From: Idiomarina loihiensis
Lineage (GTDB): Bacteria; Pseudomonadota; Gammaproteobacteria; Enterobacterales; Alteromonadaceae
NCBI RefSeq assembly: GCF_024584785.1
Contig: NZ_CP074112.1
Coordinates: 1,488,001-1,552,000, forward strand
DNA length: 64,000 bases
Direction: 5' to 3'
The position numbers and the translations under genes are program-made. A model generated the notes under the pieces. That model made no database searches and was not told the origin of the DNA. It saw nothing but the letters and a program-made list of their open reading frames with translations. Below are positions 1-64,000 of this stretch, in pieces (position 1 is the stretch's first letter; every line of letters begins with the position of its first letter).

Positions 1-38
1 GCTGCCAACAAGTGGTAAATATATGATTTACCTAGGGT

Positions 39-2675
39 TTATTTCTTACGCTTTTTCGCTTCTTGTACGCTCCACGTGCCGTCACGATAAAAGGCTTGCC
101 AGCCAGTCGGCTTGCCATCCGCTTCGGTAATCACATACTGCTCTTTGTTCTTACGGCTGTAGCGGACAATCGCCTCGTTACCCTCATCGTCTTTTGCTGG
201 GGCTTCGGTAAGATAATGAAACTTACTCGGAATACGATCTTTAAAACGTTGTAATTCCGCTACTTTCACCGCCCGCGTCTCACGTGAACGAGGGAAGGTA
301 TTGGCCGACAGAAATACCCCAGAAGCACCGTCACGCAACACATAGTAAGCGCTTGAGTCTTCACATGGCAACTCAGGGAATGGCACCGGATCTTCTTTCG
401 GCGGCGCTGGTTGACCATTTTTCAGTAATTTACGAGTATTTTTACACTCACTGTTAGTACAATCAAAATACTTGCCAAACCGGCCGGTTTTGAGCTGCAT
501 TTCACTGCCACAGCGGTCGCACTCTAACACCGGACCATCGTAGCCTTTGATTTTAAATTCACCCTGCTCAACTACCACCCCATCACAGGCTGGGTTGTTA
601 CCGCATACGTGCAGCTTGCGTGATTTATCAATCAAGTAGCTATCCATGGCAGTACCACACTTAGGACAACGCTTTTTCGCTCGTAAGGCGAGCGATTCGG
701 CTTCGTCATCGTCGCCTTTGACACTGACGGCTTCTTCACCTGGTAACAAGTTTAAGGTTTGCGTACAGCGTTCCGCTGGAGGTAAGTCATAACCTGAGCA
801 GCCCAGGAACACTCCGGTACTCGCCGTACGAATACCCATCTTGCGGCCACAGCTTGGACAGTCGATATCCGTTAGCACCATCTGATTGGTGCGCATGCCG
901 CCCTCGTCTGGATCTAATTCGGCTTGCTCTAACTTGGCTTTAAATTCTTTGTAGAAATTATCGAGTGTCTCGGTCCAATTGCGCTTGCCTTCAGCGATAT
1001 CATCTAACGCCTGTTCCATTTCAGCGGTGAAATTGTAGTTGAGTAGCCGCGAGAAGTTTTCCACCAACCGGTCATTCACGATTTCGCCCATTTTCTCAGC
1101 GTAAAACCGTCGGTTCTCAACCCGTACGTAGCCGCGATCTTGAATGGTCGAAATAATTGAAGCGTAGGTCGAAGGACGACCTATACCGCGTTTTTCTAGT
1201 TCTTTCACCAAGGATGCTTCGCTGAAACGCGCCGGTGGTTTGGTAAAATGTTGTTGTGGATCTAGCTGTTGCAATGCTAACACTTCGCCCTTTTTAACAT
1301 CAGGTAACGACGCATCATCATTCGCTTTACTCGCTGCCGGTGGCTGCACTTTGGTCCAGCCCGCAAATCTCATCACGCGGCCTCGAGCTTTCAATTCATA
1401 ATCACCAGCGGCCACCGTAATGGTAGTCGCATCGTATTGTGCCGGAGTCATTTGACAGGCAACAAATTGCCGCCAAATAAGTTCATACAAGCGCTGAGCG
1501 TCGCGCTCCATATCACGTAACTGCTCTGATTTAACCGTGACGCTTGATGGACGAATAGCTTCATGCGCCTCTTGCGCATTCTGTTTGGAGCCGTACATAT
1601 TAGGTTTGGCTGGTAAGTAGTCGCCACCAAACTGTTTCTCGATATAGCTACGACAGCTCGCTACCGCTTCACTACTTAGATTGGTTGAGTCGGTACGCAT
1701 GTAGGTGATGTGACCGGCTTCATACAAGCGTTGCGCCAACATCATGGTTTTCTTCACGCCAAAGCCCAACCGAGTACTGGCTGCTTGCTGCAGCGTAGAG
1801 GTGATAAAAGGTGCCGATGGACGACTGCTGGTCGGCTTATCTTCACGCTCCACCACTTTATATTGCGCACCTTGCAGCGCATCAACTGCCGCCATGGCTG
1901 CGGCTTTATCACCGACTTTAAAGGCCTTGCCTAGGTGTTTCTGCACCTGCATCCGCAGCTCAGCTTGTGCAGCTGTGTTTAAATCAGCGTAAATATCCCA
2001 ATACTCTTCAGGAATAAAAGCTTTGATTTCGCGCTCACGTTCCACAACCAAGCGCACTGCTACCGATTGCACCCGTCCGGCCGATAAGCCGCGGGCAATC
2101 TTTTTCCACAGTAAGGGTGACACCATAAAACCTACTACGCGGTCTAAAAAGCGACGGGTTTGTTGGGCGTGCACGCGATCTTCGTTGACCTCGGCGGGCT
2201 TCGAAAACGCTTCTTGAATGGCTTTTTTGGTGATTTCGTTAAACACCACCCGCTGAAACCGCTGTTTATCGCCACCGATTAACTCACGTAGGTGCCAAGC
2301 AATGGCTTCTCCCTCGCGGTCCAAATCCGTTGCGAGATAGATTGCATCGGCTTTGCTGGCAAGCTTCTGTAACTCAGCAACTACTTTTTCTTTGCCGGGT
2401 AAGATTTCATAGTGTGCTTGCCAGCCGTGTTCAGGGTCAATACCCATACGCGCCACCAACTTGGCGAACTCACGCTGCTGGCGATAAGCTTCTTTTGCTT
2501 CGGGCGACATTTTGCGAACTTCTGCAGCCGGCTTAGTTTTAACCGTGGCTACCGAGCGAGTGGGCAAGTCACGCACGTGGCCCACACTCGATTTCACAAT
2601 GAAATCATTCCCTAAATATTTATTAATTGTCTTGGCCTTCGCGGGGGACTCGACAATAACTAGCGCTTTTGCCAT
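39..2675 (-). CDS. topA: DNA topoisomerase I
   Basis: Type IA topoisomerase that relaxes negatively supercoiled DNA by transient single-strand cleavage. At 878 residues it has the usual length for gammaproteobacterial TopA. The N-terminal Toprim domain is visible ([12 protein letters not shown] near residue 6; the acidic DLDREGE motif at 117-123). The catalytic tyrosine is Y325 in [10 protein letters not shown]. The C-terminus has three four-cysteine zinc ribbons, beginning [18 protein letters not shown] and CDRCGSEMQ, followed by a basic tail. The ATG at 2675 is preceded by a GAGAG ribosome site. It is divergent from astB across a 235-bp gap and stands alone in the window. Identification is secure. 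Confidence 0.98.
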
Positions 2676-2834
2676 GCGACTCTCTATGTATTGGTGATTT
2701 ACCGGGTTCTTTTTTTAGATATATCCGTTTCGCATTCACTTCACAACCACCGAATGCAAATTAAATAAACAATCATTTTTTAAGTATAAACATGCAAACA
2801 GCCCGAAACGCCAGATAATTCAAGGGCTACAGCA

Positions 2835-2864
2835 CTTACACCTAAGCTATTTAGTGGGTATAAT
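2835..2864 (+). promoter_or_regulatory. sigma-70 promoter for astB
   Basis: A consensus -10 hexamer TATAAT lies at 2859-2864. A -35-like CTTACA (4 of 6 matches to TTGACA) lies at 2835-2840, with an 18-bp spacer. It sits about 47 bp upstream of the preferred astB ATG, so it probably drives astB alone. The remaining gap to topA is AT-rich and shows no other convincing element. Inferred from sequence only. Confidence 0.55.
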
Positions 2865-2910
2865 ACTCCGCAAATGAACACTTGCAACCGCAATGGAGGT
2901 TTCGTTAAGC

Positions 2911-4248
2911 ATGAAACACGTTGAAGTAAACTTCGATGGCCTCGTCGGCCCCACTCATAATTACGCTGGGTTATCTTTTGGTAACGTGGCGTCGTTGAGC
3001 AATGCTAAAGCAACCTCTAGCCCCAAATCAGCGGCTAAACAAGGCTTAGCCAAAATGAAAGCGCTGCACGATATGGGTATGGTGCAAGGTGTCCTGGCGC
3101 CACAAGAACGCCCTGATATTGCTACCTTACGACGTTTAGGCTTTAGTGGTTCAGATGGCGAGGTGTTAATCCGTGCCGCCAGCCAAGCCCCGCAGATTTT
3201 CCAAGCGGTGTGCTCGGCTTCAAGCATGTGGACCGCCAACGCCGCTACCGTGTCGCCGGGTGCTGATACGGCCGATGGCAAGGTACACTTTACGCCGGCT
3301 AATTTAACCAATAAATTTCACCGTAGCTTAGAGCCTCAAACCAGCGGTCGTATTTTACAGGCGATGTTTAACAATGGTCGCTACTTTGAGCACCACACTC
3401 ACTTGCCTGATAACGAGCATTTTGGAGACGAAGGCGCCGCTAACCACACGCGTTTGTGCAGTAACTACGGTCATGCTGGAGTGGAGATCTTCACCTTTGG
3501 TCGGTACGCCTTTGATAGCAGCAAGCCCGCGCCACAAAATTATCCGGCGCGGCAAACCTTTGAGGCTTCGCAGGCCATCGCACGCTTGCATGGATTAAGC
3601 GACGAGAATACGGTCTTTATTCAGCAAAACCCAGCCGTTATCGATCAAGGCGTGTTCCATAATGACGTGATTGCAGTGGGTAACCAAAACGTGCTCTTTT
3701 ATCACCAGCAAGCGTTTTTGGATACAGAGCAGAAGTTCGCCGAAATTCAGCGCAAATTTGGCGACGAACCTGTCCATTTCATTGAAGTTAGCACCAATGA
3801 AGTATCCGTTGAAGATGCCGTACAAACCTATTTATTCAACACCCAGCTGTTAACCATGCAAGACGGTCATATGGCTATTATTGCTCCAACTGAGTGTCAA
3901 GAGAACCCGCGGGTTGCTGCTTATTTGGCAGAATTAGTCACCCGCAATACCCCGATTCGCCAAGTGCATTATTTTGATGTAAAACAAAGCATGCGCAACG
4001 GCGGTGGCCCTGCTTGTCTGCGTTTACGAGTTGCTTTGAATGATACTGAACTAGCGGCGGTAAACCCAGCGGTACTGATGAACGATGAGCTATTTGCCCG
4101 TCTGAACCAATGGGTCGATAAACATTATCGCGATGAGCTGAGTGTGGCTGATTTAAGTGATCCACAGTTACTCACCGAGTCTCGGACAGCGTTAGATGAG
4201 CTCACCCAAATCTTAAAACTTGGCTCGGTGTATCCGTTCCAGTTGTAA
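2911..4248 (+). CDS. astB: N-succinylarginine dihydrolase
   Basis: Second enzyme of the arginine succinyltransferase (AST) pathway. It hydrolyses N2-succinylarginine to succinylornithine, CO2 and two ammonia. The N-terminus reads [16 protein letters not shown], characteristic of AstB. The nucleophile is the cysteine in GGGPACLR (C369 from the preferred start); TECQENPR and the surrounding blocks also fit the family. An ATG at 2893 is in frame, but TGGAGGT at 2894-2900 is a good ribosome site for the ATG at 2911, giving 445 residues, so I prefer 2911. The gene has its own promoter and terminator. The other ast genes are not in this window, so the pathway must be split or located elsewhere. Confidence 0.96.
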
Positions 4249-4304
4249 GGGCTATCTGGTTAAGTAGCACCTGTTTAAACCCAAGCTGTTTAAGCAGCAG
4301 CCAT

Positions 4305-4338
4305 AAAAAAAGCCATGATGAAACATCATGGCTTTTTT
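4305..4338. terminator. bidirectional terminator between astB and purF
   Basis: Perfect inverted repeat AAAAAAGCCATGATG / CATCATGGCTTTTTT around an AAA loop. A-tract and T-tract flanks let it act on both strands, ending the convergent astB and purF transcripts. Confidence 0.9.
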
Positions 4339-4358
4339 CTCGAACTTGTTATCAGCAC

Positions 4359-5879
4359 TTACTCGTCATCAAGCTCATTATGTAGCTCTAAATTAGCATC
4401 TTCAGCACTATTATCGCCACCACGAGCAATATCGTTACGGGCTGCATCAAGACGATCTAAGTAACTTTGGTTGATATCGCCAGTGATATACTTGCCGTTA
4501 AAGACCGAGGTCTCAAATTGCTCAATGGCAGGGTTCTCTTCTTGAACTGCCGCAATTAAATCGTCCAGTTCTTGATAGATCAAACCATCGGCTTTGATTA
4601 AATCGTTGATCTCCGCGGCTTCACGACCATGGCCAATCAATTCATTGGCGCTTGGCATATCAATCCCATACACGTTCGGGAAGCGGATCTCTGGGGCGGC
4701 CGAGGCAAAATAAACTTTCTTCGCGCCAGCTTCACGGGCCATCTCAATGATCTGCTCAGATGTGGTACCACGGACAATTGAATCATCTACCAACAGCACG
4801 TTTTTCCCACGAAATTCAGCGCTAATCGCATTCAACTTGCGGCGCACTGATTTACGTCGTTGGGTTTGCCCTGGCATGATAAAAGTACGGCCAATGTAGC
4901 GGTTTTTAACAAAGCCTTGGCGATACGGCAGGTCCAAAATATTAGCCATCTCAAGCGCAATATCACAACTGGTTTCAGGGATCGGGATCACCACATCGAT
5001 GTCTAAGTGAGCATAGTCTCGTTTCACTTTTTCACCTAGCTTGCGACCCATGTTAACGCGTGAGGCATACACCGACACTTTATCAATAAAAGAATCAGGA
5101 CGCGCAAAGTACACGTATTCAAAGATACAAGGGCAATGCTGTGGGTTATCCGCACATTGGCGCGAGGTCAACTGGCCATCTTCGCTGATATAAACAGCTT
5201 CACCCGGCTCGATATCACGCACATAAGTAAAGCCAGTGCCGTCTACGGCAACACTCTCAGAAGCAACGATATATTCAGGGCCCTTAGCGGTATCACGCTT
5301 ACCTAATACCAGCGGTCGAATGCCCCATGGGTCACGAAACGCGACCATGCCGTGGCCAATAATCATGGCTACCACAGCATAAGCGCCACGAATCTGTCGA
5401 TGCACTCGGCTTACCGCGGCAAACACATCTTCTGCGGTCAGTTGTAGGCTTTCTTGTTGGTACAGTTCGTGGGCAAAAATATTGAGAAGAATTTCAGAAT
5501 CAGAGGTGGTGTTAATATGGCGGCGAGCTTTCTCAAACAACTGCTGTTGTAATTCTTGCGCGTTGGTGAGGTTGCCATTATGCGCCATGGCAATACCAAA
5601 CGGCGAGTTCACATAAAAAGGTTGAGCCTCGGCCGAGCTGGAGCTACCTGCGGTTGGATAACGCACATGACCAATCCCGATCCGCCCCGTTAACCGGTGC
5701 ATATGGCGTGTGTGAAACACATCTCGCACTAAACCATTCGCCTTGCGCAAGCGCAAGGTGTTGTTGTCTACCGTCATGATGCCGGCGGCATCTTGACCGC
5801 GATGCTGTAGCATCGTTAAACCATCGTACAAGGCCTGATTAACTGGGTCTTTACCAACAATACCAACTATGCCACACAT
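4359..5879 (-). CDS. purF: amidophosphoribosyltransferase
   Basis: Commits PRPP to purine synthesis by forming 5-phosphoribosylamine from PRPP and glutamine. The protein starts MCGIVGIVG, so Cys2 becomes the N-terminal nucleophile of the class II glutaminase domain after methionine removal. [10 protein letters not shown] (71-80) and the GNLTN loop belong to the same domain. The C-terminal phosphoribosyltransferase domain carries the PRPP loop [10 protein letters not shown] at 364-373. The 506 residues match the family. It lies 50 bp downstream of cvpA, as in E. coli, and ends at a strong bidirectional terminator. Confidence 0.98.
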
Positions 5880-5929
5880 GCTATAACAACCTCATTGATT
5901 GCGCCTATTTACTGCGCTCATTTATTGAG

Positions 5930-6412
5930 TTAGGGGAGAAAACTTGAAGTTTTCTCTAGGTATTCAAAAAACCATTCAATCACAATGCCAAAGTGAGGAA
6001 TCAACGAAGACTCAACCCACCATTGGGCTTGGGCGAAACCAGTAAAGGAATCTAAAAAGAACAATAACGCCGCTACCACTAACACCCCACGCAGCGCCCC
6101 AAAAACGGCGCCGAGCAAACGGTCAGTGCCACTTAAACCTGTGCCTACTACTAAGCGCCCCAGCAGATTGTTTAGAATCGCTCCAACAATCAGCGTAGCC
6201 ACAAATAAAGCAGCCACAGCGGCACCATTGCGCAGCATCTCATCTTCAATACCAGAGAAATAAACTGCTAAATCTAAATAGAAAAATTTGGCGATGAAAA
6301 ATGCGGCAATCCAGATTGCCAACGACATCGCTTCTTTAATAAAACCACGACTAAGACTAATTAGCGTAGACAGCCCAATGATGGCTAAAATGGTGATATC
6401 AAACCAATTCAT
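5930..6412 (-). CDS. cvpA: CvpA family membrane protein
   Basis: Small inner-membrane protein (160 residues) of the CvpA family, known in E. coli for a role in colicin V export and envelope stress. The start [24 protein letters not shown] is typical, and four hydrophobic segments are visible at about 5-25, 28-48, 63-85 and 100-122. It immediately precedes purF, as in many gammaproteobacteria. A TATAAT-like element upstream suggests a cvpA-purF transcript. The molecular function is not firmly established in the family. Confidence 0.93.
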
Positions 6413-6444
6413 AACTGCATTCCTTAGCTATTTTTGGCGCGCGA

Positions 6445-6474
6445 ATTATACCAGATTTGATTCGGTTTTGCGCC
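6445..6474 (-). promoter_or_regulatory. possible cvpA-purF promoter
   Basis: The minus strand carries a consensus TATAAT (plus-strand ATTATA at 6445-6450) about 33 bp upstream of cvpA. The matching -35 region (GCGCAA) is weak, as in activator-dependent or extended promoters. The GCGCAAAACCGAAT stretch only faintly resembles half of a PurR operator, so I do not call a PurR site. Confidence 0.35.
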
Positions 6475-6500
6475 ATTATTGTTGTTATTAAACGGTAGCC

Positions 6501-7052
6501 TTAGGGTTGGTAACGCACGACTTTACCGTTGAGTGAGGTGATTTGTTTGAGTTTTGGTAGATCTTGTTCGAGTTCACTTTTCACTAATTTAGGGCCTACC
6601 ATAAGCTTATGTAGAGGCCCTTGGCTGCCGGCCACTTGCTCGCGATAAGCAGCGTAACCAGCGGCTTGCAGTTCAGCCACCAATTGGTCAACGGACTGCT
6701 GATTGCGAAACGCTCCTAGTTGAATAACCCAACCGGACTCTTTTAATGCGGCGGCACTGGGTGGTTGGGCCGCTGCTGGAGTGCTGCTCGCCGGTGCTGA
6801 TTGGTTGAGCGTCGGTGCCGTGTCGGCGGTTAACTCAACGGTCGCTACATCATCCAACGAGGGTGGTAATTGCTCCGTTGGGATCTCCGCTACCGGGGTA
6901 CTGGTGACTGCTACTTCGGGTTGCAACGGAATCGTCTCAAATTGCTCTTGTTGCTGCGGTGGCTTGCCATCCAGCAATTCAGGTAAAATAATTACCGCAA
7001 GCGCAATCAGAATAACGCTCCCCACTAACCGGTTTTGCAATTGCGACGCCAT
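6501..7052 (-). CDS. dedD: SPOR domain cell-division protein DedD
   Basis: Single-pass inner-membrane protein with a C-terminal SPOR domain that binds denuded peptidoglycan at the septum. An N-terminal transmembrane helix (about residues 9-27, ending ILPELLDGKP) is followed by a proline, threonine and alanine-rich periplasmic linker to about 105. The SPOR domain follows (WVIQLGAFRNQQSVDQLVAELQ, then GPLHKLMVGP and the terminal VVRY). The start is 3 bp beyond the folC stop, so the two are translationally coupled. The folC-dedD-cvpA-purF order matches E. coli, supporting the name. Confidence 0.92.
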   Translation of the reverse strand: MASQLQNRLVGSVILIALAVIILPELLDGKPPQQQEQFETIPLQPEVAVTSTPVAEIPTEQLPPSLDDVATVELTADTAPTLNQSAPASSTPAAAQPPSAAALKESGWVIQLGAFRNQQSVDQLVAELQAAGYAAYREQVAGSQGPLHKLMVGPKLVKSELEQDLPKLKQITSLNGKVVRYQP

Positions 7053-7055
7053 CAG

Positions 7056-8351
7056 TTACTCCGTATCTGCTATTTTGCCCACAGTGTAAAACGACCCGCA
7101 AACCAATACCAGCGGTTGTTGTTGGTTACTCCCCTCGGGCGCGGGTGCAGCGGCAGCTAGAGCGGCGGCATAGGCACTTGCCACATCGGCAAAACAGCCA
7201 GCCACGTTAGCTGTGCTCGGCAGCTGTTGTTGCAGTTGCTCAGCTCGCGCACCACGTGGTTCGCTCAAATCGGCAAAGAACCACTGGGCAACCAGCGGCT
7301 GTAAGGTCGCTAGGGTGCCGGCAATATCTTTGTCTTGCAGCATCCCAACCACGGCTAACACGGGGCGCTCAGAATAACGCTGCCGCAGCACTTCCACTAA
7401 ATAGGCCGCCGCATGAGGATTATGAGCCACATCGAGTAAGGTATCCGCAGGACGCTGTGCCGTGGCTGCTAAAAACTGTAACCGACCCGGCTCACGCGCC
7501 TGCTCCAAGCCTTGCTTAATGGCGGTTAAAGTAACGGGTAGCGGCAACGCTGCTAAAGCAGCTACTGCCGTGGCTGCATTTGGTAAAGGCAATTGTGGTA
7601 ACGGCAAATCAAGCAGTTGTATTTCACTGTTGCGGAACTGCCAGTGCTGCGCATCTTGTGGTTTGTAGAAGAACTCATAACCGACTCGCTGCAGTTGTAC
7701 TTGCTGAGCTTGAGCCTGTTCTACTACGGCCGCTGGCAAATCAGGTTCACCGCAAATAGCCGGACGATGGGGTCTAAAAATACCCGCTTTTTCTCGTGCG
7801 ATACCAGTCCGGTCGGCCCCCAAAAAGCCAACGTGATCGATCCCCACACTGGTCAGCAAAGCAACATCCGCGTCGATAATATTCACCGCATCTAAGCGGC
7901 CTCCTAAGCCTATTTCTAACACCCAAACATCGAGGTTACGTTGCAGCATTAGCCACAATGCCGCTAAGGTGCCAAATTCAAAATAGGTTAACGAAATATC
8001 TCCCCGAGCAGCTTCTACTGCCGCAAAAGCCGCCACATGCTCAGCATCGCTGAGTTGTTCGCCATTAATACGCACGCGCTCGTTATAGCGATGCAAATGC
8101 GGAGAAATATAGACGCCAGTTTGATAGCCATCCGCGCGTAAGATAGTTTCGAGGTAACGCACCGTCGAACCTTTACCGTTAGTACCAGCAACGGTCATCA
8201 CTTTGGCGCTTGGCTGCAATAAATTGAGTTGCTCAGCAACCTGCTTCACTCGGTCTAAGCCCATGTCGATGGCTTGATGATGCAAGTGCTCTAAATAAGT
8301 CAGCCAGGCATGAAGCCCGGCTGATGTGGATGGAACAGAAAGCTGTGTCAT
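7056..8351 (-). CDS. folC: bifunctional dihydrofolate/folylpolyglutamate synthase
   Basis: Adds glutamate to dihydropteroate, and further glutamates to folates. The ATP-binding P-loop GTNGKGST is at about 57-64. FEFGTLAAL, LEIGLGGRLDAVNII and SVGIDHVGFLG follow as in Mur-ligase-fold FolC. The C-terminal domain contains LLDVAHNPHAA. The length of 431 residues is normal. It starts 4 bp after the accD stop and ends 3 bp before dedD, so accD-folC-dedD is one tight transcription unit. Confidence 0.97.
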   Translation of the reverse strand: MTQLSVPSTSAGLHAWLTYLEHLHHQAIDMGLDRVKQVAEQLNLLQPSAKVMTVAGTNGKGSTVRYLETILRADGYQTGVYISPHLHRYNERVRINGEQLSDAEHVAAFAAVEAARGDISLTYFEFGTLAALWLMLQRNLDVWVLEIGLGGRLDAVNIIDADVALLTSVGIDHVGFLGADRTGIAREKAGIFRPHRPAICGEPDLPAAVVEQAQAQQVQLQRVGYEFFYKPQDAQHWQFRNSEIQLLDLPLPQLPLPNAATAVAALAALPLPVTLTAIKQGLEQAREPGRLQFLAATAQRPADTLLDVAHNPHAAAYLVEVLRQRYSERPVLAVVGMLQDKDIAGTLATLQPLVAQWFFADLSEPRGARAEQLQQQLPSTANVAGCFADVASAYAAALAAAAPAPEGSNQQQPLVLVCGSFYTVGKIADTE

Positions 8352-8355
8352 AGGA

Positions 8356-9219
8356 TTAATATTCGTCGGCTACAGCCGGTAAGTTTTGGAACTTGGCCAA
8401 CAAGGACGCAATGGTATTTCGCATTTGGCGCCGATCAACAATCATATCAACAGCCCCATGGTCGAGTAAGAACTCAGCGCGTTGGAAGCCTTCTGGCAGC
8501 GTTTCGCGTACCGTCTGCTCAATCACTCGTGGCCCAGCAAAACCAATCAGAGCCTTGGGCTCTGCAATGTTCACATCACCCAACATGGCCAAACTAGCTG
8601 ATACGCCACCCATGGTTGGATCTGTCAGTACCGAAATGTAAGGCAAACCAGCTTCGCTCATGCGCGCTAACGCCGCTGATGTTTTTGCCATCTGCATCAA
8701 ACTCAGTAAGGCTTCTTGCATACGGGCGCCACCTGATGCTGAAAAACACACCAATGGAATCCGTTCTTGCAAACACACCTTGGCTGCTTCAGCAAAACGC
8801 GCACCAACCACGGATGCCATAGAACCACCCATGAATTCAAATTCAAACGCGACAGCCACCACCGGCATACCTTTTAAGGTACCTTTTTGCGCAACTAAGG
8901 CATCTTTCTCACCCGTAGCTTTTTGCGCAGCGGCAATACGATCTTTGTATTTTTTTGAGTCTCGAAACTTCAACACATCTTTCGGTTCAAGCTCAGCACC
9001 AATCTCGGTAACTTTACCTTCATCCAAAAAGTGCTTAAGCCGCATCCGCGCCGATACCCGCATGTGGTGATCACACTTAGGGCAGACATTCAGGCTACGC
9101 TCTAAATCAGCGCTGTACAAAATGGCATCACAACTGCTGCATTTGGCCCAAACTCCCTCGGGAATTTCACGCTTTTTGCTGCTCTTTGGTTTTGCAAGAA
9201 TTCGCTCAATCCAGCTCAT
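8356..9219 (-). CDS. accD: acetyl-CoA carboxylase carboxyltransferase subunit beta
   Basis: Beta subunit of the carboxyltransferase that forms malonyl-CoA, the first committed step of fatty acid synthesis. An N-terminal four-cysteine zinc ribbon (CSSCDAILY at about 27 and CPKCDHH at about 46) is followed by the crotonase-like domain with [23 protein letters not shown] and [16 protein letters not shown]. The 287 residues fit the family. The 83-bp gap from truA holds a 12-mer also found upstream of fabB, which may be a shared regulatory site. Confidence 0.97.
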
Positions 9220-9284
9220 AGTAATTCGCTTGTCTCAATAATTTAATGGCGCTATTAAAGCACATTCGTGCTTACTAGTTTAGC

Positions 9285-9296
9285 AAAAAGTGGTCT
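9285..9296. promoter_or_regulatory. 12-mer upstream of accD, shared with fabB
   Basis: AAAAAGTGGTCT lies 66 bp upstream of the accD start. The identical 12-mer occurs at 16034-16045, 38 bp upstream of the fabB end of its intergenic region, in the same orientation relative to the gene. The GTGGTCT core loosely resembles one arm of GntR-type (FadR/PdhR-like) operators. The extended accD copy matches about 10 of 13 defined positions of the E. coli FadR consensus as I recall it. Regulatory role is inference. Confidence 0.3.
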
Positions 9297-9302
9297 TAAC
9301 TG

Positions 9303-10133
9303 TTAGCCCCATACCACCGCACTGGGTAACCATAAGGGCCCAGGCTCTACCTGCGGTAAGTTAAAGTGGGCGGGGTAATCTACCTGCACCAAATACAATC
9401 CTTCGGCCTTCGCTGTAGCCGCAGCTTGGGTTCTATCTTTTCGCGCTAACACCTGGGCTGGCCACCCGACCGCTTGGCTACCTTTGCCTACTTCCAGCAA
9501 AGTGCCAACGATGTTACGTACCATATGATGCAAGAACGCATTGGCGGCAATATCGACCACGACAAAGTCGCCTAAGCGTTGCACTTGAATGTGGGTCACA
9601 CACCGATTCGGTGAATGAGATTGGCATTGCGCGGCACGAAACGAACTAAAATCATGCTCGCCTAGCAGCCCTTGCGCGGCGTCATGCATACGAGCTACAT
9701 CTAACGGCTGGTGATAATGACTTAAGCCCTGGCCTAAGATACCCGGCCGATAACGGCCATTGGCAATAATATAGCGGTAACGCCGTCCGGTCGCACTGAA
9801 GCGTGCGTTAAAATCATCCGCAACCGGTTGCGCCCAACGCACGGCCACGGTCGCTGGTAGATTGCTATTCACGCCCATGGTCCAGGCCGGCATAGCGCGC
9901 TCGAACTGGCAATCAAAGTGCACCACTTGTCCGGTCGCATGCACCCCTGCATCGGTACGTCCGGCACAGGTGACTTCAACCGGATGATTAGCCACTTTGC
10001 TTAACGCTTGTTCAAGTACTTGCTGTACTGAGATAACTTCGCGTTGTCGTTGCCAGCCATAAAAAGCGCTGCCATCGTATTCAATCCCTAAGGCTATGCG
10101 GGTGGTTCCGCTACTACTACCTTGCTCGGTCAT
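9303..10133 (-). CDS. truA: tRNA pseudouridine synthase A
   Basis: Converts uridines 38-40 of the tRNA anticodon arm to pseudouridine. The N-terminal [17 protein letters not shown] is typical of the family. The catalytic aspartate lies in [18 protein letters not shown], and the C-terminal part shows [17 protein letters not shown]. The 276 residues are of normal length. The ATG overlaps the fimV stop by 4 bp (ATGA), indicating translational coupling. The fimV-truA adjacency is common in Pseudomonas and marine gammaproteobacteria. Confidence 0.97.
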
Positions 10134-12319
10134 GCACCGTCCTGTTCATCTATCTGTTGCTGCAGCATAGCGATTTCACGCTGCAAATCTTCATCGTTAC
10201 TGGCATCAATAGCTAATAACTCAGCCCGCGCAGCAGCAAAATCACCCATGTCTAAATAGGTTTGGGCTAAATCCAGGTGATTTAGTGCGGTGTCTTCACC
10301 GGTGGGCAAACTGCCGGCTTCGCTCTCATAGAGGGTGTGTGAAAAATCATTGGCACCCTCGGCTTCCGCTTCTTCCAAGAGCTGCTCGATCGCTAAGTAG
10401 TCATCGTCTGAATCTTGTTGCGATAAATCGTATTCAGTTTGGCCTGCTGGCTCATCTTGCCAACTAGCTTCGCTGCTATCCTCGGCTTGTTCCAGCAAGG
10501 CAGCAAGATCCTCATCATCGCTTTCAACGAGCGAGGCCGGTTGGTATTCTTGTTGATACTGGTTTTCGTTATAGGCTTCATCGCCATAAGCTTTTCCGGC
10601 ATAGGCGCTATCACCAAATTCTTGATCCACGTAGCTACCGTCATCGGGCTCCTGCTCCGCAGCATTCGCTGCCGACAGATCTGAATCCTCCAACTCAAAT
10701 TCAATCAGGTTTTCCGCAGCAGATTCAGCAGTATCGGTTGGCTCAGCGTCACCACGAGTCTCTGCCGCAGCCGTAAACACCGCATCTTGCTCAGCAAACA
10801 AAGCCTCTAGCTCCGCATCCAAATCGTCAGGCTCGGCATCAAGTTCGGTGTCTAGCTCGGCATCGAGTTCGGTTTCTGGCTCGGCATCGAGCTCGGTTTC
10901 CAGCTCGGCATCGAGTTCGGTTTCCAACTCGGCATCGAGCTCGGTTTCCAACTCGGCATCGAGCTCGGTTTCCAACTCGGCATCAGGCTCGGCAGCTGTT
11001 GATGAATCTTGCGCTGCGGTTGCTTGGGGAGTGAATTCTAGTTCCGCATCCAAGTCTTGTAATGACTGTTCTAAGCTAGTTTCTGCGGCGTCAGTTTCGA
11101 CCTGCTCTTTGGCCAGCTCGGCCGCATCATCAGCCGCACTCTCAGCTTCACTCTCGGCCGCCGGCTCGGCCGCACTCTCGGCTGCATCATCAGCTTGAGC
11201 TGCATCTGCTGCTAAGGCGGTGACTCCGGCTGCTAACGCTGCTTGCTCGGCTTCTTCAAAGGCGCTGGGGACAGTTTCCAAGGTTGGCGCCACTTGCGAA
11301 CTTGCGGCATCTGCAACAGTGCCCCCCGCCACAGCACTGGCCGCAGCAGCACTGTCGGCGGCCACTGCCGATTGCTGCTCTCTGGCAGCAGCATCTAATG
11401 CACCTTTATACTGACTCGATTGCTGTTGTTGACGTTGTCGATAAAAACGATAGCCAAATAGCAACACCAACAGTAATGGTACCCCTACCACCAGTAACAG
11501 ATGCAGTGGCTGCATTAACCAAGCCAATAAACTTGGTTTAGCTGGGGCTGGTGGCTGTTGTCGGATAGACGCAGCTTGGTTGGCCTGTTCTGACTGCTCA
11601 GCAGCTACTGATGCCGCCGCTTGCAACGCTGCTGCAGTAGCATCCGCAGGAGTTTCAGTGGTAACACTTTCTTGTCGTTGAGCCGTCACTTCCGCACTGA
11701 TTTGCTGTTGTAACTCAGCTTCTGCTTGTTGCTCTGCATTAACTTTTAAGCGCAGCTCACCGAGCTCTTCAGTGACCGCTAACAACCGCTCATGCAACTC
11801 AAGATTTTGTCGCTGCAGTTGTTCAATTAACTCTATCGACTGGGCCAGCTGATTGCGTAATCCAGCCAGTTCACTAGGGGCTAAACCACCTGCAGCAGCG
11901 GCTTGGCTGGTTTGGCTTGCTGCCGGCTGAGCTGAGTTATCCCCCGCAGTCGGCTTTGGCTTAGCGACTGTAACCTCGGTCGTGGCAACCATGCCATCCG
12001 TGGGAATGGTTAGATAAAACCCATCCAACATATGGTCAGCAAGACCATTCGGGAACACCCGCGGGTTAGCTTCAATGATGAGGTCCATCATCTCGTACAC
12101 ATTGAGATCGCGCTTGTCGCTGTAATACATAGCTATGGTCCACAGCGTATCACTCGATACAATAGGGCCAAAGCGCTCAGCTTGCCAACGAGAGGCGGTC
12201 TGCGCCTGTCCAGCAAGCGCAATAGAGCTTGGCACAATGCTCGCCTGCGCCGCGACGCCAGCGATTGACAACGCTGCTACTACACTACTCAACAAGCTAC
12301 GCTTGATGTTCCGTTTCAT
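10130..12319 (-). CDS. fimV: FimV/HubP-family polar landmark protein
   Basis: Large inner-membrane protein that binds peptidoglycan and organises cell-pole complexes (type IV pili, chemotaxis, flagella) in Pseudomonas and Vibrio. A signal-peptide-like N-terminus is followed by the FimV N-terminal region and a LysM-like segment ([11 protein letters not shown] to [10 protein letters not shown], about 58-110). A coiled coil covers about 150-215, and a transmembrane helix ([20 protein letters not shown]) lies at about 272-292. A very acidic cytoplasmic region contains ELDAELET octapeptide repeats. The C-terminus has the TPR-like [20 protein letters not shown]. At 729 residues it is shorter than many homologues, and repeat number probably varies. 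Confidence 0.92.
10835..10986 (-). repeat. 24-bp tandem repeats inside fimV
   Basis: About six near-identical 24-bp units (plus-strand form CTCGGCATCGAGCTCGGTTT with a short variable end) encode repeated Glu-Leu-Asp-Ala-Glu-Leu-Glu-Thr octapeptides in the cytoplasmic acidic region of FimV. Because the length is a multiple of three, slippage would change copy number without shifting frame. The opposite strand gives a serine-rich open frame that I regard as an artefact. Confidence 0.85.
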
Positions 12320-12378
12320 TGACTAGATCCCTCATTTACTCTTGTTATTATTATCGATAGCCATGCTACGAGGTTTGA

Positions 12379-13395
12379 CTACAAATAATCGCGAATCAAA
12401 TGTTCCGCAATTTGAATACTGTTGGTCGCCGCACCTTTACGTACGTTATCAGCTACTACCCACAAATTCAGCCCTTGCGGATGGGTAATATCATTACGCA
12501 CGCGGCCGACAAAGACGCTGTCATGACCTGCCGCATCACCTACTTGGGTTGGGAAATCTTCATTATTTTCCAATAAGATAACCCCGGGCGCAGCGCGCAA
12601 CAACTGTTTTGCTTGCTCAGCATCTATCGGCTGCATGGTTTCTATATGTACAGCCTCGGCATGGCCAAAGAAAACGGGTACCCGCACTGCCGTGGCATTC
12701 ACGCGCACGCTTTCATCACCAAAAATCTTTTGCGTCTCCCACACCATTTTCATTTCTTCTTTGGTGTAGTCGTTGTCTAAAAATACATCGATTTGTGGAA
12801 TGCAGTTAAAAGCAATTTGGCGACTAAAGGTTTCAACTTCTACCGGCCGTCCGTTTAGTAAGGCAGCCGTTTGCTGGGCTAACTCGTCCATAGCCTCTTT
12901 ACCAGCACCGGATACCGACTGATAGGTCGCCACGTTGATACGCTCAATGCCTACCGCATCGTAAATAGGTTTCAAGGCCACTAACATCTGAATGGTTGAG
13001 CAATTGGGGTTCGCAATAATATTGCGATTACGAAAATCGGCCAACGCATGAGCATTTACTTCTGGCACCACCAGCGGAATATCTGCTTCGTAGCGAAATT
13101 CAGAGGTGTTATCAATCACCACGCAGCCAGCATCCGCAGCGCGTGGTGCGTACATGCGAGAAATCGCTCCACCGGCAGAGAAGAAGCCAATGTCAACTTG
13201 GCTCCAATCAAAGGTGTCGGCATCTTGCACGGTAATCTCTTCGCCACGAAACTGCACCTGGGTACCTGCCGAACGGCTACTGGCTAATGGAAACAGTTCA
13301 GCCACAGGAAAGCCACGTGCTTCTAGAATTTCAATCATCTGTTGGCCAACCAGTCCGGTTGCTCCTAATACCGCAACATTAAATGCACGTGACAT
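12379..13395 (-). CDS. asd: aspartate-semialdehyde dehydrogenase
   Basis: Reduces aspartyl phosphate to the semialdehyde in the lysine, threonine, methionine and diaminopimelate pathway. The NADP-binding N-terminus is VAVLGATGLVGQQMIEIL. The catalytic cysteine lies in NPNCSTIQML, and the fold continues through SYQSVSGAGKEAMDEL. A GTG at 13401 is in frame, but AGGAG five bases before the ATG at 13395 supports 13395 (338 residues). It occupies the position of usg in E. coli between pdxB and the truA unit. Usg is an Asd paralogue, but the intact NPNCST site here argues for a real enzyme. Confidence 0.94.
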   Translation of the reverse strand: MSRAFNVAVLGATGLVGQQMIEILEARGFPVAELFPLASSRSAGTQVQFRGEEITVQDADTFDWSQVDIGFFSAGGAISRMYAPRAADAGCVVIDNTSEFRYEADIPLVVPEVNAHALADFRNRNIIANPNCSTIQMLVALKPIYDAVGIERINVATYQSVSGAGKEAMDELAQQTAALLNGRPVEVETFSRQIAFNCIPQIDVFLDNDYTKEEMKMVWETQKIFGDESVRVNATAVRVPVFFGHAEAVHIETMQPIDAEQAKQLLRAAPGVILLENNEDFPTQVGDAAGHDSVFVGRVRNDITHPQGLNLWVVADNVRKGAATNSIQIAEHLIRDYL

Positions 13396-13431
13396 AACCA
13401 CTCCTAGCTTTGGTGGGCCGCCTTAGCAGCC

Positions 13432-14649
13432 TTATTTGAATTGAAAAGTTAATTGTTTTAGGCGCTTACGCCATTCTTCTGTGGCCAGCCAAGAACCACC
13501 TTGCACCTGTCCAACACTTAATTCAGGACGATGCGCATAACCACGCCGCAGTTGGTCAAAAGCGGCCGGTGTAGCAGGCTGTTGTCGTAACGCTAAATCA
13601 TCTTGGCGTATATCATAAATCGCCAAGACCCAGGATGCTAGTGTTCGCCAATCAGGGGCCTCATTTGCCTGCCATAGCTGCGGCTGTACACTTGTCGGCC
13701 AAGCTTGCAATAAATCAATTAAGTCTGGCAATTCATGTACGGGCATGGCGGTGCCACTGGCTTGGGCTAACTCGGAACTTGGCAACCAAGACAGCAGTTG
13801 CTGCAGTAATTGCAAGGTGCCGGCCACTTTGCCAGCCATGCTATGCCCAGCAATATGCATGGTAGCTAAGCTCAGCCAGGGCAATAAATCCGTAGCTATC
13901 TGTGGCTCATGCTCCCACACATCGAGTACCACTCGCAATGGTTGTTGTCGGTTAGCTGCGGCGCGCAAAGCGGACTCTGCAACTACTGGCCCGCGACTTG
14001 CGTTAATCAGCACACAATTTGCAGGTAACTGAGCGATACTGGCGTCATCCAGCAAATGGTAGGTAGCGAAAGGTCCGCTGCGCGTGAGTGGCACATGGCA
14101 GCTGATCGCTGCACTGGCTAACACCTGCTGCCAGTTGGCGTGAATCGGCATGCCATCTCGTTGGCTTATCCCCTGTGCCACTAAAGGCGGATCATAACAA
14201 TGCACCTGATAGCCCAAACCTTGCAGTCGCGCCCCAGCAGCTTGGCCCGTATGCCCACCACCAATGATCGCCACTGGCCCGGTTAAGGCTGCATCCTGCG
14301 CCAAGGTTAACGCGGCTACGGCACTGGCAACGTAGTCACCCACCGCTTGTGCGTTCACACCGGGGGTACTGACAAACTTAATCCCCCGCGCCTGGCAAGC
14401 TGACGCATCAACATGCTCAGTACCTATGGTTGCGGTGCCGATCCAACACACATGCGGAGCTTGATCTAACAGTTCCTTGGTAACTTGGGTAATCGAGCGG
14501 ATCAGTAGTACTTGGGCTCGCGCTAGTTGGAAAGCGTCGGGCTGGCGTCCACTAAAAGTTTCTAGCTGCAACGCCATACCAGCTTGCTGACAGGCGCGTA
14601 CTAGTTGGGCCAGGGCCGGCATACTGGCATCGGCGAGAAGATTGATCAT
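13432..14649 (-). CDS. pdxB: erythronate-4-phosphate dehydrogenase
   Basis: Second step of the DXP-dependent pyridoxal phosphate pathway; oxidises 4-phosphoerythronate. A D-2-hydroxyacid dehydrogenase fold is visible. The start NLLADASMPAL, the nucleotide-binding VAIIGGGHTGQAAGARL followed by CYDPP, the arginine motif NASRGPVVAE, the glutamate motif VLDVWEHEP and the histidine in HIAGHSMAGK all fit. The C-terminal PdxB-specific dimerisation domain is present. The 405 residues are slightly longer than E. coli PdxB. The asd gene follows after 36 bp, so both may share a transcript. Confidence 0.94.
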   Translation of the reverse strand: MINLLADASMPALAQLVRACQQAGMALQLETFSGRQPDAFQLARAQVLLIRSITQVTKELLDQAPHVCWIGTATIGTEHVDASACQARGIKFVSTPGVNAQAVGDYVASAVAALTLAQDAALTGPVAIIGGGHTGQAAGARLQGLGYQVHCYDPPLVAQGISQRDGMPIHANWQQVLASAAISCHVPLTRSGPFATYHLLDDASIAQLPANCVLINASRGPVVAESALRAAANRQQPLRVVLDVWEHEPQIATDLLPWLSLATMHIAGHSMAGKVAGTLQLLQQLLSWLPSSELAQASGTAMPVHELPDLIDLLQAWPTSVQPQLWQANEAPDWRTLASWVLAIYDIRQDDLALRQQPATPAAFDQLRRGYAHRPELSVGQVQGGSWLATEEWRKRLKQLTFQFK

Positions 14650-14696
14650 AGATGGGCCACTTATAGCTCACTAAAACAGACGAGCTAGCTTACAAC

Positions 14697-14725
14697 AAAA
14701 AGGTGCGCCTTGGCGCACCTTTTTT
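14697..14725. terminator. terminator downstream of fabB
   Basis: AGGTGCGCC / GGCGCACCT perfect stem with a TT loop, flanked by A and T runs on both sides. It lies between the fabB stop and pdxB on the same strand, so it ends the fabB transcript and separates fabB from the pdxB operon. Confidence 0.85.
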
Positions 14726-14771
14726 GTAAACCATCAGCTACCGTTAAGATAGCTGCTTGCAGCAAGCTAGG

Positions 14772-15983
14772 TTACTGATACTTACGCAAAACCAGTGTGG
14801 CATTGGTGCCACCAAAACCAAAGCTATTCGACATCGCCGTCGTAATGTTAGCTGGGGTTGGGCTGGTGACAATATTCATCCCAGCAGCACCTGGGTCTAA
14901 GTTTTCCACGTTGATGGATGGCGCCACAAAACCATGTTGCATCATCAGTAACGAGTAAATAGCTTCGTGGACACCTGCCGCACCTAGGGCATGGCCAGTC
15001 ATCGCTTTAGTGGCACTGATCATTGGCGTGGCGTCACCAAACACTTCACGAATAGCTTCCAGCTCTTTAGTGTCGCCAACCGGGGTTGAGGTACCGTGTG
15101 TGTTCAGGTAATCAATCGGCGTATCAACAGTCTCTAAGGCCATTTGCATACAACGCACGGCACCCTCGCCTGATGGCGCAACCATGTCGTAGCCGTCCGA
15201 AGTGGCACCATAGCCAACAATTTCAGCATAAATATGAGCACCACGTGCCAACGCTGTTTCTAGTTCTTCAATCACCAGAATACCGCCGCCACCGGCCGGC
15301 ACAAAGCCATCACGATCCACATCATAAGTACGCGAGGCTTTGGTAGGCTGGTCATTGTACTTGGTGCTAAGTGCACCCATGGCATCAAATTCCATGCCTA
15401 AGGTCCAGTGCAATTCTTCACCACCACCAGCAAACACACGGTCTTGCTTACCAAATTGAATCAGTTCTAAGGCATGACCAATACAGTGCGCCGAAGTAGC
15501 ACAGGCTGAACTGATGGAGTAGTTCACCCCTTTGATCTGAAATGGCGTTGCTAAACATGCCGACGTGGTAGAAGCCATGCAACGAGGCACCATGTAAGGC
15601 CCCACTCGCTTCACGCCTTTTTCACGCATGATATCAGCAGCGGCAACCTGGTGCTCGCCAGAAGCGCCACCGGAGCCAACCACCAGACCTGTGCGTGGGT
15701 TTGACACTTGTTCGTCGGTTAAGCCGGCATCGGCTATCGCTTGCGCCATGGCCATGTAGGCATAGGCGGCAGAATCTCCCATAAAGCGTAATGCTTTGCG
15801 GTCAATATGATCAGCTGGGTTAGCCCGTACTGGCCCCCAAACCTGACAACGTAACCCCATATCGGCAAATTCTTGAGAAAATTCAATGCCCGAGCGTCCT
15901 TGTTGTAACGACTCCAACACTTCTTGTTTGTTCACGCCGATACTCGACACAATGCCAAGTCCGGTAATCACTGCTCTTCTCAT
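14772..15983 (-). CDS. fabB: 3-oxoacyl-ACP synthase I (KAS I)
   Basis: Condensing enzyme of fatty acid elongation, needed for unsaturated fatty acids. The start is [17 protein letters not shown]. The catalytic cysteine lies in [14 protein letters not shown] and the histidines in [14 protein letters not shown] and [15 protein letters not shown]; the C-terminus is [15 protein letters not shown]. An in-frame ATG at 15989 is possible, but AGGA is better spaced for the ATG at 15983 (403 residues). The close match of N-terminal and active-site blocks to FabB, plus the conserved mnmC neighbour, favours FabB over FabF. It is followed by a terminator. Confidence 0.96.
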
Positions 15984-16033
15984 TCTCATGTCCTGTCTTG
16001 CTGAGCGCTGCTGTATGGTAGCCCACTTCTGAA

Positions 16034-16045
16034 AAAAAGTGGTCT
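16034..16045. promoter_or_regulatory. 12-mer upstream of fabB, shared with accD
   Basis: AAAAAGTGGTCT, identical to 9285-9296 upstream of accD and in the same orientation to the gene. Here it forms an inverted repeat with CCACTT at 16023-16028 (CCACTT, 8-bp gap, AAGTGG), which could be an operator. The factor is unknown; a FadR- or PdhR-like GntR regulator is one possibility. Confidence 0.3.
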
Positions 16046-16117
16046 GCTTTCCGTATTTTTACCTAAAAATTGTTACACTAATGCGCTAGATTAGCCACCT
16101 GATTGGATGACTTTTTT

Positions 16118-18049
16118 GTGAGTAAACTTCCCCCTCAGCCGGTGCAGCCTGCGCAAATCAGCTACAACGACCATGGTTTACCGGTCGCTACCGCTTTTGA
16201 TGATATTTATTTTACCAACAGCGATGGTCTGGCCGAAAGTCGTTACGTATTCTTGCAGCATAACGATCTACCCCAACGCTGGCAAACTCATCCGCATCCG
16301 CTGTTTGTAGTAGCCGAGTCTGGTTTTGGTACCGGCTTGAATTTTCTTGCCTGCTGGCATGCTTTTATGCAACAGGCGCCTAGCTCGCTGCGACTGCATT
16401 TTGTCTCATTTGAAAAGTACCCCTTAGCCCGCGCTGATTTGCAGCGGGCGCTAGCCCACTTTCCAGAGCTCGCAGAGTTAGCAGCGCAACTGCAGGCGCA
16501 TTACCCTGCGGCCGAGGCTGGGTGTCATCGACTGCAATTTGCCCAAGGCCGGGTCACCTTAGATCTGTGGTTTGGTGACATTCTCGACCTGCTGCCGGCG
16601 TGGCCTTCGCAACAAAGCGTGGATGCTTGGTTTTTGGATGGCTTTGCCCCGGATAAGAACCCAGCCATGTGGCAACCTGAATTATTTAACGCCATGGTCA
16701 GTCATGCTCGTGCTGGCTGTACTTTTGCTACCTTTACCGCTGCCGGTGCCGTTCGCCGTGGTTTACAAGCAGCTGGCTTTAGTGTGCTCAAGGTTAAAGG
16801 CTTTGGCCATAAACGCGAGATGCTACGCGGCGTTCTTTGCGAGAAAACAGGTTCTGAACCCACACAGTCCGAGCAAAATGGCGCTGCGAGAGCGACTGCT
16901 GAGGCGCCTCAGTTAGCCATTATTGGCGGAGGTATCGCGGCAGCTTGCTTGGCTTGGTCACTGACCCGCCGCGGTCACGCGGTGACCTTGTATACCACAG
17001 GTATCGCTAGTGGCGCCTCAGGCAACGCGCAAGGAGCAGTGTACCCTCTGTTACATGCGCAATTCAGTCCGCTCGCACAGTTTTTTGTCGGTGCCTTTCA
17101 TCAGGCTCGCCAGTTCTATGCACAGTATGCACCCGCCTGTTGGCATCCAAGCGGAGTCTTGCAGCTCGGCTTTAATCAGGAGCGCCAGCAACGCCAACAC
17201 AAACTTTTAGCCGCCCAACTGTACCATGCAGAAACCGTGCATGGCTTGAGCGCTGCTACCACTCAACAACATTGGGCGGAATTACCAGCGCAGCCAAGCT
17301 TATTTTATCCGCGCGCCGGGTGGGTCAGTCCGGCCAAACTTGTGGCTGATTTATTGCAGCAATGCGGTGAGTTATTAACCATCATTGAACTAGGAAAAGA
17401 ACTGGGTAAAGAGCCAGGGAAAGAGCACCAAGAAATTACCGCCATCAAGCCACATGCTTCTGGTTGGCACCTCTATAGTGGGGCTAGCTTAGTTGGTAGC
17501 GCTGATTTGCTGTGGGTCGCCGCCGGCGCTGCCATGCAGCAGCTGCTCGCGCCGTGGCAGTTGCAGTTTAGTAATGTGCGTGGCCAAGTCACTCAGGTGG
17601 CAGCAACAGCAACCAGCAGTAGCTGCCCAACGGTGGTCTGCTACAAGGGCTATTTTACGCCTGCCGAAGACGGTCGTCATTGTGTTGGCGCCACCTACGC
17701 GCGCAACTACCCAGCCAGCTTAGCGCAGCAACCACAAACGGCCGATCAGCAGGAAAATTTAGCCACCTTGATTGATAATCTGGGGCCGACTGCCAGTGCT
17801 TGGGCCGAGCAGTTAGAAGCTGTCGCTGACCGTGCCGCCGAGCGCAACACCACCCGCGATCATTTGCCCGCCTGCGGTTGGCTCACACCCACCTTGGCGG
17901 TCTTGGGTGGGCTTGGCTCACGCGGGTTTACCAGTGCGCCCTTGGCCGCAGAAATATTAGTCAGCCAATGGCTGCAAGAACCCCTGCCCTTGGCTACTGA
18001 GCTGCTGCAGCGGTTGGCTCCGCAACGGCTTCAAGCTGCGCCAGCATAG
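16118..18049 (+). CDS. mnmC: bifunctional tRNA mnm5s2U biosynthesis protein MnmC
   Basis: Completes the 5-methylaminomethyl-2-thiouridine modification at the tRNA wobble position. The N-terminal methyltransferase domain (to about 245) carries VAESGFGTGLNFLACW and the DUF752 signature WFLDGFAPDKNPAMW. The C-terminal FAD-dependent oxidoreductase domain begins at AIIGGGIAAACLAW (about 268) and ends with GGLGSRGFTSAPLAAE. An in-frame TTG at 16103 also exists; I prefer the GTG at 16118 but the start is uncertain. A 12-bp repeat inserts lysine/glutamate-rich residues near 424-439. The 3' end overlaps yfcL tail to tail by 56 bp. The fabB-mnmC-yfcL neighbourhood matches E. coli. Confidence 0.95.
   Translation: MSKLPPQPVQPAQISYNDHGLPVATAFDDIYFTNSDGLAESRYVFLQHNDLPQRWQTHPHPLFVVAESGFGTGLNFLACWHAFMQQAPSSLRLHFVSFEKYPLARADLQRALAHFPELAELAAQLQAHYPAAEAGCHRLQFAQGRVTLDLWFGDILDLLPAWPSQQSVDAWFLDGFAPDKNPAMWQPELFNAMVSHARAGCTFATFTAAGAVRRGLQAAGFSVLKVKGFGHKREMLRGVLCEKTGSEPTQSEQNGAARATAEAPQLAIIGGGIAAACLAWSLTRRGHAVTLYTTGIASGASGNAQGAVYPLLHAQFSPLAQFFVGAFHQARQFYAQYAPACWHPSGVLQLGFNQERQQRQHKLLAAQLYHAETVHGLSAATTQQHWAELPAQPSLFYPRAGWVSPAKLVADLLQQCGELLTIIELGKELGKEPGKEHQEITAIKPHASGWHLYSGASLVGSADLLWVAAGAAMQQLLAPWQLQFSNVRGQVTQVAATATSSSCPTVVCYKGYFTPAEDGRHCVGATYARNYPASLAQQPQTADQQENLATLIDNLGPTASAWAEQLEAVADRAAERNTTRDHLPACGWLTPTLAVLGGLGSRGFTSAPLAAEILVSQWLQEPLPLATELLQRLAPQRLQAAPA
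17387..17434 (+). repeat. 12-bp tandem repeat inside mnmC
   Basis: Three to four imperfect 12-bp units (GAACTAGGAAAA, GAACTGGGTAAA, GAGCCAGGGAAA, then a decayed copy) encode Glu-Leu-Gly-Lys repeats. They sit in the oxidoreductase domain and look like an in-frame slippage expansion in a surface loop. Confidence 0.7.
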
Positions 18050-18293
18050 CCTGTATATGAACCATGTCGGCGGGCGCTAATTCGTGCTTGGCGTGCTCTA
18101 CTGAAGCACGCACCGCCGGCAAAATGGCTGTGGTTTGGGCCAGTTCTTGCAATTCCAATTGCGCCACCACCAAATCAAAATGGCCGCGCAAGTAGCCGCT
18201 GGCAAACAGTTCGTCGTCTGTACCTGTCACCACCGCACGCTCAAAAACTTCTTCTAATTGTTCCACGTATTGCTGAAACTCTGCTGATGCCAT
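17994..18293 (-). CDS. yfcL: YfcL family protein
   Basis: A 99-residue protein of unknown function. It strongly resembles E. coli YfcL in the segment DDELFASGYLRGHFDLVVAQLE (about residues 22-44), which is nearly unchanged. It is predicted to be alpha-helical and cytosolic, with no signal peptide. In E. coli yfcL also lies beside mnmC. Here the two genes converge and their coding ends overlap by 56 bp. AAGGA lies upstream of the ATG. Confidence 0.85.
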   Translation of the reverse strand: MASAEFQQYVEQLEEVFERAVVTGTDDELFASGYLRGHFDLVVAQLELQELAQTTAILPAVRASVEHAKHELAPADMVHIQAMLAQLEAVAEPTAAAAQ

Positions 18294-18432
18294 TACCTAC
18301 TTTCCTTCACCCAAACGTTACTTAAGCCACCTGTTGGCGTGGCTGTTGCAGTGCGCAAGAATACCATAAGCCAAGGCATTTCTGATACACTAGTGCCACC
18401 TTGATTGAGATAACGCAATGCTGTGAGGAAGA

Positions 18433-18966
18433 ATGACCACACCGATAGGATTATTCTACGGATCCACCACCTGTTTTACCGAAATTGCAGCGGAAAAAAT
18501 TCAAGCTCAGTTTGCCCCGGGCGAAGTCGAGCTGTTTAATATCAAAGATGTATCTCTGGCTCATGCAGAGCAGTTCGAGGTGCTTATTTTTGGCCTATCA
18601 ACTTGGGATTTTGGTGAAATTCAAGAAGATTGGGAAAGCCATTGGCAAGATATCGGCCAGTTGCAGCTCACTGATAAAAAAGTGGCGCTGTTTGGTATGG
18701 GTGACCAAGTGGGTTACACCGATTGGTTTCAAGATGCACTAGGCATGCTGCACGATGAGCTCGCCAGCCACGCCAATACCCGTGGCTGTATTCGATTAGG
18801 TTTCTGGCCGAACCAAGGCTATGACTTTGCCGCTTCTAAGGCCCTCATCAACAACGACGAATTTTTTGTCGGCTTAGCGCTAGATGAAGACAGCCAATAC
18901 CAGTATAGCGATGAGCGTATTGCGCAGTGGTGTGCGCAACTTAAAGAAGAGCTTGCCAGCGTGTAA
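18433..18966 (+). CDS. fldB: long-chain flavodoxin FldB
   Basis: FMN electron carrier of 177 residues. The phosphate-binding loop is FYGSTTCFTE at about 8-17; STWDFGEIQEDWESHW and GMGDQVGYTDWFQDALGMLHDEL are flavin-contact and long-chain-loop regions. The C-terminal FVGLALDEDSQY..SDERIAQWC closely matches E. coli FldB rather than FldA. GAGGAAG precedes the ATG. It converges with the HIT gene, overlapping its end by 26 bp. No Fur box is obvious upstream. Confidence 0.92.
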   Translation: MTTPIGLFYGSTTCFTEIAAEKIQAQFAPGEVELFNIKDVSLAHAEQFEVLIFGLSTWDFGEIQEDWESHWQDIGQLQLTDKKVALFGMGDQVGYTDWFQDALGMLHDELASHANTRGCIRLGFWPNQGYDFAASKALINNDEFFVGLALDEDSQYQYSDERIAQWCAQLKEELASV

Positions 18967-19426
18967 GCTCTTGTTGCTGCTGGGCTGCGGCAAATCGTAA
19001 CGCGGCTGAGTGGCCCCATACTGGCCCTGGCCACGCAGGATCATTGGGCTGACGCAGCAGCACATGAATATGCAACTGGCTCACCACATTACCTAGCGCG
19101 CCGACATTGAGCTTAACCTTTTGCTGGCGTTGCCGCGCATCCTGTAACAGCATCTCACTTGCTTGTTTGATCTCACGCGCCAACTGCACTTGGTCGGCCT
19201 CGCTCAAGTCAACAAACTCGGTCATATCAGCCCGCCGCGGCACCAACATCAGCCACGCGTAGCGTTGATCGTCAAACCGTCGCAGCTCACACAACGGCCA
19301 GCTTGCTAACCAAAAGCTATCGGCCGCTAAACGTTCATCAAGCTTGAAATTGGCATCATCTTTTGGCCCGTTAGTCGTGCTTGGGTTAGTTTCTGCTGGC
19401 GCTTTGGTATACCCTGTGTCTGACAT
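18941..19426 (-). CDS. HIT family hydrolase
   Basis: A 161-residue histidine-triad nucleotide hydrolase. The motif near residue 121 is LHIHVLLR followed by NDPAWPGPVWG. This variant, with the third histidine position replaced, is typical of a proteobacterial HIT subgroup. The N-terminal 25 residues are low-complexity. Substrates of such proteins are usually dinucleoside polyphosphates or nucleotide conjugates; the exact one is unknown. The start lies about 30 bp from the divergent metalloprotease gene. Confidence 0.85.
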   Translation of the reverse strand: MSDTGYTKAPAETNPSTTNGPKDDANFKLDERLAADSFWLASWPLCELRRFDDQRYAWLMLVPRRADMTEFVDLSEADQVQLAREIKQASEMLLQDARQRQQKVKLNVGALGNVVSQLHIHVLLRQPNDPAWPGPVWGHSAALRFAAAQQQQELTRWQALL

Positions 19427-19457
19427 TTTGTATTCCGTTTTTCAGTGGATGATTATC

Positions 19458-21902
19458 ATGCAATGTATAACTTTATCTCGGCGTTCAATAGGCGTACTTA
19501 GCTTAGCTGGCTTTATTGCTGTGAGCTTAATCAGCAGTACTGCCATCGCAACTCCCGCTCAGCCCTCGGCTCCTTCTGCGGCAACAGCTCCGTCAGCTAC
19601 CAATGAGCAAAGCTCGGCTATTGCTACTTTTACGGCAAAGATGCAGCAGCACCAAGGCTTTTTTAGCTTTTATCACGATCAGCACCAAGGCAATATCTAC
19701 CTCAAGGTGCCACGTGCGCAAACCCAATTTATTTTTCAAACCAGTTTGCCGTGGGGCTTAGGCTCTAACGACATAGGTTTAGACCGCGGTCAATTAGGAG
19801 CTACTCGGCTAGCAAGTTTTTTAATTGAAGGCGATAAAGTGTTGTTGCAACAACATAATACCAAGTTTCGCGCTAATAGCGACAATGCGGCTGAGCGCGC
19901 CAGTATCGAGCAAGCCTTTGCTAGTTCAGTTATTGCGGGTTTTAAAGTAGTCGCTGCCGATGCCGATGCAGTGCTGATTGATTATACGCCGTTTTTACTC
20001 AGCGATACCCATGGTGTGGTGCAACGCTTGGCTCAGAGCAAACAGGGCAACTATAAGGTCAATAGCGCTCAATCAGTGATTTATCCTGCGCGCAGTAAAG
20101 CTTTTGCCGACAATACCGAGCTCGAAGCTAAACTCACCTTTAGTGGCCAAGCCAGTGGCAGTTACGTCAACCAAGTGGCCGCCGATGCCAATCAGCTGAC
20201 TCTGCATTTACATCACTCTTTTATTCGATTACCTGATGCCAATTACCAACCGCGGCAATTTCATCCGCAAAGTGGGTTTTGGAGCGAGGCTCACCAAGAT
20301 TATGCCGCCCCATTAGGACAACCACTTACGGTGCAATACATTCCACGCCATCGGTTAAGCGCGACCAACCCGATCATCTATTACCTAGACCCCGGCGTAC
20401 CCGAACCGGTGCGTACGGCGCTACTTGACGGAGCAAAATGGTGGGCGGAAGCTTTTGCCGAAATTGGCTACCCTGACGGCTTTCAAGTACGCGAGTTGCC
20501 AGCCGATGCCGATCCGATGGATGTGCGCTACAACGTCATTCAATGGGTGCATCGAGCCACTCGCGGCTGGTCTTACGGCGCGTCAATTATCGACCCCCGC
20601 ACCGGCGAAATCATCAAAGGTCATGTCACGCTCGGCTCGCTCCGCGTCCGTCAAGATATGCTGATTGCCCAAGGCTTACTGGCACCTTATCAAGACCACA
20701 CCGAGACGGCCACACAGCAGCAATTACTTGCTGATATCGAGGCCATGGCGCTGGCACGGATTCGTCAGCTATCAGCCCACGAAATCGGTCATACATTGGG
20801 GATTGCCCATAACTTTGCCGCCAGCAGCCATGACCGTGCTTCGGTGATGGATTACCCCCATCCTTTAGTAAGTTTAAGTACCAATGAGCAAGGTTTAAGC
20901 TTGGCCGGAGCCTACACCGAAGGCCTAGGTATTTGGGATAAGCAAGTGGTGGCTTACGGCTATGGTGACGGCGATTTAGCCAAGGTGCTCGAGCAGAATC
21001 GTCGGTTGGGCTTAAGCTTTATCTCAGACCGTGATGCGCGTGCTCCTGGTGGCGCTCATCCTGATGCCCATTTATGGGATAACGGCAGTGATGCGGTCAC
21101 CGAACTAGAGCGTATTCTCGCCGTACGCGCCACCGCTTTGCAGCAATTTGGCCTGGCCAACTTAGCCGCGGGCCAACCCTTAAGCCAGTTGCAAAATGTG
21201 TTAGTCCCGGTGTATTTACTGCATCGCTATCAAGTAGAAGCCGCCGTAAAAATGCTTGCTGGAGTGCATTACGATTACAGCGTGAAAGGTGAACCCTTCC
21301 GACCCGTGCGGGCGGTCAATGCTAGCCAACAACAGCGCGCACTGCAGGTGTTAATGAAGACGCTACAAGCCGATACCTTGCGTTTACCCACCGCAATACA
21401 GGAACTACTCACTGCACCGGCCTACGGCGAGGGCTACGACCGTGAGCGCTTTACTGGGCTTACTGGATTATTGCCAGATACCGATAGCATGGCGGCCAGC
21501 AGTGCCCGTTTTACCCTTGATTTGCTGTTACAGCCACAACGCCTAGAGCGCCTCGCACAACAGCACAGTAAAGCGCCAAGTATCCCTAGCATTAGCACTC
21601 TATTAGCGACCCTGGCAGATACCACCCTAACCCCGGCACAAGCTGCCTCGGCGGATACCCTGACGCAACGGTTAGCCTTTGAAACACTGACTGCGGTGGC
21701 TCAGGTCTATCAGCAACAACAGCTCAGTGCGGTCGTCAAAGCTCCGCTGTGGCAGTTTTTACAACAGCAGCAACAGCAATGGCAACAGGCGCCCGCCTCA
21801 GCCCATCAAGCCTATGTGGTGTATGCACTCGAGCAGTTGTTAGAGCATCAACGTTGGCCGGTGCCGGCTGCTGCAGCCCTACCACCGGGTTCGCCAATCT
21901 AA
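19458..21902 (+). CDS. secreted zinc-dependent metalloprotease
   Basis: Exported met-zincin-like protease of 814 residues. A signal peptide is visible (basic start, hydrophobic GVLSLAGFIAVSLISS, then a TAIA-type cleavage site at about 34). The zinc site HEIGHTLGIAHNF gives H441, E442, H445 and H451, followed by a met-turn candidate SVMDYP. The layout resembles the DUF5117/DUF4953 zinc-dependent metalloproteases of marine bacteria. The open frame runs up to 19344 into the HIT gene, but the signal peptide fixes the start at 19458 (or 19449). It is followed by a bidirectional terminator and a convergent TonB receptor. Confidence 0.9.
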   Translation: MQCITLSRRSIGVLSLAGFIAVSLISSTAIATPAQPSAPSAATAPSATNEQSSAIATFTAKMQQHQGFFSFYHDQHQGNIYLKVPRAQTQFIFQTSLPWGLGSNDIGLDRGQLGATRLASFLIEGDKVLLQQHNTKFRANSDNAAERASIEQAFASSVIAGFKVVAADADAVLIDYTPFLLSDTHGVVQRLAQSKQGNYKVNSAQSVIYPARSKAFADNTELEAKLTFSGQASGSYVNQVAADANQLTLHLHHSFIRLPDANYQPRQFHPQSGFWSEAHQDYAAPLGQPLTVQYIPRHRLSATNPIIYYLDPGVPEPVRTALLDGAKWWAEAFAEIGYPDGFQVRELPADADPMDVRYNVIQWVHRATRGWSYGASIIDPRTGEIIKGHVTLGSLRVRQDMLIAQGLLAPYQDHTETATQQQLLADIEAMALARIRQLSAHEIGHTLGIAHNFAASSHDRASVMDYPHPLVSLSTNEQGLSLAGAYTEGLGIWDKQVVAYGYGDGDLAKVLEQNRRLGLSFISDRDARAPGGAHPDAHLWDNGSDAVTELERILAVRATALQQFGLANLAAGQPLSQLQNVLVPVYLLHRYQVEAAVKMLAGVHYDYSVKGEPFRPVRAVNASQQQRALQVLMKTLQADTLRLPTAIQELLTAPAYGEGYDRERFTGLTGLLPDTDSMAASSARFTLDLLLQPQRLERLAQQHSKAPSIPSISTLLATLADTTLTPAQAASADTLTQRLAFETLTAVAQVYQQQQLSAVVKAPLWQFLQQQQQQWQQAPASAHQAYVVYALEQLLEHQRWPVPAAAALPPGSPI

Positions 21903-21928
21903 AGAATCTCACCTACCCAGCAGGCATA

Positions 21929-21966
21929 AAAAAGAGGCCAAGTCGTTATCCGACTTGGCCTCTTTT
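21929..21966. terminator. bidirectional terminator
   Basis: A 15-bp perfect stem AAAGAGGCCAAGTCG / CGACTTGGCCTCTTT with loop TTATC and T runs on both strands. It ends the convergent metalloprotease and TonB-receptor transcripts. Confidence 0.95.
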
Positions 21967-21994
21967 ACAAGTGCTTATAACAAGCTCAATGCCA

Positions 21995-24937
21995 TTAGAA
22001 CGAGTAGTTCAAGTTGATGAACACTTGACGACCGAACTGATCGTACTGTGAGTACATCATCGCATTACCGGTAGTGTATGAGTAAGCTGGGCTACCTAAT
22101 GGTGGCTTCTTATCAAACACGTTAGTAATACCTACAGTTAAATCAATATCGTTTTCAAATTGCTTAGATACTGACGCAGTATGGTAGAAAGTCGTTGGAG
22201 CTTCAGCATTAAAGTACACTGGAGTACCACGATAGGTAGTTTTTGAACCATTGATGTATTCACCATAGTCGTTCACTTTACCAGCATAACGCGTGGCCCA
22301 AGTATAGGTCCAAGTATCACGCTCTAATGACGCTGTGATAGTACCTGAATGACGTGGGTTACCCAACAAGCCTACGTACTGCTCTGGTTGGCTATCAGCA
22401 AACTGCTGGTAAGTACGCTCGATTTGGATAGTGTGGTCTAAACGCAGACGTAAATAACCCATCGGGGTATCGTCTTGATAGCTTAACACGGTATCCACAC
22501 CACGTACGTACTGGCTAGCAACGTTTACGTAACCACCGTAAACCTCGTCGATTCCCCAGTTACCAGTTTCGGTACCATCGTTACGAGTAAAGCGATCACA
22601 GAACGGCTCGTTTTCGAAGTCATCTGAGCGATAGCATAAGTTAAGAATGCTTACACCGGTAATATCGTCAACTTGGTTGTCGATACGTACTTGGTAATAA
22701 TCTACTGACGCTGCCACAGTACCTTCTGGGCTGCTCCAGACAATACCAACCCCTTCAGAGACTGAGGTTTCAGCTTTCAGAGTACCAGCGCCACCACCGG
22801 TGTAGGCAGTACCAGAACCGAAGTCTTGTGCGTAATCGCCAGGGATACCGTCAGCTTGACAGTTGGCTAGCACACGCTCATTGATAGTACCAGCATCTTC
22901 ACGAGCTGCCCAATCCCAGCATGGGTCGCTACGCTGATCAAAGAACGCTGATTGGTCGCCTAAGTACAATTCAAACAACGCCGGTGAACGGAACGAAGTA
23001 CCACGTGATGCACGTACGCGCAAATCTTCAGTAATAGCCCAGTTTGCACTGATCTTGAAGGTGGTGTCGCTACCGTAAGTGTTAACATCAGTCCAACGGG
23101 CAGAACCGGTTAAATCTAACGAGTGAACACCTGGTAAATCACGTAGTACTGGAACCTGAATCTCACCATAGGCAGCTACGGTGGTTTGACGACCGGCAGT
23201 GATGCCAGCGCTACTCATACCCCATGAGTTACCTTGTAAGGTTTGCTCTCCGGGAGTGTCCACAATCGAGTCAGTTTGATAAGCCACACCAACTGCAGTT
23301 GCTACGGTACCCGCTGGTAAATCAAATAAGTCACCGGTGATGTAAGCATCAACAGTATCTTGTTTGTAGATGGTTTTACCATGGTCCATACCGAATAAGA
23401 AATCACGGGTACCTTGGTCAAAGTTACCGCGAACGTATTCTGGATCAAAGAAATCAATCGCATAACAAGCGCGTTGTGAAATAGGTGATACTTCACCTTC
23501 ACATGGGTCACCCCAGATCGCATTAGCGGCCATTTCTAGCGCATCTTGCATGATAATCTTGGTGTCATAGGTACCGCTGCTTAAGCTGCGCTGCCAAGAA
23601 ATATCCCAGTTCCAGAAGCCTAGCGAACCTTCCAAACCTACCACACCACGGGTGTAGTCGATGGTGGTAACGCTACCAGAGTGATCTGTTACAGCCGTTG
23701 GATCTAACGCTACATCACCTTCCCAGCCAGGTACCAAACCTTCCCATGCAGGGATGAAGGGTTCCCAGAATTGGCGGTAGCTGTTGATCTTAGTTTCACG
23801 CACACTGTGCAAGATTTCTGAATAGAAACGCACGTTGTCAGACAAATCATAATCGGCCTGCGCATACAATGACCATGCTTCAGTACGTGGTACCATGGTT
23901 TGCAAGTCTTGGAACGGGTGATCGGCATCTAACCAACCATCAGTAAGCTTGTCGTAACCCACTGGGTACCAACCTTCTGGTACGCCAATGTCACCTGGGT
24001 TGACCGGGTTGTAAGTTGGCAAACCAGCTGCTGTTTTAGAACCATCGTAATCGTAGTTCTGAATGGTTGATAGGTAGTTACCTGCGCCGTAGTCCCATAA
24101 CCACATGCCGTAAGGTAAGTCGTTACAGTGATAGTTACCGGTACGTGGATCGATCGGATCAGCACGCTCGCCAGTGGCTTGGTCGATCAAATAACGCTGT
24201 TCACAAGCAAAGTGGTCTCGATCTCCGCGGGCCAATTCTTGTTGTAAACGGTAATCAGCAACCACACGGAATGAACCTTTATCAAAGGCTTGACCGTAAG
24301 TACCATTCAAACGGTAGTTTTCACCACCTGATTCAGTTGGCTGATTAGCACTGAAGTTAATCGCTGATTCATCACCTTTTTTAGTGATAATGTTGATAAC
24401 ACCAGCTACCGCGTCAGAACCGTATAAAGACGACGCACCGTCTTTTAAGATTTCAACTCGTTCAACTGCAGATACAGGAATCGAGTTCATATCAAACGCA
24501 GCTACTTGACCACGAGTACCGGCAGGCCCTGCACGGCGACCGTTCAACAATACGAGGGTACGGTTCGCACCTAAACCACGCATTGAGATAGACTCGTTAC
24601 CAGCACCACCTTCGGTTACGCTACCTACCGACATAGCTGCAGTTAACTGGTTTGAACCAGAAGCCACAGTAGAGGTACGTAGCAATTCACCCAAGGTATT
24701 TAAACCTTGTTCAACGGCTAGTTCGGTGGAAATAACTTCAAGCGGGGTAGGATTATCCATACCGTCGGTACGAATACGCGAACCTACAACGGTAATACGT
24801 TCCGCTTTTTCTTCCGCATCGGCGTTCTCATCTTGATCAGTGACATCTTGTGCATATGCACCAGCTGATAACAGCGTAGAGGCTGCACCAAAGGCTAAAG
24901 CAAGACGTACTGATTTGGCGATGTGACTATTTTTCAT
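21995..24937 (-). CDS. TonB-dependent outer-membrane receptor
   Basis: Outer-membrane active transporter of 980 residues. A signal peptide (to AGAYA at about 29) is followed by a TonB box-like ERITVVGSRI and a plug domain with NESISMRGLGANRTLVLLNGRR, VERVEILKDGASSLYGSDAVAGVINIITKK. A beta-barrel follows, ending in the outer-membrane signature VFINLNYSF. GGAG before tandem ATGs fits 24937 better than 24940. This subfamily, common in Xanthomonas and Alteromonas relatives, takes up peptides, sugars or other large nutrients. The flanking peptidases suggest peptides, but that is inference. It ends at a strong terminator. Confidence 0.93.
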   Translation of the reverse strand: MKNSHIAKSVRLALAFGAASTLLSAGAYAQDVTDQDENADAEEKAERITVVGSRIRTDGMDNPTPLEVISTELAVEQGLNTLGELLRTSTVASGSNQLTAAMSVGSVTEGGAGNESISMRGLGANRTLVLLNGRRAGPAGTRGQVAAFDMNSIPVSAVERVEILKDGASSLYGSDAVAGVINIITKKGDESAINFSANQPTESGGENYRLNGTYGQAFDKGSFRVVADYRLQQELARGDRDHFACEQRYLIDQATGERADPIDPRTGNYHCNDLPYGMWLWDYGAGNYLSTIQNYDYDGSKTAAGLPTYNPVNPGDIGVPEGWYPVGYDKLTDGWLDADHPFQDLQTMVPRTEAWSLYAQADYDLSDNVRFYSEILHSVRETKINSYRQFWEPFIPAWEGLVPGWEGDVALDPTAVTDHSGSVTTIDYTRGVVGLEGSLGFWNWDISWQRSLSSGTYDTKIIMQDALEMAANAIWGDPCEGEVSPISQRACYAIDFFDPEYVRGNFDQGTRDFLFGMDHGKTIYKQDTVDAYITGDLFDLPAGTVATAVGVAYQTDSIVDTPGEQTLQGNSWGMSSAGITAGRQTTVAAYGEIQVPVLRDLPGVHSLDLTGSARWTDVNTYGSDTTFKISANWAITEDLRVRASRGTSFRSPALFELYLGDQSAFFDQRSDPCWDWAAREDAGTINERVLANCQADGIPGDYAQDFGSGTAYTGGGAGTLKAETSVSEGVGIVWSSPEGTVAASVDYYQVRIDNQVDDITGVSILNLCYRSDDFENEPFCDRFTRNDGTETGNWGIDEVYGGYVNVASQYVRGVDTVLSYQDDTPMGYLRLRLDHTIQIERTYQQFADSQPEQYVGLLGNPRHSGTITASLERDTWTYTWATRYAGKVNDYGEYINGSKTTYRGTPVYFNAEAPTTFYHTASVSKQFENDIDLTVGITNVFDKKPPLGSPAYSYTTGNAMMYSQYDQFGRQVFINLNYSF

Positions 24938-25164
24938 CATCTCTCCAGATCATTTTTTATTTTTGTAATCAACAAAAAGTCAGGAAACTATTTGCCAGAA
25001 GCACTGTCGCAAAACAATGACTGACCTTCAATGTATCCAATTTCTTTATAAAATTACAAGTAAATAACGGAATATTCTTGCTATAGAGCGGGAAAATAGC
25101 GACTAACGACAGCCTTAGTTTTCAGTTCTCACCACCGCCAGCTCGAATATCAAACAATTTGTAC

Positions 25165-25199
25165 AAAAAAAAGCGCAGGCTTGATAACCCGCGCTTTTT
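25165..25199. terminator. terminator downstream of the M28 peptidase gene
   Basis: AAAAAGCGC and GCGCTTTTT arms enclose a mismatched inner GG/CC pair and a short loop. T runs flank it on both strands. It lies 21 bp after the M28 stop on the minus strand, ending that transcript before the TonB-receptor gene. Confidence 0.8.
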
Positions 25200-25220
25200 A
25201 AGCTAGTTAAACTTAAATCA

Positions 25221-26870
25221 TCAATCGAGCTTGGCAAAAAATGACTCAGGCAACCAACGCGGACGCTGCTGCTGATTAGCAATTTCTTCGCCAATGGCAT
25301 AGTTGATGTTGGTAAAGACCACGCCGGCATCGTAATTAATGGGTAAGTCGGTCGAGTCGCTAGGGCGATGATAGTGCTCAGCAAAGAACTTACCCCACAC
25401 TTCACCACCGTTTTCATCTTCATTTTTAGCGGTAAAGCCGGTCATTAAAAATACCGCTGGTACGCCTTTCTTCACGAATGGGTAGTGATCTGAGCGAGTA
25501 AAAATCGCCTGTTCTGGCATCGGATCTTCGCTCAGCTCGATACCATACTTGCCGGCTGCGCTGGCCACTGTCTCACCCAAGGTTGAATGGGTTGAGCCAA
25601 ATGCAATCACGTCAGCAAAGTCATACAACAACACCGGCATATCAAGGTTCACGTTAGCTACGATATTTGCCAAAGGCACTGTCGGTTGATGCGCAAAATA
25701 GTCCGCACCTAACAGACCACGCTCTTCGGCTGTCACCGATAAAAACAACACCGAACGCTTCGGAGTAACGCCTGATTCCACAAACATTCGTGCCGTCTCT
25801 AACATCACAGCTACGCCTGAGGCGTTATCCATGGCACCATTGTTAATATGGTCGTCTTGGCTTAGATCTTTGGTGATACCAATATGATCTGAATGTGCGG
25901 TGTAGAGCACGTACTCATGTTTTAACTGTGGATCGCTACCCGGTAATACCGCCGCAACATTCGGGCTGCTAATTTCTTCGTGGCGAGAAGCGCGTGTAAG
26001 CTGTGCTTCAAAACCTAATTCAAAACTAGGCACCGGCTCGCCTGCTTCAGCTGCCGCAAAAATATCCGTTAAGCTCTGCGGCGCCTTGGCAAATAATGGC
26101 GCTGCTGCTTCGTGATGCAAATAGGCACCCGCAGCAATATTTTTGTAGGCCACATTGGGTTCACCATTTGGCTGCAACCAGCGCACTGTAGGCGCCCGTT
26201 GATACATAGCCCCTACTTCAAAAGGCCTTACTTTTTCGCGCTCTGGGCTATGCAGCGTGATAATGCCTACCGCTCCGCGCTCAGCTGCAAATTTTGTTTT
26301 GCTGCTATTCAGGTGGGCACCTTCTTCGCTTGGTAAATCGGCCGGGCGACCGGTGAGCATCACCACAATTTTGCCGTTAACATCCACCCCAGCATAATCG
26401 TTTAAACCAAACGCTTCGGATACCAAACCATAACCAACAAACACCAGCGGCGCAGTCACATCGTCCTGCTCGGTGTAGGCACTAGGCCCGGTAATAAACT
26501 GCTTAGGATAATCAAACTCAATTTCGGTATCGCCGTTGCGCACGGTGAAAGTGGCTGAGTTTTCTTCTAAGTAGCTCCGTCTGAATTTAATGCGCTGAAA
26601 ATAAGTGCCATCATCACCAGCCGGCTCTAGGCCCAACTGCTTAAACTCGGTGGCAATGTATTTAGCTGCAATTTCATGCCCCTGACTGCCGGTGTCACGG
26701 CCCTCAAGTTCATCACTAGCTAGAAATTCTAAGTGGGCTTGCAAGGTACTGGCATTGGCAGTCACTGCGGCAACAGTGCTGTTATTGCTAGCCTCGGTGT
26801 CGGTCACATCATTGCAACCGACCAAGCTTGCCGCGATCAGCGTCAAGCCAAACATCGAAATTAAGCGCAT
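25221..26870 (-). CDS. M28 family zinc aminopeptidase lipoprotein
   Basis: Exported zinc peptidase of 549 residues. The N-terminus ends in a lipobox LVGC, so it is probably membrane-anchored. A PA-type insert (about 130-270) precedes the M28 catalytic domain. The di-zinc ligands are visible in order: AHSDH, GAMDNASGVA, SVTAEERGLLGADYF, NVNLDMP and TRSDHYPFVKKGVPAVFL. Such enzymes release N-terminal amino acids from peptides. An in-frame start at 26882 exists, but GGAAC is better placed for the ATG at 26870. The upstream region is shared with the divergent ZnuD-type receptor. Confidence 0.93.
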   Translation of the reverse strand: MRLISMFGLTLIAASLVGCNDVTDTEASNNSTVAAVTANASTLQAHLEFLASDELEGRDTGSQGHEIAAKYIATEFKQLGLEPAGDDGTYFQRIKFRRSYLEENSATFTVRNGDTEIEFDYPKQFITGPSAYTEQDDVTAPLVFVGYGLVSEAFGLNDYAGVDVNGKIVVMLTGRPADLPSEEGAHLNSSKTKFAAERGAVGIITLHSPEREKVRPFEVGAMYQRAPTVRWLQPNGEPNVAYKNIAAGAYLHHEAAAPLFAKAPQSLTDIFAAAEAGEPVPSFELGFEAQLTRASRHEEISSPNVAAVLPGSDPQLKHEYVLYTAHSDHIGITKDLSQDDHINNGAMDNASGVAVMLETARMFVESGVTPKRSVLFLSVTAEERGLLGADYFAHQPTVPLANIVANVNLDMPVLLYDFADVIAFGSTHSTLGETVASAAGKYGIELSEDPMPEQAIFTRSDHYPFVKKGVPAVFLMTGFTAKNEDENGGEVWGKFFAEHYHRPSDSTDLPINYDAGVVFTNINYAIGEEIANQQQRPRWLPESFFAKLD

Positions 26871-27003
26871 AAAGGGTTCCATTCATGGTGTATTTGTTAT
26901 TTTTCGCTTCACAGTTTAGCGATAAAGACTACTGGCAACAATAGCCTAAGCAACCACACTGGGTAGGAATGACCCTATTGCCTGGTGCAAAAACCCGTGT
27001 TAT

Positions 27004-27018
27004 TGTTACATTATAACA
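27004..27018. promoter_or_regulatory. Zur-box-like operator
   Basis: TGTTACATTATAACA matches the core of the gammaproteobacterial Zur consensus (TGTTATANTATAACA) at every defined position except one. It ends 40 bp upstream of the ATG of a histidine-rich ZnuD-type receptor. The match and the target together strongly suggest zinc-repressed expression. The M28 gene on the other side, also a zinc enzyme, might share the control. Confidence 0.75.
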
Positions 27019-27058
27019 TTACACAACCCTGCTTATTTTGACGGTGGAGAAAGTATCA

Positions 27059-29314
27059 ATGCCTGTTGTTCAAGCGACCCTTGCTAGGTCACAGAAACCT
27101 ATCAAAACATCCATAAAACCACTCAACTTGATGGTATCAAGCTTGCTTGCAGGCGTTGTGGTTACTGGCTTTAGTAGCAACGCTCTGGCCCAAGACCAAG
27201 GCGCAACCACAGCCACCGAAAGCACCACAGAAGCAGCTCAGCATCAGCACCAAGACACCGAAGTGATCGTTATCACCAGTAGTCCGTTAGCTCGTACTGT
27301 CTTAGAATCGGCGCAACCCATCAGCGTTATGGCTGGCGATGAACTGCGTGAAAATCAAGCTCACACGCTGGGCGACACCCTCATGCATGAGCCTGGCATC
27401 AACGCCACTCATTTTGCTGGAGTTGCCAGTAGCCCGATCATTCGTGGCCTTGATGGTCCGCGGGTTAAAATCGCCCAAAACGGCTTAGATAGTGCCGATG
27501 TCTCACGCGGCTCACCGGACCATGCGGTCACCACTGAAACCTCGGTGGCTGAGCAAGTCGAAATTTTTCGTGGCCCTGCCACCTTGTTGTACGGCAGTGG
27601 TGCCATCGGAGGCGTGGTTAACGTTGTTGACCAGCGCATTGCGCAAGATTTTGTCGGGGGCAGTCGCGGCTTTTATGGTGTGAACCTCAATACCGCCAGC
27701 AATTTGCGCGATGCTACCGTCGGTTTTAATGCCGATCATAAAAATACCGTCTGGCATGCTGATGCCTTTATTCGTCGTAGCGATGACTACGATGTTCCAA
27801 GCTTTACTAATGACGAGGGTGAAAACCTCACTCGAATTAACAACAGCTTTGTGGATGCTGAAGGGGTAAACCTTGGCGTCAGTTATCTGTTTGACCAAGG
27901 CTACTTTGGCGTTTCTTACGGACGTTTAGAGCAGCAATATGGTATTCCTGGGCATGACCATGCCCACGAAGATGACCATGCTGATGAGCACGCCGATGAG
28001 CATGAACACGAGCACGAGGCTGAGGTGCATGCCGAGGTCGGCCCCTTCGCTGATCTTTGGCAGAACCGTATCCAAGTACACGGTGGCTGGCTCACGCCTA
28101 GCTTACAAGGCATTGAAAAAGTAGAACTTCGCTACGGCTTTACTGATTATCAACATCAAGAAATTGAAGATCAACTGCCCTCAACCACCTTTACTAACGA
28201 ACAGCATGAGCTGCGTTTAACCGCAAATCATGAGCCGCTGGCAGGCTGGCAAGGTGCCTTTGGCTATCATTATTTTGACCAGCAACAAAGCGCTTTTGGT
28301 GCCGAAGCCTATACTCCAGCTTCAACCACCGAGCGACATGGCTTGTTTTGGTTGCTTGAGCGCGAAATCGACCAGATCACCTGGCAAACTGGGGTGCGTT
28401 ACGAGGATGTGAGTGTCAATGAGTACTCATTCCAACCGGTATCCGCATCATTAGGCTTAACTTACCAGCTCCAGCCAGGAGTTCAGCTCTCAGCAAACCT
28501 CAGTCATGCCCAGCGGGCTCCGTCTGCCAACGAGCTGTTTGCCAATGGTCAGCACTTGGCGACCCGTACCTACGAGCTTGGCTTAACCTATCAACTCGAT
28601 GCGCTAAGCGAGCACCATCTGCATATTGAACCTGCAGCAACGGCACCGCGCAAAGAACAATCCAATAACATCGATCTTGGCTTGCACCTAAACTTAGCCA
28701 GTTTCCATTTAGACTGGACCATGTTCTATAACCGCATTGATGATTATGTATTTAATGCCTACAGCGGCTTTGTTAGCAGCGACATTGCTCACCACCATGA
28801 ACACGACGAACATGCCGAACAACCAGGCGAAGCTCATGACCATGATCATGGCGGTGCTTTGCCCATCGTCGCCTATCAGCAACGCGATGTTGAACTTTAC
28901 GGCTACGAATTAAGTAGCCGCTGGGAAGTGACCGAACAGGTTGAGTTCACTGCGTTTAGCGATTACATTCGTGGCCGTGCCCGCGATGGCGGCGACAACC
29001 TGCCGCGCATTCCCGCCCAACGCTTAGGTGCTGAGGGTCGTTATCAAGCCGACCAATGGGAAGCCAAGCTAGGCTACACCTGGTACAACAGCCAAACCCG
29101 AATCACTGCGTACGAAACCACCACGCCTAGCTATGGCTTACTCAATGCCCAGCTTAATTTATTTCCGGTGGCGTTACAGCAGCATGGCATCACCCTATAC
29201 CTAAAAGCTGAGAACCTAACCGACGAACTCGGTTTTGTGCATAGCTCGTACCTCAAAGATGACGCTCCCGTCCGTGGACGTAATTTTAGTATTGGTATAC
29301 GTGGTGAATTCTAG
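27059..29314 (+). CDS. ZnuD-type TonB-dependent zinc receptor
   Basis: Outer-membrane TonB-dependent receptor of 751 residues, probably importing zinc. A long signal region ends at SSNALA (about 45). TonB box-like EVIVITSSPL and the plug follow, with PIIRGLDGPRVKIAQNGLDSADVS and VEIFRGPATLLYGSGAIGGVVNVVD. Two long histidine/acid-rich barrel loops (about 298-325 and 577-600) resemble the metal-capture loops of Neisseria ZnuD. The C-terminus is FSIGIRGEF. GGTGGAG fixes the ATG at 27059; the in-frame TTG at 27038 is less likely. A Zur-like box lies upstream. No ZnuABC transporter is seen nearby. Confidence 0.9.
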   Translation: MPVVQATLARSQKPIKTSIKPLNLMVSSLLAGVVVTGFSSNALAQDQGATTATESTTEAAQHQHQDTEVIVITSSPLARTVLESAQPISVMAGDELRENQAHTLGDTLMHEPGINATHFAGVASSPIIRGLDGPRVKIAQNGLDSADVSRGSPDHAVTTETSVAEQVEIFRGPATLLYGSGAIGGVVNVVDQRIAQDFVGGSRGFYGVNLNTASNLRDATVGFNADHKNTVWHADAFIRRSDDYDVPSFTNDEGENLTRINNSFVDAEGVNLGVSYLFDQGYFGVSYGRLEQQYGIPGHDHAHEDDHADEHADEHEHEHEAEVHAEVGPFADLWQNRIQVHGGWLTPSLQGIEKVELRYGFTDYQHQEIEDQLPSTTFTNEQHELRLTANHEPLAGWQGAFGYHYFDQQQSAFGAEAYTPASTTERHGLFWLLEREIDQITWQTGVRYEDVSVNEYSFQPVSASLGLTYQLQPGVQLSANLSHAQRAPSANELFANGQHLATRTYELGLTYQLDALSEHHLHIEPAATAPRKEQSNNIDLGLHLNLASFHLDWTMFYNRIDDYVFNAYSGFVSSDIAHHHEHDEHAEQPGEAHDHDHGGALPIVAYQQRDVELYGYELSSRWEVTEQVEFTAFSDYIRGRARDGGDNLPRIPAQRLGAEGRYQADQWEAKLGYTWYNSQTRITAYETTTPSYGLLNAQLNLFPVALQQHGITLYLKAENLTDELGFVHSSYLKDDAPVRGRNFSIGIRGEF

Positions 29315-29427
29315 CGCACACAAGGCGCACTTTACCGCACCTTAACTCAGTTGGCGGCCTGCTTTGATACACTGCTTAAATGTTACTTAATGCTACAAGT
29401 AAAATTTAACACAGGAACCTAGCAGGC

Positions 29428-31719
29428 ATGCCCACTGCGATTAGCATTGCGATTTTAACGTTAAGCCTCTTCTTCACCGCTTTAGCGCCGGCTGCGGCTC
29501 GGGCGGACACTGCTGATTTTGATATCGAGCGCATTTTTTCTGCCCCTAGCCTAACCACCACAGCCCCACAGCGTATTCAAATCTCTCCCTCTGGTGAGTG
29601 GGTCAGTTATTTGGCCGGCTCTGCTGATGCTCCGAACGTTTACGATTTGTGGCTGTACCAAGTACGCGAAAATAAGCATCAACGCCTAGTTCAAGCGGCT
29701 GATCTCACTGCCAGTGATATTGCCCTCTCTGCTGAAGAGCAGGCGCGCCGTGAACGCTTGCGCATCAGCGCCAGCGGTATTGTTGATTATCAATGGTCGC
29801 CAGATAGCCAGTCACTGCTCTTTCCTTTGCAGGGACAGTTGTATTTATACGACATCGCCAGCGCTAACACCCAGCAGCTCACCAATGCGGATTACTTCGC
29901 CACAGATGTGCGCTTTTCTCCGCTCGGCAATTACATCAGCTTCGTTCATGATTACAACCTTTGGTTAATTGATCTCGCCCAACAACGCACGCTACAGTTA
30001 ACTGAACGCAGCAGCGCCACCGAGCAATTTGCAACGGCTGAGTTTGTTGCCCAAGAAGAAATGAAACGCATGACGGGCTATTGGTGGAGCCCCGATGAGC
30101 GCCATATTGCCTTAACTCGGGTCGATTTGAGCCAAGTGCCGATTCAAACTCGAGTGGATATTCATGCCAACCAAAGCACCTTGGTACAACAACCCTACCC
30201 TGCCGCCGGACAAACCAATGCGCTGGTTGATTTAGGGGTATTGAGCTTACCGGCCGAGCTGGTGCCAGAGTCTGCCGAGCAACTCTCGCAGAAACTCTCG
30301 CAGCAACTCAAACCACAATGGTTTGACTTGCCTAAACGCCATGGCAGCGGCTACTTAGCCCGAGTTAACTGGGTGCCCGACAGCAAACGGCTGAGCTATC
30401 AGTGGCAGAACCGCCTGCAGCAACAACTGAATCTTTATGTGCAGGACATTAACACAACAGGTGCGCCCCAACTGGTGCTGCAAGAAACCAGCGCACAATG
30501 GGTGAATCTGCATGATGATTTGCACTTTATGGAAGATGCTCGCCATTTGGTCTGGGCCTCTGAGCGCAGTGGCTTCAAGCATCTTTACTTGTACCGTTTG
30601 GATGGCAGTTTGATTCGCCAACTCACCAGTGGCGATTGGAATGTCGATGAATTAAGTCATGTGGATGAAATCACTGGGGTGGTTTATTTTACTGGGCGCA
30701 AACAAACCCCTCTAGAACGTCATCTCTACCGCGCCAGCTTGAATACCAATAATCCTGGCCAACCGAGTCAACTCAGTCAGCGCCGCGGCATGCATCAAGT
30801 GGTGTTTGCCGGCAACGGACGCAGCTATATCAGCTATTTTTCCAGTGCCAAGCAACCACCGCAAGTAAGTTTACATGGCCCCACGGGTGAGCGCATCGTC
30901 TGGCTGCACGAAAATAACATCAATGCCGAACATCCCTTGGCACCCTATATCGAGCAATGGAGCTACCCAGAATTTGGCGAACTCACTGCCGCCGATGGCC
31001 AGACCCTCTATTACCGCGTACACAAACCACCCATGATGGCTGATAACCGTCGTTATCCGGCCGTCGTTATGGTTTACGGTGGCCCGCGTGCTCAGCGGGT
31101 AACCAACAGCTGGGGTGACTATTTTACCCAATACTTAGCGCGCCAAGGCTTTGTGGTCTTTGCCTTAGACAATCGCGGTAGTGGCAACCGTGGCCGCCAG
31201 TTCGAAACCGGTATTTATCGACAGTTAGCACAACTTGAAGTTGCCGATCAACAGTTGGGAGCGCAATGGCTTGCACAACAAAGCTATGTGGACGGTGAGC
31301 GCATTGGCGTATTTGGCCACAGTTACGGTGGCTATATGGCGTTGCACCTTATTTTACGGGCCCAGCAACAATTTGCGGCCGCTGTAGCCGGTGCTCCGGT
31401 CACCGACTGGGCGCTTTATGACACTCATTATACCGAGCGCTACATGGGCACCCCGCAAGATAATCCAGATGGTTACCGGGCGGCAAATGTGATGACCTAT
31501 GCGAAGCAGTTACAACGCCCCCTGCTGATTTATCACGGCATGGCGGACGACAACGTACTGTACAGCCACACTGCATTGCTCACCTGGCAGTTACAACAAC
31601 AGATGCTGCCCTTTGAGATGATGGCATACCCCGGTAAGGCACACGGTTTAAGCGGCCGCGAGACTAGTATTCATCGCTACCAAATGATCGCAGACTTTTT
31701 TGCCAGACACTTACAATAA
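29428..31719 (+). CDS. S9 family prolyl oligopeptidase (DPP IV-type)
   Basis: Exported serine peptidase of 763 residues that probably removes N-terminal dipeptides ending in proline or alanine. A signal peptide ends near AAARA (about 26). A DPP-IV-type eight-bladed beta-propeller (about 40-480) contains WSPDSQSLLFP and YWWSPDERHIALTRVD. The C-terminal alpha/beta hydrolase has the nucleophile S632 in GHSYGGYM, the aspartate in GMADDNVLY and the histidine in GKAHGLSG. AGGA precedes the ATG. It lies 113 bp after the ZnuD-like gene and may have its own promoter. Confidence 0.93.
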   Translation: MPTAISIAILTLSLFFTALAPAAARADTADFDIERIFSAPSLTTTAPQRIQISPSGEWVSYLAGSADAPNVYDLWLYQVRENKHQRLVQAADLTASDIALSAEEQARRERLRISASGIVDYQWSPDSQSLLFPLQGQLYLYDIASANTQQLTNADYFATDVRFSPLGNYISFVHDYNLWLIDLAQQRTLQLTERSSATEQFATAEFVAQEEMKRMTGYWWSPDERHIALTRVDLSQVPIQTRVDIHANQSTLVQQPYPAAGQTNALVDLGVLSLPAELVPESAEQLSQKLSQQLKPQWFDLPKRHGSGYLARVNWVPDSKRLSYQWQNRLQQQLNLYVQDINTTGAPQLVLQETSAQWVNLHDDLHFMEDARHLVWASERSGFKHLYLYRLDGSLIRQLTSGDWNVDELSHVDEITGVVYFTGRKQTPLERHLYRASLNTNNPGQPSQLSQRRGMHQVVFAGNGRSYISYFSSAKQPPQVSLHGPTGERIVWLHENNINAEHPLAPYIEQWSYPEFGELTAADGQTLYYRVHKPPMMADNRRYPAVVMVYGGPRAQRVTNSWGDYFTQYLARQGFVVFALDNRGSGNRGRQFETGIYRQLAQLEVADQQLGAQWLAQQSYVDGERIGVFGHSYGGYMALHLILRAQQQFAAAVAGAPVTDWALYDTHYTERYMGTPQDNPDGYRAANVMTYAKQLQRPLLIYHGMADDNVLYSHTALLTWQLQQQMLPFEMMAYPGKAHGLSGRETSIHRYQMIADFFARHLQ

Positions 31720-31788
31720 GTTATACTAAGTAACCGTACAGGTTGTACTCTAAGTATCACTGACAGTTCCACAAAGGAGTGGGTGTTC

Positions 31789-32190
31789 ATGCGTTTTTTA
31801 TCTCGTCGTTTGGTTATGCCTAATGATTTGAATTTTGCCGGCTCGTTATTCGGTGGTCGTATTCTCGAATGGATTGACGAAGAAGCTTATATCTATGCGG
31901 CCTGCCAGCTAGATGCCAAAAGCTTAGTAACGAAACACATTGGCGCCATCAGCTTTGAAACCTCTGCGTATCAGGGCGATGTGGTTGAATTTGGGTTAGG
32001 TGTCAAAAAGGTGGGTAAAACCTCTGTAACCGTCACCTGTGTGGTGCGGAATAAGCAAACCAAACAGAATATTTGCGTGGCCGATGACATTGTATTTGTT
32101 CACATCGACCCAACCAGCCGCATGCCACAGCCCCACGGCAAAACAAAAGCACAGTTGGATGCGATCGAGATCGAAACTCCAATCATGTAA
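31789..32190 (+). CDS. acyl-CoA thioesterase (hotdog fold, YciA-like)
   Basis: A 133-residue hotdog-fold thioesterase. The N-terminal MPNDLNFAGSLFGGRILEWIDEEAYIYA corresponds to the YciA/acyl-CoA hydrolase active-site block, in which the Asn and the Asp or Glu residues act. TKHIGAISFETSAYQGDVVEF follows. It likely hydrolyses short to medium acyl-CoAs in the cytosol. AAAGGAGT is ideally placed for the ATG at 31789, not the in-frame GTG at 31783. It ends before a bidirectional terminator. Confidence 0.88.
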   Translation: MRFLSRRLVMPNDLNFAGSLFGGRILEWIDEEAYIYAACQLDAKSLVTKHIGAISFETSAYQGDVVEFGLGVKKVGKTSVTVTCVVRNKQTKQNICVADDIVFVHIDPTSRMPQPHGKTKAQLDAIEIETPIM

Positions 32191-32225
32191 GGTTGGCGCT
32201 TCCATTCACTAACGCCATAACTGAC

Positions 32226-32262
32226 AAAAAAGCCGCTGACAGTACCACTGTAGCGGCTTTTT
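32226..32262. terminator. bidirectional terminator
   Basis: Stem AAAAAGCCGCT / AGCGGCTTTTT extended by ACAGT / ACTGT around an ACC loop, with one bulged G. T runs are present on both strands. It separates the convergent thioesterase and MBL-hydrolase genes. Confidence 0.9.
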
Positions 32263-32284
32263 ATTGTTGTAGCGCAATCCAAAC

Positions 32285-33154
32285 TTATTGATATAGGGTA
32301 CGAATCCAGCGCTCTTCGTTAATAAAGCTCCATGACCAAGCCTGCCATTGCTCGCTTAGGCCATGCTCGATCACTTGCTCAACACTCATGCCTTGCTGCT
32401 TCAACGTAAGTACTTCTTCGCGCGTCGCCTCAATCATGTGCACTAGGCGTAACCAATCTGCTCGATTAGATAAAGGCCCATGGCCCGGGATGATCTGAGT
32501 TTGTGTATCTAGCTCGGCAATCACCGCCCGCACATTATCAATAAAGCCTTGCACGTTGCCGCCCGCGTTTAAATCGATAAACGGAAAGCGATCAACAAAG
32601 AACAAATCACCGGCGTGAATGACATTTGCTTGCGGAAACCATACCACCACATCGCCATCAGTATGACCGTTTGGATAATGCTGCAGCCGCACGCTCTGGC
32701 TACCAGCCTTCACTTCTAAGCCATCGCTAAAAGTCACTTTAGGCAGGCCATCACGGTCAAATTTATCGTTTGCCGCTAATCGTGTTTTGACATTCTCATG
32801 AGCCACAACCATCACCCCGTTGCGAGCGAACGGAGCATTACCACCAGTATGGTCACCATGAAAATGGGTATTTACTAGAGTTTTAATCGGTTGCTCGGTC
32901 ACGGCCGCAATCGCCGCAGTGATCTTGTCTGCCAACCCTTGGTACTGGGCATCGATCATGACCACGCCATCATCACCCACATAAACGCCGATGTTGCCGC
33001 CCATACCCGTGAGCATATATACATTGCCTGCAACTTGCGTGGCTTTAACCTCAACCTCAGCAAGGTTAGCCTGTGCCCACGCTGGTGCTGCAACAAGCAA
33101 GACCAATGCGGCCCACGCCGTCTGTTTTAACTGAACCAGTTTAAATCCACGCAT
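32285..33154 (-). CDS. periplasmic MBL-fold metallo-hydrolase
   Basis: Exported metallo-beta-lactamase-fold hydrolase of 289 residues. A signal peptide ends at APAWA (about 27). Zinc ligands are visible in THFHGDHTGGNAPF, in HYPNGHTDGDVVVWF, in the HAGDLFFVDRFPFID aspartate block, and in IIPGHGPLSN. It resembles the cyclase/glyoxalase-like exported branch rather than a true beta-lactamase, and the substrate is unknown. The frame extends upstream into the M17 gene, but the signal peptide starts at the ATG at 33154. It follows M17 by 23 bp, so it is likely co-transcribed with cysS and M17. Confidence 0.9.
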   Translation of the reverse strand: MRGFKLVQLKQTAWAALVLLVAAPAWAQANLAEVEVKATQVAGNVYMLTGMGGNIGVYVGDDGVVMIDAQYQGLADKITAAIAAVTEQPIKTLVNTHFHGDHTGGNAPFARNGVMVVAHENVKTRLAANDKFDRDGLPKVTFSDGLEVKAGSQSVRLQHYPNGHTDGDVVVWFPQANVIHAGDLFFVDRFPFIDLNAGGNVQGFIDNVRAVIAELDTQTQIIPGHGPLSNRADWLRLVHMIEATREEVLTLKQQGMSVEQVIEHGLSEQWQAWSWSFINEERWIRTLYQ

Positions 33155-33177
33155 GTTACTGTTCTCAAAGTTAGCTA

Positions 33178-34710
33178 TTAACGGTGCAAGTAACAACCAG
33201 CAAAGCTAGCCACTGGCGTCGCCGTAGGCTTACCATGTTGCCAATCGCCGCCTTCTACCCCACTCCCAGCAATATCGACATGCACATAAGGGAGCGGTTT
33301 GTTGCTGTCACTACCGTGTTTATCTAAACCCGCGGCAATGGTTAAAAATGCCATCGGGAATTGGTGCCCACGTGCGGTGGTTGCTGACGGGCCATTGTTA
33401 CTTGATAAAATGTCATCGGCCTTAGTCCGCGGTGCGACAAATTTAAAATCTTCGCGCCGAGACCAAGAAATTTCACTCGGGTCACCGTATACTTCGCCGG
33501 CTTCCCATAAATTATCCGTGATAGCATCTACGCGCGCTGGACCATTCGGGATCAATGCCGTGTAAGGCCCCTTCGCTAAGGCTGCATGACCAGTTAAGGT
33601 CGCCACACTAAAGAGTTGTGGATTGGTGTATTGATGCGCTTCACTGCGCAGATGAGACAACAAATCAGCGAGTAACAAGCGGCCCTCAGCATCAGTATTA
33701 CCAATGCGCACTCGTACGCCACTGTGACCGGTGATGATTTCATCAGCAACAAAAGCTTCCGCGCCAATGCTGTTGCGCACCACACCTAACTCAGCTACCA
33801 CACTCACGGTGTCTGGACGCATCAAGGCGACGGTTTTCATAAACCCAGCCACACCTGCAGCGCCACCTTTATCACGGCTCATGCCCGCCATATGACCACC
33901 GGTTTTGACATCAGCACCACCGGTGTCATAAACGATACCCTTACCAGCCATCAGCAAGGTTTGCTCTGGTTGTGGTGCTTTGTATTCAAGCCGAACCACG
34001 CACGGCAAATGGCGCTCCACCCCAAGTGAAGCTCGGGCTACGGCCATTAACAATGGGTATTCATGTTGCAATTGTTGCACGTCATCAATCACAGTTACCC
34101 GCACCGGACTGTGGGCAAAAGCCTGCTGACAGTACTCGGCAAACTTCGGCGGTGCCATCCGCTCAGGCTCGGTTCCACACAGGTCACGGGCAACTCGCTT
34201 GCCCGCCTCTACGGCTTCTAACCAACTGGCATCTAGAGCACCGACAATACCAATGCTGCTGACCGTTTCTAACTCAGCCTCACCGAGTGCTTCACGCGCC
34301 TCTAACGGCTCATACAAAGCCTGGCAAGCGCCCCAGTAAGCTACCGCTTCAGCTTGCCCATAACGCGCTTGCTGAGGCACCCCAAACACCACTAATAAAG
34401 GTTTGCTGCTACCCGCTTGCTGGGCAATACGCGCCCCAGTACCTGCAGCTTCGGCAATCACGCGTACGTCATCGTAATCCCGCTCCAACGACCCGGTCGG
34501 TGCCAAAATTAAGCGTCCACCCGGCACCTCAGCAGCGACTAACAAGGCTTGCTTGCCAACCCGTTTGTCCAATTGCGCCGCTTGTTCAATAAAGTCGGCA
34601 AAGTCTTCTGGTAAGTCTTGCGCAAAATCGCCCACCACAATCACTGCGTCAAAATCGCCGGTCATCGCCGCATGATAATTATCTAACACTTGCGCTGTAG
34701 GAAATCCCAT
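33178..34710 (-). CDS. M17 family leucyl aminopeptidase
   Basis: Two-metal aminopeptidase of 510 residues, cytosolic (no signal peptide). The metal and catalytic blocks are in order: LMAGKGIVYDTGG, SRDKGGAAGVAGF and the signature NTDAEGRLLLADLL. SVATLTGHAALA and VHVDIAGSG complete the family fold. RDKGG replaces the more usual FDMGG, but the metal-binding Asp is kept. It belongs to an Alteromonadales-type branch distinct from PepA, so I give no symbol. It lies 26 bp after cysS and 23 bp before the MBL gene, in one operon. Confidence 0.92.
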   Translation of the reverse strand: MGFPTAQVLDNYHAAMTGDFDAVIVVGDFAQDLPEDFADFIEQAAQLDKRVGKQALLVAAEVPGGRLILAPTGSLERDYDDVRVIAEAAGTGARIAQQAGSSKPLLVVFGVPQQARYGQAEAVAYWGACQALYEPLEAREALGEAELETVSSIGIVGALDASWLEAVEAGKRVARDLCGTEPERMAPPKFAEYCQQAFAHSPVRVTVIDDVQQLQHEYPLLMAVARASLGVERHLPCVVRLEYKAPQPEQTLLMAGKGIVYDTGGADVKTGGHMAGMSRDKGGAAGVAGFMKTVALMRPDTVSVVAELGVVRNSIGAEAFVADEIITGHSGVRVRIGNTDAEGRLLLADLLSHLRSEAHQYTNPQLFSVATLTGHAALAKGPYTALIPNGPARVDAITDNLWEAGEVYGDPSEISWSRREDFKFVAPRTKADDILSSNNGPSATTARGHQFPMAFLTIAAGLDKHGSDSNKPLPYVHVDIAGSGVEGGDWQHGKPTATPVASFAGCYLHR

Positions 34711-34736
34711 AAGGTACCTCGTTGTCTGTGAGTGAG

Positions 34737-36116
34737 TTAACCGCGACGCCAGCGGGTGCCGGTGGCGGTATCTTCTAATTCAATCTGCATGGCTGCCAAC
34801 TTGTCGCGGGCGGCATCGGCTCTGGCCCAATCTTTAGCCGCCCGGGCCGCGTTACGCTCGGCAATCAAAGCTTCAATTTCCGCCACGTCGGCATCAGCAC
34901 CTTGCAAAAAGGCAGCTGGGGTTTGTGTCAATAAGCCCAACAACTGGCCCAGTTGTCGTAGTTGTGCGGCATAGGCTCCAGCCGCTGCGCTGTCGCCAGC
35001 AGTGAGCGCACGGTTTACTTCGCGCGCTAATTCAAATAATACGGCTAAGGCTTCTGGGGCATTAAAGTCATCGTCCATCGCTGCATAAAAGCGATCATGC
35101 AAGTCTGCCGCAGCAGGCTCTGAAGCAGCTACTTCTGGCGCATCACGTAAAGCTGTATACAGACGTTCTAAACTGGCCCGCGCCTGCTCCAAGTTGTCTT
35201 TAGAATAGTTCAATTGCGAGCGATAATGGCTCGATAACAAGAAATATCGTACCGTCTCGGCGTCAAACTGCGCCAACACATCGCGAATGGTAAAAAAGTT
35301 ACCCAACGATTTCGACATTTTCACTTCATCTACTTGCACCATACCACTATGCATCCAGTAATTCACATAAGGGCTATGATTGGCACAGCAGCTTTGCGCT
35401 ACTTCGTTTTCATGATGTGGGAAAATCAAATCAGAACCGCCGCCATGAATATCAAAGTGCTCGCCTAAATGGCGTTTATTCATCGCTGAACATTCAATAT
35501 GCCAGCCCGGACGCCCAGCCCCCCAAGGCGACTGCCAGCTTGGCTCATTCGCTTTCGCTTGTTTCCACAACACAAAATCTAAAGGATCTTGTTTATTATC
35601 GGCGACATCTACCCGCGCGCCAGCTTGCAGCTGTTCTAAGTTTTGCCGACTCAGTTGGCCGTATTCTTTGAAGGTACTGACATCAAACAGCACATCACCA
35701 TCGTTAGCTACGTAGGCATGACCGTCAGCGATTAAACGCTCAATCATCACAATGATATCTTGCATGTGGCCGGTCACCGTCGGCTCAATATCTGGGCGCA
35801 ACAAGTTCAGTGCATCAAAGTCATCATGCATGGCTTGCGTGTAACGCTCGGTAACATCCGCAATTGCTTCGCTATTTTCTTGCGCGCGGCGGATGATTTT
35901 ATCATCCACATCGGTGATATTGCGCACGTAGGTCACCTCAAAGCCGCGGGCTCGTAGGTATCTGACAATCACATCAAAGGCAACATAGGTGCGCGCATGG
36001 CCAATGTGACAGTAGTCATAAATAGTTACACCGCACACGTACAGCTTTACCTTACCTGGAGTAATGGGCTTAAACTCCTCTTTTTGGCGGGTTAAGGTAT
36101 TAAAAACTTTCAACAT
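34737..36116 (-). CDS. cysS: cysteinyl-tRNA synthetase
   Basis: Charges tRNA-Cys. Class I signatures are visible: [13 protein letters not shown] (HIGH box), HIECSAMN with the zinc-binding Cys, [11 protein letters not shown], and KMSKSLGNF (KMSKS box). The protein begins [20 protein letters not shown] 9 bp before the ATG at 36116 supports this start (459 residues) over the upstream in-frame codons. It diverges from ppiB, a common arrangement in gammaproteobacteria. Confidence 0.97.
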
Positions 36117-36283
36117 GTACGGCTGCTCCTGTATAAGGCCAATTAAATTTAAAAATGCTAGCTTGATATCATAACGCAAGGTGCAGCCTTGCCACAAACA
36201 ATGCTAAACTGCGCGGGTTAATTTTTCCGAAAAGCAGCGACTATTTTTGCTGTTTCGTTTATTTATTTAGTTTGGAGTAGCTC

Positions 36284-36793
36284 ATGTCTGCCAATCCTCA
36301 GGTAACCCTGCACACCAACCACGGTGATATCACCCTCACCTTGTTTGCTGATAAAGCCCCTAAAACCGTTGCAAACTTCCTCACTTACGTGCGCGAAGAC
36401 TTCTACAACAACACCTTGTTTCATCGTGTTATCAAAGGTTTTATGATTCAAGGCGGTGGTTTTAACCTAGAAATGGTGCAAAAGCCTACCCATGACGCCG
36501 TTGCCAACGAAGCTAACAATGGCGTTAAAAATAACAAAGGCACCGTCGCCATGGCGCGTACTCAAGATCCACATTCAGCCACCGCTCAGTTTTTTATAAA
36601 CGTTGCTGATAATGACTTCTTGAACTTCCGCAACGAAAGCATGGGTGGTTGGGGTTACTGTGTGTTCGGTGAAGTTGTCGCCGGCATGGATGTGGTTCAC
36701 GCGATTGAACAAGTACGTACCTCGCACGCTGGTTTTCACCAAGATGTGCCGGTTGACGACGTGGTCATTCAAAGCGTGTCTATCGCTGAGTAA
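36284..36793 (+). CDS. ppiB: peptidyl-prolyl cis-trans isomerase B (cyclophilin)
   Basis: Cytosolic cyclophilin of 169 residues. [32 protein letters not shown] (with catalytic Arg and Phe), [17 protein letters not shown] and [15 protein letters not shown] are all family blocks. No signal peptide, so PpiB rather than PpiA. TTGGAG precedes the ATG. It is followed 12 bp later by lpxH. Confidence 0.97.
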
Positions 36794-36805
36794 GTTCGAT
36801 TACTG

Positions 36806-37546
36806 ATGGCAGCCACCACCTGGTTTATTGCTGATCTTCATTTGAGTCCAGCGCGGCCCGATATCACCGCGCTGTTTCTGCAGTTCTTGCGCCAGCAAGC
36901 ACCCAACGCAGATGCCCTCTATATTTTGGGTGACTTATTTGATGCTTGGATAGGCGATGACGATAACAGTGATTTCGCTCAGAGCATTCAAGCGGCATTG
37001 GCTGAACTAACCCAGCAGGGGGTTGCCGTTTATTTTATTGCCGGCAATCGAGATTTTCTCATCGGCCCAAGCTTTGCCAAGCGCACTGGCGTTACTTTGT
37101 TGCCAGAGGCAAGCGTGATTGATTTGTATGGCTGTCGAACCTTAATCATGCATGGCGATAGCCTCTGTACCGACGATGTTAGCTATCAACGGTTCCGGCG
37201 GATCATTCGTCACCCTTGGCTCACCAAGCTGTTACTGCGATTGCCGTTGGCTTGGCGCATGCGGATTGCCAACAAATTGCGCGCTAATAGCGCCACCCAA
37301 AAACCTCTCACCGATGCCCAACTTAAGATCATGGACGTCAACCAGCACGCCGTGGTCGAGGCGATGCAGCAGCACCAAGTGCAATGGTTGATTCATGGGC
37401 ATACCCATCGCCCCAATATCCATCAGGTGGCACTAGCCAACCAAGCCCTCGCACAACGCATTGTGCTTGGTGATTGGTATCAACAAGGCAGCTGGTTAGC
37501 AGTGACCGCACAAGGGTTGCAATTGCACACTGCACCTCTGCGCTAA
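36806..37546 (+). CDS. lpxH: UDP-2,3-diacylglucosamine diphosphatase
   Basis: Lipid A biosynthesis enzyme that cleaves UDP-2,3-diacylglucosamine to lipid X. All calcineurin-like metal motifs are present: FIADLHLSPARPD, ILGDLFDAWIGDD, AGNRDFLIG, IMHGDSLCTDD and WLIHGHTHRPN. The 246 residues match LpxH. It lies 12 bp after ppiB, as in E. coli, and overlaps miaE at the convergent end by 4 bp. Confidence 0.96.
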   Translation: MAATTWFIADLHLSPARPDITALFLQFLRQQAPNADALYILGDLFDAWIGDDDNSDFAQSIQAALAELTQQGVAVYFIAGNRDFLIGPSFAKRTGVTLLPEASVIDLYGCRTLIMHGDSLCTDDVSYQRFRRIIRHPWLTKLLLRLPLAWRMRIANKLRANSATQKPLTDAQLKIMDVNQHAVVEAMQQHQVQWLIHGHTHRPNIHQVALANQALAQRIVLGDWYQQGSWLAVTAQGLQLHTAPLR

Positions 37547-38298
37547 CTGGCGGCCGGTACCCCGCTATGAAATTTAAAATCTTCGTCGGCGGTTAAAATC
37601 AATTCAGCCTCGCGTTCGCCAAAGAATTGCACCCGTGCACTGATGTCTTGCCCAGCAATGGCAGCAGCCAAGCTCAGATAATCTTGATAATGCCGAGCTT
37701 CTGAACGCAATAGCGAGATATAGAAATCACCAATATCAGCTGGCAAATAGGGCGCTATGCAAGCAAAGCGTTCACACGAGCGCGCCTCGATGTAAGCCCC
37801 ACAAATCAGCTTGTCTATTAACGCCTCTGGCTCGTAAGTACGCACATGCCGTAGCAGCCCGCGAGCATAACGGCTCGAGCCAATGGTATCGTAGGCTACC
37901 TGATGCCGCTCCATCACTTCTAACACTTGATAAAAATGATGCAGTTCTTCTTTAATCAGCAACACCATCTTATCAATCAATTCTTGTCCATAAGCTGAGC
38001 GGGCCGCCGGTATCATCGATTTTTTCAAGGGCCGATTAGCTAAACTGCGCCAATCGCCTTGCTTACGATAAGTAAAATCCTCATAGGGCTTCAACCATTG
38101 CAGCAACGCCTCACCGCTGGCTTCATCAACGGCATAACGGCGAATTAAAAACATCGCTGATTGCGCTGCCTTCAGCTCACACACCAGATGGTCGAGCAAC
38201 AACACCGGCAACTGCTCAGGGCGCTTGGCCTGAGCTAACCAAGCAGCCGGCGTGGCACAGTGTAAAAAACCGCGAATGGGTTGCAATAATTCGTCCAA
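37543..38298 (-). CDS. miaE: tRNA-(ms2io6A) hydroxylase MiaE
   Basis: Oxygen-dependent di-iron hydroxylase that converts ms2i6A37 of tRNA to ms2io6A37. A four-helix ferritin-like fold with iron ligands is recognisable in LLLDHLVCELKAAQSA, LIKEELHHFYQVLE, GAYIEARSCERFA and LLRSEARHYQDYLSLA. It likely starts with TTG, with GAGG 7 bp upstream. The MiaA and MiaB partners are not in this window. Its stop overlaps lpxH by 4 bp. Confidence 0.94.
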   Translation of the reverse strand: MDELLQPIRGFLHCATPAAWLAQAKRPEQLPVLLLDHLVCELKAAQSAMFLIRRYAVDEASGEALLQWLKPYEDFTYRKQGDWRSLANRPLKKSMIPAARSAYGQELIDKMVLLIKEELHHFYQVLEVMERHQVAYDTIGSSRYARGLLRHVRTYEPEALIDKLICGAYIEARSCERFACIAPYLPADIGDFYISLLRSEARHYQDYLSLAAAIAGQDISARVQFFGEREAELILTADEDFKFHSGVPAAS

Positions 38299-38351
38299 AC
38301 AAAGACCTCGTTTAATTTCACTACTTTTTTTAGGGTTAAATCATGCAATTT

Positions 38352-38392
38352 CCTTGACTATGCCGAAAAACCGACCAATATTTAAGTCAAGG
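38352..38392 (+). promoter_or_regulatory. promoter with overlapping inverted repeat, upstream of the Yip1 gene
   Basis: TTGACT at 38354-38359, a 17-bp spacer and AATATT at 38377-38382 form a plausible sigma-70 promoter. CCTTGACT (38352-38359) and AGTCAAGG (38385-38392) are perfect inverted repeats bracketing it, and TCAAGG recurs at 38407-38412. A repressor could bind these arms, but none is identified. Confidence 0.4.
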
Positions 38393-38456
38393 CGCATAAA
38401 AAAGCGTCAAGGGCAATTATAAAACCACAGAATAACAACAGAAGTTGAGGTATATC

Positions 38457-39053
38457 ATGATTTTAAATCATATTTGGGGACTATACGCACATCCGGTTGA
38501 TGAATGGAAAACCATCGACCAACGGCATGAAAGCATCACTTTTTCACTCACGCACATTCTTTTAATTGCACTTATCCCTTGTGCCGCTGCCTATTATGCA
38601 TCTGCGCATCTGGGCTGGAGCATCGGCGCCCGAGAGCTGACCTATCTCACCCAAAGTAGCGCTGTCACCATGGCCGTAGCCATGTATGCAGGCATTATTG
38701 CTGCGGTGTTTGCGTTAGCTTATTTGGTGCACTGGATGGCAAAAACCTTTGGTGCTGAGCCCACCTTCACGCAATCTCTTGAGCTTGCTGCCTACACGGC
38801 AACTCCGGCTATTATGTCTGGGGTGGCTGCATTGTATCCAGAATTGTGGTTCGTCACCATGGCCTTTTTAGCGGGTATCGCCTATTCAGTGTATCTGCTG
38901 TATTCAGGGGTACCTATTTTAATGCACATCCCTGAAGAGCGTGGCTTTATCTATGCCAGCTCAGTAGTCACTGCCGGATTGATTCTCTTGGTTATTTTGA
39001 TGGTAACTTCGGCCATCGTATGGACCAATGGTTTTGGCCCGCAGTACATGTAA
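38457..39053 (+). CDS. Yip1 domain inner-membrane protein
   Basis: Membrane protein of 198 residues in the bacterial YIP1 family. The N-terminal LYAHPVDEWKTI motif is typical, followed by about five hydrophobic helices (at about 26-46, 68-92, 110-130, 133-155 and 170-195). The function of bacterial members is unknown. GAGG 6 bp upstream supports the ATG at 38457 over the TTG at 38445. It stands alone between divergent miaE and a convergent acyltransferase. Confidence 0.85.
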   Translation: MILNHIWGLYAHPVDEWKTIDQRHESITFSLTHILLIALIPCAAAYYASAHLGWSIGARELTYLTQSSAVTMAVAMYAGIIAAVFALAYLVHWMAKTFGAEPTFTQSLELAAYTATPAIMSGVAALYPELWFVTMAFLAGIAYSVYLLYSGVPILMHIPEERGFIYASSVVTAGLILLVILMVTSAIVWTNGFGPQYM

Positions 39054-39118
39054 TCCCCTGTAGTAAATGTTGAAAGTAAGCTTGATATTGAAGTAACTGG
39101 CGCGGATTTATTTACTGG

Positions 39119-40837
39119 TTATTGACTAGAACCAGATAAGTACCGCGCCTTTTTTCCCGGTTTTAATCGCGTAATATCCACCCACACCAAGCCATCCACA
39201 GCATCCGCAAAGTCAGCATCCACATTAAATCCAATAAACCTTACCCCACCCGGTTCGCAAAGGTCCGCATATTGTTTGTACAAGGTTGGGATAGCGACGC
39301 CCTGGTGCGCCAAATGATGCTTTAAATGGGTGAAATCTTGCAAATAATCCCCGCTGGGCGGCGGCAGCGGACGTTCAAGGGCTTGATAAGGAGTGCGCGG
39401 CACCGCTAAGCCATCAGGGTCCGGAAATTGTTCGGTAAAAAACTGCACCATGGCATCTTGGGCTAGCTTGGGCAAACTGGCGCTCATGGTCACTGGCCCA
39501 AACAAATAGCGATATTCAGGATGACGTCGCAACAAAGCGCCAATCCCTTGCCATAAATAATCCAAACTACGTTTGCCCCAATAACGCGGCTGTACGAAGC
39601 TACGGCCTAGCTCTAAGCCTTGCTCCAACAACGGCAATAATTGCGGCTGATACTCAAATAAGGTCTGGCTATAGAGCCCTGCCACCCCATACTGAGCAAG
39701 AATCGCCTTGGTATCACCTAACCGATAAGCTCCTGCAATTTCAAGATCCTGTGGGTCCCATAGAATCAAATGCAAATACCAAGTATCAAAATTATCCAAA
39801 TCACGACGCTTACCTGTGCCCTCATCTACCGCTCTAAAGGCGACCTCGCGCAGGCGTCCTAGCTCGCGCATGATCGGCGAGTTGCCCTGATAGCGATACA
39901 AGTAAATGGATTTACCATCGGCAGTTTCACCAAGGCATTCGCAATCTTGTAGGGCTTGTTGTAAGCGTTCGCGCGCTTCGCTACGAGCGATCGGACGCTG
40001 ACTTTTCAGCAAGCCGGGACGGTCTTGACCCAATCGATACACATGCTTTCGAAACAGCTTTGCCCGCATGGGTAAACTAAGTTGATCCCCAGCAAAGGAG
40101 CTTAACGGGATCAACTCACCGATACGAAAATTAATATGACCAGAGCGCTGCCGTACCATCTCTTGCACCAGTAACAAGGTAGCAAGTGGCTTATACAACA
40201 TGGAGGCGCCATAAAACCAAGGCGAATTATGCGCACCAATAAAAACCGGCAGTACTGGTGCCTGACAGCGCAGCGCTAGTTTCAAAAAGCCAGTTTGCCA
40301 ATGGCCGTCACGCACTCCTTGCGGGCGTAAACGCGACACTTCACCGGCCGGAAATACAATCAAAGCACCTTCATCTTGTAGGTGCTGATAGACTTTTTTT
40401 AGCCGCTCACGCTCGCCAGCGCTGCCATTGCTGCCTGACCTAAACACCCGCACCGGAAACATCAGCTCTTGCAGTGGTCCGATCGCCCCGAGCATATCGT
40501 TGGCCAGAATTTTCACATCGCCACGCTGGGCGCTCACTAACTTTAATAACGCCAAACCATCCAGCGAGCCAATCGGATGATTAGCAACAATAACGACCCG
40601 GCCATCGCTAGGAATATGATCGAGCTCGTTATCTCTAGCGGTATAAGTAAAGTTAAAAAAATCTAGTACCTGCTCAACAAATTCAAGCCCCTGTACCGCC
40701 GGATAGCGGCGCTCAAACTCTTGTATGTGTTGTTCGCAGAGTAATCCGCGTAAGCACCAAAGCAGCGGTCGTTGCAGCAACTGGTGCTGATACACCGCGG
40801 GCAATGTCGTTGCAGCTACTTGTTCTACCTGAATCAT
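39119..40837 (-). CDS. two-domain acyltransferase, OlsF-like
   Basis: Bifunctional-looking protein of 572 residues. The N-terminal PlsC-type domain (about 60-290) has the HX4D motif in NHPIGSLDGLALL and FPAGEVSRLRP, as in lysophospholipid acyltransferases. The C-terminal GNAT-like domain (about 310-555) resembles OlsB-type N-acyltransferases (EIAGAYRLGD, YFLFGPVTMS-like blocks). This two-domain order is known for OlsF of Serratia and relatives, which makes ornithine lipids from ornithine and two acyl-ACPs. Assignment to OlsF is inference. It stands alone and converges with the Yip1 gene. Confidence 0.75.
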   Translation of the reverse strand: MIQVEQVAATTLPAVYQHQLLQRPLLWCLRGLLCEQHIQEFERRYPAVQGLEFVEQVLDFFNFTYTARDNELDHIPSDGRVVIVANHPIGSLDGLALLKLVSAQRGDVKILANDMLGAIGPLQELMFPVRVFRSGSNGSAGERERLKKVYQHLQDEGALIVFPAGEVSRLRPQGVRDGHWQTGFLKLALRCQAPVLPVFIGAHNSPWFYGASMLYKPLATLLLVQEMVRQRSGHINFRIGELIPLSSFAGDQLSLPMRAKLFRKHVYRLGQDRPGLLKSQRPIARSEARERLQQALQDCECLGETADGKSIYLYRYQGNSPIMRELGRLREVAFRAVDEGTGKRRDLDNFDTWYLHLILWDPQDLEIAGAYRLGDTKAILAQYGVAGLYSQTLFEYQPQLLPLLEQGLELGRSFVQPRYWGKRSLDYLWQGIGALLRRHPEYRYLFGPVTMSASLPKLAQDAMVQFFTEQFPDPDGLAVPRTPYQALERPLPPPSGDYLQDFTHLKHHLAHQGVAIPTLYKQYADLCEPGGVRFIGFNVDADFADAVDGLVWVDITRLKPGKKARYLSGSSQ

Positions 40838-41147
40838 AAGCGTCTCACTTTTGGCAGGGCCGAAACCTAGGTGATAGGTGCAGCTTTAGAGGCTTAAGGT
40901 AGCTGGTTAACGTGACGGTACTATGTCAGCAACATGTCAGCAACATGTCAGCGACATGGCAAACACATGTCAGCCTCATGACAACAATATGTCACCAACA
41001 TGTCCTTACCAGCTCAGCAGCAACAAGGTTAGCGGGGCCATTTGCACCAAAACGGTACAGCTGTGCGATAAATTCTGCTAGGCTAACGGCACTTAATTGC
41101 GCACAATAGCGCAACTTTTATCTCGATTGACATGCAGGATTCCTCCT
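40838..41147. other. 310-bp intergenic region with repeats
   Basis: This gap between the divergent acyltransferase and symporter genes has no supported gene; a 65-codon frame through it is not in step with the 11-bp repeats. It holds the tandem array at 40925-41001 and a small hairpin TTGCGC / GCGCAA at 41097-41114 in the symporter leader. No clear promoter is visible. Confidence 0.6.
40925..41001. repeat. 11-bp tandem repeat array, seven units
   Basis: Seven directly repeated 11-bp units of consensus GTCAGCAACAT. The first two are identical and the others have one to four changes. A truncated GTCC follows. Most unit junctions create the palindrome ACATGT or a near match. The 11-bp period is close to one DNA turn, so each unit would present the same face. 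It lies in the shared upstream region of the symporter and acyltransferase genes. Confidence 0.9.
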
Positions 41148-42437
41148 ATGAGTGAGAACAACAAGAAGCTGAGTCTTACCAGCCGCATCGTGATTGGCAT
41201 GTTTGCCGGTATTATTGTCGGCATTTTGCTAAAGGCACTGTTCCCAGACAGCACCCTGGTCGAAGGTTATTTATCAAAAGGATTGTTCTTTGTGGTGGGG
41301 CAAATCTTTATCAGCTCGCTACAGATGCTGGTCGTGCCTTTGGTGTTTGTCTCGTTAGTGGTAGGCACTTGCTCACTCAGTGATCCTAGCAAATTGGGAC
41401 GTTTAGGCGGCAAAGCTGTCGGTCTTTATTTAATCACCACCGCCATAGCCATCACCTTAGCCATTTCGTTGGCTGTGTTAGTGCAGCCGGGCACCGGCAT
41501 TGAGCTAGACACCAATGCGACCTACGAGCCGAAAGCGGCTCCGTCGCTGGCTCAAGTGATTATTGATCTCTTCCCAACCAACCCCTTTAATGCGTTCGCT
41601 AACGGCAACATGTTGCAAATCATTGTCTTTGCCCTGCTGTTTGGTATTGCCATGGCGTTGGTAGGCAAGCCGGGTGAACGAGTTAAAACCTTATTCGAAG
41701 ACTTTAACGAAATCATCATGAAGTTGGTCATTATTCTGATGAACATAGCTCCGTACGGGGTGTTTGCGCTGATGGCCAAACTGTTCGCAGAAACCTCGTT
41801 TGAGACCATCTTCAGCTTAGCTAAATATTTCTTATTGGTGCTAGCAGTACTCTTTATCCACATGCTGATCACCTATCCGATTATTCTGAAAGGATTAGCT
41901 GGCATGAGCCCGCTAACTTTCTTGAAGAAAATGCGTGAGGTGCAGATTTTTGGCTTCAGTACCGCCAGCTCTAACGCGACCATGCCAGTAACCCTTGAAA
42001 CTGTCACCAAACGCCTGGGCGTACACAACAGTGTCGGCTCGTTCACGGTACCTCTTGGTGCGACCATTAACATGGATGGCACCGCCATCATGCAAGGGGT
42101 AGCCACTGTCTTTATTGCGCAGGTTTATTTAGTTGACCTAAGCATGGCTGATTACCTGATGGTAGTACTCACCGCAACCTTAGCCTCGGTCGGAACCGCT
42201 GGCGTGCCGGGCGTAGGGATGATCATGCTGGCCATGGTGTTGGGCCAAGTAGGCTTACCGGTAGAAGGAATTGGCTTGATTATTGGTGTCGACCGGCTCC
42301 TCGATATGACTCGTACCGCGGTCAACGTCACTGGTGATGCCATGGTATCGGTGATAGTGGCCAAAAGCGAAGGAGCCTTGGATGAAGATGTGTTTAACGA
42401 TGCCAAGGCCGACATCGACGAGCGTAATCTGTCCTGA
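41148..42437 (+). CDS. dicarboxylate/amino acid:cation symporter
   Basis: Inner-membrane secondary transporter of the DAACS (GltP/SLC1) family, 429 residues, about eight helices plus two re-entrant loops. Signatures are the serine-rich FSTASSNATMPVTLE of hairpin 1, GATINMDGTAIMQG (NMDGT motif), the HP2 loop SVGTAGVPGVG, and RTAVNVTGDAMVSVIVAK. It likely imports glutamate, aspartate or a dicarboxylate with Na+ or H+. An earlier in-frame start at 41097 is rejected because the hydrophobic core and MSENNKK start fit 41148. Upstream lies the 11-bp repeat array. Confidence 0.93.
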   Translation: MSENNKKLSLTSRIVIGMFAGIIVGILLKALFPDSTLVEGYLSKGLFFVVGQIFISSLQMLVVPLVFVSLVVGTCSLSDPSKLGRLGGKAVGLYLITTAIAITLAISLAVLVQPGTGIELDTNATYEPKAAPSLAQVIIDLFPTNPFNAFANGNMLQIIVFALLFGIAMALVGKPGERVKTLFEDFNEIIMKLVIILMNIAPYGVFALMAKLFAETSFETIFSLAKYFLLVLAVLFIHMLITYPIILKGLAGMSPLTFLKKMREVQIFGFSTASSNATMPVTLETVTKRLGVHNSVGSFTVPLGATINMDGTAIMQGVATVFIAQVYLVDLSMADYLMVVLTATLASVGTAGVPGVGMIMLAMVLGQVGLPVEGIGLIIGVDRLLDMTRTAVNVTGDAMVSVIVAKSEGALDEDVFNDAKADIDERNLS

Positions 42438-42452
42438 TAGCAAACGCCGGTT

Positions 42453-42525
42453 GCAGCTGAGCTGGTTCAGCTGCATCACTCAAACTTGCCAGCGCACAAG
42501 CTGCTAGTCAGACGTGCTGCGCTGG
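42453..42525. terminator. possible terminator hairpins after the symporter gene
   Basis: Two inverted repeats lie in the convergent gap: GCAGCTGA / TCAGCTGC at 42453-42474 and CCAGCGCA / TGCGCTGG at 42489-42525 (22-bp loop). The second is followed by TTCTTT. Neither has a strong T run, so termination is tentative. Confidence 0.3.
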
Positions 42526-42543
42526 TTCTTTAAACCGCTGCGT

Positions 42544-43275
42544 TCATCTAATTTCACGCCAAATAAAACCCGTCAGTTTAGCGACATCAACCACTGCATC
42601 AGATTCACCACGTAAACTCTGCTCCATCACCTGTTCCACAATCGGCCATAGTAATTTTGCGATGTAAGTATCCGCGGTATCATCGGCACTTAGCTCAGGC
42701 AAACGCAAACTTGCAATCCGCACGCTTAATAGGGGCTGCCCTTGATCAAATAGGTTCACCACCACATTTTCAAGCTGGGCCTGCTGCACGCTCCATACCA
42801 GCGCCGTTGATGCTCTTTGTAAGCGCTGTTGCTGCTTGGCGGCGGTCAAGAGCGCATGCAGATTAGACTGGCCTTTACCATAATAAGCGATGGTTAGCTG
42901 GGCATCAGCAACAATCACTTCGTCTACCTGTAGATGGTTGCGTTGTTGCGTCAGCCAATCGCCACGGACCAACAAACGACCGGCACGCAGAACTTGGTTA
43001 AGACCCGCATCCAACTCGTTAACACGGCTGGATAAACTAATCTCCCGAGCGCTGATTTCACCCAACAGAGTGTTGAGATCTAACTCGGCATAGCTAAAAT
43101 CTGCATCAAAGTGAGTATCAGCGCGCTGTTGTAGCTCTTGCGCCAAGCGTTCTGACCAAGTTTGCTCAGCCGCTAAGGCGCCGCCACCAGTTAGCCCAAC
43201 ACCTAATCCAGTACTTACTAGCGCCACTGTAAGCCAGCGCGCCATTGTTGCTCGTACTATTGTTACTCCTACCAT
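42544..43275 (-). CDS. exported protein of unknown function
   Basis: A 243-residue protein with an N-terminal hydrophobic segment (MARWLTVALVSTGLGVGLTGGG, about 11-32), so it is either secreted to the periplasm or anchored by an uncleaved signal. AAGGAG six bases before the ATG at 43275 supports this start. The rest is alpha/beta-rich, with segments such as RAGRLLVRGDWL and VDEVIVADAQLTIAYYGKG suggesting an AsmA/DUF-type lipid-groove strand pattern. I do not recognise the family. It lies 113 bp downstream of smrA on the same strand. Confidence 0.7.
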   Translation of the reverse strand: MVGVTIVRATMARWLTVALVSTGLGVGLTGGGALAAEQTWSERLAQELQQRADTHFDADFSYAELDLNTLLGEISAREISLSSRVNELDAGLNQVLRAGRLLVRGDWLTQQRNHLQVDEVIVADAQLTIAYYGKGQSNLHALLTAAKQQQRLQRASTALVWSVQQAQLENVVVNLFDQGQPLLSVRIASLRLPELSADDTADTYIAKLLWPIVEQVMEQSLRGESDAVVDVAKLTGFIWREIR

Positions 43276-43360
43276 TCCCTACTCCTTTTGCATCTTAGCG
43301 CCCTAGTGAGCTTATAAGACGCCCTAATGCACGCTTGTGCGGCACGTTAGTGGCTCTTTT

Positions 43361-43382
43361 GCAGCACTTCTGCAGCACTTCT
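43361..43382. repeat. 11-bp direct duplication
   Basis: GCAGCACTTCT is repeated exactly twice, head to tail, just downstream of smrA. Its function is unknown; it may be a recent slippage event. Confidence 0.6.
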
Positions 43383-43388
43383 GAGACA

Positions 43389-43970
43389 CTAGCGGCGCTG
43401 ATGTCGCTCTCGGTTAAGTTGCTTTTGCTCAGCATTCTTGCGCAGCATAATATAAACAGCGCCGGTACCGCCATGATGACGTTGCGCACTATGAAACGCT
43501 ATCACTGGCTCAAGTTCACGTAGCCATTTATTCACATAGCTTTTGATTAATGCCGGATGCGGCTTACTGTGCTTGCCTTGTCCATGAATAATCAGCCCAG
43601 AGCGCACGCCACTGCGATGACAGTCTTGCACAAACTCGAACAATGCTTGGCGCGCCTGCTTTAGAGTATGCTCGTGTAAATTTAAACTCGCCTCAATCGG
43701 GTACTGCCCTAAGCGCAATCTTTTATACACGCCGTGCTGCACACCGTTGCGCTGAAAGCTAATGAGATCAAGGGGCTCCACCAGCTCAACATATTCCGTT
43801 GAGAGAAAATTAATATCCTCTTCCAACTGCGCTTCGGCTGCTTTACGCCGCTCTAATTGCGCCAACGTAGGCGTAAACGCAGTTTTCACGTCCGCTACAT
43901 CAGCACCCGCTAACGGGGTGACACCTGTCATTTCACGGCGAAACAGCTCAAATTCATCGCGGTCTTTCAT
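43389..43970 (-). CDS. smrA: Smr domain endonuclease SmrA
   Basis: A 193-residue protein with a C-terminal Smr (MutS-related) domain. ASLNLHEHTLKQARQALFEF, LIIHGQGKHSKP and HHGGTGAVYIMLRK closely match E. coli YdaL/SmrA rather than SmrB. Smr domains nick DNA or RNA. AGAGG 5 bp before the ATG at 43970 favours that start over the GTG at 43976. Its start is 54 bp before a repeat array at the sohB end, so it may be co-transcribed with sohB. Confidence 0.9.
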   Translation of the reverse strand: MKDRDEFELFRREMTGVTPLAGADVADVKTAFTPTLAQLERRKAAEAQLEEDINFLSTEYVELVEPLDLISFQRNGVQHGVYKRLRLGQYPIEASLNLHEHTLKQARQALFEFVQDCHRSGVRSGLIIHGQGKHSKPHPALIKSYVNKWLRELEPVIAFHSAQRHHGGTGAVYIMLRKNAEQKQLNRERHQRR

Positions 43971-43990
43971 GGTCACCTCTTTTGCTTTTA

Positions 43991-44041
43991 ACTTACCTTT
44001 ATTACTTAACCTTTGTTACTTAACCTTTTGACTTAACCTTG
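43991..44041. repeat. 13-14-bp tandem repeat at the sohB end
   Basis: Four units (ACTTACCTTTATT, ACTTAACCTTTGTT, ACTTAACCTTTTG, ACTTAACCTTGCC) run head to tail. The last unit contains the sohB stop codon. On the minus strand each unit carries TAAG, so the array multiplies stop-like triplets and looks like slippage at the gene end between sohB and smrA. Confidence 0.75.
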
Positions 44042-45031
44042 CCGCCCCACCAAGTTTTTAAGTTGCAACAACAAGGCACTGACGTTGCGCCCCATGCGCT
44101 CGCCTAGGTTTTTCTTAGTAACATAGCGCACCAAGAACATATCGTGACTATCACGATGCGCTAGCAACCAACCATCGCTAGTAGTTAACTCGTCAACTAA
44201 GCCATAATTTATAGCTTCTTGGGCAGTCCAATACTCGCCGGTAGCTACTTTTTCAATATCAATTTGCGGCCGATACTGACTAATATGGGCTTTGAATTGA
44301 CGATGAATATTTTCTAATTCATCTTTAAATTTGTCGCGCCCAGCATCGGTATTCTCACCAAAAATAGTCAGGGTACGTTTGTATTCGCCAGCAGTGACTT
44401 GTTCAAAATCCACGTCATGCTTTTTTAGCCAACGATGAAAGTTCGGCATTTGCGCCAACACCCCAATCGAGCCAATGATAGCAAAGGGGGCTGCTTGAAT
44501 CTTATGCGCAACGGCCGCCATCATATAACCACCGCTGGCCGCTACTTTGTCGACACTTACAATCACTTCAAGTTCCGCCTCACGCAGGCGCTGTAACTGG
44601 GCTGCGCCTAACCCGTAACCGTGCACCACTCCACCGCCACTTTCTAGGCGAACCAATACTTGTTCGCCCGGTTGCGCAACCGACACGATAGCGTTCACTT
44701 CACGCTTTAAAGAATCTACTTCTCGCGCATCCATAGAGCCATTAAAGTCAATCACAAATAAGCGCTTACGCGGCTCGCCGGCCTGCTGCTTGTGCTGCTT
44801 CTTTAAATCTTTCTTAACCTTTTTACGTTGCTTCTTATCTAACAGATCTAACTGCAATTGCTGCACGCCATCGCGTAAATCCTCCGACAACTTATCCACC
44901 AACAGTTGCCCTTTACGTGGCTTTTGCTTTTGTACGGCTTGGGCAATGGCGCCAATGATCAGCAATGCGACAAAGGCAATCACCGCCGCTTTGGCGACAA
45001 AACTAGCCACATCTAGTAAAAAATCCCACAT
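44033..45031 (-). CDS. sohB: inner-membrane S49 protease SohB
   Basis: Membrane-anchored serine protease of 332 residues. An N-terminal helix (AAVIAFVALLIIGAIAQAV, about 16-35) and a lysine-rich linker precede the S49 domain. The catalytic serine lies in DKVAASGGYMMAAVAH and the lysine in GEYKRTLTIF; GSIGVLAQMPNF is also conserved. In E. coli SohB suppresses a degP defect. AAGGAG is correctly spaced for the ATG at 45031, not 45040. A terminator of the upstream lipase gene lies just before it. Confidence 0.93.
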   Translation of the reverse strand: MWDFLLDVASFVAKAAVIAFVALLIIGAIAQAVQKQKPRKGQLLVDKLSEDLRDGVQQLQLDLLDKKQRKKVKKDLKKQHKQQAGEPRKRLFVIDFNGSMDAREVDSLKREVNAIVSVAQPGEQVLVRLESGGGVVHGYGLGAAQLQRLREAELEVIVSVDKVAASGGYMMAAVAHKIQAAPFAIIGSIGVLAQMPNFHRWLKKHDVDFEQVTAGEYKRTLTIFGENTDAGRDKFKDELENIHRQFKAHISQYRPQIDIEKVATGEYWTAQEAINYGLVDELTTSDGWLLAHRDSHDMFLVRYVTKKNLGERMGRNVSALLLQLKNLVGRQG

Positions 45032-45054
45032 GATTGTCATACTCCTTCAGATAA

Positions 45055-45083
45055 CAAAAAGGCCGCTGAGTTGCAGCGGCCTT
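45055..45083 (-). terminator. terminator after the lipase gene
   Basis: Perfect 10-bp stem AAGGCCGCTG / CAGCGGCCTT with loop AGTTG, followed on the minus strand by a T run. It lies 20 bp after the lipase stop and 24 bp before sohB. Confidence 0.85.
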
Positions 45084-45102
45084 CGGCATAAACAGATGAC
45101 GC

Positions 45103-47562
45103 TTATTGCTTAATCACAGACGGGTCTGTAATTGGCAATACGCTAGTACCGTTAGCAAACCAGAAAGCTGCTTGGGTTTGCATCTCTAAGGTTGCCTCAG
45201 CCGAAGCTGCTGGGCTAACGATAGAGCCGTGGTCACCGGCGGTAAAGCGCACCGCACCAGATACTGATGAACCATCGGCACCTACCGTGGTTTCAGTAAT
45301 GGTAGCTAACTGGAGCGCACTGATCAGTGCTTCAGTACCAGCTAATGGCTTACCAGCAACTGTGTTAGGCACAACTTGGTCTGGTAATACATCACTACCG
45401 TTACCTACCACTTCAATCAAGTGAATTGGGCTTTCAGTAGCACGTACTGCCGCTGCGTAGTTAATTGGGTCGGCTGAATCAACCACTGTTTGTGCGGCAA
45501 AGGCAAACTGCTCAAACACACCGTTAATTTCAGCTTGCTCAGCTGCACTCAACTGTCCCCAGAAACCGTTATACACTTGAATTAACAAGCCTTGGAACTG
45601 TGGATCTGTTGGCGCAATACCAGCACCTTCTGCCGCTGCATTCACTGCCGCCGCAAAATCAGGACTTTGTGAATACAATAACTGGCTCTTAATCACTGGG
45701 CCAAAGCTCGGTGAACCTAACAAGAAGTTCGCGATACTCGCACCCGGTGCCATCAAGCTGCTGCCTTGTACTTCAAACCATGAAGAATAAGGGGCAAGGT
45801 CGCCGCTTAGCGGTGAATTAGCTAATGCCGTAAATGGTGTCCCAGTGATAGCACCTAGCGAGTGGCCAACAAAGTAAGCGTTTGTACCATCAATGCCTAG
45901 GTTGTTAGCATTTAAGCTTAAGCGTAAACCTAACATATCAGAGATCGATTGACGTAAGTTATCACGCGTAGTTAGCAAGCTACCCAAGTTCATGTACGCA
46001 GTTGCTGGGCCTTTGCCGCTGGTTGCGTTGATCGGACCGAAGCCACGATCACCATGCAGCGGATGGTCGATAGCTACGGTAGCAAAACCTGCTACGGCTA
46101 AGGTACCAGCAATCCCTAAAGCACTGCCTTTATCTGCGGTAATACCGTGTTGGAAAATCACTACTGGCCAACCGCCTTCTGGCATGGTCAACTCACCTAA
46201 ACCTAAGGCTGCACGAACTGGAGCCGCCGCCGCTGGGTTAGGTACAGTCACTATCGCACCAATAGTTTGATTGCCTTGCACCGCAGGTACTGGGTTGTAT
46301 TTGGTGACATGGCGCTCAGTATCTACGCCAGGGAAGTCCATGCTGGCAATGACTGCTGGGTCTGTTGCCAACAAACACTGTTGTACCCAAGCTGGGATGA
46401 AGGTACTAGCACCACCAGCTAACCATGCTGGATTGATACTAGGGGTGTTCATTGGGTCGATTGCACCGGCTTGAATAGCGCCTAAGACAGAAACACCGCT
46501 ATCACATTTTGCCTGCCAGCGACCTTGCAGTGGCGCTTGTGGATTTTCAGCCGTGGGTAACGGTGAAAAATAAGGCAAGCTCACTTGCGCTTGATACATG
46601 TTAGCAGCAGTTGCGGCTAAGTAAGCTAGGCTCGTTGGATCAGGCTCCAACATACCATTGCTAACGAGGAAATCGGCAACGCTCACACCCAAAGGTGCGC
46701 CTAAAATGTTCGGGCTCGGCAAGCCTACTTGGGCAGACTGTGCAAACTGTGCCGCCATCATGGTTTTCACCATATGGAAGGCATCATCAGTAGACTGGGT
46801 GGTAAAACTTGACGCATAAATGATGCTGTCTTTATCCACACCAGCGGCCGCCAATGCGTTTTCATGGCTGTTAATCAAACCTTGCAAGCTCAGCGCAGAA
46901 GCATCCCCTGAGACAGGATCGGTTTCAACGTTGCGTTTCATCAAACCGTAAGTTTGTGACGGCTTCACTGAGCGGCCCAAGGAGTCGGTGATGTTATCGG
47001 TTAAAATAGCTAAATAACCGGTTTTTGGTTTCCATGGTTTTAGTGGAATCACGGCAACACCAGCCGGGCCGGTGGCACGTACGATATAATCCACGCCATA
47101 GGTTAATTCAGCAGCAACGGCACAGGTAGCAGCAGGGTTAGCAGCAGCACAGGTTTCGTTCACCGCAGTCCCGCCCATCACGGCTTCAAACATCCGCACC
47201 GCACCTGGCGCTTCTAGTGAGCTGCTATCCACGGTCACGTCATTGCCATTGGCATCTTTCGGTAACGAGAAGCTAAAGGTTAACGTGGAGTGAGTCCCCC
47301 AACCGTCCAAACCGTTGATAGCTACTTGCGGGTTACCACCATCGGTAGGATCTGCGACTGGGATATTTAACGTACCATCAACAGTACCACTTAATAAAAT
47401 ATTCGACGGCACCGGTACCTGCCCATTAGATGGGTCAAATACAGCGCGTGTTGCTGCTACTTGGTATTCTGTAACGACCGACTCTGGTGCGTCATCGCCA
47501 CCACCGCAGCCAACTAAGCTGAGTGCGCTACCGATCGCTGTTACAAGCAAGAGTTTTTTCAT
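45103..47562 (-). CDS. VolA/Pla-1 family surface phospholipase lipoprotein
   Basis: Large lipoprotein of 819 residues. The signal peptide ends in lipobox LVGC (C19), followed by GGGDD. The alpha/beta hydrolase domain (about 440-700) has the nucleophile S568 in FVGHSLGAITG and the oxyanion-type VVIFQHGITADKGSAL near 468. The family pattern VFDPSNGQVPVPSNIL near the N-terminus matches the Pla-1/cef (VolA) extracellular lipases of Vibrio and Aeromonas, which release fatty acids from lysophospholipids at the cell surface. A FadR-like operator lies upstream. VolA is usually next to fadL; no fadL is seen here. Confidence 0.92.
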   Translation of the reverse strand: MKKLLLVTAIGSALSLVGCGGGDDAPESVVTEYQVAATRAVFDPSNGQVPVPSNILLSGTVDGTLNIPVADPTDGGNPQVAINGLDGWGTHSTLTFSFSLPKDANGNDVTVDSSSLEAPGAVRMFEAVMGGTAVNETCAAANPAATCAVAAELTYGVDYIVRATGPAGVAVIPLKPWKPKTGYLAILTDNITDSLGRSVKPSQTYGLMKRNVETDPVSGDASALSLQGLINSHENALAAAGVDKDSIIYASSFTTQSTDDAFHMVKTMMAAQFAQSAQVGLPSPNILGAPLGVSVADFLVSNGMLEPDPTSLAYLAATAANMYQAQVSLPYFSPLPTAENPQAPLQGRWQAKCDSGVSVLGAIQAGAIDPMNTPSINPAWLAGGASTFIPAWVQQCLLATDPAVIASMDFPGVDTERHVTKYNPVPAVQGNQTIGAIVTVPNPAAAAPVRAALGLGELTMPEGGWPVVIFQHGITADKGSALGIAGTLAVAGFATVAIDHPLHGDRGFGPINATSGKGPATAYMNLGSLLTTRDNLRQSISDMLGLRLSLNANNLGIDGTNAYFVGHSLGAITGTPFTALANSPLSGDLAPYSSWFEVQGSSLMAPGASIANFLLGSPSFGPVIKSQLLYSQSPDFAAAVNAAAEGAGIAPTDPQFQGLLIQVYNGFWGQLSAAEQAEINGVFEQFAFAAQTVVDSADPINYAAAVRATESPIHLIEVVGNGSDVLPDQVVPNTVAGKPLAGTEALISALQLATITETTVGADGSSVSGAVRFTAGDHGSIVSPAASAEATLEMQTQAAFWFANGTSVLPITDPSVIKQ

Positions 47563-47648
47563 GAGGCTTCCCCAATCCTTGTTCGTGTTGTTATGTATTG
47601 AGCACCTGCAGATGCTTTTTATTGGTCTTGCCTATCATCGCCTTTTTA

Positions 47649-47665
47649 AACTGGTACGACAAGAC
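47649..47665. promoter_or_regulatory. FadR-like operator between the lipase gene and yciK
   Basis: AACTGGTACGACAAGAC matches the E. coli fadBA operator (ATCTGGTACGACCAGAT, from memory) at 14 of 17 positions, including the whole core CTGGTACGAC. It overlaps a plausible lipase promoter on the minus strand (TTGTCG, 17-bp spacer, GATGAT). Its position is within the 250-bp divergent region and could also touch a weak plus-strand promoter. Fatty-acid control of a surface lipase would be coherent. Confidence 0.55.
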
Positions 47666-47813
47666 ATATCAATTAACAAAATTTTATACACTGCTACGGC
47701 CAAACTTAAAAGTATTTTTAATATTATTCTATCCAGCTGCTGAGAATCATAGCAAAAAACAGTACACTTGCAGCTTTCTACATCAACATAAGTGTAAGCA
47801 TAAAATGACTGCA

Positions 47814-48551
47814 ATGCATAATTACTCGTTCAACAAAGATACTTTAGCAGGTAAAACCATTCTTGTGACCGGGGCTGGCGACGGCATTGGCCGTACTGCG
47901 GCAAAAACCTTTGCAAGCTGTGGTGCTACCGTTATTTTATTGGGCCGCACGGTCAAAAAACTTGAAGCTGTGTATGATGAGATTGTTGCCGCGGGTGGTC
48001 CAGAGCCCGCCATTGTGCCGTTGGATTTAAAAGGCGCCACAAAAACTCACTATCAGGGCTTAAATGCTACTATCGTTGAGCAATTTGGCAAATTAGATGG
48101 TTTGCTCCACAACGCTGGCGTCTTGGGTGTATTGTCGCCGTTTGAGCACATCGATCATGATTCTTGGAACGAGATCATGCAAATCAATGTCACCGCCCAA
48201 TTCATGCTTACTCAAGCCTTGATGCCAGCGTTAAAACGCGCTGCACAGCCGAGCATTGTCTTTACTTCGTCGGGTGTTGGTCGCCAAGGCCGCGCGTTTT
48301 GGGGCCCTTATGCAGTGAGCAAATTTGCTACCGAAGGTTTAGCCCAAGTAATGGCCGATGAGTATGAAGGCACCCACGTTCGCGTTAATGTGATTAATCC
48401 GGGCGCAACGCGCACCACCATGCGCTCAAAAGCCTATCCGGCTGAAGATGCCAGCAAACTCAAAACTGCTGAGCAGTTAATGCCAACTTATGTTTACTTC
48501 ATGGCCGACGATAGTATAGGTATCACCAACCAGTCGGTGAATGCTCAGTAA
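47814..48551 (+). CDS. yciK: YciK-type short-chain oxidoreductase
   Basis: SDR-family dehydrogenase of 245 residues. NADP-binding TILVTGAGDGIGRTAAKTF, LHNAGVLG (NNAG-like), the catalytic SSGVGRQGRAFWGPYAVSKFATEG (Ser, Tyr, Lys) and NVINPGATRTTMRSKAYP are nearly collinear with E. coli YciK. The substrate is unknown. The frame extends upstream to 47598, but homology begins MHNYSF, so the start is 47814 (or 47805). No strong ribosome site is seen. It is divergent from the lipase gene. Confidence 0.9.
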   Translation: MHNYSFNKDTLAGKTILVTGAGDGIGRTAAKTFASCGATVILLGRTVKKLEAVYDEIVAAGGPEPAIVPLDLKGATKTHYQGLNATIVEQFGKLDGLLHNAGVLGVLSPFEHIDHDSWNEIMQINVTAQFMLTQALMPALKRAAQPSIVFTSSGVGRQGRAFWGPYAVSKFATEGLAQVMADEYEGTHVRVNVINPGATRTTMRSKAYPAEDASKLKTAEQLMPTYVYFMADDSIGITNQSVNAQ

Positions 48552-48599
48552 CAACAGCACTAGCATGAGATAACTTTAAGCAATTTGCAGGAGATTCCT

Positions 48600-50867
48600 A
48601 TGGCAACCCAGACCTTCCAGTTACAACTAAGTGGTATGAGTTGCGCCGGCTGCGCTCGTAGTATCGAACGTGCACTACAAGAGGTACCTGGGGTTACCTC
48701 GGTGAATGTTAACTTTGCTAATGAAGTAGCCGCAGTTACTAGCACCAACAACAACGCAGACGGGCTAGTAGCTGCGGTACAGCAAGCTGGGTATGATGCA
48801 GCCCTGATTGACCACCAAAGCGCAACTCCCGCAGCCGACCCACGACAGCGAGCACAGCGTCAGCAATGGTACAAGTTTGTTGCTGCCGCTCTGTTATCGG
48901 CGCCGCTGCTGTACACCATGGTGGGCCACTTTAGTTTTACTGCCGGCATCTATGTGCCGGCTTGGTTGATGAACCCGTGGGTACAGATGGCGCTGGCTAC
49001 GCCCGTGCAGTTTATTATTGGCTGGCAGTTTTACAAGGGGAGTTACACCGCCCTGCGCGCCGGTGCTGCTAATATGGATGTGTTGGTCGCACTAGGTACC
49101 TCAGCTGCCTATTTTTACAGCGTCTACTTAGCGCTCACCGAAGGCGCTATGGCAGCTCATCAAGGGCTCTATTTTGAAACCAGTGCGGTACTTATCACGC
49201 TTATTTTACTCGGTAAATGGTTTGAAGCCCGTGCCAAAGGCCAATCTTCGGCAGCCATTAAGCAGTTGCTGCAACTACAACCTAAGCATGCCCTACGCCA
49301 GCAAGCCGATGGTTCAGCCAAGCTGACGCCCATTGCCGAACTGGTGGTCGGGGATATTATTCACATTAAACCCGGCCAACAGATTCCGGCTGACAGCGAA
49401 GTGATTGAAGGCACCACCAGCGTTGACGAAGCCATGCTTACCGGTGAAAGTGTGCCCGCCGACAAGCAACCCGGCGATACCTTGGTGGCCGGCTCTATTA
49501 ACAAACAAGGCTTTGTTAAAGCTAAAGTCAGCAAGTTAGGAAAAGACTCGGCGCTGGCGCAAATCATCGCTATTGTCGAGCAAGCACAAAACTCCAAAGC
49601 GCCCATTCAACGGCTTGCCGATAAAGTGTCGGCCATCTTTGTACCTGTGGTCTTAGTTATTGCTTTAATGACGTTCTTGGTCTGGCTGTTATGGCTGGCA
49701 CCGGGCGACTATCGCAGTGCCTTAGAGGCGACTGTCGCCGTGTTAGTGATTGCTTGCCCGTGCGCTCTGGGTTTGGCCACGCCAACATCGATTATGGCTG
49801 GCTCTGGCCGCGCCGCGCAAATGGGCATCTTGTTCAAGCAAAGTGATGTGTTAGAAATCACCCATAGTGTTACCACTGTGGTGCTGGACAAAACGGGCAC
49901 TATCACCGCTGGCACCCCCACTCTTACGGATTTAGAAATCGATCTCAAAGGCATCCAAGAACTCACGCCAGAGCAGTTACGCGCCGCAGTGCAAGCGCTT
50001 GAAGTACAATCTGAGCACCCACTAGCGCAAGCGATTGCGACTGGTATTGAGGTTGATTCTAGCACCGCCAAGATGGTGCAATTAACAGATTTTACCGCCC
50101 ATACCGGGCGCGGTGTATCAGCGCAAGTGCAACTTGTGCACACTGATACTGACGCTGAGCAACCATCAACCAGCCATCACTTACAGATTGGTAACTTGCG
50201 TTTAATGCGCGAGCACAATATTGAAAGTGACGCTTGGAGTGCGCGCCAACAAGAATTAGAAGAGCAAGGCAAAACTGCCATGTTAATTAGCTGGGATAAA
50301 CAGCTGGTAGGTATTGTCGCCGTAGCAGATACCGTGCGCGAGCATGCAGCCGAGGCTATTGCAGCACTACAACAGCGCGGCTTAAAAGTGGTGATGTTAA
50401 CCGGTGACAACCAACGCACCGCCGCTGCGATTGCGGCCCAAGTAGGAATCACCGAGGTCCGCGCTAATGTCTTACCTGAACACAAAGCTGCTGCCGTCGC
50501 TGAGTTGCAGCAACAGGGCGACATCGTGGCCATGGTGGGTGATGGTATTAATGATGCGCCGGCTTTGGCGACTGCTAACGTTGGCATTGCCATGGGCACA
50601 GGTACCGACGTTGCTCTAGAAACCGCGGATATTGCCCTGATGCGGGCCGATTTACGCTCGTTGCTACACGCCTTAGAGATTAGCGAAAAAACCGTGGGTA
50701 ACATCCGACAAAACTTATTCTGGGCCTTTGCGTATAACACGTTAGGAATACCGATTGCGGCCTCTGGCCTACTCGCACCTTGGTTAGCAGGTGGCGCTAT
50801 GGCGTTAAGTTCAGTCTCTGTCGTATTAAATGCGTTAAGGTTGCAAAAGTTACGATTGAACTCCTAA
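48600..50867 (+). CDS. copA: copper-exporting P1B-type ATPase
   Basis: Copper export pump of 755 residues. One N-terminal heavy-metal domain with CxxC (C15 and C18 in GMSCAGCA), then eight membrane helices. The transmembrane ion site is C386-P387-C388 (ACPCALGLATP) and the phosphorylated aspartate is D430 in DKTGTITAG. TGE in LTGESVPADK, GDNQRTAAAIA and MVGDGINDAPAL complete the P-type ATPase core. AGGAG lies 7 bp before the ATG at 48600, after yciK on the same strand. No CueR-like operator is evident. Confidence 0.96.
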   Translation: MATQTFQLQLSGMSCAGCARSIERALQEVPGVTSVNVNFANEVAAVTSTNNNADGLVAAVQQAGYDAALIDHQSATPAADPRQRAQRQQWYKFVAAALLSAPLLYTMVGHFSFTAGIYVPAWLMNPWVQMALATPVQFIIGWQFYKGSYTALRAGAANMDVLVALGTSAAYFYSVYLALTEGAMAAHQGLYFETSAVLITLILLGKWFEARAKGQSSAAIKQLLQLQPKHALRQQADGSAKLTPIAELVVGDIIHIKPGQQIPADSEVIEGTTSVDEAMLTGESVPADKQPGDTLVAGSINKQGFVKAKVSKLGKDSALAQIIAIVEQAQNSKAPIQRLADKVSAIFVPVVLVIALMTFLVWLLWLAPGDYRSALEATVAVLVIACPCALGLATPTSIMAGSGRAAQMGILFKQSDVLEITHSVTTVVLDKTGTITAGTPTLTDLEIDLKGIQELTPEQLRAAVQALEVQSEHPLAQAIATGIEVDSSTAKMVQLTDFTAHTGRGVSAQVQLVHTDTDAEQPSTSHHLQIGNLRLMREHNIESDAWSARQQELEEQGKTAMLISWDKQLVGIVAVADTVREHAAEAIAALQQRGLKVVMLTGDNQRTAAAIAAQVGITEVRANVLPEHKAAAVAELQQQGDIVAMVGDGINDAPALATANVGIAMGTGTDVALETADIALMRADLRSLLHALEISEKTVGNIRQNLFWAFAYNTLGIPIAASGLLAPWLAGGAMALSSVSVVLNALRLQKLRLNS

Positions 50868-50970
50868 CCCAGTTCCGTGCTATGGTAACCACTAACGTCT
50901 GATACCCGAGCACGAGTTGCTGCTAAGGTCAGCGACAATTGATGCTACAGAACAATAGGTTAAGTTATTC

Positions 50971-51942
50971 ATGATGTTAAGCGCACTTACTTTGGCAGCA
51001 AGCCTGACCCTGATTCCCACGAAAGCTGACGTGAATTGGATTGGTGTTAGTGTTCCTAACCCTGATGTGATTTGGCTAAGCGGTTCGAACTCGCATATTG
51101 CTCGCAGTAGTGATGCTGGCGAGACCTGGGAGTATTTTCAGCCGGCCACCCAGAATCTCCAATTTCGTGATATTGAGGCCCTCGATGCCAACCATGCGTA
51201 TGCGTTAAGCATTGGCAATAATGGCGATTCGCGTATCTATTACACCAGCAACGGTGGCCGTAATTGGCAATTGCGCTATCGCGCGGGCGGTAATCAATTT
51301 CTCAATTGTATGGCGCTATCCGCCACCAACGAAGCTTGGGTTTATGGTGACACGGTAGAAAACCGTTGGAACATGGTGCGCAGTGTAGACGGTCGCAACT
51401 GGCTTACCGCCAGCAACATGGTTGATACCCAACCGCTTTCCGATGAAGGTGGCCTAGCTGCAAGTGGTGGCTGTTTACGTCACAACAATGGCATTTGGGC
51501 GATTGGTACTGCCAACGGCAACACTGCCCGCTTGCTGGTTAAACGTAATTTTGGCATTCGCTTTAAAGCTATCGATACGCCGTTACCGGCAGGCCCTAGT
51601 GCTGGCATTGCCAGTGTTTGGCCGTTTAGCGAAAAGCATATCCTGTTGGCTGGCGGCAGCTTGAACCATGCCGATGCGAAACCACGCTTGGTAGAGTATA
51701 AAGACGACCAGTTTACCACCCTAATCGAGCCACCATTGAGCGGCGCCTTGTATAGCCTAACGGTGCGCAATGATGGCAGCATCCTGGTCACCAACCCCAC
51801 CGGTGCGGCGTTACTCAATAGCAGCAGAGATGCTTGGCAGACCCTCGCCGAAGCCAATATTTGGAATAGCGCCTGCAGCACTAACAGCTGTTATCTGGTA
51901 GGAAAAGACGGCTACCTCGCAAAAGTTACTTTTGGCCAATAG
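50971..51942 (+). CDS. exported beta-propeller protein, unknown function
   Basis: Protein of 323 residues with a hydrophobic N-terminus (MMLSALTLAASLTLIP, then KADVN) that looks like a signal peptide. The rest contains repeated Asp-box/BNR-like segments (RSSDAGETWEYFQ, YTSNGGRNWQLRY, RSVDGRNWLTAS), giving a sialidase-like or Ycf48-like six-bladed propeller. No sialidase catalytic set (Arg triad, Asp, Glu/Tyr) is obvious, so enzymatic activity is not claimed. It follows copA by 103 bp on the same strand. It ends close to a convergent fusion gene. Confidence 0.75.
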   Translation: MMLSALTLAASLTLIPTKADVNWIGVSVPNPDVIWLSGSNSHIARSSDAGETWEYFQPATQNLQFRDIEALDANHAYALSIGNNGDSRIYYTSNGGRNWQLRYRAGGNQFLNCMALSATNEAWVYGDTVENRWNMVRSVDGRNWLTASNMVDTQPLSDEGGLAASGGCLRHNNGIWAIGTANGNTARLLVKRNFGIRFKAIDTPLPAGPSAGIASVWPFSEKHILLAGGSLNHADAKPRLVEYKDDQFTTLIEPPLSGALYSLTVRNDGSILVTNPTGAALLNSSRDAWQTLAEANIWNSACSTNSCYLVGKDGYLAKVTFGQ

Positions 51943-51984
51943 CTTTTATCAAATAACTTTCACGCCAAAATTTTCACCCCAAAA

Positions 51985-52003
51985 TGCCGGCTTTAGCACC
52001 GGC
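51985..52003 (-). terminator. possible terminator after the desulfurase fusion gene
   Basis: On the minus strand GCCGG and CCGGC arms enclose TGCTAAAG, followed by ATTTTGG. The T run is short, so this is weak. It would end the nqr-fusion operon. Confidence 0.4.
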
Positions 52004-52013
52004 CAACTTAACT

Positions 52014-54125
52014 TTAGCTGGCCAGTAACAAGGCGGTGCCGCCATTTAGATGGCTGACTTGGCTAAACCCAAGCCGAGCCAGCACCCGAGCTGCCACAGC
52101 ACTGCGATGCCCAGAGCGACAGACACAGACAATCGGCCGCTGCTGATAGCTTTCACGGTGCTCATAAATGAACTGCGCCAAACGCGTTAACGGCACGTTG
52201 ATTACCTCGGCCGCTAAACCCAAGTCACTCACTGCAAATTCTTGCTGCTCACGTACATCAATCACCAAGGTATCGGGCTTGCTGAGCCACTCTTGCTGAG
52301 CTTCTAGATCAACATCCACTAACTCACAGTTAACGCAATGACCAGCTAATTCGCACCAGCGCTGAGTGATACGAAAATCATCATCGGCCCGGCTTAACAA
52401 CAAGGTGTTGTCATGTACCATCGAGCGAATCAGTTCTGGCTGCTGAATGTCACCGATAAAGGCAAAGTCTACTTCTGCAGGAGCGTCCGTAGTAAGCGGC
52501 GAGCTTAACAAATACACCGGTTGGCGCGTGCCCACGCGAAACAGGCGGCGCTGTCCTACAGCTAAGCAGCCCTCTACCGTGGCGGCGCAGCCCAATGGCA
52601 CATCACAGCCACCGTTGTATGCCTGCGGCCAACCCACGGCATCAAGGTCCGCTTGCGCTACCTCACAACTCAGTAATTGGGCTAACATCGCCGCGGGGCT
52701 ATTAGCCGGCTGTGGCTCAGTGGTGAGCACCGCCTTCACACAATAATGCTGGCAAGCCACCAACCGTTCGATCCGCTCGGCTAATTCAGGCAAGGGGTCG
52801 ATAACCACCATTTCTTTGGCGGCTTTATCAATCAATAAATAGCAGCACTGATTGCCAAACCTTAGTTGCACCACACCATCCAGATTAGAATCAATATCTT
52901 CACTGGTATCTGCAATCAATAAGCATGACTGGCGTAAGGCATGAGCCGCCGTTTGAATCCGCTCACACGCGGCCTTGATGGTGGCAGCTTCGGTGGCTGG
53001 CCCAAAGGATAATCGAATCGCTGAACATGAGCGCCAATCTTCAAGCCCCATGGCATCTAACACAAAGCTACGAGTGACACCTGAGCTGCAGGCCGAACCT
53101 GAACTGACTCGAATGTTAGCCGCATCAAATACATCCATGATGTCGCGTGATGCCATGCCACGTACCGAAAAATTAAGCGTGGTAGGCAGGCTCAAATCAA
53201 AATCGTGATTCAGCTCTAGGGTAGGAAAGGCCTGCTTTAACGCAGCTAATAATTGGTCCCGATACTCACAAAGGGTTGCGGTCGATTTAAAAACTTGCTG
53301 TTGATCGTTAAGCAATAACTCAAACAGCGCATGTAAAGCGGCAATGCCCGGTAGGTTCTCCGTTCCAGACCGCTGTCCTTGCTCTTGTCCACCACCAATA
53401 ATCAGGGGCGTAAATGGCGCTGCTTGGCGCACGTATAAAAAGCCGATGCCTTTGGGGCCGTACAACTTGTGGCCACTAAAAGGAGCATAATCGATGCTGG
53501 TTTGTGCTAATTCTAGCTTTAACTTACCCAAGGCCTGCACGCAATCCACCATCCAAGGAATGGTTGGGTTATTGCTACGGATCACTTGTTCTAACTGGGC
53601 TAAATCTTGTTGTACACCAGTTTCGTTGTTGGCAGCCATGGTACAAATCATGTGGGCTGCGCCTACATGCTCGGCAATAAAGTCTAGATCTAACAGACCT
53701 TGACGGTTAACCGGAATAGCTTTGAGCTCGGCATTCAAACGTAAAATATTGTTCCAGTGCTCGAGCGCTTGCGGCACCGCTTTGTGCTCAGTAGCTCCGT
53801 ACAAAAGCCAACAACGCTGACCATGATCGGTATTTCTAGCATGCGTAAGGGCCGATAACACCGCTGTTTGAATGCCTTCGGTAGCACCGCTGGTGAAAAT
53901 AAAACGGCCAAGCCCTGCGCCAACTAGCTGGCGTCCTAGCCGGCGGGTACTATCGAGAATATAACGTGCTTGCAGCCCAGTGATATGACTACTGCTGGGG
54001 TTTCCAAAGACATGCTCCATCACGTGCCGAACGGCCTGAGCAATTTGCGGTAACACCGGCGTCGTTGCGTTGCAATCGAGGTAAATTTCTGCCGTTTTCG
54101 GCTTAATCTGAACCGGTGTTACCAT
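52014..54125 (-). CDS. cysteine desulfurase / degenerate MBL / rhodanese fusion protein
   Basis: Three-domain protein of 703 residues. Domain 1 (about 12-395) is a class V PLP cysteine desulfurase: YLDCNATTPVLP, ATEHKAV, AANNETGVQQ, PLP lysine K220 in SGHKLYGPKGIG and nucleophile C346 in SSGSACSSG. Domain 2 (about 412-605) has the layout of an ETHE1-type persulfide dioxygenase (YLLIDKAAKEMVVIDP) but lacks the zinc motif: TTEPQPA replaces THxHADH. It is cysteine-rich (11 Cys). Domain 3 (about 615-703) is a rhodanese with active cysteine C669 in CVCRSGHRS. It lies 38 bp after nqrM on the same strand with a good AGGGAG site, so is probably the last gene of the nqr operon. A role in sulfur supply is inference. 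Confidence 0.88.
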   Translation of the reverse strand: MVTPVQIKPKTAEIYLDCNATTPVLPQIAQAVRHVMEHVFGNPSSSHITGLQARYILDSTRRLGRQLVGAGLGRFIFTSGATEGIQTAVLSALTHARNTDHGQRCWLLYGATEHKAVPQALEHWNNILRLNAELKAIPVNRQGLLDLDFIAEHVGAAHMICTMAANNETGVQQDLAQLEQVIRSNNPTIPWMVDCVQALGKLKLELAQTSIDYAPFSGHKLYGPKGIGFLYVRQAAPFTPLIIGGGQEQGQRSGTENLPGIAALHALFELLLNDQQQVFKSTATLCEYRDQLLAALKQAFPTLELNHDFDLSLPTTLNFSVRGMASRDIMDVFDAANIRVSSGSACSSGVTRSFVLDAMGLEDWRSCSAIRLSFGPATEAATIKAACERIQTAAHALRQSCLLIADTSEDIDSNLDGVVQLRFGNQCCYLLIDKAAKEMVVIDPLPELAERIERLVACQHYCVKAVLTTEPQPANSPAAMLAQLLSCEVAQADLDAVGWPQAYNGGCDVPLGCAATVEGCLAVGQRRLFRVGTRQPVYLLSSPLTTDAPAEVDFAFIGDIQQPELIRSMVHDNTLLLSRADDDFRITQRWCELAGHCVNCELVDVDLEAQQEWLSKPDTLVIDVREQQEFAVSDLGLAAEVINVPLTRLAQFIYEHRESYQQRPIVCVCRSGHRSAVAARVLARLGFSQVSHLNGGTALLLAS

Positions 54126-54163
54126 GGTACTACTCCCTTAATTAGATTTTAAAACTTGCACCT

Positions 54164-54412
54164 TTACGAATCTATACGGTTATCTTGCCAAAGTTTTTCT
54201 TTGGCTGCACGTTTTGCGGCGGCCTTTTCTTCAGCAGCTATCTTGGCCTTGCGCTCGTCACAAGGGTCTTTGCAGTCACAAGCTTTATCCATACCTAAGG
54301 CAGAAATGCCACCACAACTTCCCGAAATGGTTTTACGCTGGGCAATAAACCCAACCGACATGGCTAACACCACTACTAGCATGATGCCGAATACTGCTAA
54401 AAACACTCCCAT
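54164..54412 (-). CDS. nqrM: Na+-NQR maturation factor NqrM
   Basis: Small membrane protein of 82 residues. One N-terminal helix (about 2-24, VFLAVFGIMLVVVLAMSVGF) is followed by cysteines in SGSCGGISALGMD and ACDCKDPCD. The family (DUF539) is needed for NQR assembly, possibly delivering iron to the NqrD/NqrE cysteine site. It lies 14 bp after apbE, as in Vibrio, and precedes the desulfurase fusion gene. Confidence 0.95.
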   Translation of the reverse strand: MGVFLAVFGIMLVVVLAMSVGFIAQRKTISGSCGGISALGMDKACDCKDPCDERKAKIAAEEKAAAKRAAKEKLWQDNRIDS

Positions 54413-54426
54413 ACTACCCCCTTCGG

Positions 54427-55449
54427 TTACTGCTGATACTGCTTAAATGCAGTACTGCTTTCTTCTTTAAAGCCTTCGGCCTCGCGGCTAATTAGTAACA
54501 CCGCCAAGCCCTTTTGCTCGGCAAAGGCTAACGCTCGTTCTGGCCCCATCACCGTCAATGCAGTCGCATAGGCGTCGGCATCCATACTGGTGGGCGCTAC
54601 CACGGTAACCGACACCAAATTATGTTGAATAGGATAGCCGGTACGCGGATCGATAATATGCGAATAACGCACACCATCTTCTTCGTAGTAATTACGATAA
54701 TCACCAGAAGTTGCGATACCTGCATCGCCCGGCTCAATCACCCGTTGCACGCTGCGCTCAGAAGTGACCGGCTTTTCTATTGCAATGCGCCAAGGTTGAT
54801 TACCTGGCTTAGTGCCACGCGTGCGCATCTCACCACCAATCTCAACGAGATAATTGGTGATTTCCATCTGCTCCAACAATACTGCGACGCGATCCACGCC
54901 ATAGCCCTTGGCAATGGTCGATAAATCAATATAAATCTCGGGCTTAGCTTTACGTAACTGGTGGTTTTCAACATGAACATGCTGATACCCCACCTCCTCT
55001 AACATCGCTTGCAGCTCGGCCTCTGTGGGCTTACGCTCTGGCTTAGCCAGTGGCCCAAAGCCCCATAGATTAACTAATGGCCCGACCGTAACATCAAGTA
55101 CGCCATCGGTTTCATTGGCAATTTCTAGCGCGCGTCGAATCACAGTTTCTAACGACCGCGAAATAACCACCGGCTCTGTCGTTTGACGGCTATTAAACAA
55201 CGATAGTTCCGATTGCGGGTCGTAAGTCGACATCTGGCTGTTTACTTGCTCCAGCACCGCATCCACTCGTTGCTTCACTTGTTCAGGGCTATGCTGCGGA
55301 TTCGCCGTAACATAAGAGATGTGATAGGTCGTCCCCATCGTCTTACCAGACACCGCCAATTGTTGCGGCGCATGGGTACAAGAAACGAAAAAGGCTAGCC
55401 CCACTAGGGCTAGCCAAACTCGTAGCATTGATGAACGGGTTGTTTTCAT
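54427..55449 (-). CDS. apbE: FAD:protein FMN transferase ApbE
   Basis: Periplasmic lipoprotein (lipobox FVSC at about 28) of 340 residues. It attaches FMN covalently to threonines of NqrB and NqrC. Family motifs are SGKTMGTTYHISY, DVTVGPLVNLWGFGP, YIDLSTIAKGYGVD and GDAGIATSGDYRNY, plus HIIDPRTGYPI, with the C-terminal SMDADAYATALTVMG. The preferred ATG at 55449 follows GGAAAAGAG; the in-frame GTG at 55464 is less likely. It is immediately downstream of nqrF, as in many NQR operons. Confidence 0.96.
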   Translation of the reverse strand: MKTTRSSMLRVWLALVGLAFFVSCTHAPQQLAVSGKTMGTTYHISYVTANPQHSPEQVKQRVDAVLEQVNSQMSTYDPQSELSLFNSRQTTEPVVISRSLETVIRRALEIANETDGVLDVTVGPLVNLWGFGPLAKPERKPTEAELQAMLEEVGYQHVHVENHQLRKAKPEIYIDLSTIAKGYGVDRVAVLLEQMEITNYLVEIGGEMRTRGTKPGNQPWRIAIEKPVTSERSVQRVIEPGDAGIATSGDYRNYYEEDGVRYSHIIDPRTGYPIQHNLVSVTVVAPTSMDADAYATALTVMGPERALAFAEQKGLAVLLISREAEGFKEESSTAFKQYQQ

Positions 55450-55499
55450 CAGGCTCTTTTCCACCTTTAAATCAGGCTATTAAAGGGGCTAAGCCAAGC

Positions 55500-56741
55500 T
55501 TAGCCACCAAAGTCATCCAATAGGATGTTTTCATCTTCTACGCCCAAATCTTTGAGCATTTTAATAACTGCTGCGTTCATCATCGGTGGTCCACACATGT
55601 AGAACTCACAATCTTCAGGCGCATCATGATCCTTCAGATAGTTTTCGTACAACACGTTATGGATAAAGCCGGTGTAACCTTCCCAGTTATCTTCTGGTTG
55701 TGGGTCAGACAAGGCCACATGCCATTCAAAGTTGTCGTTTTCACGCGCCAACATGTCGAAATCTTCCACGTAGAACATTTCTTTCTTAGAACGTGCACCG
55801 TACCAGAAAGTCATCTTACGGTCGGTTTTCAGACGACGTAATTGGTCAAAGATGTGTGAACGCATCGGCGCCATACCAGCACCACCACCAACAAACACCA
55901 TTTCTGCTTTGGTGTCCTTAGCAAAGAATTCACCAAATGGACCAGAAATCGTTACTTTGTCGCCAGCTTTCAAGCTGAAAATGTACGATGACATTTTGCC
56001 TGGCGGTAAGCTCATATCACGTGGCGGAGGCGTAGCGATACGCACGTTCAACATGATAATGCCTTTCTCATCTGGGTAGTTCGCCATCGAGTAAGCACGA
56101 ATGGTCTCTTCGTCAACTTTAGATTCTAAGTTAAAGAAGCCAAAGTGTTCCCAGTCACCACGGAATTTATCTTCAATCTCGAAGTCTTTAAATTTCACGT
56201 GATGCGGTGGACATTCGATCTGAATATAACCACCGGCGCGGAAAGGTACTTCTTCGCCTTCTGGCAACTGCACCACAAACTCTTTGATGAAGGTGGCTAC
56301 GTTGTTGTTAGACTTAACCGTACAATCCCACTTGCGAATACCAAACACTTCTTCTGGAAGCTCGATTTTCATATCTTGCTTCACGTTTACCTGACACGAT
56401 AAACGGCAGCCTTCACGAGCTTCTTTGCGGTTAATGTGATCACGTTCGGTAGGCAGAATATCACCGCCACCCTCTTTGATAATCACGCGGCATTGGCCAC
56501 ATGAACCACCACCACCACAAGCTGACGATACGAAGATACCAGCATTAGCTAAGGCGCCTAATAATTTAGTACCTGGCTGCGTGGTAATCTTCTTGTCTTC
56601 GTCATCATTAATTAAAATCTCGACATCACCCTGAGGCACTAATTTTGATTTGGCGACCATGATCACCGCCACTAAAATTAATACAATCAAGGTAAACATG
56701 CCTACGCCGAGCGCTATAAGTGTTAAATCTTGCCCTTGCAT
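55500..56741 (-). CDS. nqrF: Na+-NQR subunit F
   Basis: NADH-oxidising subunit of 413 residues. One N-terminal transmembrane helix (about 10-30), then a 2Fe-2S ferredoxin domain with cysteines in [13 protein letters not shown] and GCRLSCQ. The FAD and NADH domains of the ferredoxin reductase type follow: [41 protein letters not shown] and [11 protein letters not shown]. The 2Fe-2S cluster is a candidate client of the nearby desulfurase. The length is normal. Confidence 0.98.
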
Positions 56742-56787
56742 CGACTCGTACCTCTTGTTAATCCGTTGTTATCGTTACCGGTGCTTG

Positions 56788-57396
56788 TTACAGGGATACG
56801 CCAGAGAATGACATAAAGCCCAATCCAATCAGACCAACTGAAATAAAGGTAATACCTAAACCGCGTAAACCATCTGGTACATCGGCGTATTTCAGTTTCT
56901 CACGCACTGCTGCCAAGGCAACAATGGCAAGGGCCCAGCCGATACCGCTACCGATACCGTAAACCACACTTTCAGTGAAGTTATAATCACGCTCAACCAT
57001 GAAGGACACACCACCAAAGATAGCGCAGTTCACGGTAATCAAAGGTAAGAAGATACCTAACGCGTTGTACAAAGCTGGTACGTATTTGTCTAATGCCATT
57101 TCCAAAATCTGTACCAACGCTGCAATAACGCCGATAAAGGTTAAGAAACGCAAGAAACTCAAGTCTGCATCAGGGAAACCAGCCCAATCTAACGCACCCG
57201 GCGCCAAAATGTTGTGGTAAACCAAGTTATTCACCGGTACTGAAATGCCCAGTACAACGATTACTGCAACGCCCAAACCAAAAGCTGTGGTTACTTTCTT
57301 TGATACTGCCAAGAAAGTACACATACCTAGGAAGAACGATAACGCTAAGTTTTCAACGAAAATCGATTTAATAAATAAACTGATATAAGCTTCCAT
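56788..57396 (-). CDS. nqrE: Na+-NQR subunit E
   Basis: Integral membrane subunit of 202 residues with six hydrophobic helices. The N-terminal [31 protein letters not shown] contains the conserved cysteine used in the NqrD/NqrE iron site, and a second cysteine occurs in [10 protein letters not shown]. Pairs with NqrD in the membrane. Order nqrD-nqrE-nqrF matches Vibrio. Confidence 0.97.
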
Positions 57397-57406
57397 GGTC
57401 TGCTCC

Positions 57407-58039
57407 TTATTCCTTCGGCTCTACTTGTTCGGTACGGAAGGTACGCAGTACCCAAATAAAACCACCGATAATAAAGAACGCACTTGGTGGCAATACCAAC
57501 AAACCGATCGGCTGATACCAGCCGCCTTCAGAAGCTAGCTGCATGATCTGATAACCGAACAGGCTACCTGATCCGAACAGCTCACGAATAAAGCCCACGG
57601 TTAACAACACCACCGAGTAACCTAAGCCGTTACCAATACCGTCCAAGAACGATAAGCCTGGAGTACTCTTCATCGCATAGGCTTCAGCACGGCCCATAAC
57701 GATACAGTTGGTAATAATCAAACCAACGAATACCGACAGTTCTTTGGCGATGCTGTAGGCGTAAGCACGCAGGATTTGGTCAACCACGATAACCAAGCTG
57801 GCAATGATCGTCATTTGCACAATAATCCGTACACTCGAAGGAATGTGGTTACGGATAATTGAGATAAACAAGTTAGAAAATGCCGTTACTAAGGTTAGTG
57901 CAATACACATAACCAAAGTATTTTCCATTTTTGACGTTACTGCCAACGCCGAGCAAATACCTAAGATTTGTAAGGCAATTGGGTTATTGGCAAAAATCGG
58001 TCCAAACAGAACCTCTTTGACTTCTTTTGCACTCGCCAT
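57407..58039 (-). CDS. nqrD: Na+-NQR subunit D
   Basis: Membrane subunit of 210 residues with about six helices. Conserved cysteines lie in [16 protein letters not shown] and [18 protein letters not shown]. Together with NqrE it forms the intramembrane iron centre. It overlaps the nqrC stop by 1 bp (TAATG), indicating coupled translation. It ends 10 bp before nqrE. Confidence 0.97.
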
Positions 58040-58815
58040 TAGTTCAGCTCCCCTTTGCGAATTTTGTCAAATAGCGGGCCGTAAGCCTTGTCGCTAAACC
58101 AGAACTGCATGGTGTTTTCAACACCGTTGCTGGTTAAGGTTGCACCAGACAGTGCATCTACGTCATGAGCTTGGTCAGTCACGTTTTTCGTCACGTTAAG
58201 AGCAACCTCGCCGTCGGCGTAGATTTCTTTACCCTGCCAGCTGGCAGCCCAGTTTGGATTCTGGATTTCGCCACCTAACCCTGGAGTTTCAGTGTGCTCG
58301 TAGTAGTTGATACCTTTGATGGTGTTCATGTCAGGTGCCACTGCCATGAAGCCGTACATGGTACCCCACAAGCCGTAGCCGCGAACAAACACAACGACTG
58401 TCTCTAACTCGCCTTGGGCATCATTGATAAAATAGACTTTAGCTACATCTTCACGAGAACCGATACCAGCTTCGTCATCAGCTTTATCTAATTTAGTGCC
58501 CAAACCTGCTTTTTTAGCAGACGCGATAGGATCGTAGTCCGTGGCATTTTTGCCGTCTACAGATTCAACTTCTTCGAGCGTATTAAGGTTGAATAAACGC
58601 GTCTCTACGCGCTGCTCAAACAGCTCGATAACGTTAGTTTCTGGGGTTAATAAACCTGCAGCATCTAACACGTTACGTTGCATGTCTAGCGCAGCGTTCT
58701 TCTGTTGTAAAGGCTTCAAGCCAACCGCAGAACCTGCCACGATTATCGCGCACACTAAACAGAGGGCGATAACCACAAACAGCGTTTTGCCTAGTGATTC
58801 ATTTTTATTAGCCAT
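58039..58815 (-). CDS. nqrC: Na+-NQR subunit C
   Basis: Periplasm-facing FMN subunit of 258 residues. One N-terminal transmembrane helix (about 10-31), then the FMN-binding domain with the flavinylation motif [14 protein letters not shown], where ApbE attaches FMN to threonine, near the C-terminus. The frame continues upstream to 58875, but [13 protein letters not shown] is the true start, overlapping the nqrB stop by 8 bp. Confidence 0.96.
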
Positions 58816-60007
58816 TGCGTGCCAGTCTCCGTTTAATGTTTGATTGAACAACAAAGTGGTCAAACAGCGGGGCAAATACGTTAGAGAATAAAATCGCTAA
58901 CATAATACCTTCTGGATACGCAGGGTTTACCACTCGGATAAGTACCGTCATGGCACCAATTAAGAAGCCATAATAAAACTTACCTTTGTTGGTGAATGAG
59001 GCTGACACTGGGTCCGTTGCCATAAACATCATACCGAAGGCAAAACCACCTACCACCAGGTGCCAGTACCAAGGCATAGCAAACATCGGGTTGCTGTCAC
59101 TGCCAATCACGTTGAACAATAATGACAACGCGACCATACCTACAAACACACCTGATACGATGCGCCATGAGGCAATACGGAAGTAAATCAGTGCTAAACC
59201 GCCAATCAGAATCATCAGGGTAGATACTTCGCCCATTGAACCTTGGATATTACCTAAGAAGGCATCCATCCATAAATCCATATTAGCAATGTAATCAGTG
59301 CCCTGAGTTGCTTGGCTTAGCAAAGTAGCGCCAGAGTAGCCGTCAACTGCAGTCCATACTTGCTCACCAGAGATAGACGCTGGGAAGGCAAAGTACAAGA
59401 ATGCACGACCGGTTAAGGCTGGGTTCAAGAAGTTACGGCCAGTACCGCCAAACACTTCTTTACCAATCACCACACCAAAGGTAATACCTAAGGCTACTTG
59501 CCATAACGGCATGGTTGCGGGCAAGGTTAAGGCAAACAGAACTGACGTGACGAAGAAGCCTTCGTTGATTTCGTGCTTACGTACAGAAGCAAATAAAACT
59601 TCCCAGAAACCACCCACAATAAAGGTTGTCGCGTACACAGGTACAAAGAAGCAGGCGCCATAGAACAGTTTACCGGCCCAGCCAGCGGTAGCTAGATCAC
59701 CACCTAAGGCAGTAAAAATACCTACTTGCCAGATATCAGCTAACTGATAACCGTCAGTTAAGGCTAATGCCGCTTGGTTACCGATGTTGTACATACCCCA
59801 GAACATCGCTGGGAAAGTCATCATCCACACCAAAATCATGATGCGTTTTAGGTCAACGCTATCTTTAACGTGGGTAATGCCTTTGGTCACTTTACCTGGC
59901 GTATAGAAAATAGTTGCCGCTGCTTCGTATAAGGCATAGAACTTCTCGTACTTGCCGCCTTTCTCGAAGTTTGGCTCAATTTTCTCAAGAAAATGTTTCA
60001 AGCCCAT
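58808..60007 (-). CDS. nqrB: Na+-NQR subunit B
   Basis: Large membrane subunit of 399 residues with about ten helices. It carries the second covalent FMN site, with the motif [15 protein letters not shown]. Other conserved blocks are [27 protein letters not shown] and [14 protein letters not shown]. It starts 2 bp after the nqrA stop, so is translationally linked. Confidence 0.98.
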
Positions 60008-60009
60008 GA

Positions 60010-61350
60010 TTAGCCCTCTTTCTCAATTTCGGTCAACATGTTACGTAACACCGGACCGTACTCATATTTGCCTGGGCAAACATAAGAACAGAGCGCTAAA
60101 TCCTCTTCGTCGAGTTCTAAACAGCCTAACTTTTGCGCCTGTTCAGTATCGCCAGAGAGCAAGTCACGTAGCAAAATCGTTGGTAAAATATCAAGCGGCA
60201 TCACGCGCTCATAGTTGCCGATTGGCACCATTGAACGATCTGAACCGTTGGTGGTAGTCGTCATCGCAAACAACTTTTTAGGTGACAAATGACCCAAGTA
60301 TGCACGCGTAACTGAGTGTTGGTTTGAACCAGGCTTGATCCAACCAAAGAATTCTTTCTGATCACCCTCAGGCAACACACTCACTTGGGTATGGAAACGA
60401 CCTAACCACTGATGAGCATCGTCAACTTTGTGACCGTTTAGTACTGAGCCAGAAATAATCCGGTTTTTACCCTGCGCCAACTCACCTTTGGTTAGTTCAC
60501 GCAAGTTTGCGCCCATCCGAGTACGCAATAACCGAGGTTTTTTCGTACCAGGGCCGGCTAAAGCAACCACACGGTCGGTGTAAACCTGGCCGGTGGTGAA
60601 TAATTTACCGTAGGCAATCACGTCTTGATAACCGATGTGCCAAACCTGCTTGGCCATAGATACCGGCTGTAAGAAATGAATATGAGTACCTACCAGACCA
60701 GCAGGATGCGGACCAGCAAAGGTCTCTAATTGAACCTTAGCATGACCCACATCAACTTTTGCATCAGCAGCTTTCGCCACAAACACCTTACCTTTGGTTA
60801 ACGTGGTTAACAGGTTCAGACCGTCGATAAAGGCTTGTTGCTCTTGGCTGATGATTACAGCTGGGTCGGCCGCTAACGGATTGGTGTCCATCGCATTCAC
60901 GAAGATCGCAGTAGGCTCTGCGTCTAGCTTCGGCGAACGACTAAAAGGTCGCGTACGTAAGGCTACCCATTGACCCGCATTGTTCAATTGCTCAACCACT
61001 TGGTCGCGCGGCAAACTAGCTAAGTCTTTACTGTCGTAGCTGGCAAACGTTTCTTGCTCATCACCGTCAATTTCAATAATAACGGCTTGTAACACACGTT
61101 TGGCGCCACGCATCACGTCTTTTACAACGCCAGCAGCTGGTGCAGTGAATTTAATTCCTGGGTTTTTCTTATCTTCGAAAAGTACCTGGCCTTTTTTGAC
61201 GCGGTCCTCAACCTTAACCTGCATGGTTGGGCGCATCCCCACATACTCTTCACCCAGTACGGCAACGGTGGTGATGGCTTGACCATCATCAATAGCTTGT
61301 TGGGGCATTCCCGAGATTGGGATATTTAGCCCTTTTTTGATCGTAATCAT
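60010..61350 (-). CDS. nqrA: Na+-NQR subunit A
   Basis: Ubiquinone-interacting cytosolic subunit of 446 residues. The N-terminal [17 protein letters not shown] and [34 protein letters not shown] and [11 protein letters not shown]-like segments are typical. It is the first gene of the operon. An upstream in-frame GTG at 61362 exists, but the ATG at 61350 is the normal start. The 245-bp gap upstream contains a weak promoter. Confidence 0.97.
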
Positions 61351-61461
61351 ACGCGTTTGCACTACTCGTTAGGGAAGATTAATCTCATTCCAGCCACGCC
61401 GTACGCATTTCTCCGCACGCCGCGACTGACCAAATTCTGTCCATTTTCACCTAGGGCCGGC

Positions 61462-61489
61462 ATTTTAGCACTTTTGGATTACAAAACAA
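61462..61489 (-). promoter_or_regulatory. possible nqr operon promoter
   Basis: On the minus strand a TAAAAT (5 of 6) lies at plus-strand 61462-61467, about 112 bp before nqrA. A weak TTGTTT/TTTGTT -35 is 16-17 bp away. The leader would be long. No NQR-specific operator is recognised. Confidence 0.35.
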
Positions 61490-61567
61490 ATGTAAAAACC
61501 AATCGATAGTCGTTATTCGTTAGTCGTATTTCGGTCACCGAAAAAGCCAACCAATAGCTCCTCTCTA

Positions 61568-61584
61568 AAAGCTAACCGAGCTTT
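61568..61584 (-). terminator. possible terminator after fabV
   Basis: On the minus strand AAAGCT and AGCTTT arms enclose CGGTT, with only a short T stretch. It lies 12 bp past the fabV stop, before the nqr promoter region. Weak. Confidence 0.3.
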
Positions 61585-61595
61585 GCTGTTGCCCT

Positions 61596-62777
61596 TCAAT
61601 CAAACCCAACCATAGGATCGACATCCGCATCATAATCAACGCCATCAATCCCAAAACCAAACAACTTCAAGAAATCACTGTGATAACCTGCGTAGTCAGC
61701 CAATTGATGGAAATTTTCTTGATTCACTTGATGCCAAAGAGCTTCAACCTTAGCTTGCGTTGCATCATTGGTTTCCCAGCCATTCATAAATAAGCGGCCA
61801 GCTTCATCCAATAACCGGTCGTCGCTGTAAAGGGCTTCGTTGAACAATCGATATATTTGTTCAATACATCCCTCGTGGGTACCCTCTTGCTTCATCACCC
61901 CATAAATCAACGAGATATATAGCGGCATGACAGGAATTGCTGAGCTAGCTTGAGTCACTAGGGCCTTTAATGAAGATACGTAGGCTTCTAGATTAAGATC
62001 GGTATAGCGCGTACGCATCGCAGCTGCCGCACGGTCTAAGTCCTCTTTAGCTTTACCAATGGTGGCTTGACCGTAAATTGGCCAGGTCAGCTTTTTACCA
62101 ATATAGGTGTAGGCCGTGGTTTTTGCATTAGGTGCTAATACGCCAGCATCATGCAGGGCTGCCAACCAAAGTTCCCAATCTTCGCCACCCATCACTTTGA
62201 TGGTTTGCGCAATTTCGTCATCAGTAGCAGGCTCTAAAGTGATTTCAGTCACTTGGTCTTTGTCGGTGTGGTAGGTTTTGGTGGTATAGCTGTCACCAAT
62301 AGGCTTCAACGTTGAGCTATAAACTTCACCTGTAACCGGATCTTTACGCTTCGGCGAAGCCAAGCTGTAGATCACCAAATCAACCTGACCGAAGTCTTGC
62401 TTAATTTGTTCAATAACTTGTGCTTTGATTTCATTCGAGAAAGCATCACCGTTGATGGTATGGGCATAAAGACCATCAGCCTTAGCTGCTTGATGAAATG
62501 CTGCCGTGTTATACCAACCTGCAGTCGCGGTGCGTTTTTCGCTCGGCTCTTTTTCAAAACACACGCCTAAGGTTTTGGCGCCAGCACCGTAGGCAGCAGC
62601 AATACGCGAGGCCAAACCATAACCGGTAGAACAGCCGATCACTAACACCCGCTGTGGCACTTGCGCTAATTTAGGTTGTTGTTTTATAAAATCAATTTGT
62701 TGTTGTACATGAGCTGCACAGCCGACTGGATGGGCGTTAGTACAAATAAAACCACGAATTTTAGGTTGAATAATCAT
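61596..62777 (-). CDS. fabV: enoyl-ACP reductase FabV
   Basis: NADH-dependent trans-2-enoyl-ACP reductase of 393 residues, the last step of fatty acid elongation. It is of the large SDR type first described in Vibrio cholerae and known to tolerate triclosan. The N-terminus VLVIGCSTGYGLASRIAAAYG is the NAD-binding site. The signature Tyr-x8-Lys is Y235 and K244 in PIYGQATIGKAK, the numbering of Vibrio FabV. AAGGA precedes the ATG. I see no FabI in this window. Confidence 0.97.
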   Translation of the reverse strand: MIIQPKIRGFICTNAHPVGCAAHVQQQIDFIKQQPKLAQVPQRVLVIGCSTGYGLASRIAAAYGAGAKTLGVCFEKEPSEKRTATAGWYNTAAFHQAAKADGLYAHTINGDAFSNEIKAQVIEQIKQDFGQVDLVIYSLASPKRKDPVTGEVYSSTLKPIGDSYTTKTYHTDKDQVTEITLEPATDDEIAQTIKVMGGEDWELWLAALHDAGVLAPNAKTTAYTYIGKKLTWPIYGQATIGKAKEDLDRAAAAMRTRYTDLNLEAYVSSLKALVTQASSAIPVMPLYISLIYGVMKQEGTHEGCIEQIYRLFNEALYSDDRLLDEAGRLFMNGWETNDATQAKVEALWHQVNQENFHQLADYAGYHSDFLKLFGFGIDGVDYDADVDPMVGFD

Positions 62778-62883
62778 TGCTACTATCCTTTAAGCTAGGG
62801 TCTAGGCTTGAGTTAGCCATAATCAACAAGCTGGTGCTTTGATCCGGGTAGTTTAACCGAGCTGCACCCATCAAGTGATCTGA

Positions 62884-63198
62884 TTAGTTGTCGAGCTTAC
62901 TACCGCCGCGACAGGCTGGTGAATCTGGAACCTGCTGCAGCGGCCATTCGTCTGGGCTGTATAGATGTAGAGCTAACGCGTGAATTGCCCCAGCAAGTTC
63001 TTCTTGCAGCAGTTTGTTGACCGCCCGATGGCGTTGTAACAGACGTTGGCCCGCGAAGCTAGCGCTCACCAGCACCAACTTATAATGCGAATCATCACTA
63101 GCTGTGCCGTGCTGATCGCTTTCATTCAGCAATTGCAGGTAAATAGGGGCAAAGGCGGCTTCGAGTTTGGCTTGTAAATGTTGATGAAGAGCGGTCAT
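62884..63198 (-). CDS. bolA: BolA family transcriptional/Fe-S protein
   Basis: A 104-residue BolA protein. KLVLVSASFAGQRLLQRHRAVNKLLQEEL is the characteristic helix-turn-helix-like core, and HALALHLYSPDEW is typical of BolA itself. BolA partners with monothiol glutaredoxins and is linked to stress morphology and iron-sulfur handling. It lies 9 bp after an unknown lipoprotein gene, in one operon. Confidence 0.92.
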   Translation of the reverse strand: MTALHQHLQAKLEAAFAPIYLQLLNESDQHGTASDDSHYKLVLVSASFAGQRLLQRHRAVNKLLQEELAGAIHALALHLYSPDEWPLQQVPDSPACRGGSKLDN

Positions 63199-63207
63199 AA
63201 GGCGTTA

Positions 63208-63720
63208 CTACTCACTTTGGCTGGCGTCTAACGAGCTGAAACAAATTTTTTCATCGCGGCCTAAGCTGGCTAGCGCATTAAACACATTAGGTTCGCTGTA
63301 TCGGCTAGGATAAACAATGCGATAGAGCTGTGAACTTACCGTCCCCCACTGCTGCCATAACAGCACGCCATGGTCATGGTAGAGCTCTGCTAACTGCTCC
63401 AACCCTTCTTGACGTTGGCGCGGAAACGCTGAGCGCTCACCCACCAGGCGCCAGCGGTTTAGCTCTTCACCTTCGGCCAGTAAGGCATCGTTGACTCGAT
63501 TGCGACAAAAACTAAGCTGAATGACCGCACTCGACAGCGCCCAATCTTGGTTAGGTAGCTGCTGTTGGTCGATGGTCTGTACTAAGGCTAGCTCTTGGTT
63601 GGTTAAACGTTCGGCATCGCCAGCTGGCTGACAACCGCTGAGCAACAGCCAACTCGCAGCCACAACTAGGCTACCAAGATGCGTCAATGTGGAAGATTTG
63701 TTCAACTGCATCATATTCAT
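63208..63720 (-). CDS. lipoprotein of unknown function
   Basis: About 170 residues. A signal peptide runs from MNMMQLNKSS with a hydrophobic stretch to lipobox LLSGC (about 29), so it is probably an envelope lipoprotein. The rest contains helical and charged segments (LTNQELALVQTI, FCRNRVNDALLAEGEELNRW) and two further cysteines. I do not recognise the family. The frame runs further upstream to 63882 without signal; starts at 63720, 63714 and 63711 are all possible. It precedes bolA by 9 bp. E. coli has the unrelated lipoprotein gene yajG near bolA. Confidence 0.65.
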   Translation of the reverse strand: MNMMQLNKSSTLTHLGSLVVAASWLLLSGCQPAGDAERLTNQELALVQTIDQQQLPNQDWALSSAVIQLSFCRNRVNDALLAEGEELNRWRLVGERSAFPRQRQEGLEQLAELYHDHGVLLWQQWGTVSSQLYRIVYPSRYSEPNVFNALASLGRDEKICFSSLDASQSE

Positions 63721-64000
63721 CTCATGACAGTACGGCAGCGGCCGCAGCTTGGGCTGGTAAGGTTCACTTACAGGTAATTTAAGTACAAGAGTATAAAGGG
63801 AATGGCACTGAATAAAAAGAAAGGAAGAACATCCTTGTTCGAACAGGGTCACGTCAATCCGTGAAGTAACCCCGCAATCCATGAGTCAGACTATAACTAA
63901 CTTTATTTTCCAAATCAATTACAATTTCGCAACAAAATGGTAAGTTTCTGTTTTCTTGGTTATTTTAGTGTTAAGCGGAAGCTTGATCTGGCTTCTTTTC

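Follow-up and report, generated by a model that had tools for sequence, protein, structure and literature searches.

A gene whose product joins a cysteine desulfurase, a degenerate MBL domain and a rhodanese lies directly behind the nqr operon of Idiomarina loihiensis (2.90 Mb genome, single contig). Does such a protein serve NQR, or did it come to lie there with a function of its own? We studied the locus within a stretch of 64,000 nucleotides, hereafter the window. The original prediction had placed three sulfur-chemistry modules in one 703-residue protein and proposed it as a dedicated NQR maturation factor. The three modules were confirmed, with the Pfam families Aminotran_5 and Rhodanese at the ends and an MBL fold between them. 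The features of the locus are as follows.

50971..51942, plus strand: convergent gene with a weak match to YCF48/BNR-type repeats (PF14870, 22.6 bits, below the cut-off of 27)
52014..54125, minus strand: fusion gene, 703 aa, desulfurase, inactivated PDO-type MBL and rhodanese (from the ORF, Pfam and homologues)
52035..52295, minus strand: rhodanese domain, residues 611-697 (PF00581, E 9.2e-11)
52119..52121, minus strand: C669, rhodanese active-site cysteine in a CRSGHRS loop (invariant, see below)
52326..52928, minus strand: inactivated persulfide-dioxygenase-type (PDO-type) MBL domain, roughly residues 400-600 (its fold matches BpPRF and ETHE1)
52566..52607, minus strand: cysteines C507, C513 and C520, gained in the clade (alignment counts)
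52971..54086, minus strand: class-V aminotransferase/cysteine desulfurase domain, residues 14-385 (PF00266, E 1.7e-54)
53088..53090, minus strand: C346, predicted persulfide-forming cysteine (invariant, see below)
53466..53468, minus strand: K220, predicted PLP lysine (aligned to 1ecx and the IscS-type chain 3lvj)
54126..54163, minus strand: 38 bp separating nqrM from the fusion gene; AAGGGAG lies 7 nt 5' of the ATG
54164..54412, minus strand: nqrM (PF04400, E 4.1e-21, the sole match in the genome)
54427..55464, minus strand: apbE, flavin transferase of the nqr operon (PF02424, E 1.9e-97)
55500..61362, minus strand: nqrF, nqrE, nqrD, nqrC, nqrB and nqrA (ORFs; same order in relatives)

The fusion ORF runs from an ATG at 54125 down to 52014, nqrM from 54412 to 54164, and apbE, upstream of it, from 55464 to 54427. 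The ORFs at 55500..61362 are named nqrF to nqrA by their position. The predicted spacing of 38 bp on the same strand as nqr and the good ribosome site were both found, the latter as AAGGGAG seven bases ahead of the ATG. As also predicted, the gap holds no terminator-like site on the minus strand. A scan of the minus strand from 51500 to 55600 found no sigma-70-like promoter, including within the 38-bp gap, where the original prediction had named a promoter as counter-evidence. In 28 loci from the best 80 of at least 588 relatives, the gap between nqrM and the start of the longest ORF is 0-185 bp, and in some Idiomarina species it contains an AT-rich palindrome. The fusion gene is probably transcribed together with nqr. 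The BNR-like convergent gene is a constant neighbour, present at 29/29 Idiomarina/Pseudidiomarina loci from the same best 80; we regard it as a neighbour and no part of the fusion system.

The N-terminal domain was matched by Aminotran_5 over residues 14-384 (E 1.7e-54), and its PDB matches are NifS/IscS-type enzymes (best E 8.3e-52). At superfamily level it has the features of a class-I cysteine desulfurase, namely the Aminotran_5 domain, the PLP lysine and the catalytic cysteine in an SSGSAC loop. The protein shares 34% identity with the IscS-like protein of the same genome and scores far under the NCBIfam equivalog cut-offs for NifS (265 against 530.75 bits), IscS (215.2 against 643.2) and DndA (220.1 against 480); because none of these is cleared, its acceptors are not readable from the sequence. 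We aligned the best 80 of at least 588 confirmed relatives, hereafter the named loci, leaving out one locus without a full ORF (L192) from the alignment and the ligand counts. K220, C346 and C669, which had been predicted to be intact at these residues, are each invariant in 29/29 Idiomarina/Pseudidiomarina sequences, the window included, and in 51/51 others among these best 80. The sequences behind the counts of 29 and 51 are related and do not represent independent events, and a third genus carrying the gene stands outside them since its middle region does not align.

Homologues (E<=1e-60) were found in 32/295 sampled genomes of the order and 96/246 of the family, counts to which the window genome belongs. 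A more thinly sampled set from the class matched in the window genome alone (1/369), at a cut-off of 1e-95 with two scored candidates per genome, settings under which distant triple fusions would be missed. A search of plasmid records yielded three from Pseudoalteromonas. Within the genus group of the window (Pseudidiomarina, the window's own genome included), 25/26 genomes carry the gene, at identities of 62-77% when the window's own copy and that of one split draft are set aside, which excludes a chance match. No internal stop occurs in 24 of these 25 matches, and the remaining one, from a 77%-complete draft (G312), is in two pieces. Outside the three nqr-linked genera, the named loci include ones from Shewanella, Colwellia, Thalassotalea, Thalassomonas, Pseudoalteromonas, Rheinheimera, Psychrobium and Paraglaciecola, and the homologues there are about 740-810 aa long. 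Most of them bear the motifs THxHxDH, GHT, GD, GRTNF-like and HDY in the region from desulfurase to rhodanese, in a comparison for which 121 sequences were reduced to 98 by merging those with similar C-terminal 500 residues.

A profile built from C-terminal halves, with 33/36 rows from outside the clade, matched both domains of the PDO-rhodanese fusion BpPRF (E 1.7e-38). A structure predicted for the C-terminal half from Shewanella insulae (pLDDT 89.5) likewise had BpPRF as its best PDB match (E 4.0e-21). These profile and fold matches identify the family as desulfurase, PDO and rhodanese in that order. The ancestor was probably a fusion of a desulfurase, an ETHE1-type PDO and a rhodanese, and the intact homologues are likely to oxidise persulfide to sulfite. 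Within 3 kb of the 51 outside loci from the best 80 of at least 588 relatives, we counted genes for DUF386 (YhcH type) at 15, a DSP/BLH-like phosphatase at 8, all in Shewanella, NnrS at 6, a FadR-like protein at 5, TauE/SafE at 2 and Lrp/AsnC at 1; nine of the 51 have a flank shorter than 3 kb on one or both sides. A third TauE/SafE case is at a locus outside the named set (L030). The neighbours of intact homologues mostly track genus, and this context is suggestive and sparse.

The middle domain of the window protein has lost the iron-ligand histidines of the PDO. No Pfam family matched the residues between Aminotran_5 and Rhodanese, and a sequence search of the PDB with residues 398-608 alone gave no match. 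The degenerate MBL of the original prediction is nevertheless real. An AlphaFold2 model of residues 398-703 has a mean pLDDT of 90.5, and its best PDB match by E-value in Foldseek is BpPRF (E 2.4e-12), although TM-scores computed on both domains together are low, at 0.32-0.40. We carried the iron-ligand roles over from the A. caldus PDO, whose ligands are given as H57, H113 and D130 (PMC6060420), and placed them on the alignment by motif. Among the best 80 of at least 588 relatives, the first iron-ligand His is present in 0/29 Idiomarina/Pseudidiomarina sequences, the window included, versus 50/51 others, the GHT His in 0/29 (a gap in all 29) versus 50/51, the ligand Asp in 2/29, of which the window is one, versus 51/51, and the HDY His in 1/29 versus 51/51. 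In the window protein, the GHT and GRTNF segments both fall on alignment gaps. The 2-His-1-Asp iron site, made up of the THxHxDH first His, the GHT His and the GD Asp, is incomplete there, with both histidines gone and the Asp present. The outside sequences vary too within THxHxDH: 15/51 lack the D and 15/51 the last H, whereas 50/51 have the first His. In the opposite direction, the clade has gained C507 (27/29 versus 0/51), C513 (25/29 versus 0/51) and C520 (27/29 versus 1/51, all within the same best 80), a hint that the middle domain may do more than hold desulfurase and rhodanese apart.

Erosion has gone further in the third genus, which is at a guess Aliidiomarina (our g106). Its open frames are 587-625 aa in nine genomes, and none of the PDO motifs aligns. 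The distance from SFGP to DVRE is 144-148 residues in five genomes of this genus, compared with 250 in the window protein and about 309 in that of S. insulae. When two of its proteins were scanned with Pfam, one gave a rhodanese match below the cut-off and the other no match. In the 2/12 Idiomarinaceae pairs, sharing a species, for which dS could be estimated in all domains, dN/dS came to 0.040 and 0.054 (desulfurase), 0.032 and 0.072 (middle domain) and 0.014 in both pairs (rhodanese); dS was saturated for at least one domain in 10/12. These low values point, from few pairs, to constraint on all three domains. A lost PDO also occurs away from nqr. One locus unlinked to nqr (L122, in G530) has likewise lost every PDO motif, which breaks a strict pairing of nqr linkage with a dead PDO. 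No second PDO was found in the window genome, where the sole other match to one Shewanella PDO-domain query was a glyoxalase-II-like ORF, and therefore persulfide made here is probably not oxidised by a PDO of this kind.

We then considered how the gene is linked to nqr. The linkage is real, as the gene stands directly behind nqrM in 25/25 gene-bearing Pseudidiomarina genomes, in 10/10 Idiomarina genomes examined (of 18 gene-bearing) and in 9/9 of the third genus, or 44/44 gene-bearing genomes examined in three genera. The expectation that homologues would mostly keep company with nqr genes failed beyond these genera. No nqr gene was found within flanks of up to 8 kb at 44 unnamed outside loci. 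At the 51 named ones, from the best 80 of at least 588 relatives, nqrA-E were absent from flanks of up to 10 kb (0/51) and nqrF from within 3 kb (0/51), three of the 51 having an NqrF-like gene farther than 3 kb away; the two sets come partly from the same genomes. Linkage and clade thus coincide among the homologues examined. The position behind nqrM is identical, suggesting that the gene was probably inserted there once, in the Idiomarinaceae lineage. When IscS served as outgroup, the gene tree set the third genus apart from all other sequences. Without IscS, a tree constrained to keep all nqr-linked rows together was not rejected (AU p 0.715) and had the better likelihood, and we accordingly read the first placement as long-branch pull. 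The surrounding genes are conserved as well: 28/37 window ORFs of at least 90 aa, over 47 kb, were found in the same order in one third-genus genome (G490), a comparison of a single genome pair in which linkage to nqr shows no excess over the background gene order, and one of the nine unmatched ORFs is an antisense ORF over nqrM. Because the region is collinear between genera, adjacency to nqr is weak evidence for a shared function, and we dropped bare adjacency as support for an NQR role.

The gene is naturally missing from 1/26 Pseudidiomarina (G309), 1/19 Idiomarina (G537) and 8/17 third-genus genomes, and all ten of these retain nqrA-F and nqrM in order. In 7/10, the BNR-like gene follows nqrM convergently within 70 bp. 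In 12/12 genomes checked, ten of them gene-less, every Cys of NqrD, NqrE and NqrM is present, as are seven of the nine NqrF Cys, including the CxxxxxCxxC...C motif; these conserved cysteines are the likely cluster binders. The presence and absence of the gene requires four changes on a tree of NqrA/B/D/E/F, in which the gene-less Idiomarina genome is nested beside the gene-bearing I. aquatica (SH-aLRT 99). In the third genus, the direction of gain or loss is less clear. The gene is therefore not present wherever NQR is, as a maturation factor should be. The window genome also contains iscR-iscS-iscU-hscB-like genes in a cluster, besides another desulfurase-like gene, all named from our reading of the ORFs.

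We consider it fairly probable that the window protein is a two-step persulfide relay descended from the PDO triple fusion, that its gene was inserted once behind nqrM, and that NQR is independent of it. The NifS/IscS-type desulfurase, with PLP on K220, would move the sulfur of L-cysteine onto C346, the rhodanese would take the persulfide over from C346 onto C669, and C669 would hand it on to thiol acceptors, either glutathione or proteins. The ancestral triple fusion would have carried cysteine sulfur to sulfite or thiosulfate on one polypeptide. In the Idiomarinaceae lineage, the gene would have landed behind nqrM and the dioxygenase would have lost its iron site. The rest of the middle domain would be a shortened spacer that keeps its fold and has acquired three cysteines; in the third genus it is smaller by about 100 more residues. 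NQR would not depend on the fusion gene even though the two are probably co-transcribed. Against this reading count the loss of the PDO away from nqr, the scores under every equivalog cut-off, the spacer of about 200 residues that the CD-Rhd fusion of Pseudorhodoferax (see below) lacks, the gained cysteines with their hint of a further role for the middle domain, and the saturation of dS in most pairs, which weakens the case for selection.

The dedicated NQR maturation factor of the original prediction has to be given up in view of the ten gene-less genomes with nqrA-F, nqrM and the likely Fe-S cysteines, the background gene order and the outside homologues examined, none of which is in an nqr operon. 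A weaker version, in which the protein would be a useful and dispensable accessory that supplies persulfide, together with NqrM, for the [2Fe-2S] cluster of NqrF or the NqrD/NqrE cluster, seems rather unlikely to us. It draws on the constant position behind nqrM in three genera, the short gaps, the window gap without a promoter-like site, the loss of the PDO in the same lineage as the nqr linkage, and the apparent need of the intramembrane [2Fe-2S] cluster of NQR for NqrM, according to review passages (PMC12174285). For V. cholerae, the same passages name apbE and nqrM behind nqrF and mention no desulfurase, and the natural absences, the collinear surroundings, the unlinked outside homologues and the isc-like genes already in the genome all weigh against it. 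A helpful, condition-dependent role in NQR would be compatible with the absences, the collinearity and the isc-like cluster. An enzyme of cysteine or cyst(e)ine stress, which would turn excess cysteine sulfur into H2S or low-molecular-weight persulfide and for which the nqr operon would set the expression level alone, is in our view unlikely; it differs from the relay mainly in the predicted acceptor. In its favour, the architecture of the ancestor has a catabolic look, ten genomes lack the gene, with four changes on the NQR tree needed for its presence and absence, and some intact homologues have the TauE/SafE, DSP/BLH-phosphatase-like and Lrp/AsnC genes counted above nearby; such neighbours are, however, few and mostly genus-bound, and none is near the window gene.

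The remaining alternatives concern the middle domain and the fate of the protein. It is quite improbable that the middle domain was rebuilt around C507, C513 and C520 as a way-station for persulfide or metal in an enzyme that would be an optional sulfur source for NQR. We regard as highly unlikely a decaying relic that lost the dioxygenase first and then the rest, with nothing left to select. Such stepwise erosion would agree with the patchy absences in all three genera and with the poor rhodanese matches of the two scanned third-genus proteins. The active residues of desulfurase and rhodanese are nonetheless invariant in 29/29 sequences from the best 80, dN/dS is 0.014-0.072 in the 2/12 pairs where it was measurable in all domains, and 24/25 Pseudidiomarina matches are without a stop. 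A middle domain that would still work as a persulfide dioxygenase through other ligands is exceedingly unlikely. The Foldseek match to BpPRF indicates that the fold is retained, but both iron-ligand histidines are lost in 29/29 sequences from the best 80 and the GHT and GRTNF segments are gaps in the window. Moreover, among iron-ligand variants of the A. caldus enzyme, even the mildest retained no more than 5-6% activity (PMC6060420). With the ligand histidines gone, we rejected this candidate.

Comparison with known systems places the protein among fusions of familiar parts. Like NqrM and ApbE, it is encoded in the block behind nqrF, but it belongs to other Pfam families, and its gene, unlike nqrM, is absent from ten related genomes with nqrA-F. 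It shares the domain, the PLP lysine and the catalytic cysteine with class-I desulfurases of the IscS/NifS type, from which it is set apart by its scores far under the equivalog cut-offs. With ETHE1-type PDOs (PDB 4chl, 4ysb and 8zbd) it has the MBL fold in common, which suggests common ancestry, whereas its clade lacks the ligand histidines and the window protein itself keeps the Asp. BpPRF from Burkholderia phytofirmans (PDB 5ve3-5ve5) has the MBL fold followed by a rhodanese in the same order as here. Its PDO is an active enzyme; it differs in having 373-377 residues without a desulfurase domain, and in the window protein it is the PDO that is without ligand histidines. The natural CD-Rhd fusion of Pseudorhodoferax (WP_056898193.1), which we set beside the window protein by its published description, also has desulfurase then rhodanese in one chain with both catalytic cysteines present, as the window protein has with C346 and C669. 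As described, CD-Rhd consists of two domains of about 54 kDa and is bifunctional in vitro, its desulfurase activity with GSH or beta-mercaptoethanol is about tenfold lower without the rhodanese cysteine, and the wild type transpersulfidates a model protein (PMC8931425). The window protein adds about 200 residues of dead PDO with new cysteines. By analogy, a persulfide relay like that of CD-Rhd is our best reading of the window protein. A search of open-licence literature found no description of a desulfurase-PDO-rhodanese protein; pairwise fusions are already known in BpPRF and CD-Rhd, and we regard the fusion here as a variant of the CD-Rhd and PDO-rhodanese fusions. Its intact homologues appear to join the steps from cysteine to persulfide, from persulfide to sulfite and of sulfane transfer on one chain. 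The Idiomarinaceae series, in which the oxidase was lost and both transferases were kept, makes the purpose of the middle domain testable by comparison, and the ten gene-less relatives with nqrA-F and nqrM allow the NQR question to be addressed in existing rather than engineered strains.

Two genes near the fusion gene and one structure within the nqr operon are located in the window as follows:

48585-50867, (+) strand: putative P-type metal ATPase gene, the identity being our reading.
50971-51942, (+) strand: convergent gene with weak YCF48/BNR matches, a neighbour of the fusion gene.
55393-55415, (-) strand: 10-pair hairpin followed by TTTTTCGTTT, within the first codons of apbE and just after nqrF.

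The YCF48/BNR-like gene adjoins the fusion gene across all three genera (Pseudidiomarina, Idiomarina and a third genus), and where the fusion gene is lacking (ten genomes of these genera), it adjoins nqrM in seven. The putative ATPase gene was found at 17 of the 29 named Idiomarina/Pseudidiomarina loci, which were drawn from the best 80 of at least 588 confirmed relatives. All 17 are from Pseudidiomarina or MAGs, and the gene was found at none of the nine Idiomarina-type loci among the 29.

Although it is coding sequence, the hairpin at the start of apbE looks like a terminator or attenuator. Between nqrF and nqrM in the third genus (loci L208-L215 and L223-L234), the operon ApbE is strongly diverged (25-31% identity; 287 aa in L208), and several genomes of this set gave no ApbE match at that position. 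NqrB and NqrC are present in the third-genus genomes with a diverged or unmatched operon ApbE. Downstream of nqrM, the gap before the fusion gene contains an AT-rich near-palindrome of the GTTATAA...TATAAC type in the Idiomarina species at L147, L148, L149, L150 and L155, possibly an operator or the fusion gene's own promoter.

Elsewhere in the window genome, at about 527-530 kb (L005 and L242), a TauE/SafE-like ORF is followed by a single-domain rhodanese, with a glyoxalase-II-like ORF near this pair. The identities of these ORFs are our reading, and the region may be another sulfur locus. Outside the nqr-linked group, the homologue at L122 (genome G530, 7812-10220) has lost all motifs of the ETHE1-type persulfide dioxygenase, apparently independently of that group.
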